DNA from: Streptomyces sp. NBC_00448
Lineage (GTDB): Bacteria; Actinomycetota; Actinomycetes; Streptomycetales; Streptomycetaceae
Reading direction: 5' to 3'
Length of the DNA stretch: 64,000 nt
Assembly: GCF_036014115.1 (NCBI RefSeq)
Contig: NZ_CP107913.1
Span: 2,297,001 to 2,361,000, forward strand
Positions 1 through 64,000 of the stretch are shown piece by piece. The first letter of the stretch is position 1, and every line of letters begins with the position of its first letter. Both the position numbers and the translations under genes were made by a program. Under the pieces are notes generated by a model. The model made no database searches, was not told the origin of the DNA, and worked only from the letters and a program-made list of their open reading frames with translations.

Positions 1-943
1 GCGGGTCGGCTCCCGGGGCGTCGGTCGGCGCGTTCGTCGGGGCGGTGGCCGGCGGCAGGCCGAAGTCCCTCGGCGGCAGCGTGGCCGGCCCGTTCACCGT
101 GGCGGAGCGGGCGGCGGTCAGCCAGGCCCACAGCCGGGCCCGGTAGATCCCGGCGTCGGCGGGGCGGTCGGCGGGGTCCTTCGCGAGCGCGGCCAGCGCC
201 AGGTCGTCCAGTTCCGCGGGCACCCGCGGGTTGCGGGTGGAGGGCGCCGGCGGCTCGGCGTGGACGTGCCAGTACATCAGGCTCAGCGGGGTGCCCTCGT
301 GGAACGGCGGCTTGCCGGTGAGCAGTTCGGTGAGCACGCAGCCGACCGCGTAGACGTCGCTGCGGGCGTCCACGTCGCCGCCGTTGACCTGCTCGGGCGA
401 CATGTAGCTGGGGGTGCCGACGGAGGAGCCGACCGTGGTCAGCCGGGTGTCGGTGTCCATCACGCGGGCGATGCCGAAGTCGGCGACCTTGATGGCGCCT
501 TCCTCGGTGACCATCACGTTGGCGGGCTTCACGTCGCGGTGCACGGTGCCGTGGCTGTGCGCGTGGGCGAGCGCGTCGAGGATGTCGCAGACGATCCGCA
601 CCGCCCGCTCCGGCTCGAACGGGGCCTGCTCGCGGACGAGTTGGGCCAGCGTGCCGCCGCGTACGTACTCCATGACGAGGTACGGCACGACGGTGTCGCC
701 GTCCTGGTACTCGTCCTGGTCGTGGACGGTGACGATGCCGGGGTGGTTCAGCACGCCGGCGGCGTGCGCCTCGCGGGCGAACCGGCGGCGGGCGTCGGGG
801 TCCTGCGCCAACTCCGGTATCAGGGTCTTGATCGCGACCACCCGGCCCATCCGGGTGTCCCGGGCGCGGTGCACCCGGGCCATGCCACCGGAGCCGAGCA
901 GCTCCGCGAGTTCGTATCTGCCCGCGAATAGCCCGTCGCTCAT
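1..943 (-). CDS. Ser/Thr protein kinase, PknB type (3' end beyond window)
   Basis: Transfers phosphate from ATP to Ser/Thr residues of target proteins. Reading leftward from the ATG at 943, the kinase domain begins at once: glycine loop GSGGMARV (residues 17-24), ATP-binding Lys in VAIKTL (residue 39), catalytic loop HRDVKPANV (135-143) and DFG at 155-157, all intact, so the kinase should be active. GTPSYMSPEQV in the activation segment is typical of bacterial Hanks kinases. The last visible residues (from about 290) are Pro/Ala/Thr-rich, the start of the usual juxtamembrane linker. Any membrane segment or extracellular sensor lies beyond position 1. The gene stands 137 nt downstream of the LAETG protein stop, separated from it by a strong hairpin, so it probably has its own promoter. 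Confidence 0.93.
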   Translation of the reverse strand, partial: MSDGLFAGRYELAELLGSGGMARVHRARDTRMGRVVAIKTLIPELAQDPDARRRFAREAHAAGVLNHPGIVTVHDQDEYQDGDTVVPYLVMEYVRGGTLAQLVREQAPFEPERAVRIVCDILDALAHAHSHGTVHRDVKPANVMVTEEGAIKVADFGIARVMDTDTRLTTVGSSVGTPSYMSPEQVNGGDVDARSDVYAVGCVLTELLTGKPPFHEGTPLSLMYWHVHAEPPAPSTRNPRVPAELDDLALAALAKDPADRPADAGIYRARLWAWLTAARSATVNGPATLPPRDFGLPPATAPTNAPTDAPGADP

Positions 944-1023
944 GCCCGCCCGCCCTGTTGCCCCACCGTGTCAGTGCCCATGGCGCGGTGGTCCCCCGGC
1001 CCCGGGTGTGAGGAACAGAGTAC

Positions 1024-1055
1024 GGGGGGCGGCACCACCGCCGGTGCCGCCCCCC
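1024..1055 (-). terminator. intrinsic terminator-like hairpin after the LAETG protein gene
   Basis: A perfect 13-bp stem (1024-1036 pairs with 1043-1055) has a 6-nt loop. It lies just past the stop codon of the sortase-anchored protein and ahead of the kinase gene. There is no clear U tract, as is common for streptomycete terminators. Confidence 0.6.
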
Positions 1056-1079
1056 GCGCTTGTTACCGCCTTGTGGCGG

Positions 1080-2252
1080 TCACGCGTCGCCGTCGGCGGA
1101 CGAACCGGCCCCCCTGCGGCGGCGGTTGGTGACGACGAAGGTCAGCGCGCCGGCGGCCACCAGTGCCGCGGCGCCGCCCGCGAGGTAGGGCGTGCTGGAG
1201 CCGGCGCCGGTCTCGGCGAGGTTGCCGGTGCTCGCGGTGTCGGCGACGGTCTGGGTGTGGGTGCCGGAACCGCCCGAGCTGCCGGACGCGGAGGAGCCGC
1301 CGCTCGAACCGCCGCTGCCGGAGGAGCCGGAGGACCCGCCGCTGCCGGACGAGCCGCTGCTCGAACCGCCGCCCGTGCCAGCCCCGTTGGAGGAACCTCC
1401 GGAGGAGTGGCCGCCGGTGGAGCCGCCGTTGCCCGCCCCGCTGGAGGAACTCCCCGAGGAGGTACCGCCGTTGCCGGAGCCGCCGGACGACGAGCCGCCG
1501 GACGAGCCGCTGTCGCCCTTCGGGGTGCGGCAGGTGGCCTGGGCGAGCGTGACGTCCCCGGTCACGTGGGCGACGCCGAGGCTCAGCGGGTCGATGTCGA
1601 CCTTGAGGTGCAGCGCCGTGGCCGCGGCGGTGTTCGAGGTGGTGACGGCGTTGGTCAGTTCCAGGTCCACCTCGCCGACGCCGGGGACGGCGACCTTGGT
1701 GACGCCGATCGCCGACAGCTCGGTGCGCTTGCCGAGCACGGTGAGGCCGGCCAGGTGCGAGGACGCGGTCGGCCGGTGGCCGACCTGGCAGGTCGCCGTG
1801 GACGTCACCGCGTCCAGCTTGATCAGGGACAGCAGCGGCAGCCCGGGGACGTGCAGGTTCGCAGCGGCGATGTTGGCGACGCCCTCGGCCTTGTCGCGGC
1901 TGGTGGTGGCGTTCGCGGTGGCGACCGAGGCGCGCAGCAGGTTGACGGCCCGGCCCGCCTCGACACCGTGGCCGACCGTGACGGTCAGCGCGGTCTCCTT
2001 GGCATCGGCCGGGGCGTGCACGTCGTTCAGGGAGACGTTGATCGGCACGTCCACGGTCTTGTCGAGCAGGGACACGTCCAGGCCCGCACGCAGGTCCGTG
2101 GCCGTGGCGGCCCCGGAGTCGTGCGCGGTCGCGGGCGTCGCCTGCACCGCCGGTGCGACGGCCAGTACGGCCCCGGCGGCAACGGCCGTGGCGGCGCCGA
2201 TGACGGCGACCGAACGGCGTGCGGGCAGGCGGAAGTTGATGGTGCGGTACAC
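1080..2252 (-). CDS. LAETG-motif sortase-anchored surface protein (SCO1860-like)
   Basis: Predicted cell-wall-anchored protein of 390 aa. The GTG at 2252 is chosen as start because a GGGGG ribosome site lies upstream and a signal peptide follows (two Arg pairs, then a hydrophobic core ending near AVQA-TPA, about residue 37). An in-frame ATG at 2333 would add 27 residues before the signal peptide. Residues about 40-230 form a folded extracellular domain of unknown role with two Cys. A long Ser/Gly-rich spacer with SGGSS-type repeats follows, then LAETG (345-349), a hydrophobic segment and an RRRR tail. LAxTG is the recognition motif of class E sortases, which attach proteins to streptomycete peptidoglycan. 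The layout resembles the SCO1860 family; that family name is from memory and unchecked. Confidence 0.85.
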   Translation of the reverse strand: MYRTINFRLPARRSVAVIGAATAVAAGAVLAVAPAVQATPATAHDSGAATATDLRAGLDVSLLDKTVDVPINVSLNDVHAPADAKETALTVTVGHGVEAGRAVNLLRASVATANATTSRDKAEGVANIAAANLHVPGLPLLSLIKLDAVTSTATCQVGHRPTASSHLAGLTVLGKRTELSAIGVTKVAVPGVGEVDLELTNAVTTSNTAAATALHLKVDIDPLSLGVAHVTGDVTLAQATCRTPKGDSGSSGGSSSGGSGNGGTSSGSSSSGAGNGGSTGGHSSGGSSNGAGTGGGSSSGSSGSGGSSGSSGSGGSSGGSSASGSSGGSGTHTQTVADTASTGNLAETGAGSSTPYLAGGAAALVAAGALTFVVTNRRRRGAGSSADGDA

Positions 2253-2567
2253 GGTTGGGAAACCCCCACGTATGGGATGGAGCCCCCGGCGCGCGCTGAT
2301 TGGGGACAGCACCCGGGGACCTCGACCCGGCAATATTTACGCACTGAGGGTGAATTGACGGCTACACGGCGCCAGTTCACCCAGAAGGGTGGTTTCCGTG
2401 CGCTTCTTCGATTCCCGGCGTACGGCCGTTCTGTACGCTTCACCCGGGAGACTGGGCGGGGCTCCGATCCGGGCCGCTGCTCAAACCAGCGGGCCGCCGC
2501 CGTACTTCGGACCGGCGTGCCGCCGCCGTCGTTCAGAGCGCCGTGCCGCCGCCGTTCGGACCACCGC
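2253..2567. other. intergenic region, promoter side of the LAETG gene
   Basis: 315 nt without a gene. It must hold the leftward promoter of the LAETG protein gene; an AT-rich patch around 2331-2356 is the likeliest core, but no clear -35/-10 pair is claimed. The right part (about 2488-2567) holds three imperfect copies of a GCCGCCGCCGTnCTTCGGAC-like unit directly after the amidohydrolase stop codon, function unknown. Confidence 0.4.
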
Positions 2568-3668
2568 TCAGGCCACCGTGCGGCCGCGCAGCACCACCCG
2601 GCGCGGCGCCGCCAGCACCCGGACGTCCTCGCGCGGGTCCGCCTCGTAGACCACCAGGTCGGCGGGCGCGCCCTCGTCCAGGCCGGCGCGGCCCAGCCAC
2701 TGCCGGGCGCCCCAGGTCGCGGCGGACAGCGCGGCCACCTTCGGCAGCCCGGCGCACACCAGTTCGGCCACCTCGCCGGCGACCAGCCCGTGGGCGAGGC
2801 TGCCGCCGGCGTCGGTGCCCGCGTAGATCGGGATGCCGGCGTCGTACGCGTCCCGCACGGTCTGGTGGCGGCGCGCGTGCAGCCGCTCCAAGTGGGCCGA
2901 CCAGCGGGGGAACTTGGCAGCACCGCCGGCCGCCAATTGCGGGAAGGTGGCGATGTTGACCAGGGTCGGCACGATGGCGATGCCGCGCTCGGCGAAGAGC
3001 GGGATGGTGTCGTCGGTGAGCCCGGTGGCGTGCTCGACGCAGTCGATCCCGGCGGCCACCAGGTCGGCGAGGGAGTCCTCGGCGAAGCAGTGCGCGGTGA
3101 CCCGGGCACCCTCCTCGTGGGCGGCCGCGATGGCCTCGCGCAGCGCGTCCTTCGGCCAGCACGGCGCCAGGTCGCCGATCCCGCGGTCGATCCAGTCCCC
3201 GACCAGCTTCACCCAGCCGTCGCCCCGGCGGGCCTCGCGGCGCACGTAGGCGGTGAGGTCCCCGGGCTCGATCTCGTGGGCGTAGTTGCGGATGTAGCGG
3301 CGGGTGCGGGCGATGTGCCGGCCGGCCCTGATGATCTTCGGCAGGTCCTCGCGGTCGTCGATCCAACGGGTGTCGGCGGGAGTTCCGGCGTCGCGCAGCA
3401 GCAGGGCGCCCGCCTCGCGCTCGGTCAGCGCCTGCTTCTCGGTGGTCGCCTCGTCCACGGCGCCGTGCGCGTCGAGGCCGACGTGGCAGTGCGCGTCCAC
3501 CAGCCCGGGCAGCACCCACCCGTCGGCGGTCGCGGTGACCTCGGCGGCGGGTCGCCGGTAGGTGATCCGCCCGCCGACCACCCACAGTTCGTCCCTGACC
3601 GCCGCGTCGTCGGGCCCGGCGAGCACCCGGCCCCTGACGTGCAGCACCTCTTCGGCTCCGGCTCCCAT
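2568..3668 (-). CDS. metal-dependent amidohydrolase family protein
   Basis: 366 aa, hydrolase of a C-N or related bond in a small cyclic or acylated compound; substrate unknown. Metal-ligand motifs of the amidohydrolase superfamily are present in order: the HxH pair in LPGLVDAHCHVG (about 52-63), a His in VTAHCFAED, a His in CVEHATGL and the Asp in YAGTDAGG. The N-terminal beta-sandwich segment that precedes the barrel in imidazolonepropionase-like members is also visible. The annotated ATG has no obvious ribosome site. The in-frame GTG at 3647 (residue 8) is preceded by GGAG at good spacing and may be the true start. It is 33 nt downstream of the SGNH hydrolase and may be cotranscribed. Confidence 0.85.
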   Translation of the reverse strand: MGAGAEEVLHVRGRVLAGPDDAAVRDELWVVGGRITYRRPAAEVTATADGWVLPGLVDAHCHVGLDAHGAVDEATTEKQALTEREAGALLLRDAGTPADTRWIDDREDLPKIIRAGRHIARTRRYIRNYAHEIEPGDLTAYVRREARRGDGWVKLVGDWIDRGIGDLAPCWPKDALREAIAAAHEEGARVTAHCFAEDSLADLVAAGIDCVEHATGLTDDTIPLFAERGIAIVPTLVNIATFPQLAAGGAAKFPRWSAHLERLHARRHQTVRDAYDAGIPIYAGTDAGGSLAHGLVAGEVAELVCAGLPKVAALSAATWGARQWLGRAGLDEGAPADLVVYEADPREDVRVLAAPRRVVLRGRTVA

Positions 3669-3701
3669 ACCGGCACTGTACTGACCCGGCCGGCGGCTCC
3701 G

Positions 3702-5057
3702 TCAGGAGACCAGCGCGTTGAGGTCGACCGCGTCGGCCATCGCCAGCATCCCCGCGTCGTTGGGGTGCAGGTGGTCGCCGGAGTCGTAGGCGGGGGCCAT
3801 CGCGTCGGGGTGGGAGGGGTCGCGCAGGGCCCGGTCGAAGTCCACCACCGCGTCGAACGCGCCGCTGGTCCTGATCCACTGGTTGACCTGGACGCGGATC
3901 GCGTTCATCGCCGGGCTGAGCCGGCTGTAGGGAAGAATCGTTCCGCCGATCATCCGGACCCCGGCGGCGTGCCCGCGCGCGATGAGGGTGCGGTAGCCGT
4001 CGATCAGGTTCTGCGCGGTCAGCGGGCCGCCGGCGCTGTTGAGGTCGTTGCTCAGGTCGTTGACGCCTTCGAGCAGGATGACGTCCTTGACGCCGGGCTC
4101 GCTGAGGGCGTCGTCCGCGAAGCGGTGCACCCCGCTCGGGCCGCGGTAGATCTCCGGCGCCTGGGTGAGCAGCCGGTTTCCGGCGATGCCGGCGTCGACC
4201 ACCCCGAGCCGCTGCCCGCCGGGCGCCGAGGCGAGCCGCCGGGCGAGCTGGTCCGGCCAGCGCCGGTTGGCGCCCGCGGTCGAGTGGTAGCCGTCGGTGA
4301 TCGAGTCGCCGAAGGCCACCACGGTCGCGTGCGCGGTCGGCGAGACCACGTCGAGGCCGGACAGGTAGTACCAGGAGGTGCGGGTGCGCGCGTAGCCCGC
4401 GGCGGAGTCGTCGGCGGCGTGGTCGACACCGTCGCTGGAGACGTACGTCGTCTCGTACGCCTCGCGGTGGAAGGTGGCGGCGCCGGTCGGTCCCGGCAGG
4501 TAGAGGCTGACCAGCAGGTTCTGGTCGGCGGCGACCCGCATCGGGATGACGTCGCTGTACTCCTCGGTGCCCGCGGCGACGGTGGTGGAGCGGGAGCCGC
4601 CGAAGGTCACCCGGTGGTGGGTGCCGGCGACGGCGCGACCGCCGTCGTACTGCTCGGCGACGTCGGCGGCGCCCACCGCGAGACCCTGCCCGCTGCGCAG
4701 GTCGGAGATCCTGATCCGCAGGCCGGAACCGCCGACGCTGGTGTGCACCACCATCCGTATCGTCTGCCGCCGGAACGAGGGCCCGCCCGCGCTCATCGCG
4801 CTCTCCCAGGCGCCGACCCGGCCCGGGTGCGCCGCGTCGACCTGCCGCCCGGCGGACGCGGTGGGCTCCGCCTGGCCGCCCCGCGCGTCGTCGTGGTGCG
4901 CGCCGCGCGCGTTGGACACCAGCAGCGCGCCGACGGTCGCCGCCGCGACCACCCCGGCCGCGGGCGCCAGCACCGAGCGGCGCAACGCCCACCTGCGGGA
5001 ACGGGTCGCCTTGTCGATACGGGTACGGGTGCGGGTGGCACCGCGGGCGCGGGACAT
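3702..5057 (-). CDS. secreted SGNH/GDSL-type hydrolase
   Basis: 451 aa esterase or lipase-like enzyme. Start ATG 5057 is chosen because GGGGGAAAG precedes it; an upstream in-frame ATG at 5138 lacks one. The N-terminus is Arg-rich, then one hydrophobic segment (about residues 28-48), consistent with a signal peptide or anchor. SGNH blocks are intact: block I GDSITDGY with the catalytic Ser near residue 252, block III GVNDLSND, and block V DHLHPNDAG supplying Asp and His. The 200 residues before block I form a beta-rich N-terminal domain seen in large actinobacterial GDSL proteins. Substrate cannot be read from sequence; acylated polysaccharide is one possibility. Amidohydrolase lies immediately downstream. 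Confidence 0.88.
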   Translation of the reverse strand: MSRARGATRTRTRIDKATRSRRWALRRSVLAPAAGVVAAATVGALLVSNARGAHHDDARGGQAEPTASAGRQVDAAHPGRVGAWESAMSAGGPSFRRQTIRMVVHTSVGGSGLRIRISDLRSGQGLAVGAADVAEQYDGGRAVAGTHHRVTFGGSRSTTVAAGTEEYSDVIPMRVAADQNLLVSLYLPGPTGAATFHREAYETTYVSSDGVDHAADDSAAGYARTRTSWYYLSGLDVVSPTAHATVVAFGDSITDGYHSTAGANRRWPDQLARRLASAPGGQRLGVVDAGIAGNRLLTQAPEIYRGPSGVHRFADDALSEPGVKDVILLEGVNDLSNDLNSAGGPLTAQNLIDGYRTLIARGHAAGVRMIGGTILPYSRLSPAMNAIRVQVNQWIRTSGAFDAVVDFDRALRDPSHPDAMAPAYDSGDHLHPNDAGMLAMADAVDLNALVS

Positions 5058-5332
5058 GCGGCTTTCCCCCAACGTCGTTCCGTGCGGCCTGCTGTCGGCC
5101 GTATCGGACGCCCCGTGCCGGGCGGCGTTCCGTCGCATGTCTACAGCCCTTCCGAAAGCATATGCGGAGAACGGGTGAAGACCACATCAGCGTCCCACGG
5201 GCTCCGTCTCCCCACACCCGCACACGCCCGTCCCCGGGGGTGGGCGCCACCGGAACGGTGACGCGCCGGGGGGCCGTTCCGGTTCCACCACCCCGCTCCG
5301 GCGCCCGCGTCACGGCCCGGTACGCCGGAGGT

Positions 5333-6493
5333 TCAGGCCACGGGGAGGCGGGTGAAGGCGGCGCGGTAGTCGGAGGGGGTCAGGCCGACGCGGCGCAGCA
5401 GGTGCTGGCGGAGGGAGTCGGCGGTGCCGAGGCCGCTGGCGCGGGCGACCTGGTCGACCGGGAGGGTGGTCGTCTCCAGCAGTTCGCGGGCGCGTTCCAG
5501 TCGCTGGTGGAGCAGCCACTGCAGCGGGCTGAGGCCGGTCTCGGCGTGGAAGCGGCGGGTCAGGGTGCGGACGCTGACGGCGGCGTGGCGGGCGAGGTCG
5601 GTGAGGGTCAGCGGCCGGTCGAGCCGGGTCATCGCCCAGGCGCGGGTCTCGGCGAACGACGTGCCGGTCTCGGCGGGCAGCGGGGTGTCGGTGAACTGCG
5701 CCTGGCCGCCCGGCCGTACGGGCGCGACCAGGGCGAGGCGGGCGACGGCGTTGGCGACCGCGGCGCCGTAGTCGGTGCGCACCAGGTGCAGGCACAGGTC
5801 GATGCCGGCCGCGTAACCGGAGGACGTGAGCATGCGGCCGTCCTGCACGTAGAGCACGTCGGGCTGGATGACCACGTCGGGGTACTTCTCCGCGAACTGC
5901 CGGGTGTACGCCCAGTAGGTGGTGGCGTGGAGGCCGTCGAGCAGTCCGGCCTCGGCGAGCAGGAAGGCGCCGGTGCAGATGGACGCGATCCGCTTCCCGG
6001 CCGTCGCGGCGGCCCGCAGCGCCTCCAGGACGCGCGGGTCGGGGTCCTCGGCGGCGCCGGTGCCGGCCACGATCACGGTGTCGGCCCGGTCGAGCGCGTC
6101 CAGGCCGCTGCGGATCACCACGTCGGCGCCGCCGCTGGTGGCGACGGGCCCGGGGTCGGGCGTGCACAGCTCGACCTCGTAGCCGGGCCGGCCGTCCACC
6201 TCGACCTTGAGCAGCAGCATTTCGGGCAGGGCGAGGTTGAACAGCGAGACGGGTTCCGAGGCGATGACGGCGACGCGGTGGGGGCGCGGGCAGATGAACG
6301 GCTCGGCGGCGGCGGGCGGCGGTACGGGCCGTCCGGCGGGCACCGGCGGGGTGCGCGGTGCGTCGGGCGCGGTGGGCCCTTGGGCCGTTCGACGTGCGTG
6401 CGGCCGCTTCTTCGTCGCGTGGGGTTGGCCCGCCGCGTTCACCGCGTTCACCGCGTGCGGCTCGTGCGTCGCTTCGGACCCTGCGGTCGCCAT
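5333..6493 (-). CDS. GlxA-family transcriptional regulator (DJ-1/PfpI + AraC HTH)
   Basis: 386 aa DNA-binding regulator. After a 65-residue Pro/Ala-rich N-terminus comes a DJ-1/PfpI glutamine-amidotransferase-like domain (about 68-250; IASICTGAFLLAEAGLL is the nucleophile-elbow region, with Cys kept). The C-terminal AraC-type double helix-turn-helix follows (about 280-380; LARHAAVSVRTLTRRFHAET and ASGLGTADSLRQHL). The ATG at 6493 is preceded by CGGAGG at 8 nt. It is divergent from the MFS exporter with only about 70 nt between starts, so it probably controls that gene and itself. The inducing ligand is unknown. Confidence 0.9.
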   Translation of the reverse strand: MATAGSEATHEPHAVNAVNAAGQPHATKKRPHARRTAQGPTAPDAPRTPPVPAGRPVPPPAAAEPFICPRPHRVAVIASEPVSLFNLALPEMLLLKVEVDGRPGYEVELCTPDPGPVATSGGADVVIRSGLDALDRADTVIVAGTGAAEDPDPRVLEALRAAATAGKRIASICTGAFLLAEAGLLDGLHATTYWAYTRQFAEKYPDVVIQPDVLYVQDGRMLTSSGYAAGIDLCLHLVRTDYGAAVANAVARLALVAPVRPGGQAQFTDTPLPAETGTSFAETRAWAMTRLDRPLTLTDLARHAAVSVRTLTRRFHAETGLSPLQWLLHQRLERARELLETTTLPVDQVARASGLGTADSLRQHLLRRVGLTPSDYRAAFTRLPVA

Positions 6494-6563
6494 GGCCAGA
6501 ACCTCCGGGAGCGTGGCATTCCGGCCACTACTCTACGCGTCCGGCCGTCGGCAGGCTGAGGGC

Positions 6564-8072
6564 ATGCCAGAGGAACTCATCACGCCCGAGCCCCATCTTC
6601 CGCCGTGCGAAGAGCGGTTGGACCTCCCGCGCACGACGAGCGGGGACCTCCCGCGCACGACGAGCGGGGACGGCGCCGGCCCGGCGCCGGGCGCCGCTTC
6701 GGCCACGGCCTCCCCCGCCCTGACCCTGGCGGCCGCACTGATCGGCTTCGTCCTGGTCACCCTCGACTCGTCCGTGGTGAACGTCGCCCTGCCCGCGATG
6801 GGCCGCGAACTGCACGGCGGGCTGGCCGCGTTGCAGTGGGTGGTGGACGGCTACACCCTCGCGTTCGCGTCGCTGATGCTGTCCACCGGCGCGCTGTCGG
6901 ACCGGGTCGGCGCGAGCCGGGCGTTCGCGATCGGAACCGCGGTCTTCACCGTCGCGTCCGTGGCGTGCGGGCTCTCGCCGAACCTGGCGGTGCTGGTGGC
7001 CGCGCGGGTGGTGCAGGGCAGCGCGGCGGCCGTGGTGCTGCCCGCCTCGCTGGCGCTGGTGCGGCAGGCGTTCCCCGACCCGCGGAAGCGGGCGCGCGCC
7101 ATCTCGGTCTGGGCGGCGGGCGGTTCGACCGCCCTGGCGCTCGGCCCGGTGGCGGGCGGCGCGCTGACCACGGCGTGGAGCTGGCGGGCCATCTTCTTCA
7201 TCAACCTGCCGGTGGGCCTGGCCGCCCTGGTGCTCTCGGCCCGGGTGGCCCGCTCCCCGCGCCGCCCGGCCCCGCTGGACCTGCCCGGGCAGACCACCGC
7301 GGTGGTGGCGCTGGCCGCGCTGACGTACGCGGTGATCGAGGGCGGCCGGACGGGCGCGGTGGCGGGTGCGGTGGCCGCGCTCGCGCTGGCGGGGTTCCTG
7401 GCGATCGAGGCCCGGCACCCGCACCCGGTGGTGCCGCTGGGGCTGTTCCGGAACGGCACCGCGGCGACGTCGATCGCGACCGGCGCCGCGGTCACCTTCG
7501 GCTTCTTCGGGGCGGTCTTCGTGCTGAGCCTGTTCTTCCAGGAGGTACGCGGCGAGTCGGCGCTGACCGCGGGGTTGATGTTCCTGCCGATGACGCTGCT
7601 GATCTCCGTGGTGAACGTGGCGTCGGGCAGGATCACCAATCGCTACGGGCCCAGGGCGCCGATGCTCGTCGGCCAGAGCGTGGCGGTGGCCGGGCTGCTG
7701 GTGCTGCTGTCGGTGGGCGCCGGCACACCGGCGGTGTTGACCGCGGTCGCGATGATGCCGCTGAGCCTCGGTGCCGCGCTCGCGGTGCCCGCGCTCACGG
7801 CCGCGGCGATGGGGGCGGTGCCCGCCGAACGGGCCGGGATGGCGGCCGGCGTCCTCAACGCCGCCCGCCAGGTCTCCGGCGCGCTCAGCGTCGCGGTGTT
7901 CGGCGCGCTGGTCGGCGGGCGCACGCACTTCGTGACCGGGATGCGGAAGGGGCTGCTGATCTCCGCGGCGCTGCTCGCCGCCACCGCGCTCGCGACCGCA
8001 CTCGCCCCCCGCGCCCCACGGAACGAGCCGTCCGGGCCGGAAGGCCGCAAGCTGGGAGGGGGCACGGAATGA
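6564..8072 (+). CDS. MFS drug transporter, DHA2/EmrB-QacA type
   Basis: 502 aa inner-membrane proton-driven exporter, about 14 transmembrane helices by hydrophobicity. Family motifs: motif C-like GGSTALALGPVAGG and motif A-like GALSDRVGASRAF; the TLDSSVVNVALP stretch in helix 1 is typical of DHA2 members. The start at 6564 removes 119 upstream codons that are only the antisense of the regulator. Residues 20-35 contain an exact duplication (DLPRTTSG twice), from a perfect 24-nt tandem repeat at 6621-6668. Divergent from the GlxA regulator and followed 31 nt later by a DUF488 gene, probably in one operon. Substrate unknown. Confidence 0.9.
   Translation: MPEELITPEPHLPPCEERLDLPRTTSGDLPRTTSGDGAGPAPGAASATASPALTLAAALIGFVLVTLDSSVVNVALPAMGRELHGGLAALQWVVDGYTLAFASLMLSTGALSDRVGASRAFAIGTAVFTVASVACGLSPNLAVLVAARVVQGSAAAVVLPASLALVRQAFPDPRKRARAISVWAAGGSTALALGPVAGGALTTAWSWRAIFFINLPVGLAALVLSARVARSPRRPAPLDLPGQTTAVVALAALTYAVIEGGRTGAVAGAVAALALAGFLAIEARHPHPVVPLGLFRNGTAATSIATGAAVTFGFFGAVFVLSLFFQEVRGESALTAGLMFLPMTLLISVVNVASGRITNRYGPRAPMLVGQSVAVAGLLVLLSVGAGTPAVLTAVAMMPLSLGAALAVPALTAAAMGAVPAERAGMAAGVLNAARQVSGALSVAVFGALVGGRTHFVTGMRKGLLISAALLAATALATALAPRAPRNEPSGPEGRKLGGGTE
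6621..6668 (+). repeat. perfect 24-nt tandem duplication inside the MFS gene
   Basis: Two identical 24-nt units, 6621-6644 and 6645-6668, in frame, each coding DLPRTTSG in the cytoplasmic N-terminal tail. The exact identity suggests a recent slippage event; the reading frame is kept. Confidence 0.9.
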
Positions 8073-8103
8073 GGCCGAACGCGGGGGGCCGAGGAGGTCC
8101 GTC

Positions 8104-8478
8104 ATGACGTCCACCAGCGGGTTCCGGGTACGCCGGGTCTACGACCCGCCCGAGTCCGGCGACGGGGTGCGGGTCCTGGTCGACCGGCTCTGGCCGCGCG
8201 GCCTGTCCAAGGAGGCCGCGGCCGTCGACGAGTGGCCCAAGTCCCTCACCCCCTCGGGCGAGTTGCGGAAGTGGTTGCACGCCGAACCGGACCGCTACGA
8301 CGAGTTCTCCCGCCGCTACCGTGCGGAGCTGGCCGCGCCGGAGCTGCGGGGAGACCTCGCCCATCTGCGACGGCTCGCCTCGGCCCGAACCGTCACCCTC
8401 CTCACCGCGGTCAAGGACCCCGAGCACAGCCACGTCCCCGTACTCCTGAAGTCCCTGGAAGGCGGCTCCCCGCCGTGA
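8104..8478 (+). CDS. DUF488 family protein
   Basis: 124 aa small cytoplasmic protein. The motif VLVDRLWPRGLSKE near residue 24, the DEWPKSL segment and the RRYRAEL helix are hallmarks of DUF488 (YeaO-like) proteins, whose biochemical role is not settled. GAGGAGG precedes the ATG at good spacing, and the gene follows the MFS gene by 31 nt, so cotranscription is likely. Its 3' 188 nt (8286-8473) are duplicated at 9336-9523 (see the pseudogene there). Confidence 0.88.
   Translation: MTSTSGFRVRRVYDPPESGDGVRVLVDRLWPRGLSKEAAAVDEWPKSLTPSGELRKWLHAEPDRYDEFSRRYRAELAAPELRGDLAHLRRLASARTVTLLTAVKDPEHSHVPVLLKSLEGGSPP
8286..8473 (+). repeat. left copy of a 188-nt direct repeat (intact DUF488 3' end)
   Basis: Aligns without gaps to 9336-9523, exactly 1,050 nt away, with 7 mismatches in 188 nt by hand alignment (about 96%). 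It flanks the two HTH genes and the truncated toxin. Confidence 0.92.
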
Positions 8479-8604
8479 TCGCGCCGGGGATACCCACGTG
8501 ATCCACTACACCGACGATCCGACGGTCATCTGCGACCGTGTTGCCGTCAGGGCTGCCGTCGACGGTCTGGATCGTTCAGGGGATTTCCGGGTTCGAAGGC
8601 CACG

Positions 8605-8841
8605 TCAAGCGGCTTCGTCGTGCGGAGTGAGACTGATGGTCAAGTCGGCGCCAAGGGCACCAGCCAGGCGGCGCAGCAGCGGAAGCGTGGGCACGGTTCC
8701 GCCGGCTTCGAAGCGGGAGATCTGCGGCTGCTTCATCCCGCACCGCTCAGCCAGTTCGGCCTGGGACAGCCCGAGCTCGGTGCGCCGGTCGTGGACGAGC
8801 CGGCCCAGTTCGCGGGCGAGTGCCGTGGGGGCGTCAAGCAT
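8605..8841 (-). CDS. XRE-type HTH protein, antitoxin-like
   Basis: 78 aa, nearly all a single Cro/C1-type HTH: DRRTELGLSQAELAERCG (helices 1-2), then QPQISRFEAGG recognition helix and a short C-terminal strand LTISL. This is the size and shape of HigA/MazE-class antitoxins or of a compact repressor. GGGAGGAG precedes the ATG. It begins 14 nt after the stop of another HTH gene to which it is visibly related (VxDRRxxLGLSxAxLAER in both). The cognate toxin of the module is truncated (9194-9335), so this may be an orphan antitoxin or autoregulator. Confidence 0.8.
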   Translation of the reverse strand: MLDAPTALARELGRLVHDRRTELGLSQAELAERCGMKQPQISRFEAGGTVPTLPLLRRLAGALGADLTISLTPHDEAA

Positions 8842-8855
8842 GGCTCCTCCCGGGG

Positions 8856-9194
8856 TCAGGCGGCCGGGGTGACGATGGTGACAGTCGGCTCGTCCCCAGG
8901 AGCGAGATGCATGTCGACGGTGAGGTCCAAGGCTCGGGCCAGGCGCATGATGACGACGATGGGCGGCAGTTCGGTGGCGGTCTCGATGCCTTCGATCTCG
9001 TCGGTGGTGGTGTGCAGACGCTCGGCCAGGTCGGCCTCGCTCAGGCCGAGTTGCTTACGCCGGTCGTAGACGGCCTTGCCCAGCGTCATGGCCAGGCCGG
9101 CTTCTTCGTAGACGCGGTCGTACTCGGGGTCCGTGTCGAGGTGTTCGCCGATCAGCCGGCGGTGGCGGCGGGTCCTCCATTCGCTGTGCTTCAT
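8856..9194 (-). CDS. HTH antitoxin of a HigBA-like module
   Basis: 112 aa. The N-terminus (MKHSEWRTRRHRR through DPEYDRVYEEAGLAM) precedes a Cro/C1 HTH (residues about 48-100; GLSEADLAERLHTTTDEIEG). This layout is characteristic of actinobacterial antitoxins encoded directly after Gp49/HigB-like toxins. Start ATG 9194 has AAGGAGG upstream and overlaps the toxin stop as TGATG, the normal toxin-first coupling. Longer reading upstream to 9260 is the toxin remnant in another frame. Because the toxin lacks its N-terminal part, the antitoxin probably now acts only as a repressor, if at all. The second helix of the HTH is less canonical than in its downstream paralogue. Confidence 0.8.
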   Translation of the reverse strand: MKHSEWRTRRHRRLIGEHLDTDPEYDRVYEEAGLAMTLGKAVYDRRKQLGLSEADLAERLHTTTDEIEGIETATELPPIVVIMRLARALDLTVDMHLAPGDEPTVTIVTPAA

Positions 9195-9335
9195 CAGTCC
9201 TCCTTGAGGTCGCGACTGTAGAGGTCGTGTTCGAAGGCCGCCTGGTGCTCGGTTTCGCACAGCCGTTGAACGGCGTGGGCGCGATCCACTTCGGCCTGCT
9301 CGCGCATCTTGGTCTTGCGGAACACGGTGAGCGGC
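9194..9335 (-). pseudogene. 3' remnant of a HigB/RelE (Gp49-like) toxin
   Basis: Reading leftward from 9335, the frame gives a PLTVFRKTKMREQAEVD motif, then a basic/acidic helix ending in YSRDLKED and TGA at 9196-9194, overlapping the antitoxin ATG. LTVFRKT-x-REx-E is the conserved C-terminal strand and helix of phage-derived Gp49/HigB mRNA-interferase-like toxins. Roughly the N-terminal half of the usual 100-120 residues is missing: the frame runs straight into the duplicated DUF488 sequence at 9336. The remnant lacks a start with ribosome site, so it is probably inactive. Confidence 0.72.
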
Positions 9336-9528
9336 ACCGGACCGCTACGGCGAGTTCTCCCGCCGCTACCGTGCGGAGCTGGCCGCGCCGGAGCTGCGGG
9401 GAGACCTCGACCATCTGCGACGGCTCGCCTCGGCCCGAACCGTCACCCTCCTCACCGCGGTCAAGAACCCCGACCACAGCCACGTCCCCGTACTCCTGGA
9501 GTCCCTGGAGGACGGCTCCCCGCGATAG
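9336..9528 (+). pseudogene. duplicated 3' fragment of the DUF488 gene
   Basis: Codes in frame for the C-terminal part of DUF488 (from PDRYGEFSRRYRAEL to a TAG at 9526-9528), but an in-frame TGA at 9328-9330 lies just upstream and no start codon follows it, so it cannot be made as a DUF488 protein. Compared with the intact copy it has 7 changes in 188 nt, at least five altering the amino acid, so it is drifting. Its left edge is the breakpoint that removed the toxin N-terminus. Confidence 0.85.
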
Positions 9529-9618
9529 CGGTTCCGTGTGCTTCCGGAGGGAGCCGCGCATGCCCAGGGGCCGCTCACCGCGAGGTGCCGGCAGCGCATG
9601 GCCGGGGCGCCCCCGAGC

Positions 9619-11148
9619 TCAGGGGCGTCCCGTGACCCGTTGGGGAACCCCCGCGGGGTTGTCGTCGCGCAGTTCCGGCGGGAGGAGGGCCGGCGGGGTG
9701 TCCTGGTAGGCGACGGGCCGCAGCCATCGCTCGATCGCAGTGCCGCCCACGGAGGTCGACGTGGAGGTGGTGGCGGGGTAGGGCCCGCCGTGGTGCTGGG
9801 CGCCGGTGACGGCGACCCCGGTGGGCCAGCCGTTGACCAGCACCCGTCCGGCGAGCGCGCCGAGCCGGGTCAGGAGCGCGGCGGCGGGCCCGCCCGGGGT
9901 CACCGCCTCGTCCGCTCCGAGGTGCGCGGTCGCCGTGAGGTTCCCCGGCAACCGGTCGAGGATTGCGTCGAGTTGGTCCGCGTCGCCGTACCGTACGACC
10001 ACGGTGAGCGGCCCGAAGCACTCCTCCAGCAGCAGGTCGTACGCGCCGGGTTCGGCCAGTTCCGCGGCATCAGCCACGACGTAGCCGGGGCGTACCGCGA
10101 GGGGGTCCTCGGCGCTGCCGGCGGTGACGGGGGTGGCGACGGCGGGCAGGGCGGCGCGGGCGGCGGCGCCCTTGAGGAAGTTCTCGCGCATCCGGCCGTC
10201 GAGCAGCACCCCGGCGGCGGCGTCCTGCGCGGCGCCGGTGAGCGCGCCGACGAGACGGTCCCCGTCGGCGCCCGCCGGGGTGAGGACCAGCCCCGGCTTG
10301 GTGCAGAACTGCCCGCTGCCGAGGGTGAAGGAACCCGCCAGCCCGGTGCCGATCTGCTCGGCCCGCTCGGCGGCGGCGGCCGGGGTGACCACGACCGGGT
10401 TGAGACTGCCCAACTCGCCGTGGAACGGGATCGGCCGGGGCCGGGCGGCGGCCGCGTCGAACAGTGCCCGGCCGCCGGGAATCGACCCGGTGAAGCCGGC
10501 CGCGGCCACCAGCGGGTGCCGGACCAGTTCGACGCCGGCCTCGAAGCCGTGCAGCAGCACCACGGTGTCGGCGGGCAGGCCGACCGAGACCGCGGCCTCG
10601 CGCAGCAGCCCCGCGGTGAGCACGGAGGTGGCCGGGTGGTCCGGGTGCGCCTTGACCACGACCGGGCAGCCCGCGGCGAGCGCACTGGCGGTGTCGCCGC
10701 CGGGCACGGAGAAGGCGAGCGGGAAGTTGCTGGCCGCGTAGACCGCCACGACGCCGAGCGGGATCTTGTACCGGCGCAGGTCCGGCCGCGGGATGGGCTT
10801 CGCGTCCGGGTCGGGGTGGTCGATGATCACGTCCAGGAACGCGCCCTCGTCCACCACGTCGGCGAAGGACCGCAGTTGGAAGGCGGTGCGGGCCAGCTCT
10901 CCGGTGAGCCTGGGGGTGCCGAGCGCGGTCTCGGCGTCGGCGGCGGCCACCACCTGCTCGGCGTCCCGCTCCAGCAGCCCGGCTGCCGCCCGCAGCAGCC
11001 GGGACCGTACGCTACGGTCGGCGAGGGCGGGGAGCGCGGTGGCGGCGGCGCGCACGGCGGCGTCGACCTCGGCGGCCGTGGCCTCGACGGCGACCTGCTC
11101 GCGCTGCTTCCCGGTTCGGGGGTCCACGCTCCAGACTGGTACTGCCAC
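9619..11148 (-). CDS. alpha-ketoglutaric semialdehyde dehydrogenase (NADP-type ALDH)
   Basis: 509 aa cytoplasmic enzyme that would oxidise 2,5-dioxopentanoate to 2-oxoglutarate, the last step of oxidative uronate/aldarate (or pentose) breakdown. Aldehyde dehydrogenase landmarks: catalytic Cys in GSGQFCTKPG, general-base Glu in FHGELGSLNP, oxyanion Asn in ASNFPLAFSV. The latter context, and FHGELGSLNPVV, match the KGSADH branch rather than general ALDHs. Start GTG 11148 is chosen because GGAGG lies 8 nt upstream and MAVPVWSVDPRTG is the family N-terminus; a GTG at 11178 would add 10 residues. It is divergent from an IclR regulator. kdgD and udh, which complete the route, lie 9-11 kb away and share a promoter-region motif. 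Confidence 0.87.
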   Translation of the reverse strand: MAVPVWSVDPRTGKQREQVAVEATAAEVDAAVRAAATALPALADRSVRSRLLRAAAGLLERDAEQVVAAADAETALGTPRLTGELARTAFQLRSFADVVDEGAFLDVIIDHPDPDAKPIPRPDLRRYKIPLGVVAVYAASNFPLAFSVPGGDTASALAAGCPVVVKAHPDHPATSVLTAGLLREAAVSVGLPADTVVLLHGFEAGVELVRHPLVAAAGFTGSIPGGRALFDAAAARPRPIPFHGELGSLNPVVVTPAAAAERAEQIGTGLAGSFTLGSGQFCTKPGLVLTPAGADGDRLVGALTGAAQDAAAGVLLDGRMRENFLKGAAARAALPAVATPVTAGSAEDPLAVRPGYVVADAAELAEPGAYDLLLEECFGPLTVVVRYGDADQLDAILDRLPGNLTATAHLGADEAVTPGGPAAALLTRLGALAGRVLVNGWPTGVAVTGAQHHGGPYPATTSTSTSVGGTAIERWLRPVAYQDTPPALLPPELRDDNPAGVPQRVTGRP

Positions 11149-11211
11149 CGGAATAACCTCCACATTTCCATATTGCACGCGGTCGGTGCTCGTCGTCGTT
11201 CCGGTCTGTTC

Positions 11212-11241
11212 TCTATACTGAACAACGTCTTCACATGTGAA
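11212..11241. promoter_or_regulatory. candidate IclR operator/promoter between KGSADH and iclR genes
   Basis: Two elements lie side by side in the 147-nt divergent gap. At 11230-11241 is a perfect 12-nt palindrome, TTCACATGTGAA. At 11212-11223 is TCTATACTGAAC, which resembles TCTATATTCATGAAC at 21053-21067 in front of kdgD. IclR regulators usually bind palindromes in their own divergent promoter region; assignment to this IclR protein is inference. Confidence 0.5.
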
Positions 11242-11295
11242 TCTCCGCCGAGCCTACGTCCACGCGGCCCGGCCGAACAAGAGGGGTCAGACGCG

Positions 11296-12066
11296 ATGGC
11301 TGTTGCCGAGGGTGCCGGTTCCCAGGTCAAGTCCGCGGTCCGCACGGTGGAGCTGCTGGAGTTCTTCGCGGGCCGCCCCGGCATGCACAGCCTGGCCGCC
11401 GTGCAGGAGTCGGTCGGCTACCCCAAGTCCAGCCTGTACATGCTGCTGCGCACCCTGGTCGAGCTGGGCTGGATCGAGACCGACGCGACCGGCACGCGGT
11501 ACGGCATCGGCGTGCGCGCGCTGCTGGTCGGCACGTCCTACATCGACGGCGACGAGGTGGTGGCCGCCGCCCGGCCGACCCTGGACCGGCTCTCCGACGA
11601 GACCAGCGAGACCATCCACATGGCCCGGCTCGACGGCACCAACGTGGTCTACCTCGCCACCCGCCAGTCGCAGCACTACCTGCGGCCGTTCACCCGGGTC
11701 GGCCGCCGCCTGCCCGCGCACTCCACCTCCCTCGGCAAGGCGCTGCTGGCCACGTACACCGACGAGCAGGTGCGCAAGCTCCTTCCGGAGACGCTGGAAC
11801 CGCTCACCGAGCACACCCACACCGACCGCGAGAAGCTGATCGAGGAACTGGCCGTCATCCGCGAGCAGGGTTACGCCGTGGACCGCGAGGAGAACACGCT
11901 GGGGCTGCGCTGCTTCGGCATCGCGATCCCCTACCGGACCCCGGCCCGCGACGCGGTGAGCTGCTCGGTGCCGGTGGCCCGGCTCACCCCGGGACACGAG
12001 CAGATGATCAAGGACACCCTCTTCGACGCCCGCGACCGCCTCCTCCTGGCCACCCGCCCCCTCTGA
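11296..12066 (+). CDS. IclR-family transcriptional regulator
   Basis: 256 aa. An N-terminal winged helix (about 10-75; HSLAAVQESVGYPKSSLYMLLRTL is the HTH) is followed by an IclR effector-binding domain (about 85-255; ETIHMARLDGTNVVYLA and AHSTSLGKALLA are typical). GAGGGG precedes the ATG at 11296. It is divergent from the ketoglutarate-semialdehyde dehydrogenase, and the palindrome 11230-11241 lies in the shared gap, so it probably represses or activates that gene. It may also act on kdgD and udh, since a related motif occurs there. The ligand may be an aldarate or KDG-type acid; this is inference from neighbours. Confidence 0.9.
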   Translation: MAVAEGAGSQVKSAVRTVELLEFFAGRPGMHSLAAVQESVGYPKSSLYMLLRTLVELGWIETDATGTRYGIGVRALLVGTSYIDGDEVVAAARPTLDRLSDETSETIHMARLDGTNVVYLATRQSQHYLRPFTRVGRRLPAHSTSLGKALLATYTDEQVRKLLPETLEPLTEHTHTDREKLIEELAVIREQGYAVDREENTLGLRCFGIAIPYRTPARDAVSCSVPVARLTPGHEQMIKDTLFDARDRLLLATRPL

Positions 12067-12145
12067 CGTCTGACGGCGCCCCACCCCACCCGGGTCGCCC
12101 GGACCCGCCCCTCGGGGTGACGCTCGCCCGGGCGGCTACGGCCCT

Positions 12146-13384
12146 CTACCCGCTCATGCAGAGGTGGTCGGCAACCACCCGCATGTCCGCGGTCAGGGTG
12201 CGCTTGCGCTTCTTCATGATCTCTTCCATGGTCACGGCAGCCGACTTCTGGTGCCGCAGCCACTCGGGAACCGAACGGTAGAGCCGCATCAGCTCGTCCA
12301 TGGCCGCCGACCCGTCCCCCGTGCGAACGTGCGCACGCGCCAAGTCGAGCACGTAGCGGCTGCCGTCGGTCGTGCTGGGCTTCCCCAGACGCCCCCACGC
12401 CTTGGCCGACAGGGCTTCGTCTTCCGTGGATCTGCGTACCACTGTGCGGGCATCCCCGATAATCATGAAGTCCTCCAGCGACTTCATCGCCGCCGTGACG
12501 GGGCCGAAGGCTGCAAGAACGTCGTACGTCTGGGAATGCCCGACCGCGGCAGCTGCGATGGAAGCCGCCCGGCGGTATTCCCTGGCCTCCTGTGGGCGGT
12601 TGTTGCGTATCGCCGCCGCAGCCGCTTCCATCGCCACGCCGCCCCACACGGAGTAGCGATCAGGATCGGCGTTGCTGACCTGTGGTTCGATCAGATCCAT
12701 TGCCTCGACGGCGAGTTCTTCCGCCTCGTCGAACCGTCCGGTCCGCAGCAGCGTGAAACACAGACCCCTCACCCTGTTGGCGGCAGCCACATTGTCCTTC
12801 GCCGTCACCGCGTCGTTCACGGATGCGGTAGCCGCCACGTGCGCGATATCGAACTGCCGGATCTGTGTCAGATATCGTCCGGCGAGTCCCAGCACTTCGG
12901 CACGGGCCAACAGCGCCTCCCGTGACTCGTCCTCCGACCCCTCGTAATAGGCAACGGCCGCGTTGGCGTCACGCATGAGCAGCGGAAGTGCCGCCGCGAG
13001 ACTCGCGTACCGGCCCGCGGGATACAACGTCACAGCATCACGGACCGCCCGCCGCAGGAGACGGAGGTTCGGTTCGTCGCCCGTGGGCGGCGGGACATCG
13101 GCCAGCCTCACTCGCGGGGTCAGCGCGATACGCAGATCACGAAGGTTGAGATCATTCGGATCGTTGTGGCGAACCGGCGTCGGGGCATCCGAAACCAGTA
13201 ACTCCGAGGTCCTGACCCCGAGGCCGCGCGCAACAGCGTGGAGGGTCTCGATCCGTACACTTCCGCCCTGCTCGATCTTACGGACCGTCGCTACGGAAAA
13301 GCCCGACTGATGGGCGAGTTCCTCCTGGCTGAGGCCGGCCCTTCGCCGGTGCCTGCGTACATTGTCCGCGAGTTCTTCCGACAT
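12146..13384 (-). CDS. XRE-family regulator with TPR-like C-terminus
   Basis: 412 aa. Cro/C1 HTH at residues about 5-60 (RRAGLSQEELAHQSGFSVATVRKIEQGG), then an all-helical region of roughly 330 residues rich in Ala with tetratricopeptide-like helix pairs (for example LLARAEVLGLAGRYLTQIRQF and NNRPQEAREYRRAASIAAAAV). This resembles peptide-sensing RRNPP-like or streptomycete signalling regulators. ATG 13384 is chosen because AGGTGAGGAT precedes it; the 57 codons further upstream are GC-rich filler. It is divergent from the Scr1 module. No target can be named. Confidence 0.82.
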   Translation of the reverse strand: MSEELADNVRRHRRRAGLSQEELAHQSGFSVATVRKIEQGGSVRIETLHAVARGLGVRTSELLVSDAPTPVRHNDPNDLNLRDLRIALTPRVRLADVPPPTGDEPNLRLLRRAVRDAVTLYPAGRYASLAAALPLLMRDANAAVAYYEGSEDESREALLARAEVLGLAGRYLTQIRQFDIAHVAATASVNDAVTAKDNVAAANRVRGLCFTLLRTGRFDEAEELAVEAMDLIEPQVSNADPDRYSVWGGVAMEAAAAAIRNNRPQEAREYRRAASIAAAAVGHSQTYDVLAAFGPVTAAMKSLEDFMIIGDARTVVRRSTEDEALSAKAWGRLGKPSTTDGSRYVLDLARAHVRTGDGSAAMDELMRLYRSVPEWLRHQKSAAVTMEEIMKKRKRTLTADMRVVADHLCMSG

Positions 13385-13584
13385 ATCCTCACCTGCCCTC
13401 CAGTTCAGCGTACGGCGCGGAGACAGGAGGGCAGTCGGGAAATCCGGCCACGGGGAGCAACTACGCCGGAGCGTAGCGGTTGCACCGTGCCGAGCGGACA
13501 AGTGGGCCATCCCGTCCATGGGGCGCGACATCGCGCACTCATACCGTCGTGACACCCAGTCACCGATTCGACACCGGGACCGTG

Positions 13585-14067
13585 ATGACCTCAGACTCCG
13601 AGCATCAGTACCCCCGCGACGTCACCGAAGCGGCAGATCGGACCACGCCGCGGTTACTGCCCTGGACCGAGGAGAACGGGCAGCCCGCCTACCTGAACGG
13701 CGACCCCTCAGGACCACTGTGGAAGTTGGCCGACCAGATGGAGGCCGTCCAACTCGGGCTTGCCGAAGAACTCCTGCGAAACGTCCGCGCGGTGCTCGCC
13801 GGCCCCGAGCCGTCCCCCGGGGAACTGTGTTTCCTCATCGCCCGCCTGACCGAGGCCCTTCTCGACGCCCTGCGCGTCGCACACAGCCGCGGCGCCCGCC
13901 TGGCGCCCCCCGCCGTCGCCCTCTGCGCCCATGATGCGGGCGCTCCCCCTGACGACTCCGGTTCAAGCCCTGACAAGGGGATGTACCCCCGGCCGCCCGG
14001 ATTCGACGCGCCCGGAGACGCACTTCGCACCCCTCAAGACCGTGGAGAGGAAAGCCATGAGCAGTGA
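13585..14067 (+). CDS. hypothetical protein of an Scr1-type module (TTA codon)
   Basis: 160 aa, no recognised domain. The first 100 residues are mixed and probably folded, with an amphipathic helix LWKLADQMEAVQLGLAEEL; the last 50 are Pro/Asp/Gly-rich and disordered. Small genes like this commonly sit beside Scr1/DUF5753 regulators in streptomycetes. Codon 24 is TTA (13654-13656), the rare leucine codon read by the bldA tRNA, so its translation may be growth-phase dependent. The stop overlaps the next gene by 11 nt, implying translational coupling. A GTG three nt upstream is an alternative start. Confidence 0.65.
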   Translation: MTSDSEHQYPRDVTEAADRTTPRLLPWTEENGQPAYLNGDPSGPLWKLADQMEAVQLGLAEELLRNVRAVLAGPEPSPGELCFLIARLTEALLDALRVAHSRGARLAPPAVALCAHDAGAPPDDSGSSPDKGMYPRPPGFDAPGDALRTPQDRGEESHEQ

Positions 14068-14923
14068 CAGCAACAACGGGGGCAAGGACCTCATCGACTG
14101 GGAGTGGTTGTCGGCAAGGGAGTTGTACGCGAGCGAACTGGCCTACCGGCGACAGCGCGCGGGGCTGACGCTGATGGAACTCGGGGCGAAATGCCTTTAC
14201 GAGCAGTCGTACTTGCATCGGCTGGAGCGGGGGCAGCGGTTGGGCACCGTGGAGGCGGCTGCCGCGCTGGACAAGGTGTACGGCACCGGCGAGCTGTTGG
14301 TGAAGCTGTGGCACCTGGCCAAACGGGAGGCGAAGGACCGACCGTTCCTCGGACTGGCGCCGTTGGAGGCGGGCGCGGTGAGCGTGCAGGAGTACGCGGT
14401 GAGCGCGGTGCCGTACCTGCTCCAGACCCGCGCCTACGCCGAGGAGCAACTGCGCACCGCCCGCCCGCACAGCATCAAGCAGTTGAGCGCCCAGGTCGCC
14501 GCGCGGCTCAAGCGCCAGGACCGGCTGACCGGCCCGAACCCGGTGCACTACCGCGCGTTGATCGACGAAGCCGTGCTGCGCCGTAGAGCCCGCGACCCGA
14601 AGACGTGGACCGCGCAGCTGGCACACCTCATCGAGGTCGCGCAACAGCCCGATGTGTCCCTGCACGTCGTCCCGTTCGGCACCGGACCGCACCACATCCG
14701 CAGCTGCCTGGAACTGATCTTCTTCCAGGACGGCCGCACCGTCGCCTACACGCAGAGCAGTTGGAGCGGCCACCTCGTCGAGGAACCCGAGGACGTCGAA
14801 CCGCTGCGCCTGGCGTACGACTTGCTGCGGGATACCGCCCTCACGCCCACCGAATCGCTGAACTTCCTCCGCACCGCGCTGGAGGAGCACGCGCCGCAAC
14901 GGCAACCAACTCAGCCCGCCTGA
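14057..14923 (+). CDS. Scr1-family HTH transcriptional regulator (DUF5753)
   Basis: 288 aa. HTH of Cro/C1 type at about 25-80 (RAGLTLMELGAKCLYEQSYLHRLERGQRL), followed by the DUF5753 domain (about 110-280; VPYLLQTRAYAEEQL, HYRALIDEAVLRR, LHVVPFGTGPH, VAYTQSSWSGHLVEEPEDV). NCBI calls this class Scr1 family TA system antitoxin-like regulators; the WhiJ and AbaA-like developmental loci belong to it. GGAGAGG precedes ATG 14057. Here the usual DUF397 partner is not seen; instead there is an overlapping small gene upstream and another downstream. Regulates development or secondary metabolism in known cases; the target here is unknown. Confidence 0.88.
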   Translation: MSSDSNNGGKDLIDWEWLSARELYASELAYRRQRAGLTLMELGAKCLYEQSYLHRLERGQRLGTVEAAAALDKVYGTGELLVKLWHLAKREAKDRPFLGLAPLEAGAVSVQEYAVSAVPYLLQTRAYAEEQLRTARPHSIKQLSAQVAARLKRQDRLTGPNPVHYRALIDEAVLRRRARDPKTWTAQLAHLIEVAQQPDVSLHVVPFGTGPHHIRSCLELIFFQDGRTVAYTQSSWSGHLVEEPEDVEPLRLAYDLLRDTALTPTESLNFLRTALEEHAPQRQPTQPA

Positions 14924-14958
14924 ACCCGGCCGCACCACAAGAATCGACAAGGAACGAG

Positions 14959-15462
14959 ATGCAGACCCGTAAGACCTCTTCCGCTACGACCGGACCCTCG
15001 GCCTTACCCACCGCACCGCGCCGGTGGACCCTCACCGCCACCGACGGGCGCACCCTCACCGGGCATCTGCCCGGGTGGGCCGGGAACGACCCGAGCGAGC
15101 ACAACGTACCCCCCGGCGCCTGGGAGGACCGGCTCGCCGACATCCATCTCACCCGGCGCTTCCCGGGACGCACGGTCCCCGTCTACTGCGCCACCAGCCC
15201 GGCCCCGGGACCCGTCGCCGAGGAAGCCTTCTCCTGCACGCTCGACTGCAACCCGTACGCCGAAGCACCCGAACCCCGCACCCCGCTGGTCAACCTGCAC
15301 CTGTGCGGGGACAGTTGGCTCACCGACCTCGGCCCGCAGGACCTGACACGGCTCGCCGCCACGTTCCGATGGGTCGCGAACCGCCTCGACCGGGAGGTCC
15401 GCCCCGCCCTGGTGGACGCACAAGAGGACTGGGCCAGGCACGCCGATGCCGACCCGCAGTGA
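14959..15462 (+). CDS. hypothetical protein downstream of the Scr1 regulator (TTA codon)
   Basis: 167 aa, soluble, no family recognised with confidence. A basic Thr/Ser-rich N-terminus of about 20 residues precedes a likely compact domain with WTLTATDGRTLTGHLPGW and VNLHLCGDSWLTDLG and three Cys. Codon 16 is TTA (15004-15006), so like the first gene of the module it should depend on the bldA tRNA. GGAACGAG lies upstream of the ATG, 35 nt after the regulator stop, consistent with one transcript 13585-15462. Could be a target or partner of the Scr1-type protein. Confidence 0.65.
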   Translation: MQTRKTSSATTGPSALPTAPRRWTLTATDGRTLTGHLPGWAGNDPSEHNVPPGAWEDRLADIHLTRRFPGRTVPVYCATSPAPGPVAEEAFSCTLDCNPYAEAPEPRTPLVNLHLCGDSWLTDLGPQDLTRLAATFRWVANRLDREVRPALVDAQEDWARHADADPQ

Positions 15463-15584
15463 AGTGAGCCTGTGGCGTGGGGCGCGGGGGGTACGGGTAA
15501 CCGCGTCCGCCGGCGGCGCGCCGCAACGGGTGCGACGGACAAAGGTGCCCCACGGGGGGGAGGGGGGCGCCGTAGATTCGGGGT

Positions 15585-16421
15585 ATGGCTACCGACACCG
15601 CGGGCGAGGCCCGAACCGATCGTGACGGCCCCTACGATCCCGCTCTGATCGCGCGACGCGCGAGGTCCTTCGGGGCGGCGGCGGCCGCGTATGCCGCGCA
15701 CCGGCCCGACTACCCCGTGAACGGGGTGAAGTGGGCGCTGGAACCGGCGCTGGCCAGTGGACTGGGGGCGGAGGGTGGGACGTTGGACGTGCTGGACCTG
15801 GGCGCCGGCACGGGGAAGTTGAGCGCGGTGGCGGCCGCGCTCGGGCACCGGGTGACCGCGGTGGAGCCGGACCCGGAGATGCTCGGCGAACTGCGTTCGT
15901 ACTTGCCGACGTTGACGACCCATCAGGCGGGCGCGGAGGAGATCCCGCTGCCGAACGCGTCCGTGGACGCGGTGATCGTCGGGCAGGCGCTGCACTGGTT
16001 CGACCAGAGCCGCGCGCTGCCCGAGATCAGCAGGGTGCTGCGGCCGGGCGGGGTGCTGGCCGCGCTGTGGAACGCCGACGACGACCGGGTGGAGTGGATC
16101 GCCGGCCTGGGCAAGGTGGCGCTCAGCCGTACGTCGTTCATCGACTGGAGCCCGGGTCGCGGCATCCAGCCGCACCCGGAGCTGTTCCCGGTCGAGCACG
16201 CGTACTTCCCGCACCGGCAGCGGCGCACCGCCGACTCGATGGTCGACACGATCGCGACCCACTCGCACACGTTGACCCTCGAACCGGGCGAGCGCGCGGA
16301 GTTGATCGAGGGAATCCGCACGTACCTGCGCTCCCGCCCGGAGACCGCGAGCGGCGAGTTCGACCTGGAGATCATCACCCGCGTCGAACGGTCGGGGAAG
16401 CGCGAAATCGCCGGTTCCTGA
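15585..16421 (+). CDS. class I SAM-dependent methyltransferase
   Basis: 278 aa. Rossmann-like SAM-binding motif I VLDLGAGTGKLSAVAAALG (about 67-85), acidic motif II AVEPDPEML and the HWFD motif IV-like strand (GQALHWFDQSRALPEISRVLRPGG) place it in the methyltransferase-11/Coq5-like group of small-molecule methylases. The N-terminal AAYAAHRPDYP is common in this subgroup. Substrate unknown. It stands alone between the Scr1 module and the sigma factor, 83 nt upstream of the latter, and might be read through into it. Confidence 0.88.
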   Translation: MATDTAGEARTDRDGPYDPALIARRARSFGAAAAAYAAHRPDYPVNGVKWALEPALASGLGAEGGTLDVLDLGAGTGKLSAVAAALGHRVTAVEPDPEMLGELRSYLPTLTTHQAGAEEIPLPNASVDAVIVGQALHWFDQSRALPEISRVLRPGGVLAALWNADDDRVEWIAGLGKVALSRTSFIDWSPGRGIQPHPELFPVEHAYFPHRQRRTADSMVDTIATHSHTLTLEPGERAELIEGIRTYLRSRPETASGEFDLEIITRVERSGKREIAGS

Positions 16422-16504
16422 CCTCTGCCCACGGCCCTGTCCCGCTGCTACGCTCTCGCCGCGCCGTGGCGGGGAGGTCCGGGCAGGAAGAGGTGACCGT
16501 GGGC

Positions 16505-17632
16505 ATGTCCGTCGAGCACGGCGGCGGGGCCGACGACGACGCGGCCGCATTCCACGCGTTCTTCGAGCGGCACTACGCCGAACTCGCCCGCCTCGCACAC
16601 CTGTTGACGGGCGAGGCGGACGCGGCCGACGATCTCGCGGCGGACGCGCTGGTGGCGTTGTGGCGGCACTGGGACCGGGTGCAGGGGGCCGACCACCCGG
16701 CGGCGTACGCGCGGGGCGTGGTGGCCAACCTGGCGCGCTCGCGCATCCGCAGCGCGGTCCGGGAGCGGCGCCGGGTCGCCCTGTTCTGGTCCCAGCGCAC
16801 CGAACGGGTCGTGGAGCAGCCCGACGTGCCCGCGGTGCTGGACCTGCGCGAGGCGCTCCAGCGGCTGCCGTTCCGCAAACGGGCGTGCGTGGTGCTGCGG
16901 CACGCGTTCGACCTGTCGGAGAAGGACACGGCCGAGGCGCTGGGCATCTCGGTGGGCACCGTGAAGAGCCAGACCTCGCGCGGGGTGGCGGAGTTGGAGC
17001 GGCTGCTGGCCCAGCCGGCCGAACCGCCGGCGGCGCCGCACGGCCCGGACCCGGCGACGGGCCGGCCGACGGCGGCGGTCGCCCTGTCCGGCGGTGCGCC
17101 GGATGCCGGCCCGGCCGCGCCCGGTGCGCCGGCGCCGCGTGCCCCGGCCCCCGCGCCCGCACCGGCCCCCACCGTCGGCGGCCGACTCGCCGCGGCCGGC
17201 GGCGTGCACACCGGTCAACCACCCCCCACCGCAGGGGCGTTCGGACCGCCCGCGGAAGCCACGGCGGCACCGATGACCGCGGCCGTGGCGACCGCGGCAG
17301 CGTCGGAGGTCGCAGCGTCGGAGGCGGCGACAGCAACGGCTACGGCTACGGCTACGGCACCGGCAACACCGGCGGAGGCAGCAGCCGACGGCGCGCCGGG
17401 CACCACTCTCCTGGCCGACCAACAGCCCACCGCGAAAGGCGAGTTGGCCACCGTCCGCTCGGACGGTGAAGCGCCCGCCGGGGGGCGGCGGGGACTCACG
17501 GGGGGAAGTGCGGCGGCCGGCGGGAGCGCTCCCGCGGCGGGGGCCGACGCGGAACGAAGCGCGACGGCGCGGATACTGGGGTCGACGAATCCCGCGACAC
17601 GCCCGCGTACGCACACGGGACGGGGAATGTGA
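16505..17632 (+). CDS. ECF sigma factor (SigE-like) with a long disordered C-terminal tail
   Basis: About 375 aa. Residues about 15-175 are a standard ECF sigma factor: region 2 (FFERHYAELARLAHLLTG, DDLAADALVALWRHWD, AYARGVVANLARSRIRS) and region 4 (LQRLPFRKRACVVLRHAFDL, TAEALGISVGTVKSQTSRG). It directs RNA polymerase to a small regulon. The remaining about 195 residues are Ala/Pro/Thr low complexity (including a run of alternating Thr-Ala), far longer than the usual 170-190 aa total. GTG codons at 16493 and 16499 are alternative starts. The stop overlaps the next gene as TGATG, coupling it to a membrane protein that may control its activity. Confidence 0.82.
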   Translation: MSVEHGGGADDDAAAFHAFFERHYAELARLAHLLTGEADAADDLAADALVALWRHWDRVQGADHPAAYARGVVANLARSRIRSAVRERRRVALFWSQRTERVVEQPDVPAVLDLREALQRLPFRKRACVVLRHAFDLSEKDTAEALGISVGTVKSQTSRGVAELERLLAQPAEPPAAPHGPDPATGRPTAAVALSGGAPDAGPAAPGAPAPRAPAPAPAPAPTVGGRLAAAGGVHTGQPPPTAGAFGPPAEATAAPMTAAVATAAASEVAASEAATATATATATAPATPAEAAADGAPGTTLLADQQPTAKGELATVRSDGEAPAGGRRGLTGGSAAAGGSAPAAGADAERSATARILGSTNPATRPRTHTGRGM

Positions 17633-18531
17633 TGGCCCAACTGCCGCAACTGCCGCAACGCCTGCGCGAGGCGGCGGACGCGCACCGGCCGGACCGCGAA
17701 CGGATGCTGGCCCGGGTGGAGCGCGCGATCGCCACGCCCGGCTGTGAGCCGGCCGACCTGGCCGCGGCAACGGCGGCGACGGCGGCGGCGCGGGAGCACT
17801 CCCCCGCCGCCTGGATGCGGGTGACCGCGGTGGCGGCGGCCGTGGCCGGCGCGATCGCCATCGGCGGCCTCGCGGTGGGCGCGGTCGGCGGCGACGGCAC
17901 GCCGGGGCGGGACGCGGTGACGTCCGGCGCCGCGACCTCCGCGAGGCCGCGGCCGCAGCCCGCGGAGTCGGCCACCTCAGGTTCGGCCGCCCGCTCCCGC
18001 ACGACCGAGAAGCACGCGCGGCCCGGCCACTCCGCGCCGGGCACCCGGCACACCCCCGGCCACGCCTCGGGCTCGGCCGCCGGCCCGACGTCCGGCAGCG
18101 CGAGCGGCGCGCCCGCGGCCCCCGGCGGCTCCACCCCGTCCGCGCCCGCCGCCGGCAGCGGCGGTGTGACGTCCAACGGCAGCGTCGACCCGAACAGCAA
18201 CCCGTACTGGACCGAGGACGACGTCAACCTCACCAGCACGGTGGCGCTCACCTCGCTCACCGTGGAACTGCGCGTCTCCGGCCGGTCGGGCGGGGTCAGC
18301 GACAACAGCTCCTACACCTCGGCGACCGGGATCACCACCACGGTCTCGACGAGCGGCGGCGACCTGGTCTACCGCTGGACGCTCAACCCCGACCAGACGC
18401 TGCCGCCGGGCACGTACACGTTCGCGGGCCAGTTCAACCACGCCTCGCGCGACCGCGCCACCACGGCCGACCGCTACACCGTCACCGCCGGCGGCGCCGC
18501 CGGACCGGCCTCGTCCAGCGGCGCCTTCTGA
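17632..18531 (+). CDS. single-pass membrane protein, putative sigma-factor partner
   Basis: 299 aa. A cytoplasmic N-terminal stretch (1-62, helical, LRERMLARVER-like character) is followed by one transmembrane helix (about 62-85, AVAAAVAGAIAIGGLAVGAV). A 90-residue Ser/Ala/Pro/His linker follows, then an extracytoplasmic beta-rich domain (about 190-290; VALTSLTVELRVSGRSGG, YRWTLNPDQTLPPGTYTFAGQFNHA). No zinc-binding anti-sigma motif HxxxCxxC is present, so it is not a classical ZAS anti-sigma. The TGATG overlap with the sigma gene and the topology still suggest a regulatory or sensor partner. The outer domain family is not recognised. Confidence 0.7.
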   Translation: MAQLPQLPQRLREAADAHRPDRERMLARVERAIATPGCEPADLAAATAATAAAREHSPAAWMRVTAVAAAVAGAIAIGGLAVGAVGGDGTPGRDAVTSGAATSARPRPQPAESATSGSAARSRTTEKHARPGHSAPGTRHTPGHASGSAAGPTSGSASGAPAAPGGSTPSAPAAGSGGVTSNGSVDPNSNPYWTEDDVNLTSTVALTSLTVELRVSGRSGGVSDNSSYTSATGITTTVSTSGGDLVYRWTLNPDQTLPPGTYTFAGQFNHASRDRATTADRYTVTAGGAAGPASSSGAF

Positions 18532-18651
18532 GCGTCCGGTGTCCGGTCGCGACATCGGCCGGAAATATTTGTACCGCCACGGCAACCCCCTGCGCCCCGG
18601 TGGCGACTTGGGTACGCACGGACCCTCCTGCCCCAGCCGGGGGCGGAGGTT

Positions 18652-18690
18652 CCGGGGCGCGGCGGTACCCCCATGATCGCCGCGCCCCGG
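18652..18690. terminator. bidirectional terminator-like hairpin
   Basis: Perfect 13-bp stem, 18652-18664 pairing with 18678-18690, with a 13-nt loop, in the gap between two convergent genes (stops at 18531 and 18771). Confidence 0.65.
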
Positions 18691-18770
18691 AAGACACCCC
18701 GGGAAGAGCCTGGCGAAACTCCCCTCGAACCAGCTCCGGACACACCCCGGGGGCCGCGCCGGGTACGGTG

Positions 18771-20066
18771 CTACGGCCGCAGCGCCGCCCGTACCGCCAC
18801 GAGGTCCGCGTCGCTCGCCAGACCCGCGTGGTAGAGCCGCAGTTCGGTGGCGCCCAGTTCCGCGGCGTGCGCCGCGTCGGCGGCGAGGGTGCGGGGGCTG
18901 CCGCCCATGCCGGCCACGACCGTGAAGTTCGCGGCGAGCACGGTGTGTTCGCGGCGGTGCGCGGCGAGCGGCGCGAGGACCGCCTCGCGCGCGGCCGGCC
19001 CGCCGGTGCAGGGCAGTACCAGACCGTCGGCGTGGCCGAGGATGTGCGCGGGATCGACACCGGCGTTGGCCCCGCAGCGGTACGGCACCGGGTCGGCGTG
19101 CATCAGCACCTGGAAGCCGGGGCCGGCCGCCGCCCGGACCGCGGCGATCGCCTCGGCCTGGAGCGAACCGGCCGTGCGGGTACGCCAGTTCAACGTCAGC
19201 GCGGTGAACTCGGCACCCAGCAGCCGCTCGATACCGTCCGATCCGGCGTCCGTTCCGGTGCCGGTGGCGCCGCCCGCCCAGGCGGGTGCCAGCGCGGCGC
19301 GGACCGCGGCGGCGAGCCGGTCCGGATCGGCGCCGAGCCCGGCGTACCCTTCGCGGCAGTGCGGGCAGAAGCAGAGCGACATCAGGTACTGGGCCGCGTC
19401 GCCGAGCGGCACGCCGCCGATCTTGTCGTGGGCGTGCAGGTGCGCCAGGCCGTACCAGCCGAGGGATTCCAGCTCGGTGCCGCGGGCGCCGGGCCGGGGC
19501 GCGGCTTCGGCGGCCAGTTCCACCAGGTGGGCGCGGACGGCGGGTTGGGCGATGCACGGCGCCCACGGGTAGCGGTCGCCGTACGCGTTGACCACGCTGC
19601 TGTCCGGATGTTCGGCGCCCATACGGGAGTTGTGGGCGAGCACCACCCAGGTGTGCACGTCGAGACCCGCGGCCGCCAGCGCCGCCGCGGCCGTGCCGTA
19701 GGCGTCCTGGTCTCCGTCCGTCCAGGTGCCCGCGGGGTACGGGCGCAGGGCGTGCGACCGCCAGCGCTCGGCGTCGGGCGGGTAGAGCACGGCGGCGTGC
19801 TCGGCGGTGACGACACGGCGCCCGGGGTGGCGCGGGGTCAGGGCGCGGGTGGAGTGGTAGGCGGCGGCGAGGGTGACCTGGCGAACGCCGAGCGCGGCGA
19901 CCCGGTCGGCGGCGGCCGGGTCGCCGACGACGTCCCAGGGGTAGAGGAAGGCGGAGGTCTTCATGGTGGCGGCCGTGGCGGCGGGCGAACCGGCGGAGGG
20001 CTCGCCGGGGGCGGACGGGCCGGCGGGTACGGAGGGGCCCGCGGGGGGCGTGTCGGCGGCGGCCAT
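18771..20066 (-). CDS. uncharacterised TIM-barrel-like protein coupled to kdgD
   Basis: 431 aa as drawn; a 34-residue Pro/Ala/Gly-rich leader precedes MKTSAFLYPWDVVGDP (alternative ATG 19964). The start at 20066 follows the kdgD stop by one nt (TGACATG), so translation is coupled. Alternating strands and helices (LGVRQVTLAAAYHS, LDVHTWVVLAHNSRMG, GFQVLMHADPVPYR, DGLVLPCTGG, ATELRLYHAG) look like a TIM barrel of the glycoside-hydrolase-like kind. LCFCPHCREGY in the middle carries three Cys, as in some barrel families of unknown function. I do not recognise the family. No signal peptide, so cytoplasmic. Context suggests a hydrolase or lactone-opening step in uronate use, by inference only. Confidence 0.72.
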   Translation of the reverse strand: MAAADTPPAGPSVPAGPSAPGEPSAGSPAATAATMKTSAFLYPWDVVGDPAAADRVAALGVRQVTLAAAYHSTRALTPRHPGRRVVTAEHAAVLYPPDAERWRSHALRPYPAGTWTDGDQDAYGTAAAALAAAGLDVHTWVVLAHNSRMGAEHPDSSVVNAYGDRYPWAPCIAQPAVRAHLVELAAEAAPRPGARGTELESLGWYGLAHLHAHDKIGGVPLGDAAQYLMSLCFCPHCREGYAGLGADPDRLAAAVRAALAPAWAGGATGTGTDAGSDGIERLLGAEFTALTLNWRTRTAGSLQAEAIAAVRAAAGPGFQVLMHADPVPYRCGANAGVDPAHILGHADGLVLPCTGGPAAREAVLAPLAAHRREHTVLAANFTVVAGMGGSPRTLAADAAHAAELGATELRLYHAGLASDADLVAVRAALRP

Positions 20067-20067
20067 G

Positions 20068-21000
20068 TCAGTGCTCGCCGACCAGCGCCAGGCCGCGCTC
20101 GATGAGTTCGCCCAGTTCCTTGACGTGCGCCGGGGCGGGCTCGGACAGCGGCGGCCGTACCTCGCCGACGTCCAGCCCCCGCAGCCGTACGCCCGCCTTG
20201 ACCAGCGAGACCGCGTAACCCCGGCCCTGGTTGCGGAGGTTGACCAGCGGGCGGTAGAAGCCGTCGAGCAGCTTGCCGACGGTGGCGTCGTCGCCGGTGG
20301 TGAGCGCGCGGTGGAAGGCGAGCGCGATCTCGGGCGAGAAGGCGTACACCGCCGAGGAGTAGAGGGTCACGCCGATGCCGCGGTAGGCGAGGCCGGTGAG
20401 TTCGGCGGTGGGCAGGCCGTTGAAGTACAGGAAGTCGTGGCCGGGCAGTTCGGTGCGGACGGTGCTGATGATCCGCTGCATGAGGTCGAGGTCGCCGATC
20501 CCGTCCTTGAGGCCGATGATGTTCGGCACCCGGGCGAGCTCGACCACGGTCTCGGGGGTGAAGACGGCGTTGTCGCGCTGGTAGACGATGACGTCCAGGC
20601 CGGTGCCCGCGGCGAGCGCGGTGTAGTGGCGCAGCAGTCCCTCCTGGTCGGCCAGCACCAGGTAGGGCGGCATGGCGAGCAGGCCGTCGGCGCCGGCCCG
20701 TTCGGCGATGGCGGCGTACTGCAGGGCGAGCGCGGTGCCGTATCCGGCGCCGGCCACCACCGGCACCCGGCCGGCCACCTCCTCGACGGCCGCGGCCACG
20801 CAGGCGCCGAACTCCTCGGGGGCCAGCGCGTGGAACTCACCCGTGCCGCAGCAGACGAAGGCGGCCGCCGCTCCGGCCTCGACGCCCTGCCGCACATGGG
20901 CGCGGAAGGCGCCGAGGTCGAGCGAGCCGTCCGCGTCGAACGCCGTCACGGGAAAGAACAGCAGACCGTCAAGTCGCTCGGCGAGTGCGGGCGAGGTCAT
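20068..21000 (-). CDS. kdgD: 5-dehydro-4-deoxyglucarate dehydratase
   Basis: 310 aa, DHDPS/NAL superfamily. Converts 5-keto-4-deoxy-D-glucarate to 2,5-dioxopentanoate with loss of water and CO2. The Schiff-base Lys sits in NIIGLKDGIGDLD, the catalytic Tyr in VIVYQRDNAVF, and the substrate loop is CCGTGEFHAL. The N-terminus RLDGLLFFPVTAFDADGSLD is diagnostic of KdgD rather than DapA. ATG 21000 has AGGGGG upstream. The product is the substrate of the semialdehyde dehydrogenase at 9619-11148. Divergent from uronate dehydrogenase with a motif shared by both promoters. Confidence 0.92.
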   Translation of the reverse strand: MTSPALAERLDGLLFFPVTAFDADGSLDLGAFRAHVRQGVEAGAAAAFVCCGTGEFHALAPEEFGACVAAAVEEVAGRVPVVAGAGYGTALALQYAAIAERAGADGLLAMPPYLVLADQEGLLRHYTALAAGTGLDVIVYQRDNAVFTPETVVELARVPNIIGLKDGIGDLDLMQRIISTVRTELPGHDFLYFNGLPTAELTGLAYRGIGVTLYSSAVYAFSPEIALAFHRALTTGDDATVGKLLDGFYRPLVNLRNQGRGYAVSLVKAGVRLRGLDVGEVRPPLSEPAPAHVKELGELIERGLALVGEH

Positions 21001-21052
21001 CGGGGGTCCCCCTCGGAGCCGGTGGGCGTGATGTGCGCCCTCGTGAATCATG

Positions 21053-21067
21053 TCTATATTCATGAAC
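21053..21067 (-). promoter_or_regulatory. candidate kdgD promoter/operator motif
   Basis: On the minus strand, TTCATGAATATAGA (21066-21053) lies 53 nt ahead of the kdgD start. The same string with two changes occurs on the plus strand before udh (21167-21180). On the plus strand it reads TCTATATTCATGAAC, close to TCTATACTGAAC ahead of the semialdehyde dehydrogenase. Candidate shared regulator site or AT-rich -10 region. Confidence 0.45.
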
Positions 21068-21166
21068 GCTGCCACGCTAGGCGAGATTCCCGGCGCGGGT
21101 CAAGCGAGCGAGCAGTCCGCGAACGGCGCGTCGAACAACGCAAGACGTCTATGTATCTGAACTGCA

Positions 21167-21180
21167 TTCATGGATATACT
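21167..21180 (+). promoter_or_regulatory. candidate udh promoter/operator motif
   Basis: TTCATGGATATACT matches the kdgD-side motif (TTCATGAATATAGA) in 12 of 14 positions but in opposite orientation, so each divergent gene has one copy pointing toward it. TGAACTGCATTCA just left of it forms a small inverted repeat. Start codon of udh is 105 nt further on. Confidence 0.45.
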
Positions 21181-21284
21181 TCTCTGGTCTCGCCCGCACC
21201 GCCCGCACCAGCGGTGGCCCCGGCAGCCGGGGACACCGCCCGGAGCCACCGCCCGAAGCCCGTCGTCGAACCAGGAGGACCACC

Positions 21285-22130
21285 ATGCCCGCTCCTCGTA
21301 CCGTCCTGCTCACCGGCGCCGCCGGCGGCCTGGGCACCCTGATGCGCGGCCTGCTGCCGTCATACGGCTACGACCTGCGGCTCTTCGACGTCCAGCCGAT
21401 CGAGCCGGTGCCGGGCGAGCCCGAGGGGCGCACGGCGATCACCGCCGACCTCGCCGACCGCGACGCGCTGCGCGCGGCCGCGCGCGGGGTGGACGCGGTG
21501 CTGCACCTGGCCGGCATCTCGCTGGAGTCCACCTTCGACAAGATCCTGGCGGCGAACATCCAGGGCACGCACAACCTCTACGAGGCGGTCCGCGAGGAAG
21601 GGCTCCGCACCGGGAGCGCGGCGCCCCGGGTCGTCTTCGCCTCCAGCAACCACGCGGTCGGCTTCACCCCGCGCCCGCAGGACGGCGACCCGCTGATCCC
21701 GGTCGACACGCCGCGCCGCCCCGACACCTTCTACGGGCTGTCCAAGTGCTTCGGGGAGGACCTGGCCCAGCTCTACGCCGACCTGCACGGCATCGACACG
21801 GTCTCGGTCCGGATCGGCTCCTGCTTCCCCGAACCGGCGAACGTACGGATGCTGTCGGTCTGGATGAGCCCCGCCGACGGCGCCCGGCTCTTCCACGCGG
21901 CGCTGAGCGCGGGCACCCCCGGGCACACCGTCGTCTACGGCTCCTCCGCCAACACCCGCCTGTGGTGGGACCTCGGGTCGGCGCGGGCGCTGGGCTACGA
22001 ACCGCAGGACGACTCCGAGGTGTTCGCCGCGCGACTCGTCGCCGAGCAGGGCGAGTTGGACCCGGACAACCCCGCGCAGGCGAACCTCGGCGGCGCCTTC
22101 TGCACGGACCCGCCGATCTGGCCGCACTGA
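21285..22130 (+). CDS. udh: uronate dehydrogenase (NAD-dependent SDR)
   Basis: 281 aa extended short-chain dehydrogenase that oxidises D-galacturonate or D-glucuronate to the aldarolactone. Cofactor motif TGAAGGLG (residues 10-17), VFASSNHAVGF supplying the catalytic Ser, and YGLSKCFGE with Tyr and Lys. VRIGSCFPEPANVRMLSVWMS and the C-terminal LGGAFCTDPPIW closely resemble, from memory, the characterised Agrobacterium enzyme (VRIGSCTPEPNNYRMLSTW). AGGAGG precedes the ATG. Divergent from kdgD; together with the distant semialdehyde dehydrogenase it covers three of the steps from uronate to 2-oxoglutarate. Lactone opening and aldarate dehydratase are not seen in the window. Confidence 0.88.
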   Translation: MPAPRTVLLTGAAGGLGTLMRGLLPSYGYDLRLFDVQPIEPVPGEPEGRTAITADLADRDALRAAARGVDAVLHLAGISLESTFDKILAANIQGTHNLYEAVREEGLRTGSAAPRVVFASSNHAVGFTPRPQDGDPLIPVDTPRRPDTFYGLSKCFGEDLAQLYADLHGIDTVSVRIGSCFPEPANVRMLSVWMSPADGARLFHAALSAGTPGHTVVYGSSANTRLWWDLGSARALGYEPQDDSEVFAARLVAEQGELDPDNPAQANLGGAFCTDPPIWPH

Positions 22131-22159
22131 CCGGGCGGAGCCCGGGCCCCGCCGGACAC

Positions 22160-22229
22160 GGGGACGGTTCGCCGGCGCGGCGGGGACGGCTCGCCCGGCG
22201 CGGCGGGGACGGTTCGCCCGACGCGGCGG
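22160..22229. repeat. short GC-rich tandem repeat
   Basis: Three units of about 22-23 nt built on GGGGACGG(T/C)TCGCCCGGCGCGGC (GGGGAC at 22160, 22182 and 22205), in the gap between udh and the TerD gene. Function unknown. Irregular spacing and no leader or cas genes exclude a CRISPR. Confidence 0.6.
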
Positions 22230-22352
22230 ATATCCCCCATGTACCCACCTGTTCCAGGGAATCCGCCGATGTCCTACGGTTCCGGAGTCAGGTCGCGGTC
22301 GAACGGATCACCCGGTACGAGCGCGACGCCCGCCCGTCGGAACAGGACTCCC

Positions 22353-22964
22353 ATGATCAACATGAAGAAGGGCGACGCCCCGGTCCCGCTGGCCAAGTCC
22401 TCCGGAATCACCGCCCGGATGCGCTGGGACAGCAGTACGGACTACGACCTGCACGCCCTGATACTGAGAACGAACGGCACCGTCGAGCACGTCGCCACCT
22501 TCGGCGCCGACGACGTCCCGCCGCAGATGAGCACCGCCGACGGGGCGGTCAAGCACCTGGGCGACGTCGGCCGCGATCACCAGGGCACGGCCGAGGAGGT
22601 CATCGAGATCGCCCTCAACGACACGATCCGCGCGGTGGTGCCGGTGGCGTACTCGGCGCAGTCCAACGGCACCGGCTCGTTCTTCCGCTACGGCGTCACC
22701 CTGGAGATCGACAACGGGACGGCCGGCGACAGGGTCGTCATCGCGGCGGAGAACGCCAGTGACGACGACCTGGTGTACACCTGCGTGCCCGGCATGATCG
22801 AGAACGCCCCGGACGCCGTGGTCGTCCACGCCCTGGAGCTGTACTCGAGCCCCGACTCCGAGAGCCGGCCGACGCTGCGGCTCCAGCGCGGCGGCCTGAT
22901 GCGCAAGGGGCCGGAGGAGGTCAGGGTGGTCATGGACAAGGGGCCGTGGAACCACCACAAGTAG
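22353..22964 (+). CDS. TerD-family protein
   Basis: 203 aa cytoplasmic protein of the tellurite-resistance/stress TerD family (calcium-binding beta sandwich). RMRWDSSTDYDLHAL (about 19-33) supplies the acidic calcium site; DVPPQMSTADGAVKHLGD and the EVIEIALND strand follow the family order. ATG 22353 is taken because MINMKKGDAPVPLAK is a typical TerD N-terminus; 38 in-frame codons upstream are filler. In streptomycetes TerD proteins act in membrane-linked stress complexes and affect development. It precedes a second, two-domain TerD gene, 249 nt away. Confidence 0.87.
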   Translation: MINMKKGDAPVPLAKSSGITARMRWDSSTDYDLHALILRTNGTVEHVATFGADDVPPQMSTADGAVKHLGDVGRDHQGTAEEVIEIALNDTIRAVVPVAYSAQSNGTGSFFRYGVTLEIDNGTAGDRVVIAAENASDDDLVYTCVPGMIENAPDAVVVHALELYSSPDSESRPTLRLQRGGLMRKGPEEVRVVMDKGPWNHHK

Positions 22965-23074
22965 CACCCTGCCGGCGGGCCCGCCGGGGAACGCAGGCCC
23001 GCCACCGGGGCAGGCAGGTCCGCCCGGGCACGCGGTCGGCGGGGCGGCCGGCTGCTGTCGGGCGGCGAGCGGCA

Positions 23075-23148
23075 GCGGGCGAGGGCCCGGGTACGGGAGG
23101 GCCCGCGGGGGCGGCTACGGGTGCGGGCGAGGGCGCGGGTACGGGAGG
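23075..23148 (+). repeat. 26-nt direct repeat pair between TerD genes
   Basis: 23075-23100 and 23123-23148 are the same 26 nt except one base, built on GCGAGGGC-CGGGTACGGGAGG. They lie in the GC-rich 249-nt gap before the second TerD gene; function unknown. Confidence 0.6.
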
Positions 23149-23213
23149 AACGGCGGCCCCGCCGGGCCGCCCGGCCATGGAACCGTGACGAGGGATTTGT
23201 CGTTACCTAGGAC

Positions 23214-24497
23214 ATGACCGCAATGACGCCTGGCTCGAATGTGCCGCTCTCCGTACCCCGAGTGGTGGTGGACGTCTCCGCACCCGTGCGGCTCGACGTC
23301 TCGGGTCTGCTCCTGACCGCTGACGGCAAGGTGCGCTCGGACGACGACTTCGTCTTCTACAACCAGCCCGAGGGCCCCGGGGTGACCCACCACTCGGGCG
23401 GCCGCTCCGCGCCCGACTCGATCGAGGTCGACACCGCGGCGGTGCCCGCCGAGATCGACAAGATCGTGGTGACCGCCAGCATCGACGGCGGCGGGGTCTT
23501 CGCCGGCACCACCCCGACCGCGACCGTCCGCGGCAGCGACGGCTCCGTGGTCGCCACGTTCGAGCCGTCCGGGCTCGGCCCGGAGACAGCGCTGGTCGTC
23601 GTCGAGGTCTACCGGCGCGGCGGCGCCTGGAAGGTCCGCGCGGTGGGCCAGGGGTACGCGAACGGACTGGCCGGGATCGCCACCGACTTCGGGGTGAGCG
23701 TCGAGGAGCCCGCGGCCCCGGCCGCGCAGCCGGTCGCACCTCCCACTCCCGCGGCTCCGCCCGCACCGCCTGCGCCCCCGGCGGCGCCCTTCGGCGCGCC
23801 CCCTTCCGGCCCGCCCGCCGCGCATCTGCCGCCGCCGCCCGCGGGCGCGCCCGCCGCGCAGTTCCCGCCGCCGCCCGCTGCGACGCCGCCTGCTCCCCCG
23901 GCGGCCGCTCCGGGCGCCGGCAAGATCAGCCTCGACAAGGGCCGGGTGAACCTGCAGAAGAACCAGTCGGTCTCGCTGGTCAAGGCGGGCCGCCCGGTGC
24001 TGTCGACGGTCAGGATGGGGCTGGGCTGGGAGCCCGCGTTCGGCGGCCGGGCCATCGACCTGGACGCCTCGGTCATCGTCTACGGGCCGCAGCGCGAGCA
24101 CCTCGCCACCTGCTACTTCGGCAAGTTGAGCGTCCTGGGCGGCGCGGTCCAGCACGCCGGGGACAACCTGACCGGCGCCGGCTCCGGTGACGACGAGGTC
24201 ATCTCCATCAACCTCGGCGCGCTCCCGGCGAACGCCACCGGCCTGGTCTTCACCGTCAACTCCTACAGCGGGCAGAAGTTCAACAAGGTCGCGAAGGCGT
24301 ACTGCCGGCTCTTCGACGCCGTCACCGGCGAGGAGATGGTGCGCTTCGACCTCACCCACGGGGAGGCGCGGCGCGGGGTGCTGATGGCCAAGATGGTCAA
24401 GCAGAACTCCGGCGAGTGGGAGATGACGGCGCTCGGCACCTTCGCGGACGGGCGCACCGCGAAGGCGATGGTCGAGCCGGGCGCGGCCGCGCTCTAG
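23214..24497 (+). CDS. TerD-family protein with two Ter domains and a Pro/Ala linker
   Basis: 427 aa. First Ter-like domain at about 10-165 (VPRVVVDVSAPVRLDVSGL, DDDFVFYNQPEGPGVTH, IDKIVVTASIDGGG). A proline/alanine linker follows (about 170-235, with PPPPAGAPAAQFPPP-type repeats). The second Ter domain is at about 238-425 (KISLDKGRVNLQKNQSVSLVK, IDLDASVIVYGPQREHLATCYFGKL, DDEVISINLGALP). The FVFYNQP and GDDE/ISINLG motifs are diagnostic of the TerD/TerZ group. Cytoplasmic; likely binds calcium and partners other Ter proteins at the membrane. It ends 88 nt before a strong hairpin. Confidence 0.87.
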   Translation: MTAMTPGSNVPLSVPRVVVDVSAPVRLDVSGLLLTADGKVRSDDDFVFYNQPEGPGVTHHSGGRSAPDSIEVDTAAVPAEIDKIVVTASIDGGGVFAGTTPTATVRGSDGSVVATFEPSGLGPETALVVVEVYRRGGAWKVRAVGQGYANGLAGIATDFGVSVEEPAAPAAQPVAPPTPAAPPAPPAPPAAPFGAPPSGPPAAHLPPPPAGAPAAQFPPPPAATPPAPPAAAPGAGKISLDKGRVNLQKNQSVSLVKAGRPVLSTVRMGLGWEPAFGGRAIDLDASVIVYGPQREHLATCYFGKLSVLGGAVQHAGDNLTGAGSGDDEVISINLGALPANATGLVFTVNSYSGQKFNKVAKAYCRLFDAVTGEEMVRFDLTHGEARRGVLMAKMVKQNSGEWEMTALGTFADGRTAKAMVEPGAAAL

Positions 24498-24584
24498 CAG
24501 CACGACGGGAGGGGCGCCGGCCGCGCGCCCCGACCCCGGATCGGCTGCCGCAACTCCGCGGCAGGGCCCTGGCGTTCGAACACA

Positions 24585-24613
24585 CGGCCCGGTTCCCGTA
24601 CGGAACCGGGCCG
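24585..24613 (+). terminator. intrinsic terminator after the TerD gene
   Basis: A perfect 12-bp stem, 24585-24596 pairing with 24602-24613, with a 5-nt loop and a short TTG tail, 88 nt past the TerD stop. Confidence 0.75.
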
Positions 24614-24754
24614 TTGCCATGCCGTCGGCGAACAAAATGTCATGGTCACCTAAAATTTACCGCCGGCTGTCTACCCGCATAGACCGGAGACCGGGACGCT
24701 GGAGGGGCAACTCCCCCGCACCTTCCGACCCTCTAGTCACGGGAGCGCTCAGCC

Positions 24755-25399
24755 ATGCCCAAAACCCGTCTCCTGCGCGGCGTTTGCGCGTCAGCCGGGG
24801 CCGTCGTGCTCGCGGCCACGATCCTCCTCACCGGCAGCGGCACCGCGCAGGCCGCGCTGCCGACGCCCATCGCCGCCTCCACGGCGCGCACGTACCTCTC
24901 CGAGATGACCGCGACGCCCGAGACGCACGCGTCGACGTACGACCGCAGCCTGTTCCCGACCTGGATCACGATCTCCGGGACCTGCGACACCCGGGAGTAC
25001 GTCATCAAGCGGGACGGCTCCGGCGTCGTGACCGACAGCGCCTGCAAGGCCACTTCCGGCAGTTGGACCAGCCCGTACGACGGTGTCACGACCACCGATC
25101 CGTCGACCTTCGACATCGACCACCTCGTGCCGCTCTCCGAGGCGTGGGACTCCGGCGCGTGGGCGTGGACCACCGCGCAGCGCCAGGCGTTCGCCAACGA
25201 CACCACCCGCCCCCAACTCGTCGCGGTCTCCGCGCACTCCAACCGCTCCAAGGGTGACGACGACCCGGCGGAGTGGCTGCCCCAGGCGTCCTACCAGTGC
25301 ACCTACCTGCGCGCCTACGTGCAGGTCAAGCACTACTACGGCCTGTCCGTGGACAGCGCGGAGAAGTCCGCGATCAGCTCGGTCCTGAACGGCTGCTAG
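24755..25399 (+). CDS. secreted HNH-type nuclease (DUF1524 family)
   Basis: 214 aa extracellular DNase. A signal peptide (residues 1-33, RLLRG then a hydrophobic core ending TAQA-ALP) shows export. The HNH/DUF1524 active site is DIDHLVPLSEAWDSGA (about 118-133, catalytic His and metal Asp/His), with the downstream NRSKGDDDPAEW supplying the Asn and conserved helix. Four Cys, at CDTREY, SACKA, YQCTY and the C-terminal NGC, probably form two disulfides. Similar secreted streptomycete nucleases degrade DNA for nutrition or during colony lysis. It has its own gap upstream and a terminator downstream, so it is monocistronic. Confidence 0.9.
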   Translation: MPKTRLLRGVCASAGAVVLAATILLTGSGTAQAALPTPIAASTARTYLSEMTATPETHASTYDRSLFPTWITISGTCDTREYVIKRDGSGVVTDSACKATSGSWTSPYDGVTTTDPSTFDIDHLVPLSEAWDSGAWAWTTAQRQAFANDTTRPQLVAVSAHSNRSKGDDDPAEWLPQASYQCTYLRAYVQVKHYYGLSVDSAEKSAISSVLNGC

Positions 25400-25438
25400 C
25401 CGTAACGTTCCGCCTCGGCGGCGGCCGACCGGAACGTT

Positions 25439-25470
25439 CCGCCTCCCTCACCACGGGGGGAGGGAGGCGG
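25439..25470. terminator. terminator-like hairpin between convergent genes
   Basis: A perfect 11-bp stem, 25439-25449 pairing with 25460-25470, with a 10-nt loop. It lies between the nuclease stop (25399) and the convergent alcohol dehydrogenase stop (25553), and could serve both. Confidence 0.7.
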
Positions 25471-25552
25471 AGGCCCGGGGGCGGAGTCCCGCGGGGTGGG
25501 CGCGGCACAGGCCGTGCCCCGATCGCCCCCGGTCAGGACGGCTCGCCCCCGG

Positions 25553-26641
25553 TCAGGACAGGTCGGTGATGACCACGCGCGCGGTCGTGCCGTCCTTCAG
25601 CGCCTCGTAGCCCTTCTCGATGTCGGCCAGGCCGATCTCCTTGGAGACCAGGTCGTCGAGGTTCATCCGGCCCTGGAGGTACATCGAGGCGTAGAACGGA
25701 ATGTCCCGCTTGAGGTGGGAGGACCCCATGTAGACGCCCTGCACCTTCTGCGAGCCGCCCAGCGCCGCCATCGTGGCGACCTCGACGCCCGCGTCGTTGC
25801 CGGCGACACCGATGAGGTAGAGGCCGCCGCCGCTGCCGAGCATCCGCAGGCCCTGCGCCGTCACCGGGCGGGCGCCGACGAAGTCGAACACGTGGTGGGC
25901 GCCCCCGCCGGTGATGTCGCGGACCGCCTCGACCGGGTCCGTCTCGCGGGAGTTGACGACGTGCGTGGCGCCGAAGGCCCTGGCGCGCTCCAGCTTGCCG
26001 TCCTCGATGTCGGTCACGATGATCTTCCCGGCGCCGGCGAGCCGGGCGCCGCTGACCGCGTTCATGCCGACGCCGCCGGCGCCCATCACCACGACGGTCT
26101 CGCCGTGCTGGACGTTCGCGCTGTTCAGCACGGCGCCGGCGCCGGTGAGCACGCCGCAGCCGATGAGCGCGGCGGGCGCCCAGGGCATCTCGTCGGGTAT
26201 GACGGCGAGTTGGTTCTCGTGGACGAGCGTCTCCTGGGCGAAGCCGCCCAGGCCCATGCCCTGCGCGACCGGAGCGCCGTTCCAGGACAGCCGGGGCGCC
26301 TCCTCGGGGGCGCGCAGCGTGTACTCGGGGTGCAGGCAGATGTGCGTACGACCGCTGAGGCAGTTCACGCAGGAGCCGCAGTACTGGATCAGGCTGCCGA
26401 CGACATGGTCGCCGGTCTTCACCTGCGTGACGTCCGGACCGGTCGCGGTGACGACACCCGCCACCTCGTGGCCGAGCACGACGGGGAACTCGCCGCCGAT
26501 GAAGGTGGCGACGCTGAGGTCGGAGTGACACAGGCCGGAGGCCCGTACCTGGACGCGGACCTCGTGCCCGATCGGGGCGGCGAGTTCGACCTCCTCGACG
26601 ACGAAACCCTGCCCCAGGCCCTTGGTGACGGATGCCTTCAT
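25553..26641 (-). CDS. zinc-dependent alcohol dehydrogenase (MDR family)
   Basis: 362 aa NAD(P)-dependent alcohol/aldehyde oxidoreductase. Catalytic zinc ligands: Cys in SGLCHSDLS and His in GHEVAGVV. Structural zinc: four Cys in CGSCVNCLSGRTHIC (about 90-104). Rossmann motif GAGGVGMNAV near residue 180 binds the coenzyme. The GTGAG-like insert PRLSWNGAPVAQGMGLGGFAQETLV is as in class III-like bacterial enzymes. Start ATG 26641 follows GAAAGAAG; upstream in-frame codons to 26833 are filler. It is divergent from a TetR-family regulator, which probably represses it. Substrate unknown. Confidence 0.88.
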   Translation of the reverse strand: MKASVTKGLGQGFVVEEVELAAPIGHEVRVQVRASGLCHSDLSVATFIGGEFPVVLGHEVAGVVTATGPDVTQVKTGDHVVGSLIQYCGSCVNCLSGRTHICLHPEYTLRAPEEAPRLSWNGAPVAQGMGLGGFAQETLVHENQLAVIPDEMPWAPAALIGCGVLTGAGAVLNSANVQHGETVVVMGAGGVGMNAVSGARLAGAGKIIVTDIEDGKLERARAFGATHVVNSRETDPVEAVRDITGGGAHHVFDFVGARPVTAQGLRMLGSGGGLYLIGVAGNDAGVEVATMAALGGSQKVQGVYMGSSHLKRDIPFYASMYLQGRMNLDDLVSKEIGLADIEKGYEALKDGTTARVVITDLS

Positions 26642-26879
26642 GATGGTGCTTCTTTCGTGTGCGGACCGTCGGAGCCGCCGGGTGGGCGGCACCGGGAAGT
26701 AGGCCGCGCGGGGCCGGTGGGCTCGGCGAGTGTCGGCGCGGACGCGGTCGATGGGGAGCCCCCGCGAAGTGGTCGCAGGCAGCGCCGCCATGTTCGAAGT
26801 GTGGCACCGATGAGCCGAAAAGAAAAGAGACACCTGTCGATCAGCGCTTGTCAGGTACGGTGCGGGCTACACTCCCGGT

Positions 26880-27662
26880 ATGCCGGAGCCCTTGCCGCAC
26901 ACGCCTTCGCAGCCTTCTCAGCCGCCGCGAGCCTCGGAGTCCTCGCAGCGCCCTCGACCCTCGGCGTCCTCGCCGCCCGGCGCCGAAAGCCCCGCCCCCG
27001 AGGGTTCCGCCGCCTCGGATACCGTCGACGTCCGGGTGCTGCGGACCCGGCAGCGGCTGCGCGAGGCCGTGCTGCTGCTGGCGTCGCGGCAACCGGTGGA
27101 GGAGATCGCGGTGGCGGACCTGGTGCGCGCCGCGCGGGTCAACCGCACCACCTTCTACAAGCACGCCGCGAGCCCCGCGCACGTCCTCGAGGAGGTGCTG
27201 TACGCGGAACTGGACCGCATCCGGGCGAACTGGATCGCCGACACCGTCGCCGCCCGGCTGCCCGCGGACGAGATCTGGGAGCGCGCGTCGAACGAACTGG
27301 CCGACCACCTGGAGCGCCACGACGCCCTGTACACCGCGGGGCTCGCCGGGCAGCGCAGTGCGATCCTGTACCGCCTGCTCGTCGATCACTTCACCGCGTC
27401 CGTGCACGCCCTCCTCGCACGCGACCCGCATCTCCTGCCCGACGGCGAGGGGTCCGTCGCCTGGCGCACCGAGGCCCACAGCCGCTTCGTGGCCCACGGC
27501 GAGGCCGGCGTCGTCGAGGCGTGGATCTCCCTGCCCGCGCCCCGCGACCGCCGGCTGTTCGTCTCGGCGGTCGCCGCCGCACTGCCCGCCTGGCTCGTAC
27601 CCGGCGCACCCGCCTCCCGGCCCGGGGCACGAACCCCGGAGCCAGGGACCGAAAAGCCCTAG
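26880..27662 (+). CDS. TetR/AcrR-family transcriptional regulator
   Basis: 260 aa. After a 45-residue Pro/Ser-rich tail comes the TetR HTH (about 48-95; RLREAVLLLASRQPVEEIAVADLVRAARVNRTTFYKHAASP). A helical ligand-binding domain of about 150 residues follows. It is divergent from the zinc alcohol dehydrogenase (238-nt gap), its likely target. The annotated ATG may be too far upstream, but no better ribosome site is obvious. Its stop codon overlaps by 2 nt the stop of the convergent hypothetical gene. Confidence 0.87.
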   Translation: MPEPLPHTPSQPSQPPRASESSQRPRPSASSPPGAESPAPEGSAASDTVDVRVLRTRQRLREAVLLLASRQPVEEIAVADLVRAARVNRTTFYKHAASPAHVLEEVLYAELDRIRANWIADTVAARLPADEIWERASNELADHLERHDALYTAGLAGQRSAILYRLLVDHFTASVHALLARDPHLLPDGEGSVAWRTEAHSRFVAHGEAGVVEAWISLPAPRDRRLFVSAVAAALPAWLVPGAPASRPGARTPEPGTEKP

Positions 27663-29209
27663 CTGCGGGACCGGGAGCGGGCCTTGAAGGCTGCCTTGCG
27701 GGAGGCCTTGGCGGTGGGGCGGTCGGGGTGGAGGCGGCCGATCGCTTCGAGGACGGCGGCGGTGGCGGGGTGCTCGACGCGCCAGGCGTCGGCGAAGAAC
27801 TCCTCGTGCCGGGCGATGAGTTCGGTGATGAGGGCGGCGAGTTCGTCGGAGTCGCCGTCGGCGGCGAGTTGGGCCGCGACGGTGTCGATGGTGAGCCAGT
27901 AGACCATGTCGGTGGTGGGCGCGGGGACGTCGGGCGCGTGCCGCTCGGTGAGCCAGACCCGGGCGAGTCCGCCGAGGTGCGGGTCGTCGAGGACGTCGCG
28001 GACCGCGGGTTCGGCCTCGGCGCCGAGCACCGCGAGCACCTGCTGGCAGACCAGCCGCCGGGTGGGCCCGTCCGCGCCGTCCCCCTTCGCGGCGGCGAGC
28101 AACTCCGCTGCCGCGGCGGCCGGTTCGCGCCGGGCGAGCCACGCCTCCGCCTCGATCCGCACCGCATGGTCCGGGTAGGAGCCGAGCGCGCCGAGCAGTT
28201 CGTCCGCGCCGGCCTCCGCGAGGTCACCGAGCACGGGCGCGTACGCCCCCGCGTCGGCGAGCCGCTCTCGCACGCCGTACACGCCGAGCGGGGTCAGCCG
28301 GACCGCGCCGTAGCGGGCGATCTCGTCGTCGTCCGGCTCGCCCAGCGCCGCGACGCCCTCGTCGTCGGCCTCCTCGATCAGCGCCTCGTCCATCGGCGTG
28401 TACGCCACCAGGCCGGTGGCCTCCAGCAGCCGGAAGTGCTCGTCCAGCCGCAGCATGACGGCGGTGACCTCTTCGAGGACGGCCTCGCTGGGCTGCTCCA
28501 TCTCGTCGGGGAGCACCAGGGAGGCCGCGAGCACGGGCAGCGGCACGGCCCGGCCGTCCCGCGCACCGTCCCCGTCCGCACCCGCGGGCTCCGCGCTCGC
28601 TCCCCCGGTCTCCGCGTCCGCCACCTCCAGCGCCGACAGCGCGTACAGGTTGACCAGTGCCGCGTCGAGGAGTTCGGCCTCCTCCTCGGCCTCCCGGTCG
28701 GCCTCCTCGGGGCTGATCGCCTCGCCGTCGCCGTCCGGGTCCCCGAGCAGGTTGTCGTAGTCGGGCGCGGTGGTCTCGGCCAGCGCGCACTCCACCGCGC
28801 CGAGCCACAGGTCGAGCACGTCGTACGGGTCCGCGCCGTCCGCCGCGCCACCCTGGCCGATCCGCGCGTACACCTCACCGGGCACCGCCTGCCCGGCCGC
28901 CTCGCCGGGCGGAGTGGACTCCTCGGCCTCCTCCTCGATCTCCAGCACGAGCAGCCCGGTGTCCACGGCAACACCCCACGCCTGCAAGGCGTCGAGCGGT
29001 CCCTCGTCACCGGTCAGGCCCAACGCCTTCACGGCGGAGGTGAGTTCGTCGTCCAGCAGTTCACCCATGCCGTCGACACGGCGCTGCTCCCCGGCCCACC
29101 GGGTCAGCCGCAGCGCGCGGTCCAGCAGCGGCGCGGCCAGCGCCTGCCGGGCGAGCACGTCCGCGGGCAGCAGCCGTACCGGTGGCAGGGCAAGGGGACT
29201 TGCGGACAT
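27659..29209 (-). CDS. conserved hypothetical protein, acidic, helical-repeat-like
   Basis: 516 aa, soluble, no named domain recognised. The N-terminal half is a compact helical region with strongly acidic loops (LEIEEEAEES, ISPEEADREAEEEAELLD). The middle contains RLTPLGVYGVRERL, reminiscent of a winged-helix strand turn. Residues about 300-470 have HEAT-like helix pairs (DELLGALGSYPDHAVRIEAEAWL, GPTRRLVCQQVLAVLGAEAEPAV, DPHLGGLARVWLTERH). The C-terminus is very basic (KASRKAAFKARSRSRS). ATG 29209 starts at MSASPLALPPVRLLPADV; 90 codons upstream are filler. Acidic body with a basic tail suggests nucleic-acid or ribosome contact, but this is a guess. Confidence 0.75.
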   Translation of the reverse strand: MSASPLALPPVRLLPADVLARQALAAPLLDRALRLTRWAGEQRRVDGMGELLDDELTSAVKALGLTGDEGPLDALQAWGVAVDTGLLVLEIEEEAEESTPPGEAAGQAVPGEVYARIGQGGAADGADPYDVLDLWLGAVECALAETTAPDYDNLLGDPDGDGEAISPEEADREAEEEAELLDAALVNLYALSALEVADAETGGASAEPAGADGDGARDGRAVPLPVLAASLVLPDEMEQPSEAVLEEVTAVMLRLDEHFRLLEATGLVAYTPMDEALIEEADDEGVAALGEPDDDEIARYGAVRLTPLGVYGVRERLADAGAYAPVLGDLAEAGADELLGALGSYPDHAVRIEAEAWLARREPAAAAAELLAAAKGDGADGPTRRLVCQQVLAVLGAEAEPAVRDVLDDPHLGGLARVWLTERHAPDVPAPTTDMVYWLTIDTVAAQLAADGDSDELAALITELIARHEEFFADAWRVEHPATAAVLEAIGRLHPDRPTAKASRKAAFKARSRSRS

Positions 29210-29664
29210 CGTGCGGGCTCCCATTCGGCTGAGAGGGCGAGGATACGGGCAAGGCGGCGGCGCGGCGCACCGCCGCAACGGCCCGCGCCGGCGGCCACAC
29301 GGGCCCGGCAGATTCGGCCGCGGCTCGGAACGGCCGCGCGGGACCAGCGTATTGCGACGGCGCCGCCTCCCCGTACCCGCGAGTCGGTGGATCATCAACG
29401 GCCCACAGTATTCATCCATCCGCGGGACACCGTTCACCGCGCCTCCGGTGACCCGGGCCCGTACGCCGCCGCCCGGCACCGCACCGCACGGCCGTCAGGA
29501 CCGGTCGCCGGCCCGCTGTCTCCGGCTCGCCCACCGGCCCGCCTCGCGTACGCTACGTGCCGCCCGGGGGTAGGAATCCGACGGAGTGCGGGACCGGACT
29601 CCGGGACGGGACCGCAGGACCGGGAAGCGGAACCGGACGGCGGGCGAGGCGCGAGGCGGGCGGC
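29210..29664. other. divergent intergenic region, 455 nt
   Basis: Lies between the leftward hypothetical protein and the rightward ABC transporter and must hold promoters for both. GC-rich except a patch around 29384-29415 (ATCATCAACG, AGTATTCATCC), the likeliest promoter area. No repeat, RNA gene or small ORF with a ribosome site is apparent. Confidence 0.4.
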
Positions 29665-31530
29665 ATGGGCGACGCGGGTGGCATGGCCGAGACGGGCGGG
29701 GGCGGCGCGATGGGCGGCACCGGCCGTACCGGCGGGATCGGTCTCGAGGTGGCGGCGTACGGCGTGGGGCAGCGGGTGCGCGGCGGGCGGGAGACGCTGA
29801 GCGGGGTGCACCTGGCGGTCGCGCCGGGCGAGGTGCTGGCGCTGGCCGGTGGCAGCGGGTCGGGCAAGACCACCCTGCTGGAGATCCTGGCCGGCATCCG
29901 GCTGCCGTCGCGCGGCCGGGTGCTGCACGACGGCGCCGACCCGGCGGGGCTGCGGCCCGCGCTGGGCTACCTGCCGCACGGCAACGTCATGCACGAGGAC
30001 CTCCCGCTGGTGCGGGCGCTGTCCTACGCGGCCCGGCTGCGGATGCCGGCGGCCGCCGGCCCGGAACGGCGTACCGCGGCGGTGGACGGCGCGATGGCCG
30101 CGGTCGGGCTGTCCGCGCGGGCCACCCAGCGGGTGCGGACGCTGAGCGAGGGCGAGCGGCGCAGGGCCTGTATCGCGGTGGAGTTGCTGACCCGGCCGCG
30201 GGTGCTGTTCCTGGACGAGCCGACCACCGGGCTCGACCCGGCGACCGGCGCCGAACTCATGCGGACCCTGCGGGACTTGGCCGGCGAGGGGGTGACGGTC
30301 GTGCTGACCACGCACGCACCCGCCGACCTCGCCCGCTGCGACCGGGTGCTCTTCCTCACCCCCGACGGCCACCCCGGCTACCTCGGTCGCCCGCAGGACC
30401 TGACGCGGGCGTTCGCGGTGCCCACGGTCGAGGAGGTGTACGCGGCGGTGGCCCGCCGGGGCGCGCGCGAGCTGCCGGAGCTGCCCGAACCCGGCCCCGT
30501 GGCAAGGGAGTTGCCGGCCGAGTCCGCCGGCCGAACGTCGGACCCGGGCCTGGCCACGGACCCGGACCTGAACCTGAACCCGGACCCGCACCCCGACCCG
30601 AACCTCGGCCCGAAGCTCAGCCCGGACCCGGATCGGCCGCTCGGCGCGGTCGGCCAGTGGTGGCTGCTGACCCGCCGCAGCACCGAGTTGATGCTGCGCA
30701 GCCGGTTGACCGCCGCCGTGGTGGTGGGTTCACCGGTGGTGATCGCCGCGATGTTCGCGCTGCTCTTCCGCCCGGGCGCCTTCGACCCGGCCGCGCCCAG
30801 CCCGGGTTCCGCGGCGATGATCCTGTTCTGGATCGCGTTCGGCGGCTTCTTCTTCGGGCTGACCTACGGCCTGCTCCAGGTCAGTACGGAACTGCCCGTG
30901 GTGCGCAGGGAGCGGCTCACCGCGCTGCGGCTGGGCCCGTACCTGCTGTCGAAGGCCGCGCTGCTGATGCCGGTGCTGGCCGGGGCGGACGCGCTGCTGC
31001 TCGCGGTGCTGCGCGGCCTCGACCGGCTGCCGGCGGCCGGCTGGGACACGTACGGCTCGCTGTTCACCACGGTGCTGCTGGCGTCGGCCGCGGCGCTGGC
31101 GCTCGGGCTGCTGGCGTCGGCGTCGGTGGCCGAGCCGCAGCAGGCGACGCTGATGCTGCCGCTGCTGTGCTTCCCGCAGGTGCTGTTCTCCGGCGCCTTC
31201 GTGCCGGTGCCACAAATGGCCTGGGCCGGGCGGGTGTTGAGCGCGGCGATGACCAACCGGTGGGCGTTCGAGGGGCTGGGCGGCGGGATCGGGCTGCCGG
31301 GGCTGTGGGCGCACGGCTCCTCGCCGCTGGGCCCGCCGCTGCTGGCGTCGTACGGGAACTCGTTCGGGCGCGCGGTGTGGGTGGACTGGCTGCTGCTGGC
31401 GGGGTTCACCGCACTGTTCCTGGCCGGCGCGTGGGCGGTGCTGGCCGGCCGGTGCCGTACCGTCGGCCGGCCGGCGCCCCGGGCGGCCCCGGTGCCCGCG
31501 GTCGCGCTCAGCACACCAGCCGAGGGCTGA
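29665..31530 (+). CDS. ABCG-like ABC transporter, ATPase fused to ABC-2 permease
   Basis: About 621 aa, half-transporter with nucleotide-binding domain first, as in the ABCG/White group. Walker A GGSGSGKTTLLEIL (about 58-71), signature LSEGERRR (Glu replaces the usual Gly of LSGGE), Walker B RVLFLDEPTTGLD and switch His in LTTHAP. A Pro/Asp-rich linker with NPDP/SPDP repeats (about 295-330) leads to about six transmembrane helices (350-610). Probable exporter of a lipid or hydrophobic compound; must dimerise. ATG 29665 is chosen after GAGGCGGGCGG; the first 25 residues are Gly-rich. It overlaps the convergent PLP enzyme gene by 23 nt. Confidence 0.87.
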   Translation: MGDAGGMAETGGGGAMGGTGRTGGIGLEVAAYGVGQRVRGGRETLSGVHLAVAPGEVLALAGGSGSGKTTLLEILAGIRLPSRGRVLHDGADPAGLRPALGYLPHGNVMHEDLPLVRALSYAARLRMPAAAGPERRTAAVDGAMAAVGLSARATQRVRTLSEGERRRACIAVELLTRPRVLFLDEPTTGLDPATGAELMRTLRDLAGEGVTVVLTTHAPADLARCDRVLFLTPDGHPGYLGRPQDLTRAFAVPTVEEVYAAVARRGARELPELPEPGPVARELPAESAGRTSDPGLATDPDLNLNPDPHPDPNLGPKLSPDPDRPLGAVGQWWLLTRRSTELMLRSRLTAAVVVGSPVVIAAMFALLFRPGAFDPAAPSPGSAAMILFWIAFGGFFFGLTYGLLQVSTELPVVRRERLTALRLGPYLLSKAALLMPVLAGADALLLAVLRGLDRLPAAGWDTYGSLFTTVLLASAAALALGLLASASVAEPQQATLMLPLLCFPQVLFSGAFVPVPQMAWAGRVLSAAMTNRWAFEGLGGGIGLPGLWAHGSSPLGPPLLASYGNSFGRAVWVDWLLLAGFTALFLAGAWAVLAGRCRTVGRPAPRAAPVPAVALSTPAEG

Positions 31531-32890
31531 GTCCGCCCGGGTCCGGGGTGTGGTCGCGGTAGCCGGTGGCCACGAAGTCCAGGAAGGCCTCGACGTCCGT
31601 GCGGCTGGAGGACAGGCCGAGGGAGACCCGGACCGCGCCGCCGGAGGGCAGGCCGAGCCGGCCGAGGTAGTCGTCGATGGTGCCGGTGGCGGTGCGCACC
31701 GCGCCGCCCAGGGTGTGCCGGTCGATCGCGAACGCGGCCTCCCCGGTGCCGGGGTTGCAGAAGCAGCCGGTGCGCAGCGAGATCCGGCGGGCGGCGCTGT
31801 CGCGGGCGACGATCCGCTCGTCGATGACCGTCCCGGCCGGGTCGAGCAGGTTGAGTGCCACGGTGCCGCCGCGGTCCTCGGTGTCGGGCGGGCCGTAGAA
31901 GCGGGCCAGCGGTCCGCCGCCGGTGTGCCGCAGCGCGGCCAGCCCGGTCAGCAACTCCGCGGTGAGCGCGGTGACATGGCGGTGGATCGCGTCGGTGCCG
32001 ATCGCCCGTACCCAGTCCAGGCCGAACTCGATGTCGGGAATGCTCAGGTAGTTGACAGTGCCGTCCTCGAACGCGGCCTCCCCGTCGGCCATGTGGTGCC
32101 ACTGGCCCTGCGCGCTCGCGACGTGGATGGTGCCGCCGGAGAACCAGGGGCGGCGCAGCCGGGCGAGCGCGTCCCGGCGGGCGAGCAGGCAGCCGACGCC
32201 GGTCGGGTAGCCGAAGACCTTGTACCAGCTCACCGCGACGAAGTCCGGGTGCACCGCGGACAGGTCCAGGTGGTTGGTCGGCACGTAGGCGGCCGCGTCG
32301 AGCAGCACGTCCCAACCCGCCGCCTTCGCCCGGGTGACCCACTCCAGCGAGTGCCGTACGCCGCTGAAGTTGCTCTGCGCCGGGTACGCCAGCAGGCCGC
32401 CGCCCGGCGGCGGGGTGGCCAGCACCGCGTCCATCGCCTCCGCGTCCACCCCGAGGCGGGGCGCCCGCAGCGGTACGTAGACCGTGTCGGCGCCGCGGCT
32501 TCTGGCGTACTCCCGCAGGCCGTTGACCGAGTTGTGGTTGTCCAGTGTCAGCACCAACCGGGTGCCCGGTGCGAACGGGTACGCCTCGCCGACGAGCCGG
32601 CACGCCCCGGTCGCGTTCGCCGTGAACACGACCGCGTACTCGGACGGGTCCGCGTCGAAGTGGGCCAGCACCCTGCGTCGCGCGCGCTCCACGAGTTCGC
32701 CCGAGGCCGCGGAGGCGGGGCTGACCGAGTGCGGGTTGCCGTAGCAGCCGGTCGTGATGCGTTCCGCGTGGGCCCACAGTTGGGCCCGCGCGGGCAGGCC
32801 CGCACCCGTGTGGTCCAGGTACACGTGGCCGCCCTCGTCCAGGTAGCGGTATCCGTCGGCCGCGGTGCGCAAAGCGTCGATCGAGTACAT
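31508..32890 (-). CDS. class V aminotransferase, molybdenum-cofactor-sulfurase-like
   Basis: 460 aa PLP enzyme of the NifS/Moco-sulfurase fold. Schiff-base Lys in VSWYKVFGYPTGVGCLL, PLP phosphate residues in TANATGACRLVG, and Asp in LLDAAAYVPTNHLDLS. LRTGCFCNPGTGE near residue 370 carries the persulfide-type Cys pair typical of MOCOS N-terminal domains (GCFCNPG). Family members move sulfur from Cys to the Mo cofactor or act as Cys desulfurases or lyases. The C-terminal MOSC domain of eukaryotic MOCOS is absent. ATG 32890 follows GGTGGTCGGGGG. Which acceptor it serves is unknown, as no Mo enzyme lies nearby. Confidence 0.83.
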   Translation of the reverse strand: MYSIDALRTAADGYRYLDEGGHVYLDHTGAGLPARAQLWAHAERITTGCYGNPHSVSPASAASGELVERARRRVLAHFDADPSEYAVVFTANATGACRLVGEAYPFAPGTRLVLTLDNHNSVNGLREYARSRGADTVYVPLRAPRLGVDAEAMDAVLATPPPGGGLLAYPAQSNFSGVRHSLEWVTRAKAAGWDVLLDAAAYVPTNHLDLSAVHPDFVAVSWYKVFGYPTGVGCLLARRDALARLRRPWFSGGTIHVASAQGQWHHMADGEAAFEDGTVNYLSIPDIEFGLDWVRAIGTDAIHRHVTALTAELLTGLAALRHTGGGPLARFYGPPDTEDRGGTVALNLLDPAGTVIDERIVARDSAARRISLRTGCFCNPGTGEAAFAIDRHTLGGAVRTATGTIDDYLGRLGLPSGGAVRVSLGLSSSRTDVEAFLDFVATGYRDHTPDPGGLSPRLVC

Positions 32891-33109
32891 CCCCCGACCA
32901 CCGTCCTTCCCCTCAGGGTTCCTTTCCACGATGACGGCCCGACGAACACGGGTGGCTTGCCGCCGGGCTGAACCGGGCGACGCGCCGTGGTGGCGGACCC
33001 CCGCGGGTCGTGCGCAACACGGCACGCTCAGCGCCACCGGCCGGTGGTCCGGCGACCCCGCCGCGGGGGCTTGGCCGGCGGCCCGGCTCAGCCCGGCACG
33101 TGGCTGAGC

Positions 33110-33132
33110 GCGCAGTTCCCCGCGCCCCTGGA
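33110..33132 (+). repeat. dispersed intergenic repeat, 23-nt core (copy 1)
   Basis: Core GCGCAGTTCCCCGCGCCCCT plus GGA; the identical 23 nt occur inverted at 52409-52431. Strings of this type are, as far as I recall, abundant between streptomycete genes. Function unknown. Confidence 0.75.
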
Positions 33133-33351
33133 TGCCCAGCTCCCTCCGCGGAGAGCCCCCACACCCGGACGGCGCGGGGGCGCGGGCGTGGACGATTTCA
33201 CGTTCATTCGTGTGGTAATCACGCCGCGAATATCACCGAGGGGCCGTGCTTCACAAGGGTGCGCCGCTTACGTGGTGGCGCCGGTCGAAGCGGTGCGGGT
33301 GAGGGGTGGGTCACGGAAAGGGGGCGGTTGACCGGGGGTCCGACGGGACTC

Positions 33352-33381
33352 TTGACACCCCTCGCGAGGGGCTCATAGTCT
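33352..33381 (+). promoter_or_regulatory. promoter of the rhamnoside operon with embedded palindrome
   Basis: Consensus -35 TTGACA (33352-33357), 18-nt spacer, -10-like TAGTCT (33376-33381), about 80 nt before the GH78 start. The spacer begins with a perfect 14-nt palindrome CCCCTCGCGAGGGG (33358-33371), well placed for a repressor to block RNA polymerase. Downstream, TTCAC occurs at 33407, 33413 and 33429, possible extra binding sites. Confidence 0.6.
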
Positions 33382-33464
33382 CCACGCCACAGAATCGACG
33401 TTAGTTTTCACATTCACGGATGATCATCTTCACGCCGTAGATGGTGTGAGAGGAGGACGTGCCT

Positions 33465-36347
33465 GTGCCCGCACTGCGGCCGTACGCCCTGCGGTGCGAC
33501 CACCGCACCACCCCCCTCGGCATCGACGAACCCGCCCCGCTGCTGTCGTGGCGGCTGGCGTCGGACCTGCGGGGCGACGCGCCCGTCGGCTACCGGGTCC
33601 GCGTCGCCGAACGGCCCGAAGCACTGGCCGAGGGTGGTCAACTCCTATGGGACAGCGGCCGGGTGGAGGACCCCTCGGCGATCGCCGCCGGCTACGCGGG
33701 ACCCGCCCTGCGCCCGAGGACCCGCTACCACTGGCGGGTCGAGGTGTGGTCGGGGGCGGCCTCGGCCGGCGAGGAACCCGCCGGCGCGGTCTCCTGGTTC
33801 GAGACCGGGATGACGGTGCCGTCGCGAGCGGCGGACCGCAGCCGCCCCGGCGAACCTGCGTGGCGGGCTTCGTGGATCACCCACGACCCGAACCCGATCG
33901 CCGTGATGGACGCCCCGACCGAGGGCGAACTCGCCCTGGACGACCACGGTCTGGCCCCCTGCCCGCTGCTGCGGCGGGCCTTCCCGGGCGCGGCGCACCC
34001 CGCGGACGCCCCCGCCGCGTCCCCCTTGGTCCGCGCCAGGCTCTACGTCAGCGCGCGCGGCCTGTACGAGGTACGCCTCAACGGCACCCGCGTCGGCGAC
34101 GCCGAACTCGCCCCGGGCTGGACCGACTACACCCGCCGCGTGCAGTACCAGACTTACGACGTCACGGAGTTGGTCGGCCCGGGCGAGAACGTGCTGGCCG
34201 CGACGCTCGCCGACGGCTGGTGGAGCGGCTTCGTCGGCTTCGAACCGCGCCGGGCGGGCGCGCACTACGGCACGTTCCCGCAGTTCCTCGCCGAACTGCA
34301 CCTCACCCACGCCGACGGCAGCGTCCGCACCGTCGTCACCGACGACACCTGGGTCACCCGCACCGGGGCGATCCGGTACGCCGATCTGCTGATGGGCGAG
34401 TGCCACGACCTGCGACAGGCCGTCGACGGCTGGGAGTCGCCCGGATACGACGACGACGGCTGGTCGCCGGCCCTGGTCGTGGACGCCGACCACCGGCTGC
34501 TGGTGGCGTCCGTCGACGAACCCGTGCGGGCGATGGCCGAGATCCGGCCGCTGTCCGTCACCCGCGTCTCCCCCGGCACGCACCTCGTCGACTTCGGCCA
34601 GAACCTCGCCGGGCGGATACGCCTCCGGGTCGACGACCTCGCCGCCGGCGCCCGGGTGGTCGTCCGGCACGCCGAGGTGCTGGACGACAAGCAGCGCCTG
34701 TACACCGCCAACCTGCGCACGGCCGCGGCCACGGACGTCCTGATCGGCGACGGGCGCCGCCACCGTACGTTCGAGCCGCGGTTCACCTACCACGGCTTCC
34801 GCTACGCGGAGATCAGCGGCATACCGGATCTGCGTGCGGACGCCGTGCTGGCCGTCGCCCTGCACAGCGACACCGCGTGGACGGGCTCCTTCGACTGCTC
34901 GGACCCGGACATCCGCCGGCTGCACGCCTGCGTGGAGTGGGGCCAGCGCTCCAACTTCGTGAGCGTGCCCACCGATTGCCCGCAGCGTGACGAGCGGCTC
35001 GGCTGGCTGGCCGACGCACAGGTCTTCCTCCCCACAGCGGCGCTCAACGCGGACGTGGCGGCCTTCTTCACCAAGTGGCTGCGCGACATCGATGACGCGC
35101 GGACGCCCGACGGCGGCTTCACCAACGTCGCGCCGCGGCTGGCCGGCGTCGCCGACGAGGGGGCGCCCGGCTGGGCCGACGCGGGCGTGGTCGTGCCGTG
35201 GCACCTGTACCGCACCTACGGCGACCCGCGGTTCCTCTCCCGCGCGCTGGACGGGATGCGCGCCTGGGTCGCCCTGATCCACCGGCACAACCCCGACCTG
35301 ATCTGGCGGCACCGGGTGGGCCCGCACTTCTCGGACTGGCTCGCCCCCGGCGTCCCCACCCCGCGTGGGGTCGTCGCCACCGCGTACTTCGCGCACAGCA
35401 CCCGGCTCACCGCACTGGCCGCCGAGGCCCTGGGCCACCACGACGTGGCGCAGGAGCACCACCGGCTGGCGGCCGGCATCAGAGCGGCGTTCGTGGCACG
35501 TTTCGTCACCGCCGGGGACGCCGAAGGCGCTGCACCAGCCGGGCGAGCCGAGACCGCCGAGGACTCCCCGCGCCCCGCCGGGCAGGTGCGGCTGGCGGGC
35601 GACACTCAGACCGGCTACCTGGTCGCGCTCGCCTTCGGCCTGCTGCCCGAGCACCTGGCGGACGGCGCGGCCCGCCGGCTCGCCGAACTCGTCGAGGCGG
35701 CCGGGCCCGCCCTGCAGACCGGCTTCGTCGGGGTGGCGCTCGCCGCCCCCGTACTCGACGCGTACGGGCGCGCGGATCTGGCCCATGCGCTGCTGCGCCG
35801 CACGGAAGTGCCGTCGTGGCTCTTCCCGTTGCGGCACGGCGCCACCACCATCTGGGAGCGCTGGGACGGCTGGACGCCCGAAGGCGGCTTCCGGGCCCCG
35901 GCGATGAACTCCTTCAACCACTACGCGCTCGGCTCCATCGGCGAATGGCTCTACCGGGGCGTCGCCGGTGTGGACCAGAACGCGGACTCCGTCGCCTACC
36001 GGCGGCTGCGCATCCGGCCCCGCCCCGGCGCGCTCGGCCACGCGAGCGCCCGCTACGAGTCGGCGCGGGGCACCGTCGCGGCCGCCTGGCGGCGCGAGGG
36101 CGAGCGCCTGACCCTGCGCGTGCAGGTGCCGCCCGGCGCCACCGCCGAGGTCTTCGTACCCACCACCGATCCGCGCTCGGTCCGCGAACTCGCCGCGGCG
36201 CCCGAGGACGGCGCCCACTCCACGCTGATCGACACCGGCCCCGGCCACGCCCGCTACCAAGTGGCCTCGGGTTCCTACCACTTCACCGCGGCATTCTCTC
36301 CGGCGGCGCCCACGTCCGCCGGTCCCCAGGAGGAGGACACACCATGA
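33465..36347 (+). CDS. alpha-L-rhamnosidase, GH78 family, cytoplasmic
   Basis: 960 aa inverting glycosidase releasing terminal L-rhamnose from plant glycosides or rhamnogalacturonan pieces. Usual GH78 order: N-terminal beta domains (about 10-330; PLLSWRLASD, YRVRVAERPEAL, RLYVSARGLYEVRLNG), a Bac_rhamnosid region, then the (alpha/alpha)6 barrel. The general-acid motif VPTDCPQRDERLGWLADAQ is near residue 507, and a C-terminal beta domain (about 850-940) follows. No signal peptide, so it acts inside the cell on imported oligosaccharides. Two GTGs compete: 33465 has AGGAGG at better spacing than 33459. Stop overlaps the binding-protein gene (ATGA), first gene of a five-gene operon. Confidence 0.92.
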   Translation: MPALRPYALRCDHRTTPLGIDEPAPLLSWRLASDLRGDAPVGYRVRVAERPEALAEGGQLLWDSGRVEDPSAIAAGYAGPALRPRTRYHWRVEVWSGAASAGEEPAGAVSWFETGMTVPSRAADRSRPGEPAWRASWITHDPNPIAVMDAPTEGELALDDHGLAPCPLLRRAFPGAAHPADAPAASPLVRARLYVSARGLYEVRLNGTRVGDAELAPGWTDYTRRVQYQTYDVTELVGPGENVLAATLADGWWSGFVGFEPRRAGAHYGTFPQFLAELHLTHADGSVRTVVTDDTWVTRTGAIRYADLLMGECHDLRQAVDGWESPGYDDDGWSPALVVDADHRLLVASVDEPVRAMAEIRPLSVTRVSPGTHLVDFGQNLAGRIRLRVDDLAAGARVVVRHAEVLDDKQRLYTANLRTAAATDVLIGDGRRHRTFEPRFTYHGFRYAEISGIPDLRADAVLAVALHSDTAWTGSFDCSDPDIRRLHACVEWGQRSNFVSVPTDCPQRDERLGWLADAQVFLPTAALNADVAAFFTKWLRDIDDARTPDGGFTNVAPRLAGVADEGAPGWADAGVVVPWHLYRTYGDPRFLSRALDGMRAWVALIHRHNPDLIWRHRVGPHFSDWLAPGVPTPRGVVATAYFAHSTRLTALAAEALGHHDVAQEHHRLAAGIRAAFVARFVTAGDAEGAAPAGRAETAEDSPRPAGQVRLAGDTQTGYLVALAFGLLPEHLADGAARRLAELVEAAGPALQTGFVGVALAAPVLDAYGRADLAHALLRRTEVPSWLFPLRHGATTIWERWDGWTPEGGFRAPAMNSFNHYALGSIGEWLYRGVAGVDQNADSVAYRRLRIRPRPGALGHASARYESARGTVAAAWRREGERLTLRVQVPPGATAEVFVPTTDPRSVRELAAAPEDGAHSTLIDTGPGHARYQVASGSYHFTAAFSPAAPTSAGPQEEDTP

Positions 36348-37651
36348 GCACGGGTTCCCGCAGTCAGCCCGACCGGGGCACGGTGAGCCGCCGAGGACTG
36401 CTCCGCGTCGGCGGTGGGGTCGCGGCCGCGGCCGCGCTCCCTTCGGTCCTCACGGCGTGCTCGGGTTCGGGCGGCTCCGGCGGCAAGATACGGGTGGTCG
36501 GTGTCGCCGACGAGCAGAAGCCGATCACGGACCTGATCGCCGCCTACCGCAAGAGCCACACCGGCGTCTCGTTCAGCACCTCCTTCGCGCCCACCGACCA
36601 GGTGCAGACGGTGGTCCGCACCCAGCTCGCCGGCGGCAACGCCCCCGACGTGCACGTGCTCTACCCCGGCAGCGGCAGCGCGATGTCCATGGTCGAGCTG
36701 GCGAAGGCCGACCTGCTGACCGACCTCGACGACCAGGCGTGGACCAGGACCATCCCGAAGAGCTTCGACGCCGCCTACCGCCACGACGGCAAGACCTATC
36801 TGTACTCGGCGGGCAGCAGCGTCATCGGCGCCATCTACAACAAGAAGGTGTTCGCCGACGCCGGGGTGACCCCGCCCAAGACCTGGGCCGAACTGCTCGA
36901 CGTGTGCGGCACGTTGAAGTCCAAGGGCGTCGTGCCGCTGGCGCTCGGCGCGCAGACGCCCTGGGTCACCCAGCTGATCACCTACGCGCTGGTCCCCAAC
37001 GCCGTCTACGCCAAGGACCCCACCTTCGACGACCAGATGGCGTCGGGGAAGGCGACGTTCGTCGGCTCGGGCTGGGCCGACGCGATGGGCAAGTACCAGG
37101 ACCTGCAGAAGCGGGGCTTCTTCAACGACCACCCCGACGGCACCACGTTCGAGCAGCAGACCTCGATGGTCGCCACCGGCAAGGCGGCCATGGCCGTGCA
37201 GGTGTCCTCGGTGCTGTCCAACTTCCGGCAGGCCGCCAAGTCCCCCGACGACCTGGGCATGTTCCCCTTCCCCGGCGGGGACGACGCGGCGAACCTGTGG
37301 ATACCGGCGGGCATCGTGGTAGGGCTGGGGGTGTCGGCGCGGGCGAAGAACGCGGCCAAGGGCAAGGCGTTCATCGAGTTCCTCGGCAAGCAGGAGAACA
37401 TCAACGCCTGGGCGGCGGACGTCTCCGCCATCCCCTTCTCCCGCGACTCCAGCACCAAGATCGATCCGGTGCTGTCGGAGTTCCTGCCGATCATCGACGC
37501 CGACCACGCCGTGCCGTTCATGGACCAGCGCTGGCCCAACGCCGAAGTGCAGCCGGCCCACTTCGCCGCCGTGCAGGACCTGCTCGCCGGCAAGACCGAC
37601 GTCAAGGGCGCCCTGGCACAGATGGACAAGGCCTACGGGAAGAAGTCGTGA
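36344..37651 (+). CDS. ABC sugar transporter, extracellular solute-binding lipoprotein
   Basis: 435 aa cluster-1 (CUT1) type binding protein. N-terminal RR motif (VSRRGLLRVGGG) and hydrophobic stretch end at lipobox LTAC, giving Cys near residue 40 as the lipidated residue. Tat or Sec export is possible; the twin-arginine favours Tat. The body has the usual features of the family (APDVHVLYPGSGSAMSM, GAIYNKKVFADAGVTPPKTWAELL, LGMFPFPGGDDAANLW). It captures a saccharide and delivers it to the permeases encoded next. Rhamno-oligosaccharides are the likely ligand because the operon carries two rhamnosidases. GTGA overlap with the next gene. Confidence 0.93.
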   Translation: MSTGSRSQPDRGTVSRRGLLRVGGGVAAAAALPSVLTACSGSGGSGGKIRVVGVADEQKPITDLIAAYRKSHTGVSFSTSFAPTDQVQTVVRTQLAGGNAPDVHVLYPGSGSAMSMVELAKADLLTDLDDQAWTRTIPKSFDAAYRHDGKTYLYSAGSSVIGAIYNKKVFADAGVTPPKTWAELLDVCGTLKSKGVVPLALGAQTPWVTQLITYALVPNAVYAKDPTFDDQMASGKATFVGSGWADAMGKYQDLQKRGFFNDHPDGTTFEQQTSMVATGKAAMAVQVSSVLSNFRQAAKSPDDLGMFPFPGGDDAANLWIPAGIVVGLGVSARAKNAAKGKAFIEFLGKQENINAWAADVSAIPFSRDSSTKIDPVLSEFLPIIDADHAVPFMDQRWPNAEVQPAHFAAVQDLLAGKTDVKGALAQMDKAYGKKS

Positions 37652-38559
37652 AGGCACCGCGCGTCGCACTGCCCCGGCCCGGCCGCCGCGACCCGACCGT
37701 ACCGCCGTGGATCTTCGTCGTGCCCGCGCTGGCCGTGTACGCGCTCGTGGTGCTCTACCCGAGCATCGCCGGCGTGGTCTACGCGTTCACCGACTGGTCC
37801 GGCATCGGGTCGTTCTCGTTCGTCGGCCTCGCCAACTTCCACACCCTGCTCGGCGACGACCGCGCCCTGCAGTCCATCACCAACACGCTGCTGCTCACCG
37901 TCGCGATCGTCGTCGTGCAGAACCTCATCGGGCTGCTGCTGGCGCTCGGCGTGAACGCCAACATCAGGTCCAGGACGCTGCTGCGGGTGGTCTTCTTCGC
38001 GCCCGCCGTGGTCAGCCCGGTGATGGTGGCGTTCCTGTGGAAGTACGTCTACAACCCCGACAACGGCGCGGGCCTCAACGGCATCCTCGGCGCGGTCGGC
38101 CTCGGCAGCCTGCGCCAGGACTGGCTGGGCAACCCGTCGATCACGCTGTGGTCGGTGGCCGCGATGGTGGTGTGGCAGTACGCCGGGTACTCGATGGTGA
38201 TCTTCCTGGCCGGGCTCCAGGACGTGCCGGCCGAGCTCCTGGAGGCGGCGCGGATCGACGGCGCGGGCAGCTGGCAGCGGTTCCGCTACGTCACCTGGCC
38301 GCTGCTGGCGCCCGCGCTGACCGTCAACCTGATGCTGTCGACCATCGGCGGCCTGAAGCTCTTCGACCAGGTGTACGCCGCGACCAACGGCGGACCCGGC
38401 ACGTCGAGCGAGACGCTGTCCACGGTGCTCTACAAGGAAGCCTTCGTGTACGGGAAGTTCGGCTACAGCACGGCAGTGGCGCTGGTCCTCGCGCTGTTCG
38501 TGGCCGCCGTCTCGCTGGTCCAACTCCGCTATCTGCGCGCCCGGGAGGTCACCGCGTGA
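37648..38559 (+). CDS. ABC sugar transporter permease, MalF type
   Basis: 303 aa, six transmembrane helices. The EAA loop reads ELLEAARIDGAGSWQRFRYVTWPLL, which docks the ATPase. WIFVVPALAVYALVVLYPSIAGVVYAFTDW is the typical first helix of the MalF-like partner. Starts at GTG overlapping the upstream stop (GTGA) and ends with another GTGA overlap, so translation is coupled through the operon. No ATP-binding gene is in the operon; in streptomycetes CUT1 systems usually share the ATPase MsiK. Confidence 0.94.
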   Translation: MKAPRVALPRPGRRDPTVPPWIFVVPALAVYALVVLYPSIAGVVYAFTDWSGIGSFSFVGLANFHTLLGDDRALQSITNTLLLTVAIVVVQNLIGLLLALGVNANIRSRTLLRVVFFAPAVVSPVMVAFLWKYVYNPDNGAGLNGILGAVGLGSLRQDWLGNPSITLWSVAAMVVWQYAGYSMVIFLAGLQDVPAELLEAARIDGAGSWQRFRYVTWPLLAPALTVNLMLSTIGGLKLFDQVYAATNGGPGTSSETLSTVLYKEAFVYGKFGYSTAVALVLALFVAAVSLVQLRYLRAREVTA

Positions 38560-39443
38560 GTACCGTCACGGCCGGCGGGGTCAGCACCGGGGCCGAGCGC
38601 CCCGCCACCGCGCGCCGCAAACGGCGTCCCGGCTACGGGCGTTACCTCCTGGAACTGGTGATGATCGCGACCGCGGTCGTCTTCCTGTTCCCGGTGTACG
38701 CCCTGCTCACGCTCGCCCTGAAGAGCCCGTCGCAGATCGCCGACTCGCCGCTGTCGCCGCCGACTTCGCCGACCTTCCACAACTTCGACAACGCCTGGTC
38801 GTCGGCGTCCCTCGGGTCCGCCCTGGTGAACAGCGCGATCATCACCGCCGTCAGCCTGCTGCTGCTCATCGTGATCGGATCGACCGGCGCGTACTACCTG
38901 GCGCGGTGCGCGAGCGGCCTCGGCTACGGGCTGTACGTCCTGTTCCTGCTGGGGATCATCCTCCCGTTCCAGCTCGGCATGATCCCGCTGTACAAGCTGG
39001 TCGACGACCTCGGCTGGCTCGGCACCTACCAGGGCATGATCCTCTTCTACACCGGCATCCAGATGCCGTTCACCGTCTTCCTCTACACCGGCTTCATCCG
39101 GGCGCTGCCGCGGGACTACGCGCAGGCCGCGCTGATCGACGGCTGCGACCACCGGCAGGCGTTCACCCGGATCGTCTTCCCGCTGCTGCGGCCGATCACC
39201 GGCACCGTGATCATCCTGAACGCGGTCTTCATCTGGAACGACTTCTTCACCCCGCTGCTGTACCTGGGCGGCTCCGGCAAGGAGACCGTGCCGGTGGCGA
39301 TCTTCTCGTTCGTGGGCCAGTACGTCTCCGACTACGGCCTGGTCTTCGCCGGTCTGGTGCTCGCCGCGCTGCCGATCCTCGTCATCTTCCTCTTCCTCCA
39401 GCGCTATGTGATCAAGGGGTTCGCAGGTGGTCTCAAGGGCTGA
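38556..39443 (+). CDS. ABC sugar transporter permease, MalG type
   Basis: 295 aa, six transmembrane helices after a 30-residue basic cytoplasmic tail. EAA loop reads DYAQAALIDGCDHRQAFTRIVFPLLRP. Forms the channel with the MalF-type partner. GTG start overlaps the previous stop; the following GH106-like gene starts 17 nt before its stop codon, so the four transport and hydrolase genes are translated as one chain. Confidence 0.94.
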   Translation: MSTVTAGGVSTGAERPATARRKRRPGYGRYLLELVMIATAVVFLFPVYALLTLALKSPSQIADSPLSPPTSPTFHNFDNAWSSASLGSALVNSAIITAVSLLLLIVIGSTGAYYLARCASGLGYGLYVLFLLGIILPFQLGMIPLYKLVDDLGWLGTYQGMILFYTGIQMPFTVFLYTGFIRALPRDYAQAALIDGCDHRQAFTRIVFPLLRPITGTVIILNAVFIWNDFFTPLLYLGGSGKETVPVAIFSFVGQYVSDYGLVFAGLVLAALPILVIFLFLQRYVIKGFAGGLKG

Positions 39444-42400
39444 CGCTCTCCCGGCGGACATCGCCGCGATCCTCGCCGAACCACCCAGAGCCTTCTCGCC
39501 CACCGCCATCTGGTGGTGGAGCGGGGAGCGGCTGGACCGGGCCCGGTTGCGGGCGCAGCTCCAACGCTTCGCCGAGGGCGGGGTGTTCAACCTGGTCATC
39601 CTCAACCTGGCGCCCTCGGGACCGCTGTTCGGGTCCGACGCCGACGACCCGGCGTTCATGACCGACGCCTGGTGGGCGCTGCTCGACGGCGTCTGCGCGG
39701 ACGCGGCCGCACTGGGCGTGTTCCTCTGGTTCTACGACCAGTTGGGCTTCTCCGGCGCCGATCTGCAGGCGCGCCTCGTCGACGAGCAGCCGCGCTACGC
39801 CGGGCGCGCGCTGGCGCGGGTACGCGCGGTCGTCGACAGCGAGGGCGAGCTGGGCTGCCCGCCGCAAGGGCAGCCGGTCGGCGGCCACGCGGAACCGCTG
39901 GACGAGGCAGGCGAGGTGACCGGCCCCGCCGTCCCGCTCGCCGTCGACGGCCGGACGATCCGGCCGCCGGGACCCGGCCGCTGGCGGCTGACACTCCACC
40001 ACCATGTGGCGCGCGGCTTCGACTACCTCGGCACCGAGGCGTGCGCCGCGCTGCTCGACCGGGTGCACGGCGCCTTCGAGCGGCGGCTGGGCGACCGGCT
40101 CGGCACCGTGGTCGTCGGCTCGTTCCAGGACGAACTGCCGTCCCTGCCCACCTGGTCGGCCGGATTCGCCGCGGACTTCCGGCGCCGGCGCGGCTACGAC
40201 CTCGTACCGCACCTGGACGCGCTGTACGCGGACAGCGCGCGCCCGGACGCCGGTCGGATACGGCGCGACTACCAGCTGACCCGGGCGGAGGCGGCCGAGG
40301 AGGCGTTCTTCCGGCCGCTCGCCGGCTGGCACGAGCGGCACGGGCTGCTCGTCGGCTGCGACCAGCAGGACCCCGCCCGCGCCGGACACCCGGTCGGCGG
40401 GGTCGAGTTGTACGCCGACTACGCCAGGACCCACCGCTGGTTCTCCGCGCCGGGCTCCGACCACCACGGCGACGCCCGTATCCACTCCTCGCTCGCCCAC
40501 CTGTACGGGGGCCGGCGCACCTGGATCGAGGCGTTCCACTCCACCGGGTGGGGCGGCACGCTGGAGGAGACGTTCGACTGGCTGCTGCCGTGGCTGCGCG
40601 CCGGCGCGACCCTCTACAACCCGCACGCGGTGTACTACACGACCAAGGGCGGCTGGTGGGAGTGGGCGCCGCCGGGCACCGACTGGCGCCAGCCGTACTG
40701 GCGCCACCACCGGGTCTTCGCCGACGCGGTGACCCGGCTCTGCGCGATCCTGAGCCTGGGCCACCACCTGTGCGACGTCGCGGTGCTGCTGCCCACCACG
40801 ACCGCGCAGGCCGGCACCGCCCTGGACGGCGTCTCGGCCGCCGCGGCCCGCGCGCAGGAGACGTACCTCGAACTCGTCGGCGACATGACCTGGTTCCGCA
40901 CCAGGCCGGGGGTGCTCGACCTGCTCGGCCGCGACGCCGACGTCATCGACGACTCCTCCCTCGCGCGGGCGACGGTGCGCGGCGGCGAGCCGGACGGCAC
41001 CCGGCTGTGCGTCGCCGAGGAGCGGTACGCGACGCTCCTGCTGCCCGCTTGCACCGTCCTCGAAGCGGAAACGGCACGGAAGTTGGTGGAGTTCGCGGCG
41101 GCCGGCGGGCGGCTGGTCGCCGTGGGGGCGGTGCCCGAGGAGGTGGTCGGCGCGGGCGCCGATACCGCGCTCGACGCGCTGCGGGCGTGCTTCGCGGACG
41201 GCCGCGCGGTGTGCGTGCCCGCGGCCGACCTGCTGGCCGATCTGCCGCACGGGCCGGGTCCGGTCGTCGAGGCGACGGTCCCCGCGCTCGCCCGCCAAGT
41301 GGCGGAGACGGCCGTGGTGTTCCTGACGGCGGCCGCTCCGCGCGCGACCATGGCGGCCGTCGCCGCGCCCGACGCGCGCGGGGCCGCGCTGGGCTGGCTC
41401 GACGCGCGCTACGACTTCGACCCCGGCCGCTACGCGCGCACCGCGCGGGTCCGGGTCCGGCTCCCCGAACCGGCCGAACTCGCCCTGCTGGTCGACCCGT
41501 TCGGCGGTTCGCCCCGCACCCTGCCGGTCACGGCGGTCCCCGGCGAGCCGGGGTGCCACGAGGTCGAGGTGCCCTTCGACGCCGGGCCGGCCGCGGTGCT
41601 GGTCCTCCCCGCCGGTCGCGCACTCCGGCACCTGCCGCGGGAGTCGGCGCCTGCCGATGTCACCGCGCGGGGCGGCGAGGTGCTCGCGATCCCCGACGAC
41701 GCGGACTGGGACATGCGGCTCGTGCCGACGGCCGACAACACCTGGGGCGACTTCGACCGCCCCGCGGCCCGGCCGGTCGGCCCGGCCCGCACCGAACTGC
41801 GCACCTTCCGCCACCGGGTGGAAGGCCCCGGCGAGGACGGCGTACGCGACGGGTGGGCGGCGCCGGGGAGCGCCGCGGTGCCGGCCGAGCCGTCCGCGCA
41901 CGCCACGTTCGGGCCGCACGCCGTCCTGCGCGGCGCCGACGGGCAGACCGTCCGGACCCTGGAGTGGTCCGACTCCCGCGGCATCCACAAGGACCCGGTG
42001 CACCGCGAGGTGCTGGGCCCCAAGGGCCACGTGCCCGAGGAGTTCCTCCACATCGGCCCGACGCCCGCGGGGGCGACCCGGCGGGTGGCCGTCGACCTGC
42101 TGCTCGCCGATGCCTTCGACGGCCACCTCGCGATCGGCGCCGCCGCCGCGAAGTCGGTCCGGCTGGCAGGACGCCCCGTCGCCCTGGACGACGGCGGCCA
42201 TCTCGCCCTGGGCCGCGTGCGGTTGGAGCCCGGCCGGCAGCTCCTGGAGCTGGATCTGACCCCGGATCAGGACGCGGATCTGCGGGCGCACGTGGCGCTC
42301 GTACGGGACGCGGCACGGTACCGGCGACCCGAGTGGATCGCCGCGACTGCCGCCCCCGGCACGGCGGTCGAGGGCGCCACGGGTACGGGTGCGGGAGCGG

Positions 42401-43581
42401 GTGAGGGCGCGCGTGCGGGCGAGGACGGGGCGGGCTCCGGCACCGTACGGGTCGGCACGACGCTGTCGCTGTCCCGGCCGCCCGCGCGCGCCGTGGTGCA
42501 GGTCGCCGCGCGGGGCCGGTGCGTGCTGCGGGTCAACGGTCAAGTGGTGGGCCGGCAGGGCGGTTTCGACCCGTACGCCGAGCACGCCGTGCCGCGCGTG
42601 CGGCGCCATGACGTGGCCGCGGCCCTGCGGGCGGGCGACAACGAGATCGTGGTGGAGAGCGCGGGCGGCGACGAGCTCGCCGTCCTGGTGGACGCGGTCT
42701 GCCACGACGACGCCTCGGCCCTCTTCGCGACCGCGCACAGCGATGCCACGTGGTGGGCGGAACGCGACGGCGAGCGGGTGCCGTCGGTGGTACGCCGTGC
42801 GCCGGCGGGCGATCCTTCGGCCCTGCACCTGCGCCGCAGGCCCCACCCGCTGCCCGGTGCCGCCTGGCTGGACCCGGACGCCGACGACGGCAGCGTGGTA
42901 TCCGTCGGGTTCGCCGTGCCGGGCGGCCGGCCGTCGGTGGAGTGGCTGTGGTGCGAACTGCCTCCCGGCGCAACGCGGTTGACGGTGGAGGTGCACGGCG
43001 GCGCCACCGTGTTCGTGGACGGCGAGGAGCGCGGCAGCACCGCGGGCGGCGCCGGCCCGCACACCCTGACCGTCCATCTGGCCGGCGGCGAGGCCCCCAC
43101 GGGCGTACGCTGCGCCGCTCTGCGGCTGGAGCCGGACCCGGGCCACGAAGGCGGGGCCGCCCTCGCCGGGCCGCTGCGCTGCGAGGTCGGCCTCGGCCGG
43201 ATCAGGGTCGGCGACTGGGAGTCCCGCGGCCTCGCCGAGTACAGCGGCGGCGTCCGCTACCGCCGCACCGTGCACCTACCGCCCCACGCCGCGGGCGGCC
43301 CGGTCACCCTCGACCTCGGCCGCGTGCGCGGCACCGCGGAGGTGTCCGTCGACGGCGTCCCCGCCGGCGTACGGATCTGCTCCCCTTACGTCTTCGACCT
43401 GCCCCCAATGACGGCGGCCCCGGGCCCCCACACCCTGGAGGTCACCGTGTTCGGCACCCTCGCCCCCCACCTCGACGCCGCAGGACCCACCCACTTCGTC
43501 TTCCCCGGCCAACGCGTCTCCGGCCTCCTGGGCCCCGTCCGCCTCCTCACCGGGCCTCGGGGGGTCGGTCCGATCAGGTGA
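39427..43581 (+). CDS. GH106-like alpha-L-rhamnosidase, cytoplasmic
   Basis: 1,384 aa. N-terminal TIM-barrel region typical of the GH106/BT0986-like group: AIWWWSGERLDRARLRAQLQ, FLWFYDQLGFSGADL, SFQDELPSLPTWSAGF, and HSTGWGGTLEETFDW, supplying candidate catalytic Glu residues. A beta-rich middle follows, and two galactose-binding-like segments at the C-terminus (about 1090-1380; LTVEVHGGATVFVDG, GVRYRRTVHLPPHA). No signal peptide. The GTG start has AAGGGG 6-7 nt before it and lies inside the end of the permease gene. Expected to cleave rhamnose linkages that the GH78 partner cannot. Assignment to GH106 rests on motif memory and should be checked. Confidence 0.72.
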   Translation: MVSRADALPADIAAILAEPPRAFSPTAIWWWSGERLDRARLRAQLQRFAEGGVFNLVILNLAPSGPLFGSDADDPAFMTDAWWALLDGVCADAAALGVFLWFYDQLGFSGADLQARLVDEQPRYAGRALARVRAVVDSEGELGCPPQGQPVGGHAEPLDEAGEVTGPAVPLAVDGRTIRPPGPGRWRLTLHHHVARGFDYLGTEACAALLDRVHGAFERRLGDRLGTVVVGSFQDELPSLPTWSAGFAADFRRRRGYDLVPHLDALYADSARPDAGRIRRDYQLTRAEAAEEAFFRPLAGWHERHGLLVGCDQQDPARAGHPVGGVELYADYARTHRWFSAPGSDHHGDARIHSSLAHLYGGRRTWIEAFHSTGWGGTLEETFDWLLPWLRAGATLYNPHAVYYTTKGGWWEWAPPGTDWRQPYWRHHRVFADAVTRLCAILSLGHHLCDVAVLLPTTTAQAGTALDGVSAAAARAQETYLELVGDMTWFRTRPGVLDLLGRDADVIDDSSLARATVRGGEPDGTRLCVAEERYATLLLPACTVLEAETARKLVEFAAAGGRLVAVGAVPEEVVGAGADTALDALRACFADGRAVCVPAADLLADLPHGPGPVVEATVPALARQVAETAVVFLTAAAPRATMAAVAAPDARGAALGWLDARYDFDPGRYARTARVRVRLPEPAELALLVDPFGGSPRTLPVTAVPGEPGCHEVEVPFDAGPAAVLVLPAGRALRHLPRESAPADVTARGGEVLAIPDDADWDMRLVPTADNTWGDFDRPAARPVGPARTELRTFRHRVEGPGEDGVRDGWAAPGSAAVPAEPSAHATFGPHAVLRGADGQTVRTLEWSDSRGIHKDPVHREVLGPKGHVPEEFLHIGPTPAGATRRVAVDLLLADAFDGHLAIGAAAAKSVRLAGRPVALDDGGHLALGRVRLEPGRQLLELDLTPDQDADLRAHVALVRDAARYRRPEWIAATAAPGTAVEGATGTGAGAGEGARAGEDGAGSGTVRVGTTLSLSRPPARAVVQVAARGRCVLRVNGQVVGRQGGFDPYAEHAVPRVRRHDVAAALRAGDNEIVVESAGGDELAVLVDAVCHDDASALFATAHSDATWWAERDGERVPSVVRRAPAGDPSALHLRRRPHPLPGAAWLDPDADDGSVVSVGFAVPGGRPSVEWLWCELPPGATRLTVEVHGGATVFVDGEERGSTAGGAGPHTLTVHLAGGEAPTGVRCAALRLEPDPGHEGGAALAGPLRCEVGLGRIRVGDWESRGLAEYSGGVRYRRTVHLPPHAAGGPVTLDLGRVRGTAEVSVDGVPAGVRICSPYVFDLPPMTAAPGPHTLEVTVFGTLAPHLDAAGPTHFVFPGQRVSGLLGPVRLLTGPRGVGPIR

Positions 43582-43589
43582 GTCACCAA

Positions 43590-43720
43590 GGTAACGGCCA
43601 CGCTCGACGGGCTGCCCGAGTGGCTACGTCTCCGGCTTGGTCTTCTGGCCTGAGGGGCCCGAGCCGACCGCCGCGCAGGTGGTCGACCAGGCGCTGACCT
43701 ACCGGCCTCTCGCGCTGTGA
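43590..43720 (+). pseudogene. possible decayed 3' end of a small protein gene
   Basis: One frame reads GYVSGLVFWPEGPEPTAAQ then VVDQALTYRPLAL and TGA at 43718-43720, with protein-like composition. Another frame just upstream reads KVTATLDGLPE, as if one frameshift separates them. No start or ribosome site. The family is not identified and this could be chance. Confidence 0.28.
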
Positions 43721-43746
43721 GGGCGCCGCTCGGCAGGCACGCCCGA

Positions 43747-43788
43747 CGGCCCCGCCCGGCCCCGCCCGACCGCGCCCGGGCGGGGCCG
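43747..43788. terminator. strong hairpin between convergent genes
   Basis: A perfect 13-bp GC stem, 43747-43759 pairing with 43776-43788, with a 16-nt loop, between the GH106-like gene and the convergent FGGY kinase (stop at 43806). Likely terminates both transcripts. Confidence 0.7.
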
Positions 43789-43805
43789 TACGACCGGACG
43801 GGCGC

Positions 43806-45272
43806 TCAGGGGCGGCCGGCTCCCCTGGCGTCCGCCGGGCCGGGCCAGCGGTTGCGGGCGCTCTCGACGCGGAACAGGTAGTCCGCGTAGGCGTGTTCGT
43901 AGTAGGCGACGCCCACCGGGTCCGGGTCGATCACCGCTTCGGGGGCCGTCCACCGCGCCACGTCCAACTCCCGCCCGAGGGTGTCCCCGTGGGCGGCGAC
44001 ACCCGCCAACACCGCCCCGCGCGCGCCCGGTTCGGGTCCCCGCGCGACCCGCAGCGGGCGGCCCAGCACGTCGGCGAACAGGCGCAGCCACGCGGGGTTG
44101 CGGGCACCGCCGCCGCAGACCGCCAACCGGCCGGTCAGGCCGGCCGCTTCGAGGCAGTGCCGGGCGGCGAAGGCGATCGCCTCGCACATGGCACGGACCA
44201 GGTCCGCGCGGGTGGCCCGCAGGTCGAGACCGGTGAACTCGGCGCGGGCGGTGGGGTCGACGAAGGGCGCGCGTTCGCCCGACGGCGACAGGTAGGGCAG
44301 CGCGGCGACGCCCCGGGCGCCGCGCGGGGTGGCGTCGAGCAGTTCGGAGAGCTGGTCGTGGGTCGTGCCGGTGAGGCCGAGCACCCAGTCGAGCGCGACG
44401 GTGCCGGTCATTGCCGGCAGTGCCCGCATGTGGCGGTCCGGCCGGACCGTGGCGAGGTGGAAGCCGACCGGGTCCTCGTCGAGGGCGACGCGCTCGACGA
44501 CGACCTGGCAGGCCAGGGTCGTGCCGACGATGAGCAGCCCGTCCCCCGGCTCGGTCACCCCGGCGCCCGTCGCCGAGGCCGGCAGGTCGTAGGGGCCGCC
44601 GGTGACGGGGGTGCCGTCCGGCAGGCCCGCGATGTGCCCGCGCGCCTGCCCGTACGGCAGGGTCGCGGCGATCGGCGGCAGCAGGCCGGCACGGTGGCCG
44701 AGGCCGAGGTCGGCGAGCGCTTCGGGGGCGTAGGTGCGGGTGCGCGGGTCCAGGAAGGGCACCGACGCGTCGGACAGGTCGGTGCCGCGCTCACCGGTCA
44801 GCCGCAGGTGGACGACGTCCTTGCAGCAGGCGGCGGTGGTGGCCGCGTCGAGGGACCGCGGTTCGTGGCGGTCGAGCCAGGCCAGCAGCGGCCCGGGCGA
44901 GCCGGGGAAGAGCACGTTGCCGGTGCGCCGGTAGAGCCGCCCGGCGGTGCCGTCCGCCATCCAGCCGGCCACCAGCCCGCCGGCCCGGCCGTCCATCCAG
45001 GACATGGCGGGGCGTACGGCCCGGCCCTCGGCGTCGACCAGCCACAGCCCGTCGCCCTGGCCGGTGATGGCGACGAGCGCGGGCGCCTGGCCTTCGCTGA
45101 CCGCGGCGAGGACACCCGTGGCGGCGCGCACCACCTCCTCGACGTCCTGCTCGACGTGTTCCCCCTGCCCGCCGAGCGAGATCGGCATCGATTCGACGCG
45201 CAGGGTCGCGCCGTCATCGGCGAAGGCCGCCGCTTTGACGACGGAGGTTCCCATGTCCAGTCCGACGAACAC
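43806..45272 (-). CDS. FGGY-family carbohydrate kinase (polyol/ketopentose type)
   Basis: 488 aa ATP-dependent sugar kinase. FGGY-family N-terminal phosphate motif GLDMGTSVVKAAAF; catalytic Asp in SWMDGRAGG; substrate segment ITGQGDGLWLVD and the C-terminal VCGGGARNPAWLRLFADVLG. GQGDG plus CCKDVVHLRLTGERGTDLSDAS resembles erythritol or L-xylulose kinases more than xylulokinase proper; the exact substrate is unsure. It follows the 2-hydroxyacid dehydrogenase by 225 nt on the same strand and is probably under the DeoR regulator of that cluster. ATG 45272 has GAAGGAAC upstream. Confidence 0.87.
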   Translation of the reverse strand: MFVGLDMGTSVVKAAAFADDGATLRVESMPISLGGQGEHVEQDVEEVVRAATGVLAAVSEGQAPALVAITGQGDGLWLVDAEGRAVRPAMSWMDGRAGGLVAGWMADGTAGRLYRRTGNVLFPGSPGPLLAWLDRHEPRSLDAATTAACCKDVVHLRLTGERGTDLSDASVPFLDPRTRTYAPEALADLGLGHRAGLLPPIAATLPYGQARGHIAGLPDGTPVTGGPYDLPASATGAGVTEPGDGLLIVGTTLACQVVVERVALDEDPVGFHLATVRPDRHMRALPAMTGTVALDWVLGLTGTTHDQLSELLDATPRGARGVAALPYLSPSGERAPFVDPTARAEFTGLDLRATRADLVRAMCEAIAFAARHCLEAAGLTGRLAVCGGGARNPAWLRLFADVLGRPLRVARGPEPGARGAVLAGVAAHGDTLGRELDVARWTAPEAVIDPDPVGVAYYEHAYADYLFRVESARNRWPGPADARGAGRP

Positions 45273-45324
45273 CGTGCGTTCCTTCCCTCGACTGAAAGAC
45301 CTTCGGCTGAAACACCATCAGGGG

Positions 45325-45375
45325 ACGAGAACTTGAAGTGGCGAGAACTTCAAGCAGCGCAAGCTTCAAGCGACG
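45325..45375. repeat. CTTGAAG/CTTCAAG repeat cluster
   Basis: In the 225-nt gap between kinase and dehydrogenase, AACTTGAAG, AACTTCAAG and AGCTTCAAG follow one another at 15-20 nt spacing, the first two forming an inverted repeat around GTGGCGAG. Candidate operator or slippage product; nothing else was recognised in the gap. Confidence 0.4.
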
Positions 45376-45497
45376 CGAACGGCGCGAACGGCGAGCGAGG
45401 CAAGCGCGACCCAAGCGGCCGGAGTCAGGGGGCCAAAGCCCGCGGCCCGGACGTCACACGACAGGAGCCACGCCGCCGCAGACCCGCCGCGAGCGCC

Positions 45498-46514
45498 TCA
45501 CACGACGCGGTGCGCGAGCGGCTCGCCCCGCAGGAACCGCCCCACCTCCGCGGCCGCGATCCTCGCCGCGTTGTGCGCGACGGAGGTGTTGGCACCGGCC
45601 AGGTGGGGCGTCATGACCAGCCGGGGCGCGGTCCGCAGCCGCGAGTCCGACGGCGGGGGCTCCACCGCGAACACGTCGAGCCCCGCCGCCGCCAGCCGCC
45701 CCGACTCCAGGGCGTCGCAGAGCGCGTCCTCGTCCAGCAGCGCGCCCCGCGCGCAGTTGACGACGACCGCGCCCTCCGGCAGCAGCGCCAGCTCGCGCGC
45801 ACCGAGCAGCCCGCGGGTCTCCGGTGTCAGCCGCGCGTGCAGCGACACCACGTCGGAGCCGCGCAGCAGGTCGTCCAGGTCGGCGACGGGCTCACCGGAC
45901 TCGCGCAGCACCCGCTCGTCGGCATACGGGTCGTACAGCCGCACCCGCGCGCCGAGCGCGGTCAGGGCGCGCGCCACCCGGCTGCCGACGGCCCCGCACC
46001 CGATCAGCCCGACGGTCGCACCGTCGAGCCCCGGCCCGCAGTTGTCGTACGTGTAGAACTCGCCGGCCCAGCGCCCGGCGGCGAGCGCGGCGGACGTCTC
46101 GGGGATGCGGCGCATCGCCGCGAGCATCATCCCGACGGTGTACTCGGCGGTGGCGGCCGCGTTGCGCCCGGGGGTGTTGCAGACCTGGACGCCGTGCTCC
46201 TTCGCCGCTTCGAGGTTGACGTTCACCGGGCCGCCCCTGCCGATCACCACCAGCCGCAGATCGGGGGCGCCTTCGAGGATCTTCCGGGTCACCGGCGCCA
46301 TCTGGGTGACGCACACCTGCGCCCCGCGCAACGCGGTGACCATGGTGTCCTCGTCACCCGACGCCTCGTCGACCTCGGCGACCCGGCCGAAGGGGGTGAG
46401 CGGCCACGGCAGCCGCAGTTCGTCGATGGAGTGACCGGTGCCGATCTCGGCGGTCAGCTCCCGGGTGAACAGGTCGGGAGCGACGAAGTGGTCGCCCGCT
46501 GCGAGGATTCTCAT
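45498..46514 (-). CDS. D-isomer 2-hydroxyacid dehydrogenase family protein
   Basis: 338 aa NAD(P)-dependent enzyme. NAD-binding GLIGCGAVGSRVARAL (about 170-185), substrate and catalytic residues Arg in VNCARGALLDEDAL, Glu in VFAVEPPP and His in MTPHLAGAN. The catalytic domain (1-110) holds VVIGRGGPVNVNLEAAKEHG and VCNTPGRNAAATAEYTVGMML. The family reduces 2-oxoacids or oxidises sugar-acid phosphates (serA, pdxB, gyaR relatives). ATG 46514 has AAGGAG upstream; a second in-frame ATG at 46532 overlaps the DeoR stop (ATGA). Its place behind a DeoR regulator and before a kinase suggests a sugar or polyol pathway, not serine synthesis. Confidence 0.88.
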   Translation of the reverse strand: MRILAAGDHFVAPDLFTRELTAEIGTGHSIDELRLPWPLTPFGRVAEVDEASGDEDTMVTALRGAQVCVTQMAPVTRKILEGAPDLRLVVIGRGGPVNVNLEAAKEHGVQVCNTPGRNAAATAEYTVGMMLAAMRRIPETSAALAAGRWAGEFYTYDNCGPGLDGATVGLIGCGAVGSRVARALTALGARVRLYDPYADERVLRESGEPVADLDDLLRGSDVVSLHARLTPETRGLLGARELALLPEGAVVVNCARGALLDEDALCDALESGRLAAAGLDVFAVEPPPSDSRLRTAPRLVMTPHLAGANTSVAHNAARIAAAEVGRFLRGEPLAHRVV

Positions 46515-46528
46515 GGCCGAGGTCTCCT

Positions 46529-47320
46529 TCATGCCGGGGTCGGAGCGGTCTCGTAGGGGACGCCGCTGTCGTCGAGGGAACGCAGGACGTCGGGCGGGGT
46601 GCGGTCGTCGATCAGGATGAGGTCGAAGGTGGTCAGCGGGGCCAGCCGGTGCAGCGCGGTGCGCCCCAGCTTGGAGTGGTCGATCATCAGCACGCTGCGG
46701 TTGGCCGCCTTGAGCATCGCGCGCTTGACCGCCACGATCCGCTGCTCCTGGTGGAAGGCGTAGTCGCCGTACACCGACGAGGTGGAGACGAAGCACAGGT
46801 CCACCCGCAGCGCCTCGACCGCCTCCACGCAGGGCACGCCGAGGAACGAGTCGTGCAGCCGGTCGTAGTCGCCGCCGAGCGCCATCAGGTGCAGCCCGCG
46901 TTCGTCGGCGAGCAGGTTGAGCGCTTCGAGGAAGTTGGTGACCACGGTCAGCGGTTCTATGCCGGGCAGCAGCCGGGCGAGTTCCAGCGCGGTGGTGGAG
47001 TCGTCGATCATGACGGACATGCCGGGCTCGATCAGCGTCGCCGCCTTCGCCGCGACCGCCGCCTTCTCGGCCCGCATCGTCTTCTTGCGGAACGCCACGT
47101 TGCTCTCGAAGACGCCGGACGGCTGGACCGTGACCCCGCCGCGGAACTTGCGCAGGATGCCTTCCCGCTCCAGCTCGTCGATGTCGCGGTAGATGGTCAT
47201 CAGACTCACCCCGAACCGCTCGGCCAGATCGGACGCGGAGACCGAGCCCTCGGCCAGCACATGGTCCGACAGCTCGCGGCGCCGCTGCGACGGCCCCCGG
47301 CGGTTCTTGTCCTGTGACAT
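46529..47320 (-). CDS. DeoR/GlpR-family transcriptional regulator
   Basis: 263 aa repressor. N-terminal winged HTH (about 12-65; ELSDHVLAEGSVSASDLAERFGVSLMTIYRDIDEL) with the family signature. The DeoR sensor domain follows (DDSTTALELARLLPG, VTNFLEALNLL, ADRG-like DERGLHLMALGG), binding a phosphorylated sugar. ATG 47320 has GAGGG upstream; extension to 47413 would run into the promoter. First gene of a leftward operon with the dehydrogenase (ATGA or 14-nt spacing) and divergent from the ribulokinase-like gene. Probably controls both directions. Confidence 0.9.
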   Translation of the reverse strand: MSQDKNRRGPSQRRRELSDHVLAEGSVSASDLAERFGVSLMTIYRDIDELEREGILRKFRGGVTVQPSGVFESNVAFRKKTMRAEKAAVAAKAATLIEPGMSVMIDDSTTALELARLLPGIEPLTVVTNFLEALNLLADERGLHLMALGGDYDRLHDSFLGVPCVEAVEALRVDLCFVSTSSVYGDYAFHQEQRIVAVKRAMLKAANRSVLMIDHSKLGRTALHRLAPLTTFDLILIDDRTPPDVLRSLDDSGVPYETAPTPA

Positions 47321-47354
47321 CCCTCGGCCCTGTTCCGATCCGTCGACCCGACAA

Positions 47355-47411
47355 TAACAGTCTGCACTGTGGATATAACATTCAATGCTGATGTAACGTT
47401 CGGCAGTGTTC
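47355..47411. promoter_or_regulatory. AT-rich operator/promoter region with TAAC direct repeats
   Basis: TAAC begins at 47355, 47376 and 47394. The last two head an 18-nt direct repeat (TAACATTCAATGCTG and TAACGTTCGGCAGTG). DeoR proteins often bind tandem repeats. The patch is the only AT-rich stretch of the 267-nt divergent gap and lies just upstream of the deoR-type start. Confidence 0.45.
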
Positions 47412-47459
47412 ACTACCGGCGGCCGTCAGGTCAACCCGTCGAGTGACCCACCCGGCGGT

Positions 47460-47476
47460 CTCTCACCAGGTGAGAG
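47460..47476. promoter_or_regulatory. 17-nt palindrome ahead of the ribulokinase-like gene
   Basis: CTCTCACC-A-GGTGAGAG, perfect 8-nt arms around one base, 112 nt before the kinase start. Candidate operator for that gene or for an unlinked regulator. Confidence 0.45.
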
Positions 47477-47587
47477 CCGAGATGGGAACCCGCTGGCACC
47501 CCGCGGGCAGGCACCCGACCGGGGCTGTGGTCACGGTGTGAAAAGCGCCCCGCCGCCACCGCACGACCAACGAGAGGACCGGAGCCC

Positions 47588-49093
47588 GTGACGGACACAC
47601 CCGACCAGGACCTGTGGCTGGGGATCGACCTCGGGACGCAGGGCGTACGGGCCCTCGCCGTGACGGGCGACGGCCGGGTGCTCGGCCGGGGCTCCGCCCC
47701 GCTCACCGGCACCCGGGACGGCGACCGTCACGAACAGCTCCCCTCCGACTGGTGGGACGGCGTCGGCGCGGCGGTCCGCGCGACGCTGCGCCCGCTGGAG
47801 CCCGCGCGGGTGCGGGGCCTGGCGGTGTGCGGCACCTCCGGCACCGTCCTGCTCACGGACTCCCGCGGCACCCCGGTGACCGCCGCGCTGATGTACGACG
47901 ACAGCCGGGCCGCCGCCGAGGCGCGCCACGCCCAGGAGACCGCCGCCGATGTGTGGGACGCCCTCGGCTACCGCATCCAGCCGAGCTGGGCGCTGGCGAA
48001 GGTGCTCCGGCTCGTCCGCCAAGGCGGCGGCGACCCGGCGGCGCTCCGGGGCGCCCGGGTCTGCCACCAGGCGGACTTCGTCACCACCCGGCTGGTCGGG
48101 CACCCGGTGCCGACCGACTCCAGCCACGCCCTCAAGACCGGATACGACCTGCACGGCCGCAGCTGGCCCCGCGCGGTCCACGAGCAACTGGGCCTGTCCG
48201 GACTGGACTTCCCGCCGGTGGTGGCCCCCGGCACCGTACTCGGCACCGTCTGCGCCGAGGCGGCCGGCCTGACCGGACTCGCCGAGGGCACCCCGGTCGT
48301 CGCCGGGATGACGGACGGCTGCGCGGCCCAACTCGGCTCGGGCGCCTGGGACATCGGGCAGTGGAACACCGTTCTCGGCACCACCCTCGTCATCAAGGGC
48401 GTCACGGCGCGCCCGCTCGCGGACCCGGCCGGCGTGCTCTACAACCACCGCTCGGCAGACGGCAACTGGCTCCCGGGCGGCGCCTCCAGCGTCGGCGCCG
48501 GCGCGCTGGCCCGGGCGTTCCCCGGGGCCGACCTGGCCCGGCTGGACCGGGCCGCCGCCGCGCACGAGCCGGCGAGCGTGCTCTCCTACCCCCTCGTCTC
48601 GCACGGCGAGCGCTTCCCGTTCCTGGCGCCCGACGCCGAGCCCTTCACCCTGGGCACCCCCGCCGACGACGGCGACCTGCACGCCTCCCTCCTGCAGGGC
48701 GTGGCGTTCGTGGAACGCCTCTGCCTCTCCTACGTACGGCAGTTGGGCGCCCGGATCGAGGGGCCGGTCGCCTTCACCGGGGGCGCCACCGGCAGCGCGT
48801 ACTGGAACCAGTTGCGCGCCGATGTGCTCGGCCGGCCGGCCACCATTCCCGAACAGGCCGACTCGGCCCTCGGGATGGCCGTGCTCGCCGCGCACGGCGT
48901 CCGATCCGCGGGCGACTCCGAGCCGGCGGCGTGGTCGGACCTACGGCCGATGGTGCGGCTGCGTACGACACTTGAACCGCGGCCCGAGGTGAGCCGGCGG
49001 TTCGACGAGCCCTTCGTGGCGCTCGTGGACGAATGGGAACGCCGCGGCTGGCTCCCCACGGAGACGGCCGCCTACGCACGGGAGCACGGATGA
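47588..49093 (+). CDS. FGGY kinase resembling D-ribulokinase
   Basis: 501 aa ATP-dependent kinase. IDLGTQGVRALAV at the N-terminus, VCGTSGTVLLTDSRG, MYDDSRA with the catalytic Asp region, HQADFVTTRLVG, SSHALKTGYDLHG, GMTDGCAAQLGSGA, NTVLGTTLVIKGV, WLPGGASSVGAGAL and VSHGERFPF are, from memory, the pattern of plant/cyanobacterial D-ribulose kinase rather than xylulokinase. The product would be D-ribulose 5-phosphate, entering the pentose phosphate pathway. GTG 47588 has GAGGACC upstream. ATGA overlap with the phosphatase gene. Divergent from the DeoR operon. Confidence 0.82.
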   Translation: MTDTPDQDLWLGIDLGTQGVRALAVTGDGRVLGRGSAPLTGTRDGDRHEQLPSDWWDGVGAAVRATLRPLEPARVRGLAVCGTSGTVLLTDSRGTPVTAALMYDDSRAAAEARHAQETAADVWDALGYRIQPSWALAKVLRLVRQGGGDPAALRGARVCHQADFVTTRLVGHPVPTDSSHALKTGYDLHGRSWPRAVHEQLGLSGLDFPPVVAPGTVLGTVCAEAAGLTGLAEGTPVVAGMTDGCAAQLGSGAWDIGQWNTVLGTTLVIKGVTARPLADPAGVLYNHRSADGNWLPGGASSVGAGALARAFPGADLARLDRAAAAHEPASVLSYPLVSHGERFPFLAPDAEPFTLGTPADDGDLHASLLQGVAFVERLCLSYVRQLGARIEGPVAFTGGATGSAYWNQLRADVLGRPATIPEQADSALGMAVLAAHGVRSAGDSEPAAWSDLRPMVRLRTTLEPRPEVSRRFDEPFVALVDEWERRGWLPTETAAYAREHG

Positions 49094-49722
49094 CCACCGC
49101 CGCCACGACCCTTTTCCTCACCCGGCACGGTGAGACCGTCTGGCACGAGGAGAACCGCTACACCGGGGTCAGCGACATCGCGCTCACCCCGCTCGGGCTC
49201 GAACAGGCCGAGGCGCTCGGGGCATGGGCGGCGGGCGCCGGGCTCGACGCCATCCTCACGTCCCCGCTGTCCCGTGCCCGGCGCACCGCCGAGCCCGCGG
49301 CGCGGGCCACCGGGATCGTTCCCGTCGTCGAACCGGACCTGCTGGAGGTCGACTTCGGCGTCGCCGAGGGCCGCACCCTGGGCGAGCTCCGCGCCTCCCA
49401 CCCCCGCGAGGTGGACGCCTTCCTCGACGATCCCGCAGCCCACCCCTTCCCTTCCGGCGAGGACCCCCGCTCCGCCGCGGCCCGCGGCGCCGCCGCGCTT
49501 CTGCGCATCCCCCATGACCACCCCGGGCACCGTGTCCTCGTCGTCGCCCACAACACCCTCTTCCGCCTGGTCCTCTGCCGCCTCCTCGGCCTCCCCGAAA
49601 GCACCTACCGCCGGGTCTTCCCCGGCCTCCACAACTGCGCCCTCACCGAGCTCCGCCTCACCCCTCCCGGCGCGTCCCTGATCACCCTCAATGTCCCCAC
49701 CTGGCCGCTACCGCCCGCCTGA
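49090..49722 (+). CDS. histidine phosphatase family protein (PGAM-like)
   Basis: 210 aa. The phosphohistidine motif LFLTRHGETVWHEENRYTG (about 8-26) and second His in VLVVAHNTLFRLVL, with Arg in SPLSRARRTAEP and Glu in DLLEVDFGVAEGRTL, mark the branch-1 histidine phosphatases. ATGA overlap with the D-ribulokinase-like gene shows a shared transcript. Likely dephosphorylates a sugar phosphate from the same pathway, perhaps a by-product cleaner or a fructose-bisphosphatase/phosphoglycolate-like role; the substrate cannot be read. Confidence 0.9.
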   Translation: MTTAATTLFLTRHGETVWHEENRYTGVSDIALTPLGLEQAEALGAWAAGAGLDAILTSPLSRARRTAEPAARATGIVPVVEPDLLEVDFGVAEGRTLGELRASHPREVDAFLDDPAAHPFPSGEDPRSAAARGAAALLRIPHDHPGHRVLVVAHNTLFRLVLCRLLGLPESTYRRVFPGLHNCALTELRLTPPGASLITLNVPTWPLPPA

Positions 49723-49770
49723 GCCCGCACGGCTCACCACCGCGGAAGACGTTCACCATCCGGCGGCGCC

Positions 49771-49811
49771 GGGGGTACCTCCCAGGCGAAGCTCTGGGGG
49801 AGGAACCGCGC
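49771..49811 (-). repeat. dispersed 41-nt repeat (copy 1, inverted)
   Basis: The exact reverse complement of 52322-52362. Its middle (AGCTTCGCCT side) can fold with CCTCCC/GGGAGG arms. Lies between the phosphatase gene and the next gene. Confidence 0.85.
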
Positions 49812-49911
49812 GACAAGCCCCCACCGGCCCACGGTCCGGCGAACTCGCCGCGGAGGCTGGGCCCGCGGGCCGGTTGCATGGGCGGGAGCGGGGGGCGACG
49901 CTGTGGGGGTG

Positions 49912-51198
49912 AGTGAGTCGGGGGGCTGGAACGAAGAGTTGACGCGTGCGTTCGTGGCGGCGGAGGGCACCCGGCAGACGCTGGCGGTGCTGCTGCCGGT
50001 GCGGTTGGCGGCGGACCCGCCGTGGCCGAAGGGCCCCCTTCCGATCGCGGACCACAGCGCGGCCGCGGAAGAAGCCGCGCGGCGAAGGCTGTTCACGGCC
50101 TCGGCCGGCCGCGCCATGTACGACCGCCGGTGGCACACCCGTACGGACCCGGCCCCCGTCCAGGGTCCGATGCGCCTGGACGGGATGGAACTGCTCCGCA
50201 CCCCCAGCTCCCGCTCCCCCGAACAGGCCCTGGCCGTACTGCACTTCACGGTGACCGGCGCCCCCCTGCTGCCGCTGCTGCGCGCCCTCGGCAGGAGGCG
50301 CGGGGAGACCGCCCCGGACCCGCTGCAAGGACCGTTCGCCCCGGCGACGCTCCTCGCGGGCGTCGCCGACCCGGAGGTCCCGGCGGGGCCGTTCGCACTG
50401 GCCCGCCCGTACACCGTCGCGTTCCTGACGCCGCCCGCCGCCCTCACCCGGGTGATGCGGGACCCCGGCACCGCCGAACTGCCCCTCGCGGCGGACCTGT
50501 TGCTGCACGCGCTCGCGTCGCGCGCCACCCCGACGGATCTGCCGCCGGCACCGGAGTCGCTGGACGCCATGCGGGCGGAGGTGAACCGGATCTCCGCGGA
50601 CTGGAGCGCGCTGGTGCTGCGCCAGGGCGCCGCGTTCCTGGGGCACCGCCCGGACACCGGCCCGGGGGACTTCTACGAGTACGCGCTCGGCAACGCCCGC
50701 GGCACCTACCTCGACGCGCTGCTGCTGGGCACCGCCCAGCGCAACCACATCGACGAGTTGACCGACGACCTCTCCGCGGTGTTCGGCGATGCGGGCCTGG
50801 CCCGCCGCGTCACCGACCTGGAACGCCGTATCGCGGTCTTCCGGAGCACCTACTGGCGCCAGCACCTCAGCGCGCACGGCCCGGTCAACCACCTGCTGCT
50901 CGCGTTCCACGCCAGGTACCGGCTGCCGGAGCGCTTCGCGCAGATCCTCGCCGAGGCCGCGGACTACGCGCGGCTCGCGCAGAACCAGGAGAGCCAGCAG
51001 ATCGCCGGGGCGCTCGGCGTGCTGACGGTGCTGGGCCTCCCGGTGTCCACCGCGCTGGCCGTCCTCCAGGTGCTCGGCGACACCAGCGCCACCGATCTGG
51101 TGGTGGCGCTGGCCGCCTCGCTCGCCGCGACGGCGGCCGCGCTCACCACCCGCTACGGCCGCCTGGTCCTGTCGTCCCTGCGCGGCAGCCGCTCATGA
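49912..51198 (+). CDS. hypothetical protein with two C-terminal membrane helices
   Basis: 428 aa. Soluble, mostly helical for about 360 residues (RTDLERRIAVFRSTYWRQHL, AEAADYARLAQNQESQ as a helix near the membrane), then two hydrophobic segments (about 370-395 IAGALGVLTVLGLPVSTALAV and 400-420 LVVALAASLAATAAAL). The layout, long cytoplasmic helix domain then two helices near the end, resembles CorA-like channels, but no GMN motif is present, so transport of magnesium is not claimed. The GTG at 49912 (VSESGGWNEEL) is preceded by GGGGG; an earlier in-frame start at 49903 adds three residues. Function unknown. Confidence 0.72.
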   Translation, partial: SESGGWNEELTRAFVAAEGTRQTLAVLLPVRLAADPPWPKGPLPIADHSAAAEEAARRRLFTASAGRAMYDRRWHTRTDPAPVQGPMRLDGMELLRTPSSRSPEQALAVLHFTVTGAPLLPLLRALGRRRGETAPDPLQGPFAPATLLAGVADPEVPAGPFALARPYTVAFLTPPAALTRVMRDPGTAELPLAADLLLHALASRATPTDLPPAPESLDAMRAEVNRISADWSALVLRQGAAFLGHRPDTGPGDFYEYALGNARGTYLDALLLGTAQRNHIDELTDDLSAVFGDAGLARRVTDLERRIAVFRSTYWRQHLSAHGPVNHLLLAFHARYRLPERFAQILAEAADYARLAQNQESQQIAGALGVLTVLGLPVSTALAVLQVLGDTSATDLVVALAASLAATAAALTTRYGRLVLSSLRGSRS

Positions 51199-51228
51199 CC
51201 GGCGCGGCCGAGCCGCTCTGACACTCCG

Positions 51229-52206
51229 TCAGTTGTGGCTGTGAAGGGCCGCGTTGAGGCCGCCCCAGGAGCCGGTGCGCTGGAGGACCTCGACCTTGCC
51301 GGTGGTGGAGTTGCGGCGGAAGAGGACGTTGTCGGCGCCGGACAGCTCGACGGCCTTGACGATCTGGCCGTCGGGGAGGGTGACGCGGGTGCCCGCGGTG
51401 ACGTAGAGGCCGGCCTCGACCACGCAGTCGTCGCCGAGCGCGATGCCGAGCCCGGACTCGGCCCCGAGCAGGCAGCGTTCGCCCACCGAGACGCGCTGGG
51501 TGCCGCCGCCGGAGAGGGTGCCCATGATCGACGCGCCGCCGCCGACGTCGGAGCCGTCGCCGATCACCACGCCCTGCGAGATACGGCCCTCGACCATGGA
51601 GGTGCCGAGCGTCCCGGCGTTGAAGTTGCAGAAGCCCTCGTGCATGACGGTGGTGCCGGCCGCGAGGTGCGCGCCGAGCCGGACCCGCCCGGCGTCCGCG
51701 ATCCGTACGCCGGCGGGCGCCACGTAGTCCGTCATCCGCGGGAACTTGTCCACGCCGAAGACCGTCAGGTGGGTGCCCTCGGCCCGCGCGGCGAGCCGGG
51801 CGTCCTCCAGGCCCGCCACCGGCACCGGGCCGAGCGAGGTCCACGCGACGTTCGCGAGCAGGCCGAAGATGCCGTCCAGGTTCTGGTCGTTCGGCCGGAC
51901 CAGGCGGTGGCTGAGCAGGTGCAGCCGGAGGTACGCGTCGTGCGCGTCGAGCGGCTTGTCGTCCAGCGAGCCGATCACCGTACGGACCGCGACGACCCGC
52001 ACCCCCCGGCGCGGGTCGGGGCCGAGCGCTTTCGGCGCGGCCGCGCCCAGCAGTTCCGCTGCGCGCTCGGCGGTCAGGTGCTCGGTCCCTGCCGGGCCGG
52101 GCTGCTCGGCCAGCTCCGGGGCGGGGTACCAGGTGTCGAGGACGGTGCCGTCGTCAGCGACGGTGGCAAGGCCGACGGCTACGGCGCCGGGACGGGTATC
52201 AGTCAT
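51229..52206 (-). CDS. dapD: tetrahydrodipicolinate N-succinyltransferase
   Basis: 325 aa. Transfers succinyl from succinyl-CoA to tetrahydrodipicolinate in the diaminopimelate/lysine pathway, so feeds peptidoglycan and lysine. Left-handed beta-helix hexapeptides are evident ([27 protein letters not shown] then [20 protein letters not shown] and [19 protein letters not shown]). [13 protein letters not shown] is the conserved active-site loop of the actinobacterial DapD. Start ATG 52206. Transcribed alone and convergent with the membrane-protein gene; no link with the sugar genes. Confidence 0.93.
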
Positions 52207-52321
52207 GGTCAGCACGCTAGTCGCTCGCCGCGAGCTGAGCGAACCCGCCCGGGGGGTGCCGGACCCGCCCGGGTACGTGGTGCTGTCGGCCCCGGGACCA
52301 CCCGCCGGTGGAGGACTGGTG

Positions 52322-52362
52322 GCGCGGTTCCTCCCCCAGAGCTTCGCCTGGGAGGTACCCCC
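52322..52362 (+). repeat. dispersed 41-nt repeat (copy 2)
   Basis: Identical to 49771-49811 in inverted orientation, 2.5 kb apart, bracketing the membrane-protein gene and dapD. Followed at 52409-52431 by the 23-nt repeat. Confidence 0.85.
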
Positions 52363-52408
52363 AGCGCCCCTGGGAGGTGGCCCTCCTTTCGCGGAGGAGC
52401 CGCACATA

Positions 52409-52431
52409 TCCAGGGGCGCGGGGAACTGCGC
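52409..52431 (-). repeat. dispersed 23-nt repeat (copy 2, inverted)
   Basis: Reverse complement of 33110-33132, identical over 23 nt. It lies 46 nt from the 41-nt repeat in the 293-nt gap upstream of dapD and behind the big GH78 gene. A separate 15-nt direct repeat (52438-52452 and 52457-52471, CCCTGAACCGACAGG) follows. Confidence 0.75.
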
Positions 52432-52499
52432 GGGCAACCCTGAACCGACAGGTGGTCCCTGAACCGACAGGACGGGGCAGCCGGGTGGGTCCGGCACCG

Positions 52500-55400
52500 T
52501 CAGGGAGCCAGTTCCACCACGCGGGAGAAGCTGTTCTGCGCGGAGGTGATGACGATGCGGAGCTGCGTGGTGGTGACGGGGGTGTCGAAGGGTATCCAGC
52601 GGCTGACCGCGGAGTTCCCCGAGACGGTGGCCCGGGTGGCCCATTGGGAGCCGTCCCAGGTCTGGACGGTGAAGTCGGTGGGGACGCCGTCGGGATGGGA
52701 GACGAAGGAGACGCCGTCGAGGGTCACGGCGGAGGGCGTGGTGACGGTGAGCGTGTCGGGATAGACGTCCTGCGTGTCGTCGTTCCAGAAGGTGGCGGGG
52801 TCGCCGTCGATGGCGTTCCCGGGCACGTAGGTGCGGGTGGCGCCGTCGACGACGTTGGGCGCGTGGAAGCTGGAGGCGTCCGCGGTGGTGCCGGCCGGCC
52901 AGCTGCCGAAGACGGAGACCTGCACGGTGCTGGTGGCGAGCGTGCCGTCGGGCGCGCGTACCTGGATCGGCACCGCGTGCACCCCGCTGGCCGCGTCGGC
53001 GGGCACGGTGAGCTTGACGGTGGCGAGGGTGACCGTGGCGGCGGGGGTGATCGGGATGGCGGCCGGGGTCGCGGTCGCGGTCCACCCGGCGGGCACCTGG
53101 GCGCCGACCACGGCGGAGCCGGACTTCGTGCCGGCCGCGGAGACGACCACGCTGATGTCGCCGCTCGCGCCGGCCTTGACGGGCGCGGCGGCGCTCGCGG
53201 TGACGGACAGGTGGGTGACCGAGGTGCTCGGCGGGGTGACGGTGAAGGTGTAGTCGCCGGAGCCGGCGGTCAGCGTCAGGGTCTGGCCGGTGGCCTTGCC
53301 GACGGTCAGCCCGGGGTCGGACTGTCCGGCGCGGCCCGCGGTGTAGAGGGTGCGGCCGCTCTCGCGGACCGTGGAGGCGGTACCTCCCAGCAGCGGCAGC
53401 CGGATGGTGGCGGTGGCACCGACCGGGACGACCGCGTGGTAGGTGAGCTTGCTGCCGTCGCGCTGCCAGGAGCCCTCGACGGTGCCGCGGACGGTGTGCT
53501 GGGTGGCCGAGACGTGGGTGAGGTCCCCGACGACGCTGGGTGCGAGCGTGAGCCGGCCGTATCCGGCGCCGGCGGCCGAGTCGCCGGGCTGGATGCCGGC
53601 GAGCTGCTGGTAGAACCACTGGCCGATGGAGCCGCCGAGACCGATGTGGTCCTTGGACGACGTGCCGTCGGGGGCCGAGGAGTTCGGCCACTTCTCCCAG
53701 ATGGTGCCGGGGCCCTGGTCGACCATGTAGCCGAAGCTCGGGTAGTCCTCGCGTTCGGCGAGGGCGAGGGCGACGTCGTTGCGGCCGTACGCACCGAGCG
53801 CCTGGTAGACGTAGGTGGTGCCGACGAATCCGGTGGTGACGTGGTCGCCGTGGGCGGCGATGTCCTGCACCAGCCGGTCGAGGCTGGTCTGCTCGTGGCC
53901 GGCCGGGACCAGGCCGAGCGCGAGCGGCATCGCGTAGGACAGCTGCGAGCCGTTGCCGAAGACGCCGGTGGCGGCGTCGAAGTAGCGCTTGAGGAAGCCC
54001 GCCTTCACCTGGTCGGCGACGGCGCTGTAGTGGGTCGCGTCGGCGGTCTTGCCGAGCACGGTCGCCATCTTCGCGAGCAGGGTCGCGTCGAGGTAGGAGA
54101 ACGCGGTCTGGAAGTAGTCGTGCGGGGTGCTGACGGTGGCCAGCCAGTCGTCTCCCCACGAGGTCGGGGAGTCGACCACCACGTGGTCGGCGTCGCTGAT
54201 CGTGGCGAGGTAGTCGACCCACGCCTTGACCTGCGCGTAGTTGGCGGTGATGGGCTGCTTGTCGCCGTACTGCGTGTAGGTGTCCCAGATGATCTGCGGG
54301 TAGGCGGTGCCCCAGGCCGGGTCGGTGGCCCAGGAGCCCTGACCGCCGTTGGCGGGTGCCACGGACGGGATGCTGCCGTCGGCGTTGGCGCTGGTGGCGA
54401 TGTCCCCGAGCCACTTGGCGTAGAACGCCTGCATGTCGTAGTTGCTCATCGCCTCCTGGTCGGTGTCGCCCGCGTCGCCGAGCCAGCCGTGCCGCTCGCG
54501 GGTCGGGCAGTCCATCGGGATGGACTCCAGGTCGTTGAGCTGGGTCTGGGCGACCGCGTCCTGGATCTTGTCGAGCAGCGGGTTCGAGGTGCTGAACTGC
54601 CCGGTGGTGGGGACGTCGGAGTGGACGACCTGCGCGGTCACGGTGACCTGGACGTCGTCGGGCAGGCCGGTCAGCTCCGCGTAGCGGAAGCCGGCGTAGG
54701 TGAAGTGCGGGGCGTACGTCTCGGTGCCGGTGCCGGCGAAGGTGTAGCGGTTGGTCTGCCGGGGCGGGTCGGAGGCGGAGAAGCTGATGTTGGAGGTCGT
54801 CACCTGGCCGCTCGCGTCCAGGATCTCGCCCTGGGTGAGGGTCGCGGTGGTGCCCGCGGGCTGGGCGGCCTTGATGGTGACCCAGCCGGTGCGGTTCTGG
54901 CCGAAGTCGTAGACGCGCTCGCCCGCCGCGGGGCGGGTCTCCTTGACCGGGGTGACGGTCTGTACGACGCGGGTCGGGGGTGTCACGTCGGCCCGGAGCG
55001 CGGTCATGGCGTCGTAGCCGGTCGCGGGGTGGGCGCCGTAGACGCCGAGTTCGGCCAGCCGGAAGGTACAACCAGCCGCGTTGCAAGGCAACTTGGTGGC
55101 GGTGACCCGGACGTAGCGGGCGGTGGTGTCGGTACTGAGGGTGACCGGCGAGGTGCCGGGGTTGGCCTGGTCGGCGCCGGTGCGGTCGGCGACGGTGGTC
55201 GCCGTGGCGAAGGTCGGGTCGTCGCTGACCTCGACCTTGTAGCGGACCGGGAAGCCCGCGCCGATCAGGTCGCCGGCCGTGTCGTTGGTGGGGCGGGCCG
55301 GGAAGAGCGTGAGGGTGCGCAGCCGCTGCTCGGAACCGAGGTCGGTCTGCACCCACTTGGTGGTGTCGGCGGTCGTCTCGATCTTCGAGTGGTAGCCCTC

Positions 55401-56516
55401 GGAGGCGTCGACGGAGTTGTCGATCCCGTCGGTGAGGGCGGCCGGTGACCAGCCGGCGGTGGTCGTGGTGTCCAGCGCGGTGACCGGCTTGCCCTGGGCC
55501 AGGCTCACCGGGTGCGCGACCGGGAAGAGCGCGTGCGCGGCCGTCCAGCCGCTGTCGTCGTGGCCGGGCGCGTCCCAACCGGGCGCGGCCTTGCGGGCGT
55601 CGTAGGTCTCGCCGTACCAGAAGTCGTCACCGGTCACCGGGCCCGCGGTGGTCCGCCATGACGGGCTGGTGCCGAAGGCGGCGGTGGAGCCGTCGGTGTA
55701 GGTGATGTCGAGTTGGGCGACGAAGACCGGCTGGCCGCTGAACTGGCCCTTGCCCGCCATGAATCCGAGGGTGTTGGCGCCCTGGCGCAGCTGCCGGGTG
55801 ACGTCCAGGTCGCGGTAGAGCACGCGCGAGTTGTAGTCGGTGACCGAGGAGTCGAGGACCTCGGACGCCTGCACGCGGGCGCCGTTGAGGTGCGGTTCCA
55901 CGATGCCCTGCGCGCCGAAGTACAGCCGGGCCCGGGCGACCGGCTTGGCCACCGTGAAGTCGCCGCGGGTCAGCGCGCCGTCGTCGGTGCGCAGCCACCA
56001 GGCCGACCAGTCAGTGGCGTTCAGCAGCCCGGTGTCGAAGGAGGCGGGCGCCGACCAGGGGGACGCGGCGCCCTCCTTGTTCCAGGTCCTGACCGTCCAG
56101 GTGTACGTCCGGTCGGCGGCGAGCGCGGGGCCGGCGTAGGAGACGGCGGTGGAGTCGGCGGACCTGACCCGGCCGGAGTCCCAACTCGCTCCCGCCGCGG
56201 GCTTTCCGCCGTTCCGGGCGGCGGGCGCGACCCGGAGTTCGTAGGCGGTCTGGGCCTCGGCCCGGCCGGTGTCACGCACCGTCCAGGCGAACGACGGGTG
56301 GGCGGCGTCGGTCAGCACGTCCGACGCCTGGCCGTCGGCGCGCAGCCCGACCGGGGCGAGCGGCCCGCCGGAGCCGTGCCCGGACGACGGTCCACCCGAC
56401 TGCCCGCCCGGCGCTCGCGCCGACGCGGCGGTGGGTACGGCCAGCGCGGTCGCGACGAGTACGGCGAGCACCGCCGCCCGTCTCCTGCGGCCTCTTCGAA
56501 GTCCGAACACGGTCAT
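52500..56516 (-). CDS. secreted GH78 alpha-L-rhamnosidase, multidomain
   Basis: 1,338 aa extracellular rhamnosidase. The signal peptide starts with an Arg-rich stretch ([21 protein letters not shown], cleaved near ASARA). N-terminal beta domain: [40 protein letters not shown]. An F5/8-type discoidin insertion (about 355-500; [36 protein letters not shown]) follows. The catalytic (alpha/alpha)6 region has [21 protein letters not shown], and a [17 protein letters not shown] motif and a C-terminal rhamnosidase domain come next. An NPCBM-like linker domain and a last F5/8-type module (about 1215-1338) end the protein. ATG 56516 has GGGGAGA upstream; the longer ATG 56552 is unlikely. Discoidin modules suggest polymer binding. 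Confidence 0.92.
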
Positions 56517-56859
56517 GCGGTGTCTCCCCACTGGGACCACTCTGGGAACCATAACGTTTCATGCGCGAGGCCACGTCCTACCGGTAATCCCGCCCCAGGG
56601 ACAAGGGTGCGGACACGGATCGGTACGGGGCGAGGAAACCCGGCGATCGGATTTAGGTGGTATTACGGCAGTAAGTTCCCTGCCGATCCCGCGAGTTGTC
56701 CGAAAACTGGTCGCCGCACGACTGTTGCCGTGCCGGTGCACCGTGGATAGCGTGTCCACCGATCAGATCTGAATCATTTCAATCCGGTGCGTCGATCGCG
56801 GACCGCGACCGCATCCGGGACCCCCTCGGGCCACCTCAGCGCCCCGACAGGAGCGAACC
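56517..56859. other. divergent intergenic region, 343 nt
   Basis: Lies between the two secreted GH78-type genes and must hold promoters for both. Least GC-rich parts: 56548-56570 and 56648-56700. At 56770-56781 is TGAATCATTTCA, an inverted repeat TGAA/TTCA with a 4-nt centre, 78 nt before the rightward gene; candidate operator, unproven. Confidence 0.4.
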
Positions 56860-59082
56860 ATGTCGAACAGCACGGAACCGGGCGCCGGGCCGAAGCGGAG
56901 GATGCTCCTCCGCGCGGGCGCCGCCTCGGTGGTCGCCGCCGCGGCGATGCGCGGCGTGACGGCCGAGGCGGCGGCGCCCGAAGCCGCGGCCGGCACAACC
57001 CCCGCGGGCGGCAACGGTGTTGTGCCGGCCGCCGCGTCGTCGGCCACCGCGTCCGCGGCCGGCGGCAAGGCGTCCGGCGTGCACGCCGCTCCGAGCGGCC
57101 GGTGGGACACCTTCAAGCTCTCCCCCGCGACCCGCACCGTCTCCCCGGTCGCGGTGCACGCCACCACCGGCACCGTCGGCAACGCCAAGGACCTGGTGCG
57201 CAAGGCCGGTTCGGCCGCGACGAGGCTCAGCGGCGCGGGCTCCTCGGTCACCCTCGACTTCGGCAAGGAGGTCGGCGGCTACGTCACCCTCACCCTCGGC
57301 GCCGGCGCGGACGCCGACCAGAAGGTGGGCCTGACCTACAGCGAGCTGTCCACCTACGTCAGCACCACGTCGAGCGACGGCTCCAACGGCGGCTCCAACA
57401 ACGAGCCCCCGGTGTGCTACACCGCGCAGCCCGCCGGCCGGATCAGCACCCAGACCTCCGTGCCCGTCTCCGGCACCGACGCCGCCGACAACCCGACCAG
57501 CCAACTGCGCGGCGGCTTCCGCTACTTGACGATCGTCAACCAGACCGCCGGCGCCGTGGAGCTGACCGGGGTCAGCGTGGAGATCGCCTTCGCCCCCAAC
57601 GCGGCGGACCTGCGCGCCTACCCCAACTACTTCTCCTGCGACGACGACCTGCTCACCCGCATCTGGTACGCGGGCGCCTACACCGTGCAGACCAACATCG
57701 TGGCGAACAACCAGGGCCGGGTGTGGGGCCCGCCCGCGGTCGGCTGGAACAACGGCGCCAGGATCGGGGAGTCCGGCGACACCGTGCTCGTCGACGGCGC
57801 CAAGCGCGACCGCACCGTGTGGCCCGGCGACCTCGGCATCTCCGTCCTGACCGACTACGTCTCGCTCGGCGACATGCGGACCGTGCGCGACTCCCTCCAG
57901 ACGCTCTACAACCACCAGGCCGCAAGCGGCGCCCTCCCCTACGCGGGCCCGGCCGTCGACTTCATCGGCAACTCCGACGCGTACCACCTGTGGACGCTCA
58001 TCGGCACCGCCTCCTACCTGCAGTTCACCGGTGACACCGGCTGGGCGACCGGGATCTACCCCAAGTACAAGGCCGCGCTGGACTACATCACCGCCAAGAT
58101 CGACAGCGACGGGCTGCTCAACGTCACGGCGAGCGCCGACTGGGCGCGGACCGACTCCGACGGCAAGAACATCGAGGCCAACGCCATCATGTACCGGGCG
58201 CTGGTCACCGCGGGACCGTTCGCCCGGGCGGCCGGCGACACCGCGACCGCGGCCGGCAGCGCCGCGACCGCCGCGAAGCTCAAGTCCGCGGTGGAGGCGG
58301 CCGGTTACTGGGACGGTGGCGCGGGGCTCTACCGCGACAAGCCCGGCTCCACGCTCTACCCGCAGGACGGCAACGCGCTGGCCGTGTGGTTCGAGCTGGT
58401 GCCGGACGCGGACCGGGCGAGCGCGGTCAGCCAGGCGCTCGGCGCGCGCTGGACGCCGGTCGGCGCACTCACCCCGGAGAAGAGCGCCGAGGCGGTGCAC
58501 CCCTTCCCCGGCGGCATGGAGGTGCACGCGCACTTCGCGGCCGGCCGCGACAGCACCGCGCTCGACCTGATCCGCCGCGAGTGGGGCTACATGCTCAACG
58601 CGCCCCAGGGCACGGCCAGTACGTTCTGGGAGGGCTACCGCACCGACGGCAGCTCGGACTACTCCGGCTCCTACATGAGCGCCGCCCACGGCTGGTCCAC
58701 CGGGCCGACCTCGGCGCTGACCTTCCGGCTGCTGGGCATCGCGCCCGCCGACGACGGCGGCACCGCCGGCTACCGCGTCGCCCCGCACCCGGGCGGAGTC
58801 GGCCGCGCGGAGGGGCAGTTGACCACTCCGGCCGGCGTGATCGGGGTGTCCTGGCGGGACCGCGGCCGCGGCGAGTTCGACCTGACCGTCACCGCCGCGA
58901 GCGGCGCGGTCGGCGAGATCGCGGTGCCGGTGCCGGCCGACGGGTCCTACGTCGTGAAGGTGGACGGCAGGACCGCGTGGGACCGCGCACCGCGCCTCTA
59001 CTCCGCCCGCAGGGAGGGGAGTCACGTCCTGCTGACCGGCGTGCCGGCGGGCAGCAGGACGGTCACGGTCCGGCGCGGCTGA
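56860..59082 (+). CDS. secreted GH78-like glycosidase
   Basis: 740 aa. Tat-like signal (KRRMLLRAGAASVVAAAAMRG) and a disordered Ala/Gly stretch to about residue 80. A beta domain (SVTLDFGKEVGGYVTLTLG) and an (alpha/alpha)6 region follow: YFSCDDDLLTRIWYAGAYTVQTN, DTVLVDGAKRDRTVWPGDLG (acidic residues in the usual acid position), WTLIGTASYLQFTGDTGW and AAHGWSTGPTSALTF. A C-terminal beta domain (ITTPAGV-type, VSWRDRGRGEFDLTVTA) ends it. The pattern is rhamnosidase-like, but DGAKRDRTVW differs from the DCPxRDE motif of the other two, so the bond cleaved may differ. Tight hairpin terminator follows. Confidence 0.82.
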   Translation: MSNSTEPGAGPKRRMLLRAGAASVVAAAAMRGVTAEAAAPEAAAGTTPAGGNGVVPAAASSATASAAGGKASGVHAAPSGRWDTFKLSPATRTVSPVAVHATTGTVGNAKDLVRKAGSAATRLSGAGSSVTLDFGKEVGGYVTLTLGAGADADQKVGLTYSELSTYVSTTSSDGSNGGSNNEPPVCYTAQPAGRISTQTSVPVSGTDAADNPTSQLRGGFRYLTIVNQTAGAVELTGVSVEIAFAPNAADLRAYPNYFSCDDDLLTRIWYAGAYTVQTNIVANNQGRVWGPPAVGWNNGARIGESGDTVLVDGAKRDRTVWPGDLGISVLTDYVSLGDMRTVRDSLQTLYNHQAASGALPYAGPAVDFIGNSDAYHLWTLIGTASYLQFTGDTGWATGIYPKYKAALDYITAKIDSDGLLNVTASADWARTDSDGKNIEANAIMYRALVTAGPFARAAGDTATAAGSAATAAKLKSAVEAAGYWDGGAGLYRDKPGSTLYPQDGNALAVWFELVPDADRASAVSQALGARWTPVGALTPEKSAEAVHPFPGGMEVHAHFAAGRDSTALDLIRREWGYMLNAPQGTASTFWEGYRTDGSSDYSGSYMSAAHGWSTGPTSALTFRLLGIAPADDGGTAGYRVAPHPGGVGRAEGQLTTPAGVIGVSWRDRGRGEFDLTVTAASGAVGEIAVPVPADGSYVVKVDGRTAWDRAPRLYSARREGSHVLLTGVPAGSRTVTVRRG

Positions 59083-59089
59083 GCAGGGC

Positions 59090-59144
59090 AGAACCGCCGA
59101 ACCGCCCGAACGCCGAACCGCCGAACGGCCGAACCGCCGAACGG
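59090..59144 (+). repeat. short CCGAACCGC tandem array
   Basis: About seven imperfect copies of a GAACCGCC/GAACGGCC octamer just after the stop codon of the GH78-like gene. Probably slippage-derived; no function seen. Confidence 0.65.
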
Positions 59145-59151
59145 ACAGCGC

Positions 59152-59185
59152 GGGGCCCGTCGAGCCGGAACGCTCGACGGGCCCC
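59152..59185. terminator. strong bidirectional terminator-like hairpin
   Basis: A perfect 14-bp stem, 59152-59165 pairing with 59172-59185, with a 6-nt loop, between convergent genes ending at 59082 and 59232. Confidence 0.75.
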
Positions 59186-59231
59186 GACACACGCTGCGGG
59201 CAAGGGGGTTCGTACGCCTCGCCGCTCGGCG

Positions 59232-61061
59232 TCAGACGACGGCCGGCGGCACCGGCCCCTCCCACGCCGCCGCGCCCTGGGCCCCGGCGCCCAGCACCGC
59301 GCAGCGCAACCAGTGCTCTCCCGGCTCCAGCCGGCCGGTGAGCGTGGGCAACGCGGTGCGGCGGGCCAGCAGGTTGGTGCCGGGCAGCGTGTGGATGACC
59401 TGCCCGGTGCGGGCCTCGCCGTCGCCGAGGTCGCGCAGCCCGCTGAGGTCGCCCGCGGTGGACACCGCCACCGCGCTGCCGGCCGCGCCCTCGGACCGGA
59501 CCAGCCCGGCGTCGCGGTCGACGGCGAACCCTCCTTCCGCGGTGTGCAGCGGCCGGGCGGTGCGGATGCGGTGGGTGCGCAGATGCCAGGGCGCGGCGGC
59601 GCTCAGCCAGGTGGTGATCTCGACGTCGGACCAGGGGTGCCAGGTGCTGGACACGGTGCCGTCGGCCGCGGTCCGCGGCTCCGCATTCCCCTCGCGGACC
59701 CGGAAGTGCGTCGGCTCGGCGTCCGGGTCGTCGTCGCTGACCGCGAGCACCGAGTCGTACGCCCCGTGGATCAGGCCGAGTTCACCGGACGGGACGCTGA
59801 AGCCGAAGCGGGTGGAGTAGGCGAACTTGGCGTACTTCGCGGAGCCGGCGCGCGCCCAGGTGCCCTGCTGGAGCCCGCTGAGCAGGGTCACGTCGCCGCC
59901 CGAGCGCAGCAGGACCGCGCCGGCGTGCGGCTGCGTGGACGCCTCCTGCACGGCGGCCTGCCCGCTCGGCTCGGCCGGTCCGGTGGGCGCCGCGGCCGCG
60001 TGCGGCTCCTCCCCCGCCGTCCAGAAGTCGTGCTCGGCCGGCAGCGCGAGCGGCAGGAACGCCTTCATCGCCCAGTACGGCGACCCGGGCGCGTTGTACT
60101 GCTCGGCCATCAGCGGCTGCGGGTAGGCGTAGCCGACCGAGAGCACCCCGCCGGGCGCGATGTCCGCCTGCCGGGCCCGCCACCAGCGCAGGTGCCGCAG
60201 CAGCAGGCCCTTCACCTCGCCGTACGGCAGCGCGTCCACCCCCGCGTACGGCAGCGCGCCCCAGAAGGAGCCCTGCGCGAAGCGGTAGGTGAGGCTGCGG
60301 CCGAAGGGCACCGCGGCGCCGTCGTCGGCGAACCAGTGCCGGAAGTCCGCGGCGAAGGAGGCCGCGCGCTGCCGGAAGCGCTCCGCCCTGGCCGGGTCCT
60401 CCTGGCCGCCGAGCGCCGCGTAGATCAGGCCGTAGAAGTGCATCGCCCACGGGATGTAGTAGTCGCGCTGCGGGGTGGGGCCGTCGCTGTACCAGCCCTC
60501 GCCGAGGGCGTACGTCTCCAGTGCGTCCAGGCGGGTGTGCCGGGCGTCGCGGTCGTGGGCGTAGCCGACCCGGTCCAGGCCGAGGCTCACCATGACCGGG
60601 AAGAAGTTCCAGTTGTTCGGCGGGGTGGCGCGGTCCAGCGACCCGGCCAGCCAGCGGCCGACCCGGTCGCGCGCCCTGCCGTCGAGCGGGTCCCACAGGC
60701 GCTCGGGGGCGAGCGCGAGCGCGAAGCCGAGCGCGGCGGTCTCCACCTGGCGCTGGTCGAAGCCGCCGATGTCGCCCCAGTACTCGGGGTGTTCGGGGTC
60801 GGTGCCGGCGGCCAGTCCGCGGGCCCACAGCTCCCAGTGCGCGAAGTCGCCGCCGCCCGCGGCCAGCGGCGCCAGCCCCCACAGCGGCCGGGCGAACCCC
60901 TCCAGGCCGGCGGCCTCGTCGCCGTAGGCCGCGACGTTCACCCCCGGCATGATCCGCGCGCCTCCCGGGCTCGCGTGCGGCACCAGCGCCGCGGCCAGTT
61001 CCCCGACGTACGCCTGAAGGTCCGCGCGTGCCCGCGCGCCGTGGCCGATCCCGGTGGTCAT
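59232..61061 (-). CDS. DUF2264 family protein, probable glycoside hydrolase
   Basis: 609 aa, cytoplasmic (no signal peptide), all-helical first 400 residues. NVAAYGDEAAGLEGFARPLWGLAPL, WGDIGGFDQRQVETAALGFAL, NNWNFFPVMVSLGL and WYSDGPTPQRDYYIPWAMHFYGLIYA are the conserved blocks of DUF2264, an (alpha/alpha)6-barrel family found with polysaccharide-use genes. The C-terminal 200 residues form a beta domain (WHPWSDVEITTWL). Enzymatic role unsettled; hydrolysis of unsaturated or uronic acid-containing oligosaccharides would fit the neighbours. ATG 61061 has GGAGG at 9 nt. A good operator lies immediately upstream (61082-61103). Confidence 0.85.
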   Translation of the reverse strand: MTTGIGHGARARADLQAYVGELAAALVPHASPGGARIMPGVNVAAYGDEAAGLEGFARPLWGLAPLAAGGGDFAHWELWARGLAAGTDPEHPEYWGDIGGFDQRQVETAALGFALALAPERLWDPLDGRARDRVGRWLAGSLDRATPPNNWNFFPVMVSLGLDRVGYAHDRDARHTRLDALETYALGEGWYSDGPTPQRDYYIPWAMHFYGLIYAALGGQEDPARAERFRQRAASFAADFRHWFADDGAAVPFGRSLTYRFAQGSFWGALPYAGVDALPYGEVKGLLLRHLRWWRARQADIAPGGVLSVGYAYPQPLMAEQYNAPGSPYWAMKAFLPLALPAEHDFWTAGEEPHAAAAPTGPAEPSGQAAVQEASTQPHAGAVLLRSGGDVTLLSGLQQGTWARAGSAKYAKFAYSTRFGFSVPSGELGLIHGAYDSVLAVSDDDPDAEPTHFRVREGNAEPRTAADGTVSSTWHPWSDVEITTWLSAAAPWHLRTHRIRTARPLHTAEGGFAVDRDAGLVRSEGAAGSAVAVSTAGDLSGLRDLGDGEARTGQVIHTLPGTNLLARRTALPTLTGRLEPGEHWLRCAVLGAGAQGAAAWEGPVPPAVV

Positions 61062-61081
61062 GGATACCGCCTCCACAGTGA

Positions 61082-61103
61082 AGTTGCGATAATTTTCGCA
61101 ACT
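61082..61103 (-). promoter_or_regulatory. LacI/GntR-type operator before the DUF2264 gene
   Basis: A perfect inverted repeat: AGTTGCGA (61082-61089) and TCGCAACT (61096-61103) separated by TAATTT. It sits 21 nt before the start codon, so binding would block transcription or initiation. No LacI or GntR gene is in the window, so the regulator is encoded elsewhere. Confidence 0.6.
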
Positions 61104-61358
61104 CTTTCGAGAGGCGTCAACGGCATTCGGCCCGCGGGCGCCTCCTCCTCGGCCGGCCGGGCGCAGGTGCGGCCCGCACCCGGCAACGCGTCGTGCGCGC
61201 CTTCCGGTTGCCAGGCACCACCCCCCCGGGCCCGCTCGCGTTCTTCGGATTGTCCATAGAACGGCTCGAAAATTACCGTCAGTTGTTCATTTTCCTACAT
61301 CCCGGTGGCCGTCCCCGGCTAGGGTGACGCCGACACGTCTCGCCGGGGAGGGCACCGA

Positions 61359-62644
61359 ATGGGCGATCGTTCACGGTTACCGGCGGCGATCCCGACACCT
61401 GTCTGGGAGATCGACCCCGGCACCGGGAAACCGCTGGTCGTCCACGTCAACGCGACGGCGACCGGGGGGGTGTCTCGGAACTGCTGCGCGGCCTGCTGCG
61501 CCACCAGCCCGCGGGCTGGGCCGTGATCGGCGGCACCGCCGAGTTCTACGCGGTGACGAAGTACCTGCACCACCTGCTGCACGGTCAGGCCGACCCCGGC
61601 CGGCTCGACGACCCGGAGATGGCGCGGACCTACCGTGCCGCGCTCGCGCCGCAGGCCGAGTGGTTCGCCCGGCGGGTGACCACGGGCGACGTGGTGGTCC
61701 TGCACGACCCGCAGACGCTCGGGCTGGCCCCGGCGGTCAAAGCCGCGGGCGCGCGGGTGGTCTGGCACTGCCACATCGGGGCCGAGGTCGCGCCCGAGCG
61801 CGGCCCCGGCGCGGTGTGGCGGGTGTTCGCCGCCGAACTCGCCGCGGTGGACGCCGTCGTGACCACGATGCCCGGGTTCGCCCCGCCGCGCACGCGCGAG
61901 CTGTTCGTGGTCCCGCCCGCGGTCGACCCGGCGGCGACGAAGAACCGCGAACTCACCGGGGACGAGGTCGCCGCGGTGCTCGCCGGCATCGGCCTCACCA
62001 CCGGCCGCGCCTCGACCGGCGTGACGGTCCGGCAGGACCGGCCGTTGCCGGCCGGCGCGCGGGTCGTGCTGCAGGTGTCGCGCTGGGACCCGCTCAAGGA
62101 CATGCCCGGGGTGGTGCGCTGCGTCGTGGGTCTCCCGAAGGACGTGCACGTCGTGCTCGCGGGTACCGAGCCGGCGGAGATCCCCGACGACCCCGAGGGC
62201 CTCGCCGTCCTCGCCGAGGTGACCTCCGTTCTGAGCGGGCTGCCGGACGAGGACCGCGCGCGGGTGCACCTGGTGAACATCTCGCTCAGGGACCCGGAGC
62301 GCAACGCGCTCGTGGTGAACGCCTTGCAGCGCAGGGCCGACGTGGTCCTGCAGAAGAGCCTGCAGGAGGGCTTCGGGCTCACCGTGACCGAGGCGATGGT
62401 CAAGGGCCGCCCGGTGGTCGCGTCCGACGTGGGCGGGCTGCGGTTGCAGGTCACGCACGGGCACAACGGCCTGCTCGTCGATCCGGCCGACCTCGCGGGC
62501 GTGCGTACCGCGCTCATCCGGCTGCTCGACGACCCTGCGCTGTGCCGGGAACTCGGCAGGCGCGCCAGGACCGGCGCGCTGGAGCGCTACACGATGCGAC
62601 GGTTCGCCGCGGACTACCTGAAGGTGCTCCACCGGGCGCCGTGA
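61359..62644 (+). CDS. GT4-type glycosyltransferase, apparent frameshift in a G7 run
   Basis: Would give about 428 aa. The frame from ATG 61359 (GGGGAGG upstream) reads to VVHVNATATGG, then a run of seven G (61474-61480) shifts it. With one more G it continues GVSELLRGLLRHQP and the second frame (from about 61480) runs to the stop at 62644, through a trehalose-synthase-like GT4 fold: VVWHCHIGAEV, VLQVSRWDPLKDMPGV, SLQEGFGLTVTEAMVKGRPVVASDVGGL. Either a sequencing error in a homopolymer, or a real mutation leaving a fragment that starts at 61523. Codon 7 is TTA, so translation would depend on the bldA tRNA. Transfers sugar from a nucleotide donor or makes a disaccharide; the acceptor is unknown. 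Confidence 0.8.
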
Positions 62645-62724
62645 CGGCCCGGCCCGCCGGACCGCGCCGGGCGTACGTCGTACGGACGGGCGGCGGGCAG
62701 CGGCGGCGGGCCGGGCCGGGGCCG

Positions 62725-64000
62725 TCAGCTCGGCAGGGTCCAGCTCTGCGCGGCGGTTCCGTTGCAGTCCCAGATCCGCAACTGCGTCCCGTCGGCCGTC
62801 GAACTGTTCGGGTCGTCCAGGCAGCGCCCGGACTCCGGGTTGACCAGCGAGCCGTTCGCCCCGGCCAGCCAGCGCTGCGCACCGCTGCCGTTGCACTGCC
62901 ACCACTGCACCAGCGTGCCGTCGGCAGTACCGCTCCCGCTCACGTCCAGGCAGCCGCCCAGCGCGCGCAGCGTGCCGCCCTCGCCCGGCACGACCGTCCA
63001 GTTCTGCGCGCCGGTGCCGTTGCAGCCCCACAGCTGCACGTGCGTGCCGTCGGTGGTCCCGGAGTTGGCGACGTCCACGCACTTGCCCGGGATGCCGGAG
63101 GTGACGGGGCCGGTACGGGTCTGCCCGCCGGACGCCAGCGCGGACTCCACCAGCGCGGCCGCGCCGCTCATCCCGGCCTCGTTCGGGTGGTACTGCGAGC
63201 GGCCCGCCGCGGGCGTGTACGTCTCCACCCACGGGACGGCCGCACACGCGTCGTGGCCGTGACTCGCGGCGGCCAGGTCCACCAGCGTCGCGCCCGTCGC
63301 GGTCGCCGCGGTGCTCGTCGCGTCGGCCAGCCGGGACGCGATGCTGCGCTCGTACGCGGCCTGGTCGGCGGTGAGCGGCACCCCGGTGCAGACACCGGAG
63401 TCCGGCAGGATGGTGAAGTAGTCGACCAGCAGCACCTTCGCCTGGGGCGCGGTGGCGTGCACCGCGTCGACCACGTTCTCGATCCGCCCGGCCAGCACCC
63501 CGAAGGTCTGGTCGATCGAACCCTGGTCCACGCTCCCGCAGTTCGACCCGCCGCTGGTCTGGCAGGAGTACGCGTCGATGCTGCCCAGATAGTCCACGTC
63601 ATTGCCGCCGATGGTGACGGTGACGAGCTGGGTGGCGCTGGTGACCGCGTCGATCTGCGGCGGCTGCCCGGCCTGGCCGGTGGTCAGCACGTTCGCGGTC
63701 GTCGCGCCGCTGCACGAGGCGTCGGTGAGGTTCGCGCCGATGTCCCGGGCCAGCACGCTCGCGTAGTTGTTCTGCGACCGGGCGCAGGCGGCCGCGCCCG
63801 TGCCGGTCTGGGCCGGCGGGATGCCCGGCCCCGCGGCGAAGGAGCTGCCCATCGCCACGTAGTTCAGCCCGGCGTCGTCCGCCGCGGCGGCGGCCGTCGT
63901 GCCCGCCGCTGATCGGCCCGCCGCCGTTGTGCCCGAGGGCGTCGCCGGCGCTCCGGCGATCGCCGCGGGAGCCAGGAACACCGCCATCGCCGCGACCGCC
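62725..64000 (-). CDS. secreted SGNH esterase with ricin-type lectin domain (5' end beyond window)
   Basis: At least 424 aa. The window edge cuts the signal peptide: AVAA-MAVFLAPAAIAGA is its hydrophobic core, so the true start lies past 64000. SGNH domain (about 40-285): block I YVAMGSSFAAGPG, block III TIGGNDVDYLG, block V QYHPNEAGMS. This resembles the Streptomyces lipase/esterase class with three disulfides (several Cys pairs are present). The C-terminal RICIN beta-trefoil (about 290-420) has three repeats ending in QLWGCNGTGAQNW, QWWQCNGSGAQRW and RIWDCNGTAAQSW, which bind galactose- or xylose-type polymers. Likely deacylates polysaccharide or lipid at a surface. Confidence 0.9.
   Translation of the reverse strand, partial: AVAAMAVFLAPAAIAGAPATPSGTTAAGRSAAGTTAAAAADDAGLNYVAMGSSFAAGPGIPPAQTGTGAAACARSQNNYASVLARDIGANLTDASCSGATTANVLTTGQAGQPPQIDAVTSATQLVTVTIGGNDVDYLGSIDAYSCQTSGGSNCGSVDQGSIDQTFGVLAGRIENVVDAVHATAPQAKVLLVDYFTILPDSGVCTGVPLTADQAAYERSIASRLADATSTAATATGATLVDLAAASHGHDACAAVPWVETYTPAAGRSQYHPNEAGMSGAAALVESALASGGQTRTGPVTSGIPGKCVDVANSGTTDGTHVQLWGCNGTGAQNWTVVPGEGGTLRALGGCLDVSGSGTADGTLVQWWQCNGSGAQRWLAGANGSLVNPESGRCLDDPNSSTADGTQLRIWDCNGTAAQSWTLPS

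Follow-up and report, generated by a model that had tools for sequence, protein, structure and literature searches.

The question raised by this locus is which reaction is carried out by protein X, the product of an ORF situated directly behind kdgD and near a divergent udh in a 64,000 nt stretch of the genome of Streptomyces sp. NBC_00448 (the whole stretch analysed, from here on the window). In the oxidative uronate pathway the enzymes would act in the order Udh, giving an aldarolactone/aldarate, a dehydratase, KdgD and an aldehyde dehydrogenase. X is tied to this defined pathway by gene order and co-occurrence, which makes its chemistry directly testable.

Table 1. Features of the window around protein X (residues numbered from the conserved start codon).
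Feature	Position	Strand	Remarks
Aldehyde dehydrogenase	9622..11166	-	tblastn 91% to cluster 14; Aldedh on a relative
Operator-like GTTC-N8-GAAC site, between IclR and aldehyde dehydrogenase	11208..11223		
IclR-family regulator	11296..12063	+	tblastn 99% to cluster 12; IclR_C on a relative
Protein X ORF, GH-like TIM barrel	18771..20066	-	431 aa
X conserved core, 397 aa from Met35	18771..19964	-	part modelled; start conserved
C198-F-C200-P-H-C203, rest of proposed zinc site	19356..19373	-	GH42 spacing
H179 codon, loop after strand 4	19428..19430	-	invariant in A1, A2, A4
E166 codon, end of strand 4	19467..19469	-	sole acidic residue invariant across A1-A5
C137 codon, first ligand of proposed zinc site	19554..19556	-	invariant in A1, A2, A4
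H111 codon, after strand 3	19632..19634	-	invariant in A1, A2, A4
H37 codon, after strand 2	19854..19856	-	invariant in A1, A2, A4
D11 codon, after strand 1	19932..19934	-	34/34 in A1, 17/19 in A2, 18/18 in A4
X N-terminal extension, Ala/Pro-rich, 34 aa, kdgD-coupled ATG	19965..20066	-	lineage-specific
kdgD, 5-dehydro-4-deoxyglucarate dehydratase	20068..21000	-	NF002958 433.5 bits, cut-off 278
Operator-like site upstream of kdgD-X	21052..21067		
Operator-like site upstream of udh	21147..21162		
udh, uronate dehydrogenase (SDR), divergent from kdgD-X	21285..22130	+	3rft E 4.8e-63

The gene of protein X and its coupling to kdgD

The ORF starts with an ATG at 20066, separated by one nucleotide (C) from the kdgD stop codon (TGA, 20068-20070), just as the initial annotation had described it. 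When 152 distinct homologous loci were compared, the position of Met35 (19964) was the start codon in 123 of them, and many of 68 loci had no alternative in-frame start within 150 nt upstream of that position. The TGA-C-ATG junction also occurs in sister species, where it either forms the conserved start or precedes an extension (in locus L002 the junction is kept and the extension is 18 aa long). This recurrence makes the +1 ATG probably genuine, and from the conserved start at Met35 together with the junctions of the sister species residues 1–34 look like an extension confined to the lineage. The ORF is real and under purifying selection, with a dN/dS of 0.17 to 0.33 for the core against four sister species.

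As the GC3 gene caller missed X at some loci, linkage was counted by tblastn. This revealed kdgD as the immediate upstream neighbour of X, in the same orientation, at 120 of the 152 loci, with the start of X overlapping the kdgD stop by 4 nt in 80 loci and a spacing of +1 in eight, a coupling beyond what chance would give, and a divergent udh within 3.5 kb of X in 121 loci, all counts leaning toward close relatives since the loci were drawn largely from best-match lists. The pairing with kdgD and udh, for which a neighbourhood analysis had been suggested, is thus frequent.

Of 182 genomes sampled from the family to which the window belongs, 140 have X; in the phylum, 12 of 296 sampled genomes have a match at E≤1e-5, seven of these 12 again in the same family. 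The best 80 of the 551 loci in genome contigs are all from Streptomyces or Actinacidiphila. A tblastn search of a plasmid collection gave relatives in 150 records, of which 112 are from Rhizobium and the remainder include haloarchaea, Aureimonas and Nonomuraea; Alicyclobacillus was also seen. About half of the query is aligned in these plasmid relatives, at roughly 30–45% identity, and their annotation is mostly hypothetical among the matches listed, while nine distant homologues show a full-length identity of 23–30%. X is thus common in the window's family, with more distant relatives on rhizobial and haloarchaeal plasmids, yet it has no named family or assigned reaction.

Fold and sequence relatives

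No Pfam or NCBIfam family matched X at E≤10, and the Pfam profiles Glyco_hydro_42, MR_MLE and SGL (PF08450, which we take to be the family of UxuL) gave no match at the same threshold. A single-sequence search of the PDB returned one chance match only (E 0.38), and among open-licence papers, where a gene name is lacking as a search handle, no report was recognised as dealing with protein X. An AlphaFold2 model built from 34 sequences predicts a TIM barrel (pLDDT 91.0, pTM 0.92) with barrel strands at residues 2–7, 29–36, 102–108, 160–166, 285–291, 314–318, 342–348 and 374–378 and two extra short strands at 123–125 and 131–136. The barrel-like strand pattern noticed from the sequence at the outset, and the statement that it fitted no known family, are both borne out.

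The fold search that had been proposed together with structure prediction places glycan-acting proteins nearest to this confidently predicted barrel. With Foldseek, PgaB (7e-9) and A4 beta-galactosidase (1e-8) top the matches listed, and among the 50 listed there is one clear non-glycan protein, Old Yellow Enzyme (E 4.1e-4). With VIA-align all 50 matches listed are glycan-acting proteins, including Cwp19 (Z 24.3), alpha-L-fucosidase 6tvk (Z 24.2), PgaB chains (Z 21.0–23.9) and the GH42 structures 5xb7 (Z 22.7, 299 aligned, rmsd 3.1) and 1kwg (Z 20.9, 300 aligned, rmsd 3.2). A glycosidase-like barrel fold is therefore a well supported prediction.

At the sequence level, profiles of the wider X family gave Cwp19 as the top PDB match (E 0.0016 to 0.011), a marginal result with chance-like matches close behind (E 0.021 and 0.063), and a profile of the close relatives alone gave no PDB match. 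In the profile alignment E166 of X lies over an Asp in the D-D-Y segment of Cwp19. When eight distant homologues were compared with Pfam, GHL10 was listed for five at scores under its cut-off (E 7.9e-5 to 0.14), DUF4015 for one and no family for the other two, nor was any family listed for two relatives from the order in the same scan. The best distant homologue reaches 22.3 bits against the GHL10 (PF02638) cut-off of 27.9, and X itself has no match to it.

Conserved residues and a putative zinc site

Conservation was followed in alignments of 34 close X sequences (A1) and of 19 and 18 sequences (A2 and A4). Residues H37, W106, H111, C137, E166, H179, C198, C200, C203 and Y378 are invariant in all three, and H289, R376 and H379 show no variation among the 34 close sequences but fall to 10 of 19 in A2. 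The residue before E166 is Leu or Phe in A1 instead of Asn. Across positions 343–355, which cover strand 7 and its immediate continuation, Asp and Glu are absent from all 34 sequences, and X is for this reason no standard retaining enzyme of the GH42 kind. From its position and conservation E166 is a candidate catalytic acid, and D11, by analogy with GH156, a candidate general base.

The FCPHC segment, located at 19370-19356 on the reverse strand, had been singled out in the initial annotation as fitting no known family. The lack of a family match for X stands, but the segment itself matches the cysteine zinc-site spacing of GH42. In Gal42, according to the available part of the report, this site consists of Cys153, Cys155 and Cys158 as C-x-C-x2-C together with one Cys upstream, and it is not universal among GH42 enzymes (PMC8573354). 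The four cysteines of X probably form a structural zinc site as well, judging from this spacing.

Pathway genes and co-occurrence

When compared with the stricter model TIGR03249 (KdgD), kdgD scores 331 bits, below the cut-off of 374. The match of udh in Table 1, 3rft, is a solved uronate dehydrogenase, and its best NCBIfam match is Azf with 137 of 400 bits. No NCBIfam match of the aldehyde dehydrogenase comes near its cut-off (2,5-dioxovalerate dehydrogenase, for example, gives 84.5 of 750 bits), and its proposed substrate, 2-ketoglutarate semialdehyde, is taken from the gene context. Gene calling over the 9–36 kb part of the window showed no dehydratase, and for galactarate dehydratase (TIGR03248) the genome gave just two adjoining pieces below cut-off. 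Outside the window the genome has two glucarate-dehydratase-like genes, whose scores of 255 and 253 bits fall short of the strict cut-off (828.7). The solved 'probable glucarate dehydratase' 3vdg is matched by one of the two (E 6e-169), and this gene belongs to a second operon that lacks X and in which it is joined by a GntR-type regulator gene, udh2 and kdgD2, the last two being 47–50% identical to udh and kdgD of the window. This second operon (L193, G000:C1:1704672-1719907) is compact and situated ~0.6 Mb from the window.

Among 197 genomes of the order, 154 with X and 43 without, udh was found in 151 against 12 (Fisher p 5e-23), kdgD in 141 against 3 (p 8e-27) and a glucarate-dehydratase-like gene of the enolase superfamily in 124 against 4 (p 6e-18), with kdgD and the dehydratase counted at E<1e-100 and shared ancestry ignored in all p values. 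The tie of X to the oxidative uronate genes is well supported. The dehydratase gene is usually unlinked to X and a close match is absent in 30 of the 154 genomes, but all 10 genomes sampled from genus g5, which belongs to a second family, have X directly downstream of the dehydratase at one locus or more (13 full pairs and one with X in pieces). Here kdgD precedes the pair at three loci (G038, G046, G049) and udh follows it at one (L065). The initial annotation had named the dehydratase step as one that X might supply; this does not hold up well, since a dehydratase gene usually coexists with X and in g5 adjoins it, and a dehydratase role was judged unlikely.

Thirteen X-positive genomes have no close kdgD orthologue. 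X loci were obtained from nine of them, eight being divergent beside udh and the ninth stopping at a contig edge, and the other four genomes hold partial or weak X matches only. Of the eight, G072, G109, G168 and G201 have a more distant kdgD-like gene at another place in the genome, with best E values of 1e-83 to 1e-90, and G174, G179, G208 and G211 have no dehydratase at E≤1e-60. A gene of a cluster called IlvD/EDD (a name taken from one member) is located downstream of X in six of the eight, three of the four dehydratase-less genomes being among them, and it is possible that IlvD/EDD and DHDPS-like genes replace the lower pathway there. At loci L183, L184, L187, L188, L190 and L191 the IlvD/EDD-cluster gene, a DHDPS-like match and a GntR-type regulator are all found downstream of X.

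In X-free genomes with a strong udh, inspection by eye of 9 of 12 udh loci and two extra udh copies revealed no evident replacement lactonase or glycosidase (the udh loci of G149 and G219 were also viewed and G158 was left out), and tblastn of the fetched stretches gave no remnants of X beside kdgD in G129, G149 and G219.

Operator-like sites

The pattern GTTC-N8-RRAC (or its reverse form) is present in 108 of 115 unique udh-kdgD spacers (block-shuffle mean 2.5) and in all 13 aldehyde dehydrogenase/IclR spacers (block-shuffle mean 0.2), a recurrence that is support rather than proof, as the pattern was derived from the same spacers and these share ancestry. The strict form GTTC-N8-GAAC occurs in none of the 115 udh-kdgD spacers and in 11 of the 13 aldehyde dehydrogenase spacers, while the GTTCAKRNAYATRGAC form occurs in 111 of 115 and none of 13; because these stricter forms differ, a single operator shared by both kinds of spacer is not established. 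When the whole genome was scanned with a looser pattern, 50 matches were obtained, compared with 26 for the reversed control. ATA stands between the half-sites in just three of these matches, all of them in the window (11208, 21052 and 21147), and two others, outside the window, are equally A/T-rich. With all three ATA-type sites in the window, X may belong to a small IclR regulon together with udh, kdgD and the aldehyde dehydrogenase, and the three sites may be bound by the IclR-family regulator of Table 1.

Genomic contexts of distant homologues

Eight annotated haloarchaeal loci with an X homologue were analysed: five contain an enolase-superfamily gene together with an SDR, three contain muropeptide genes (DUF1343, AnmK or NagZ), one has both sets, and a creatininase-family gene is present in seven. 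On three haloarchaeal plasmids (L163, L169 and L200) an anhydro-MurNAc kinase and DUF1343 accompany a distant X homologue, and two of these also carry NagZ and GH18; archaea are not expected to possess peptidoglycan. Two Rhizobium copies and the Aureimonas copy are found with sugar-type ABC transporters, an amidohydrolase and an alanine-racemase gene. Some distant homologues adjoin amidohydrolase and SIS genes, and a phosphotriesterase-related gene lies near the homologue of Alicyclobacillus.

In 86 gene-called loci (70 of the 86 being listed) a transporter-type binding protein is encoded at most three genes downstream of udh in 39 cases, mostly across gaps of at least 200 nt, a linkage too weak to be used as proof that X is a glycosidase. 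The ORF at 23214-24497 of the window belongs to a family (cluster 4) that directly follows udh at 18 of the 86 loci; it is presumably TerD-like, its NCBIfam match reaches only 35 bits, and it has no obvious tie to uronate.

Possible functions of protein X

Uronoside hydrolysis and lactone opening, the two main candidates, had both been named in the initial annotation, whose interpretation is supported in part. The explanation put forward here, tentatively and with somewhat less than even confidence, is that X is an intracellular uronoside hydrolase situated at the entry to the oxidative uronate pathway. The reaction, substrate, location and residue roles that we infer are the following: X would hydrolyse an imported uronoside to glucuronate or galacturonate for Udh, with E166 at the end of strand 4 as proton donor and activation of water by D11/H111 or H179; the carboxylate may be bound by H289, R376 and H379, which are mostly exchanged in distant relatives; and X would be cytoplasmic, no signal peptide being seen in its sequence. 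Glycoside hydrolysis is favoured by the fold and by the glycan contexts of some distant homologues, as muropeptide, amidohydrolase and SIS neighbours fit glycan-cutting enzymes. Against it count the missing conserved acidic residue on strand 7, where GH42 has its nucleophile, the marginal PDB sequence matches of the X family, the sparse linkage to transporter genes, the two of eight distant homologues with no GHL family match at all, and the second udh-kdgD-dehydratase operon of the same genome, which has no X. The position of X beside the dehydratase rather than udh in g5 would suit a lactonase at least equally. Such an aldarolactonase would take the 1,5-lactone (glucaro- or galactaro-) that Udh forms and open it, giving free aldarate for the glucarate-dehydratase-like enzyme; this is the main rival, though a rather unlikely reading. 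It is favoured by the absent strand-7 nucleophile, which poses no problem here, and by lactone opening being the pathway step without an assignable gene, the dehydratase being found in trans. X also tracks udh where a close kdgD orthologue is lacking, directly follows the dehydratase in g5, and in five of the eight haloarchaeal loci has the SDR and enolase-superfamily neighbours of a dehydrogenase-lactonase-dehydratase pattern. However, we know of no lactonase with the fold of X, the operon without X speaks against this role too, no lactone is obvious for the homologues situated in muropeptide clusters, and the Alicyclobacillus homologue has a phosphotriesterase-related gene nearby. The genome moreover holds four other SGL-type (gluconolactonase-family) genes over cut-off, all outside the window and with putative roles. 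The step also has known enzymes in UxuL/UxuF, Gli and Gci, and X has no Pfam family; conversion of the 1,5- to the 1,4-lactone seemed spontaneous in the available part of the pathway review (PMC6353982). That X, as the actinobacterial aldarolactonase of the pathway, is the first lactone opener on a glycosidase-type barrel, with haloarchaea and rhizobia using the family for other sugar lactones, is unlikely.

An isomerase, epimerase or other non-hydrolytic uronate enzyme, with H37, H111, H179 and E166 perhaps as metal ligands, is quite improbable: the three invariant His, the invariant Glu and the tie to udh would agree with it, but neither Pfam nor NCBIfam gives X a match to a family of isomerases or epimerases. 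More improbable still is a role of X as the missing aldarate dehydratase or as a Gci-like lactone cycloisomerase, by which it would on its own complete a local set of Udh, X, KdgD and aldehyde dehydrogenase. The absence of a dehydratase from the genes called around this set, the dehydratase that the second operon holds where the first holds X, and the 30 X-positive genomes with no close dehydratase match would speak for it, but co-occurrence with the dehydratase, adjacency to it throughout the sampled g5 genomes, the lack of an enolase-superfamily or IlvD/EDD match and the glycan-acting proteins filling the VIA-align matches listed all argue against it. Either main answer would be useful: a uronoside hydrolase would found a new family of intracellular uronosidases whose catalytic set is altered, and an aldarolactonase would be a new kind of lactonase in the catabolism of sugar acids.

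Comparison with known systems

The Udh of Streptomyces viridochromogenes has been characterised biochemically (PMC4476818), and UxuL/UxuF, Gli and Gci are described as enzymes of the aldarolactone step (PMC6353982); X is not mentioned in the available parts of these two sources. In metabolic position X is possibly comparable with UxuL/UxuF, Gli and Gci but differs in having no Pfam or NCBIfam family. GH156, in the accessible text an inverting sialidase that acts on an acidic sugar via Asp14 and His134 (PMC6811678), may have these residues at places comparable to D11 and H111 of X. As a relative of X, GH156 was listed by one profile at E 0.97 and by none of three others, and its absence among the 50 matches listed for X in both Foldseek and VIA-align does not speak against it.

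Similar in fold are the 6tvk alpha-L-fucosidase and PgaB, which we take to be families GH151 and GH153 and which share 12–15% sequence identity with X. To GHL10 and Cwp19, a lytic transglycosylase according to the portion available (PMC6016235), X is similar in its TIM barrel (Z 24.3), in the PDB match (E 0.0016) and in the acidic residue aligned with E166, but it has no apparent signal peptide, has E-S in place of D-D and contains the Cys4 site. With GH42 it has in common the barrel, the spacing of one Cys plus C-x-C-x2-C and the Glu ending strand 4, but this Glu is in no NE motif in the close sequences, and X lacks the strand-7 nucleophile and consists of the 397-aa core only. Having no family assignment, a predicted TIM barrel and frequent pairing with kdgD and udh, X remains the good candidate for an undescribed enzyme that it was first taken for, and it is an undescribed family within the known superfamily of glycosidase-like TIM barrels that includes GHL10, GH42, GH151 and GH153.
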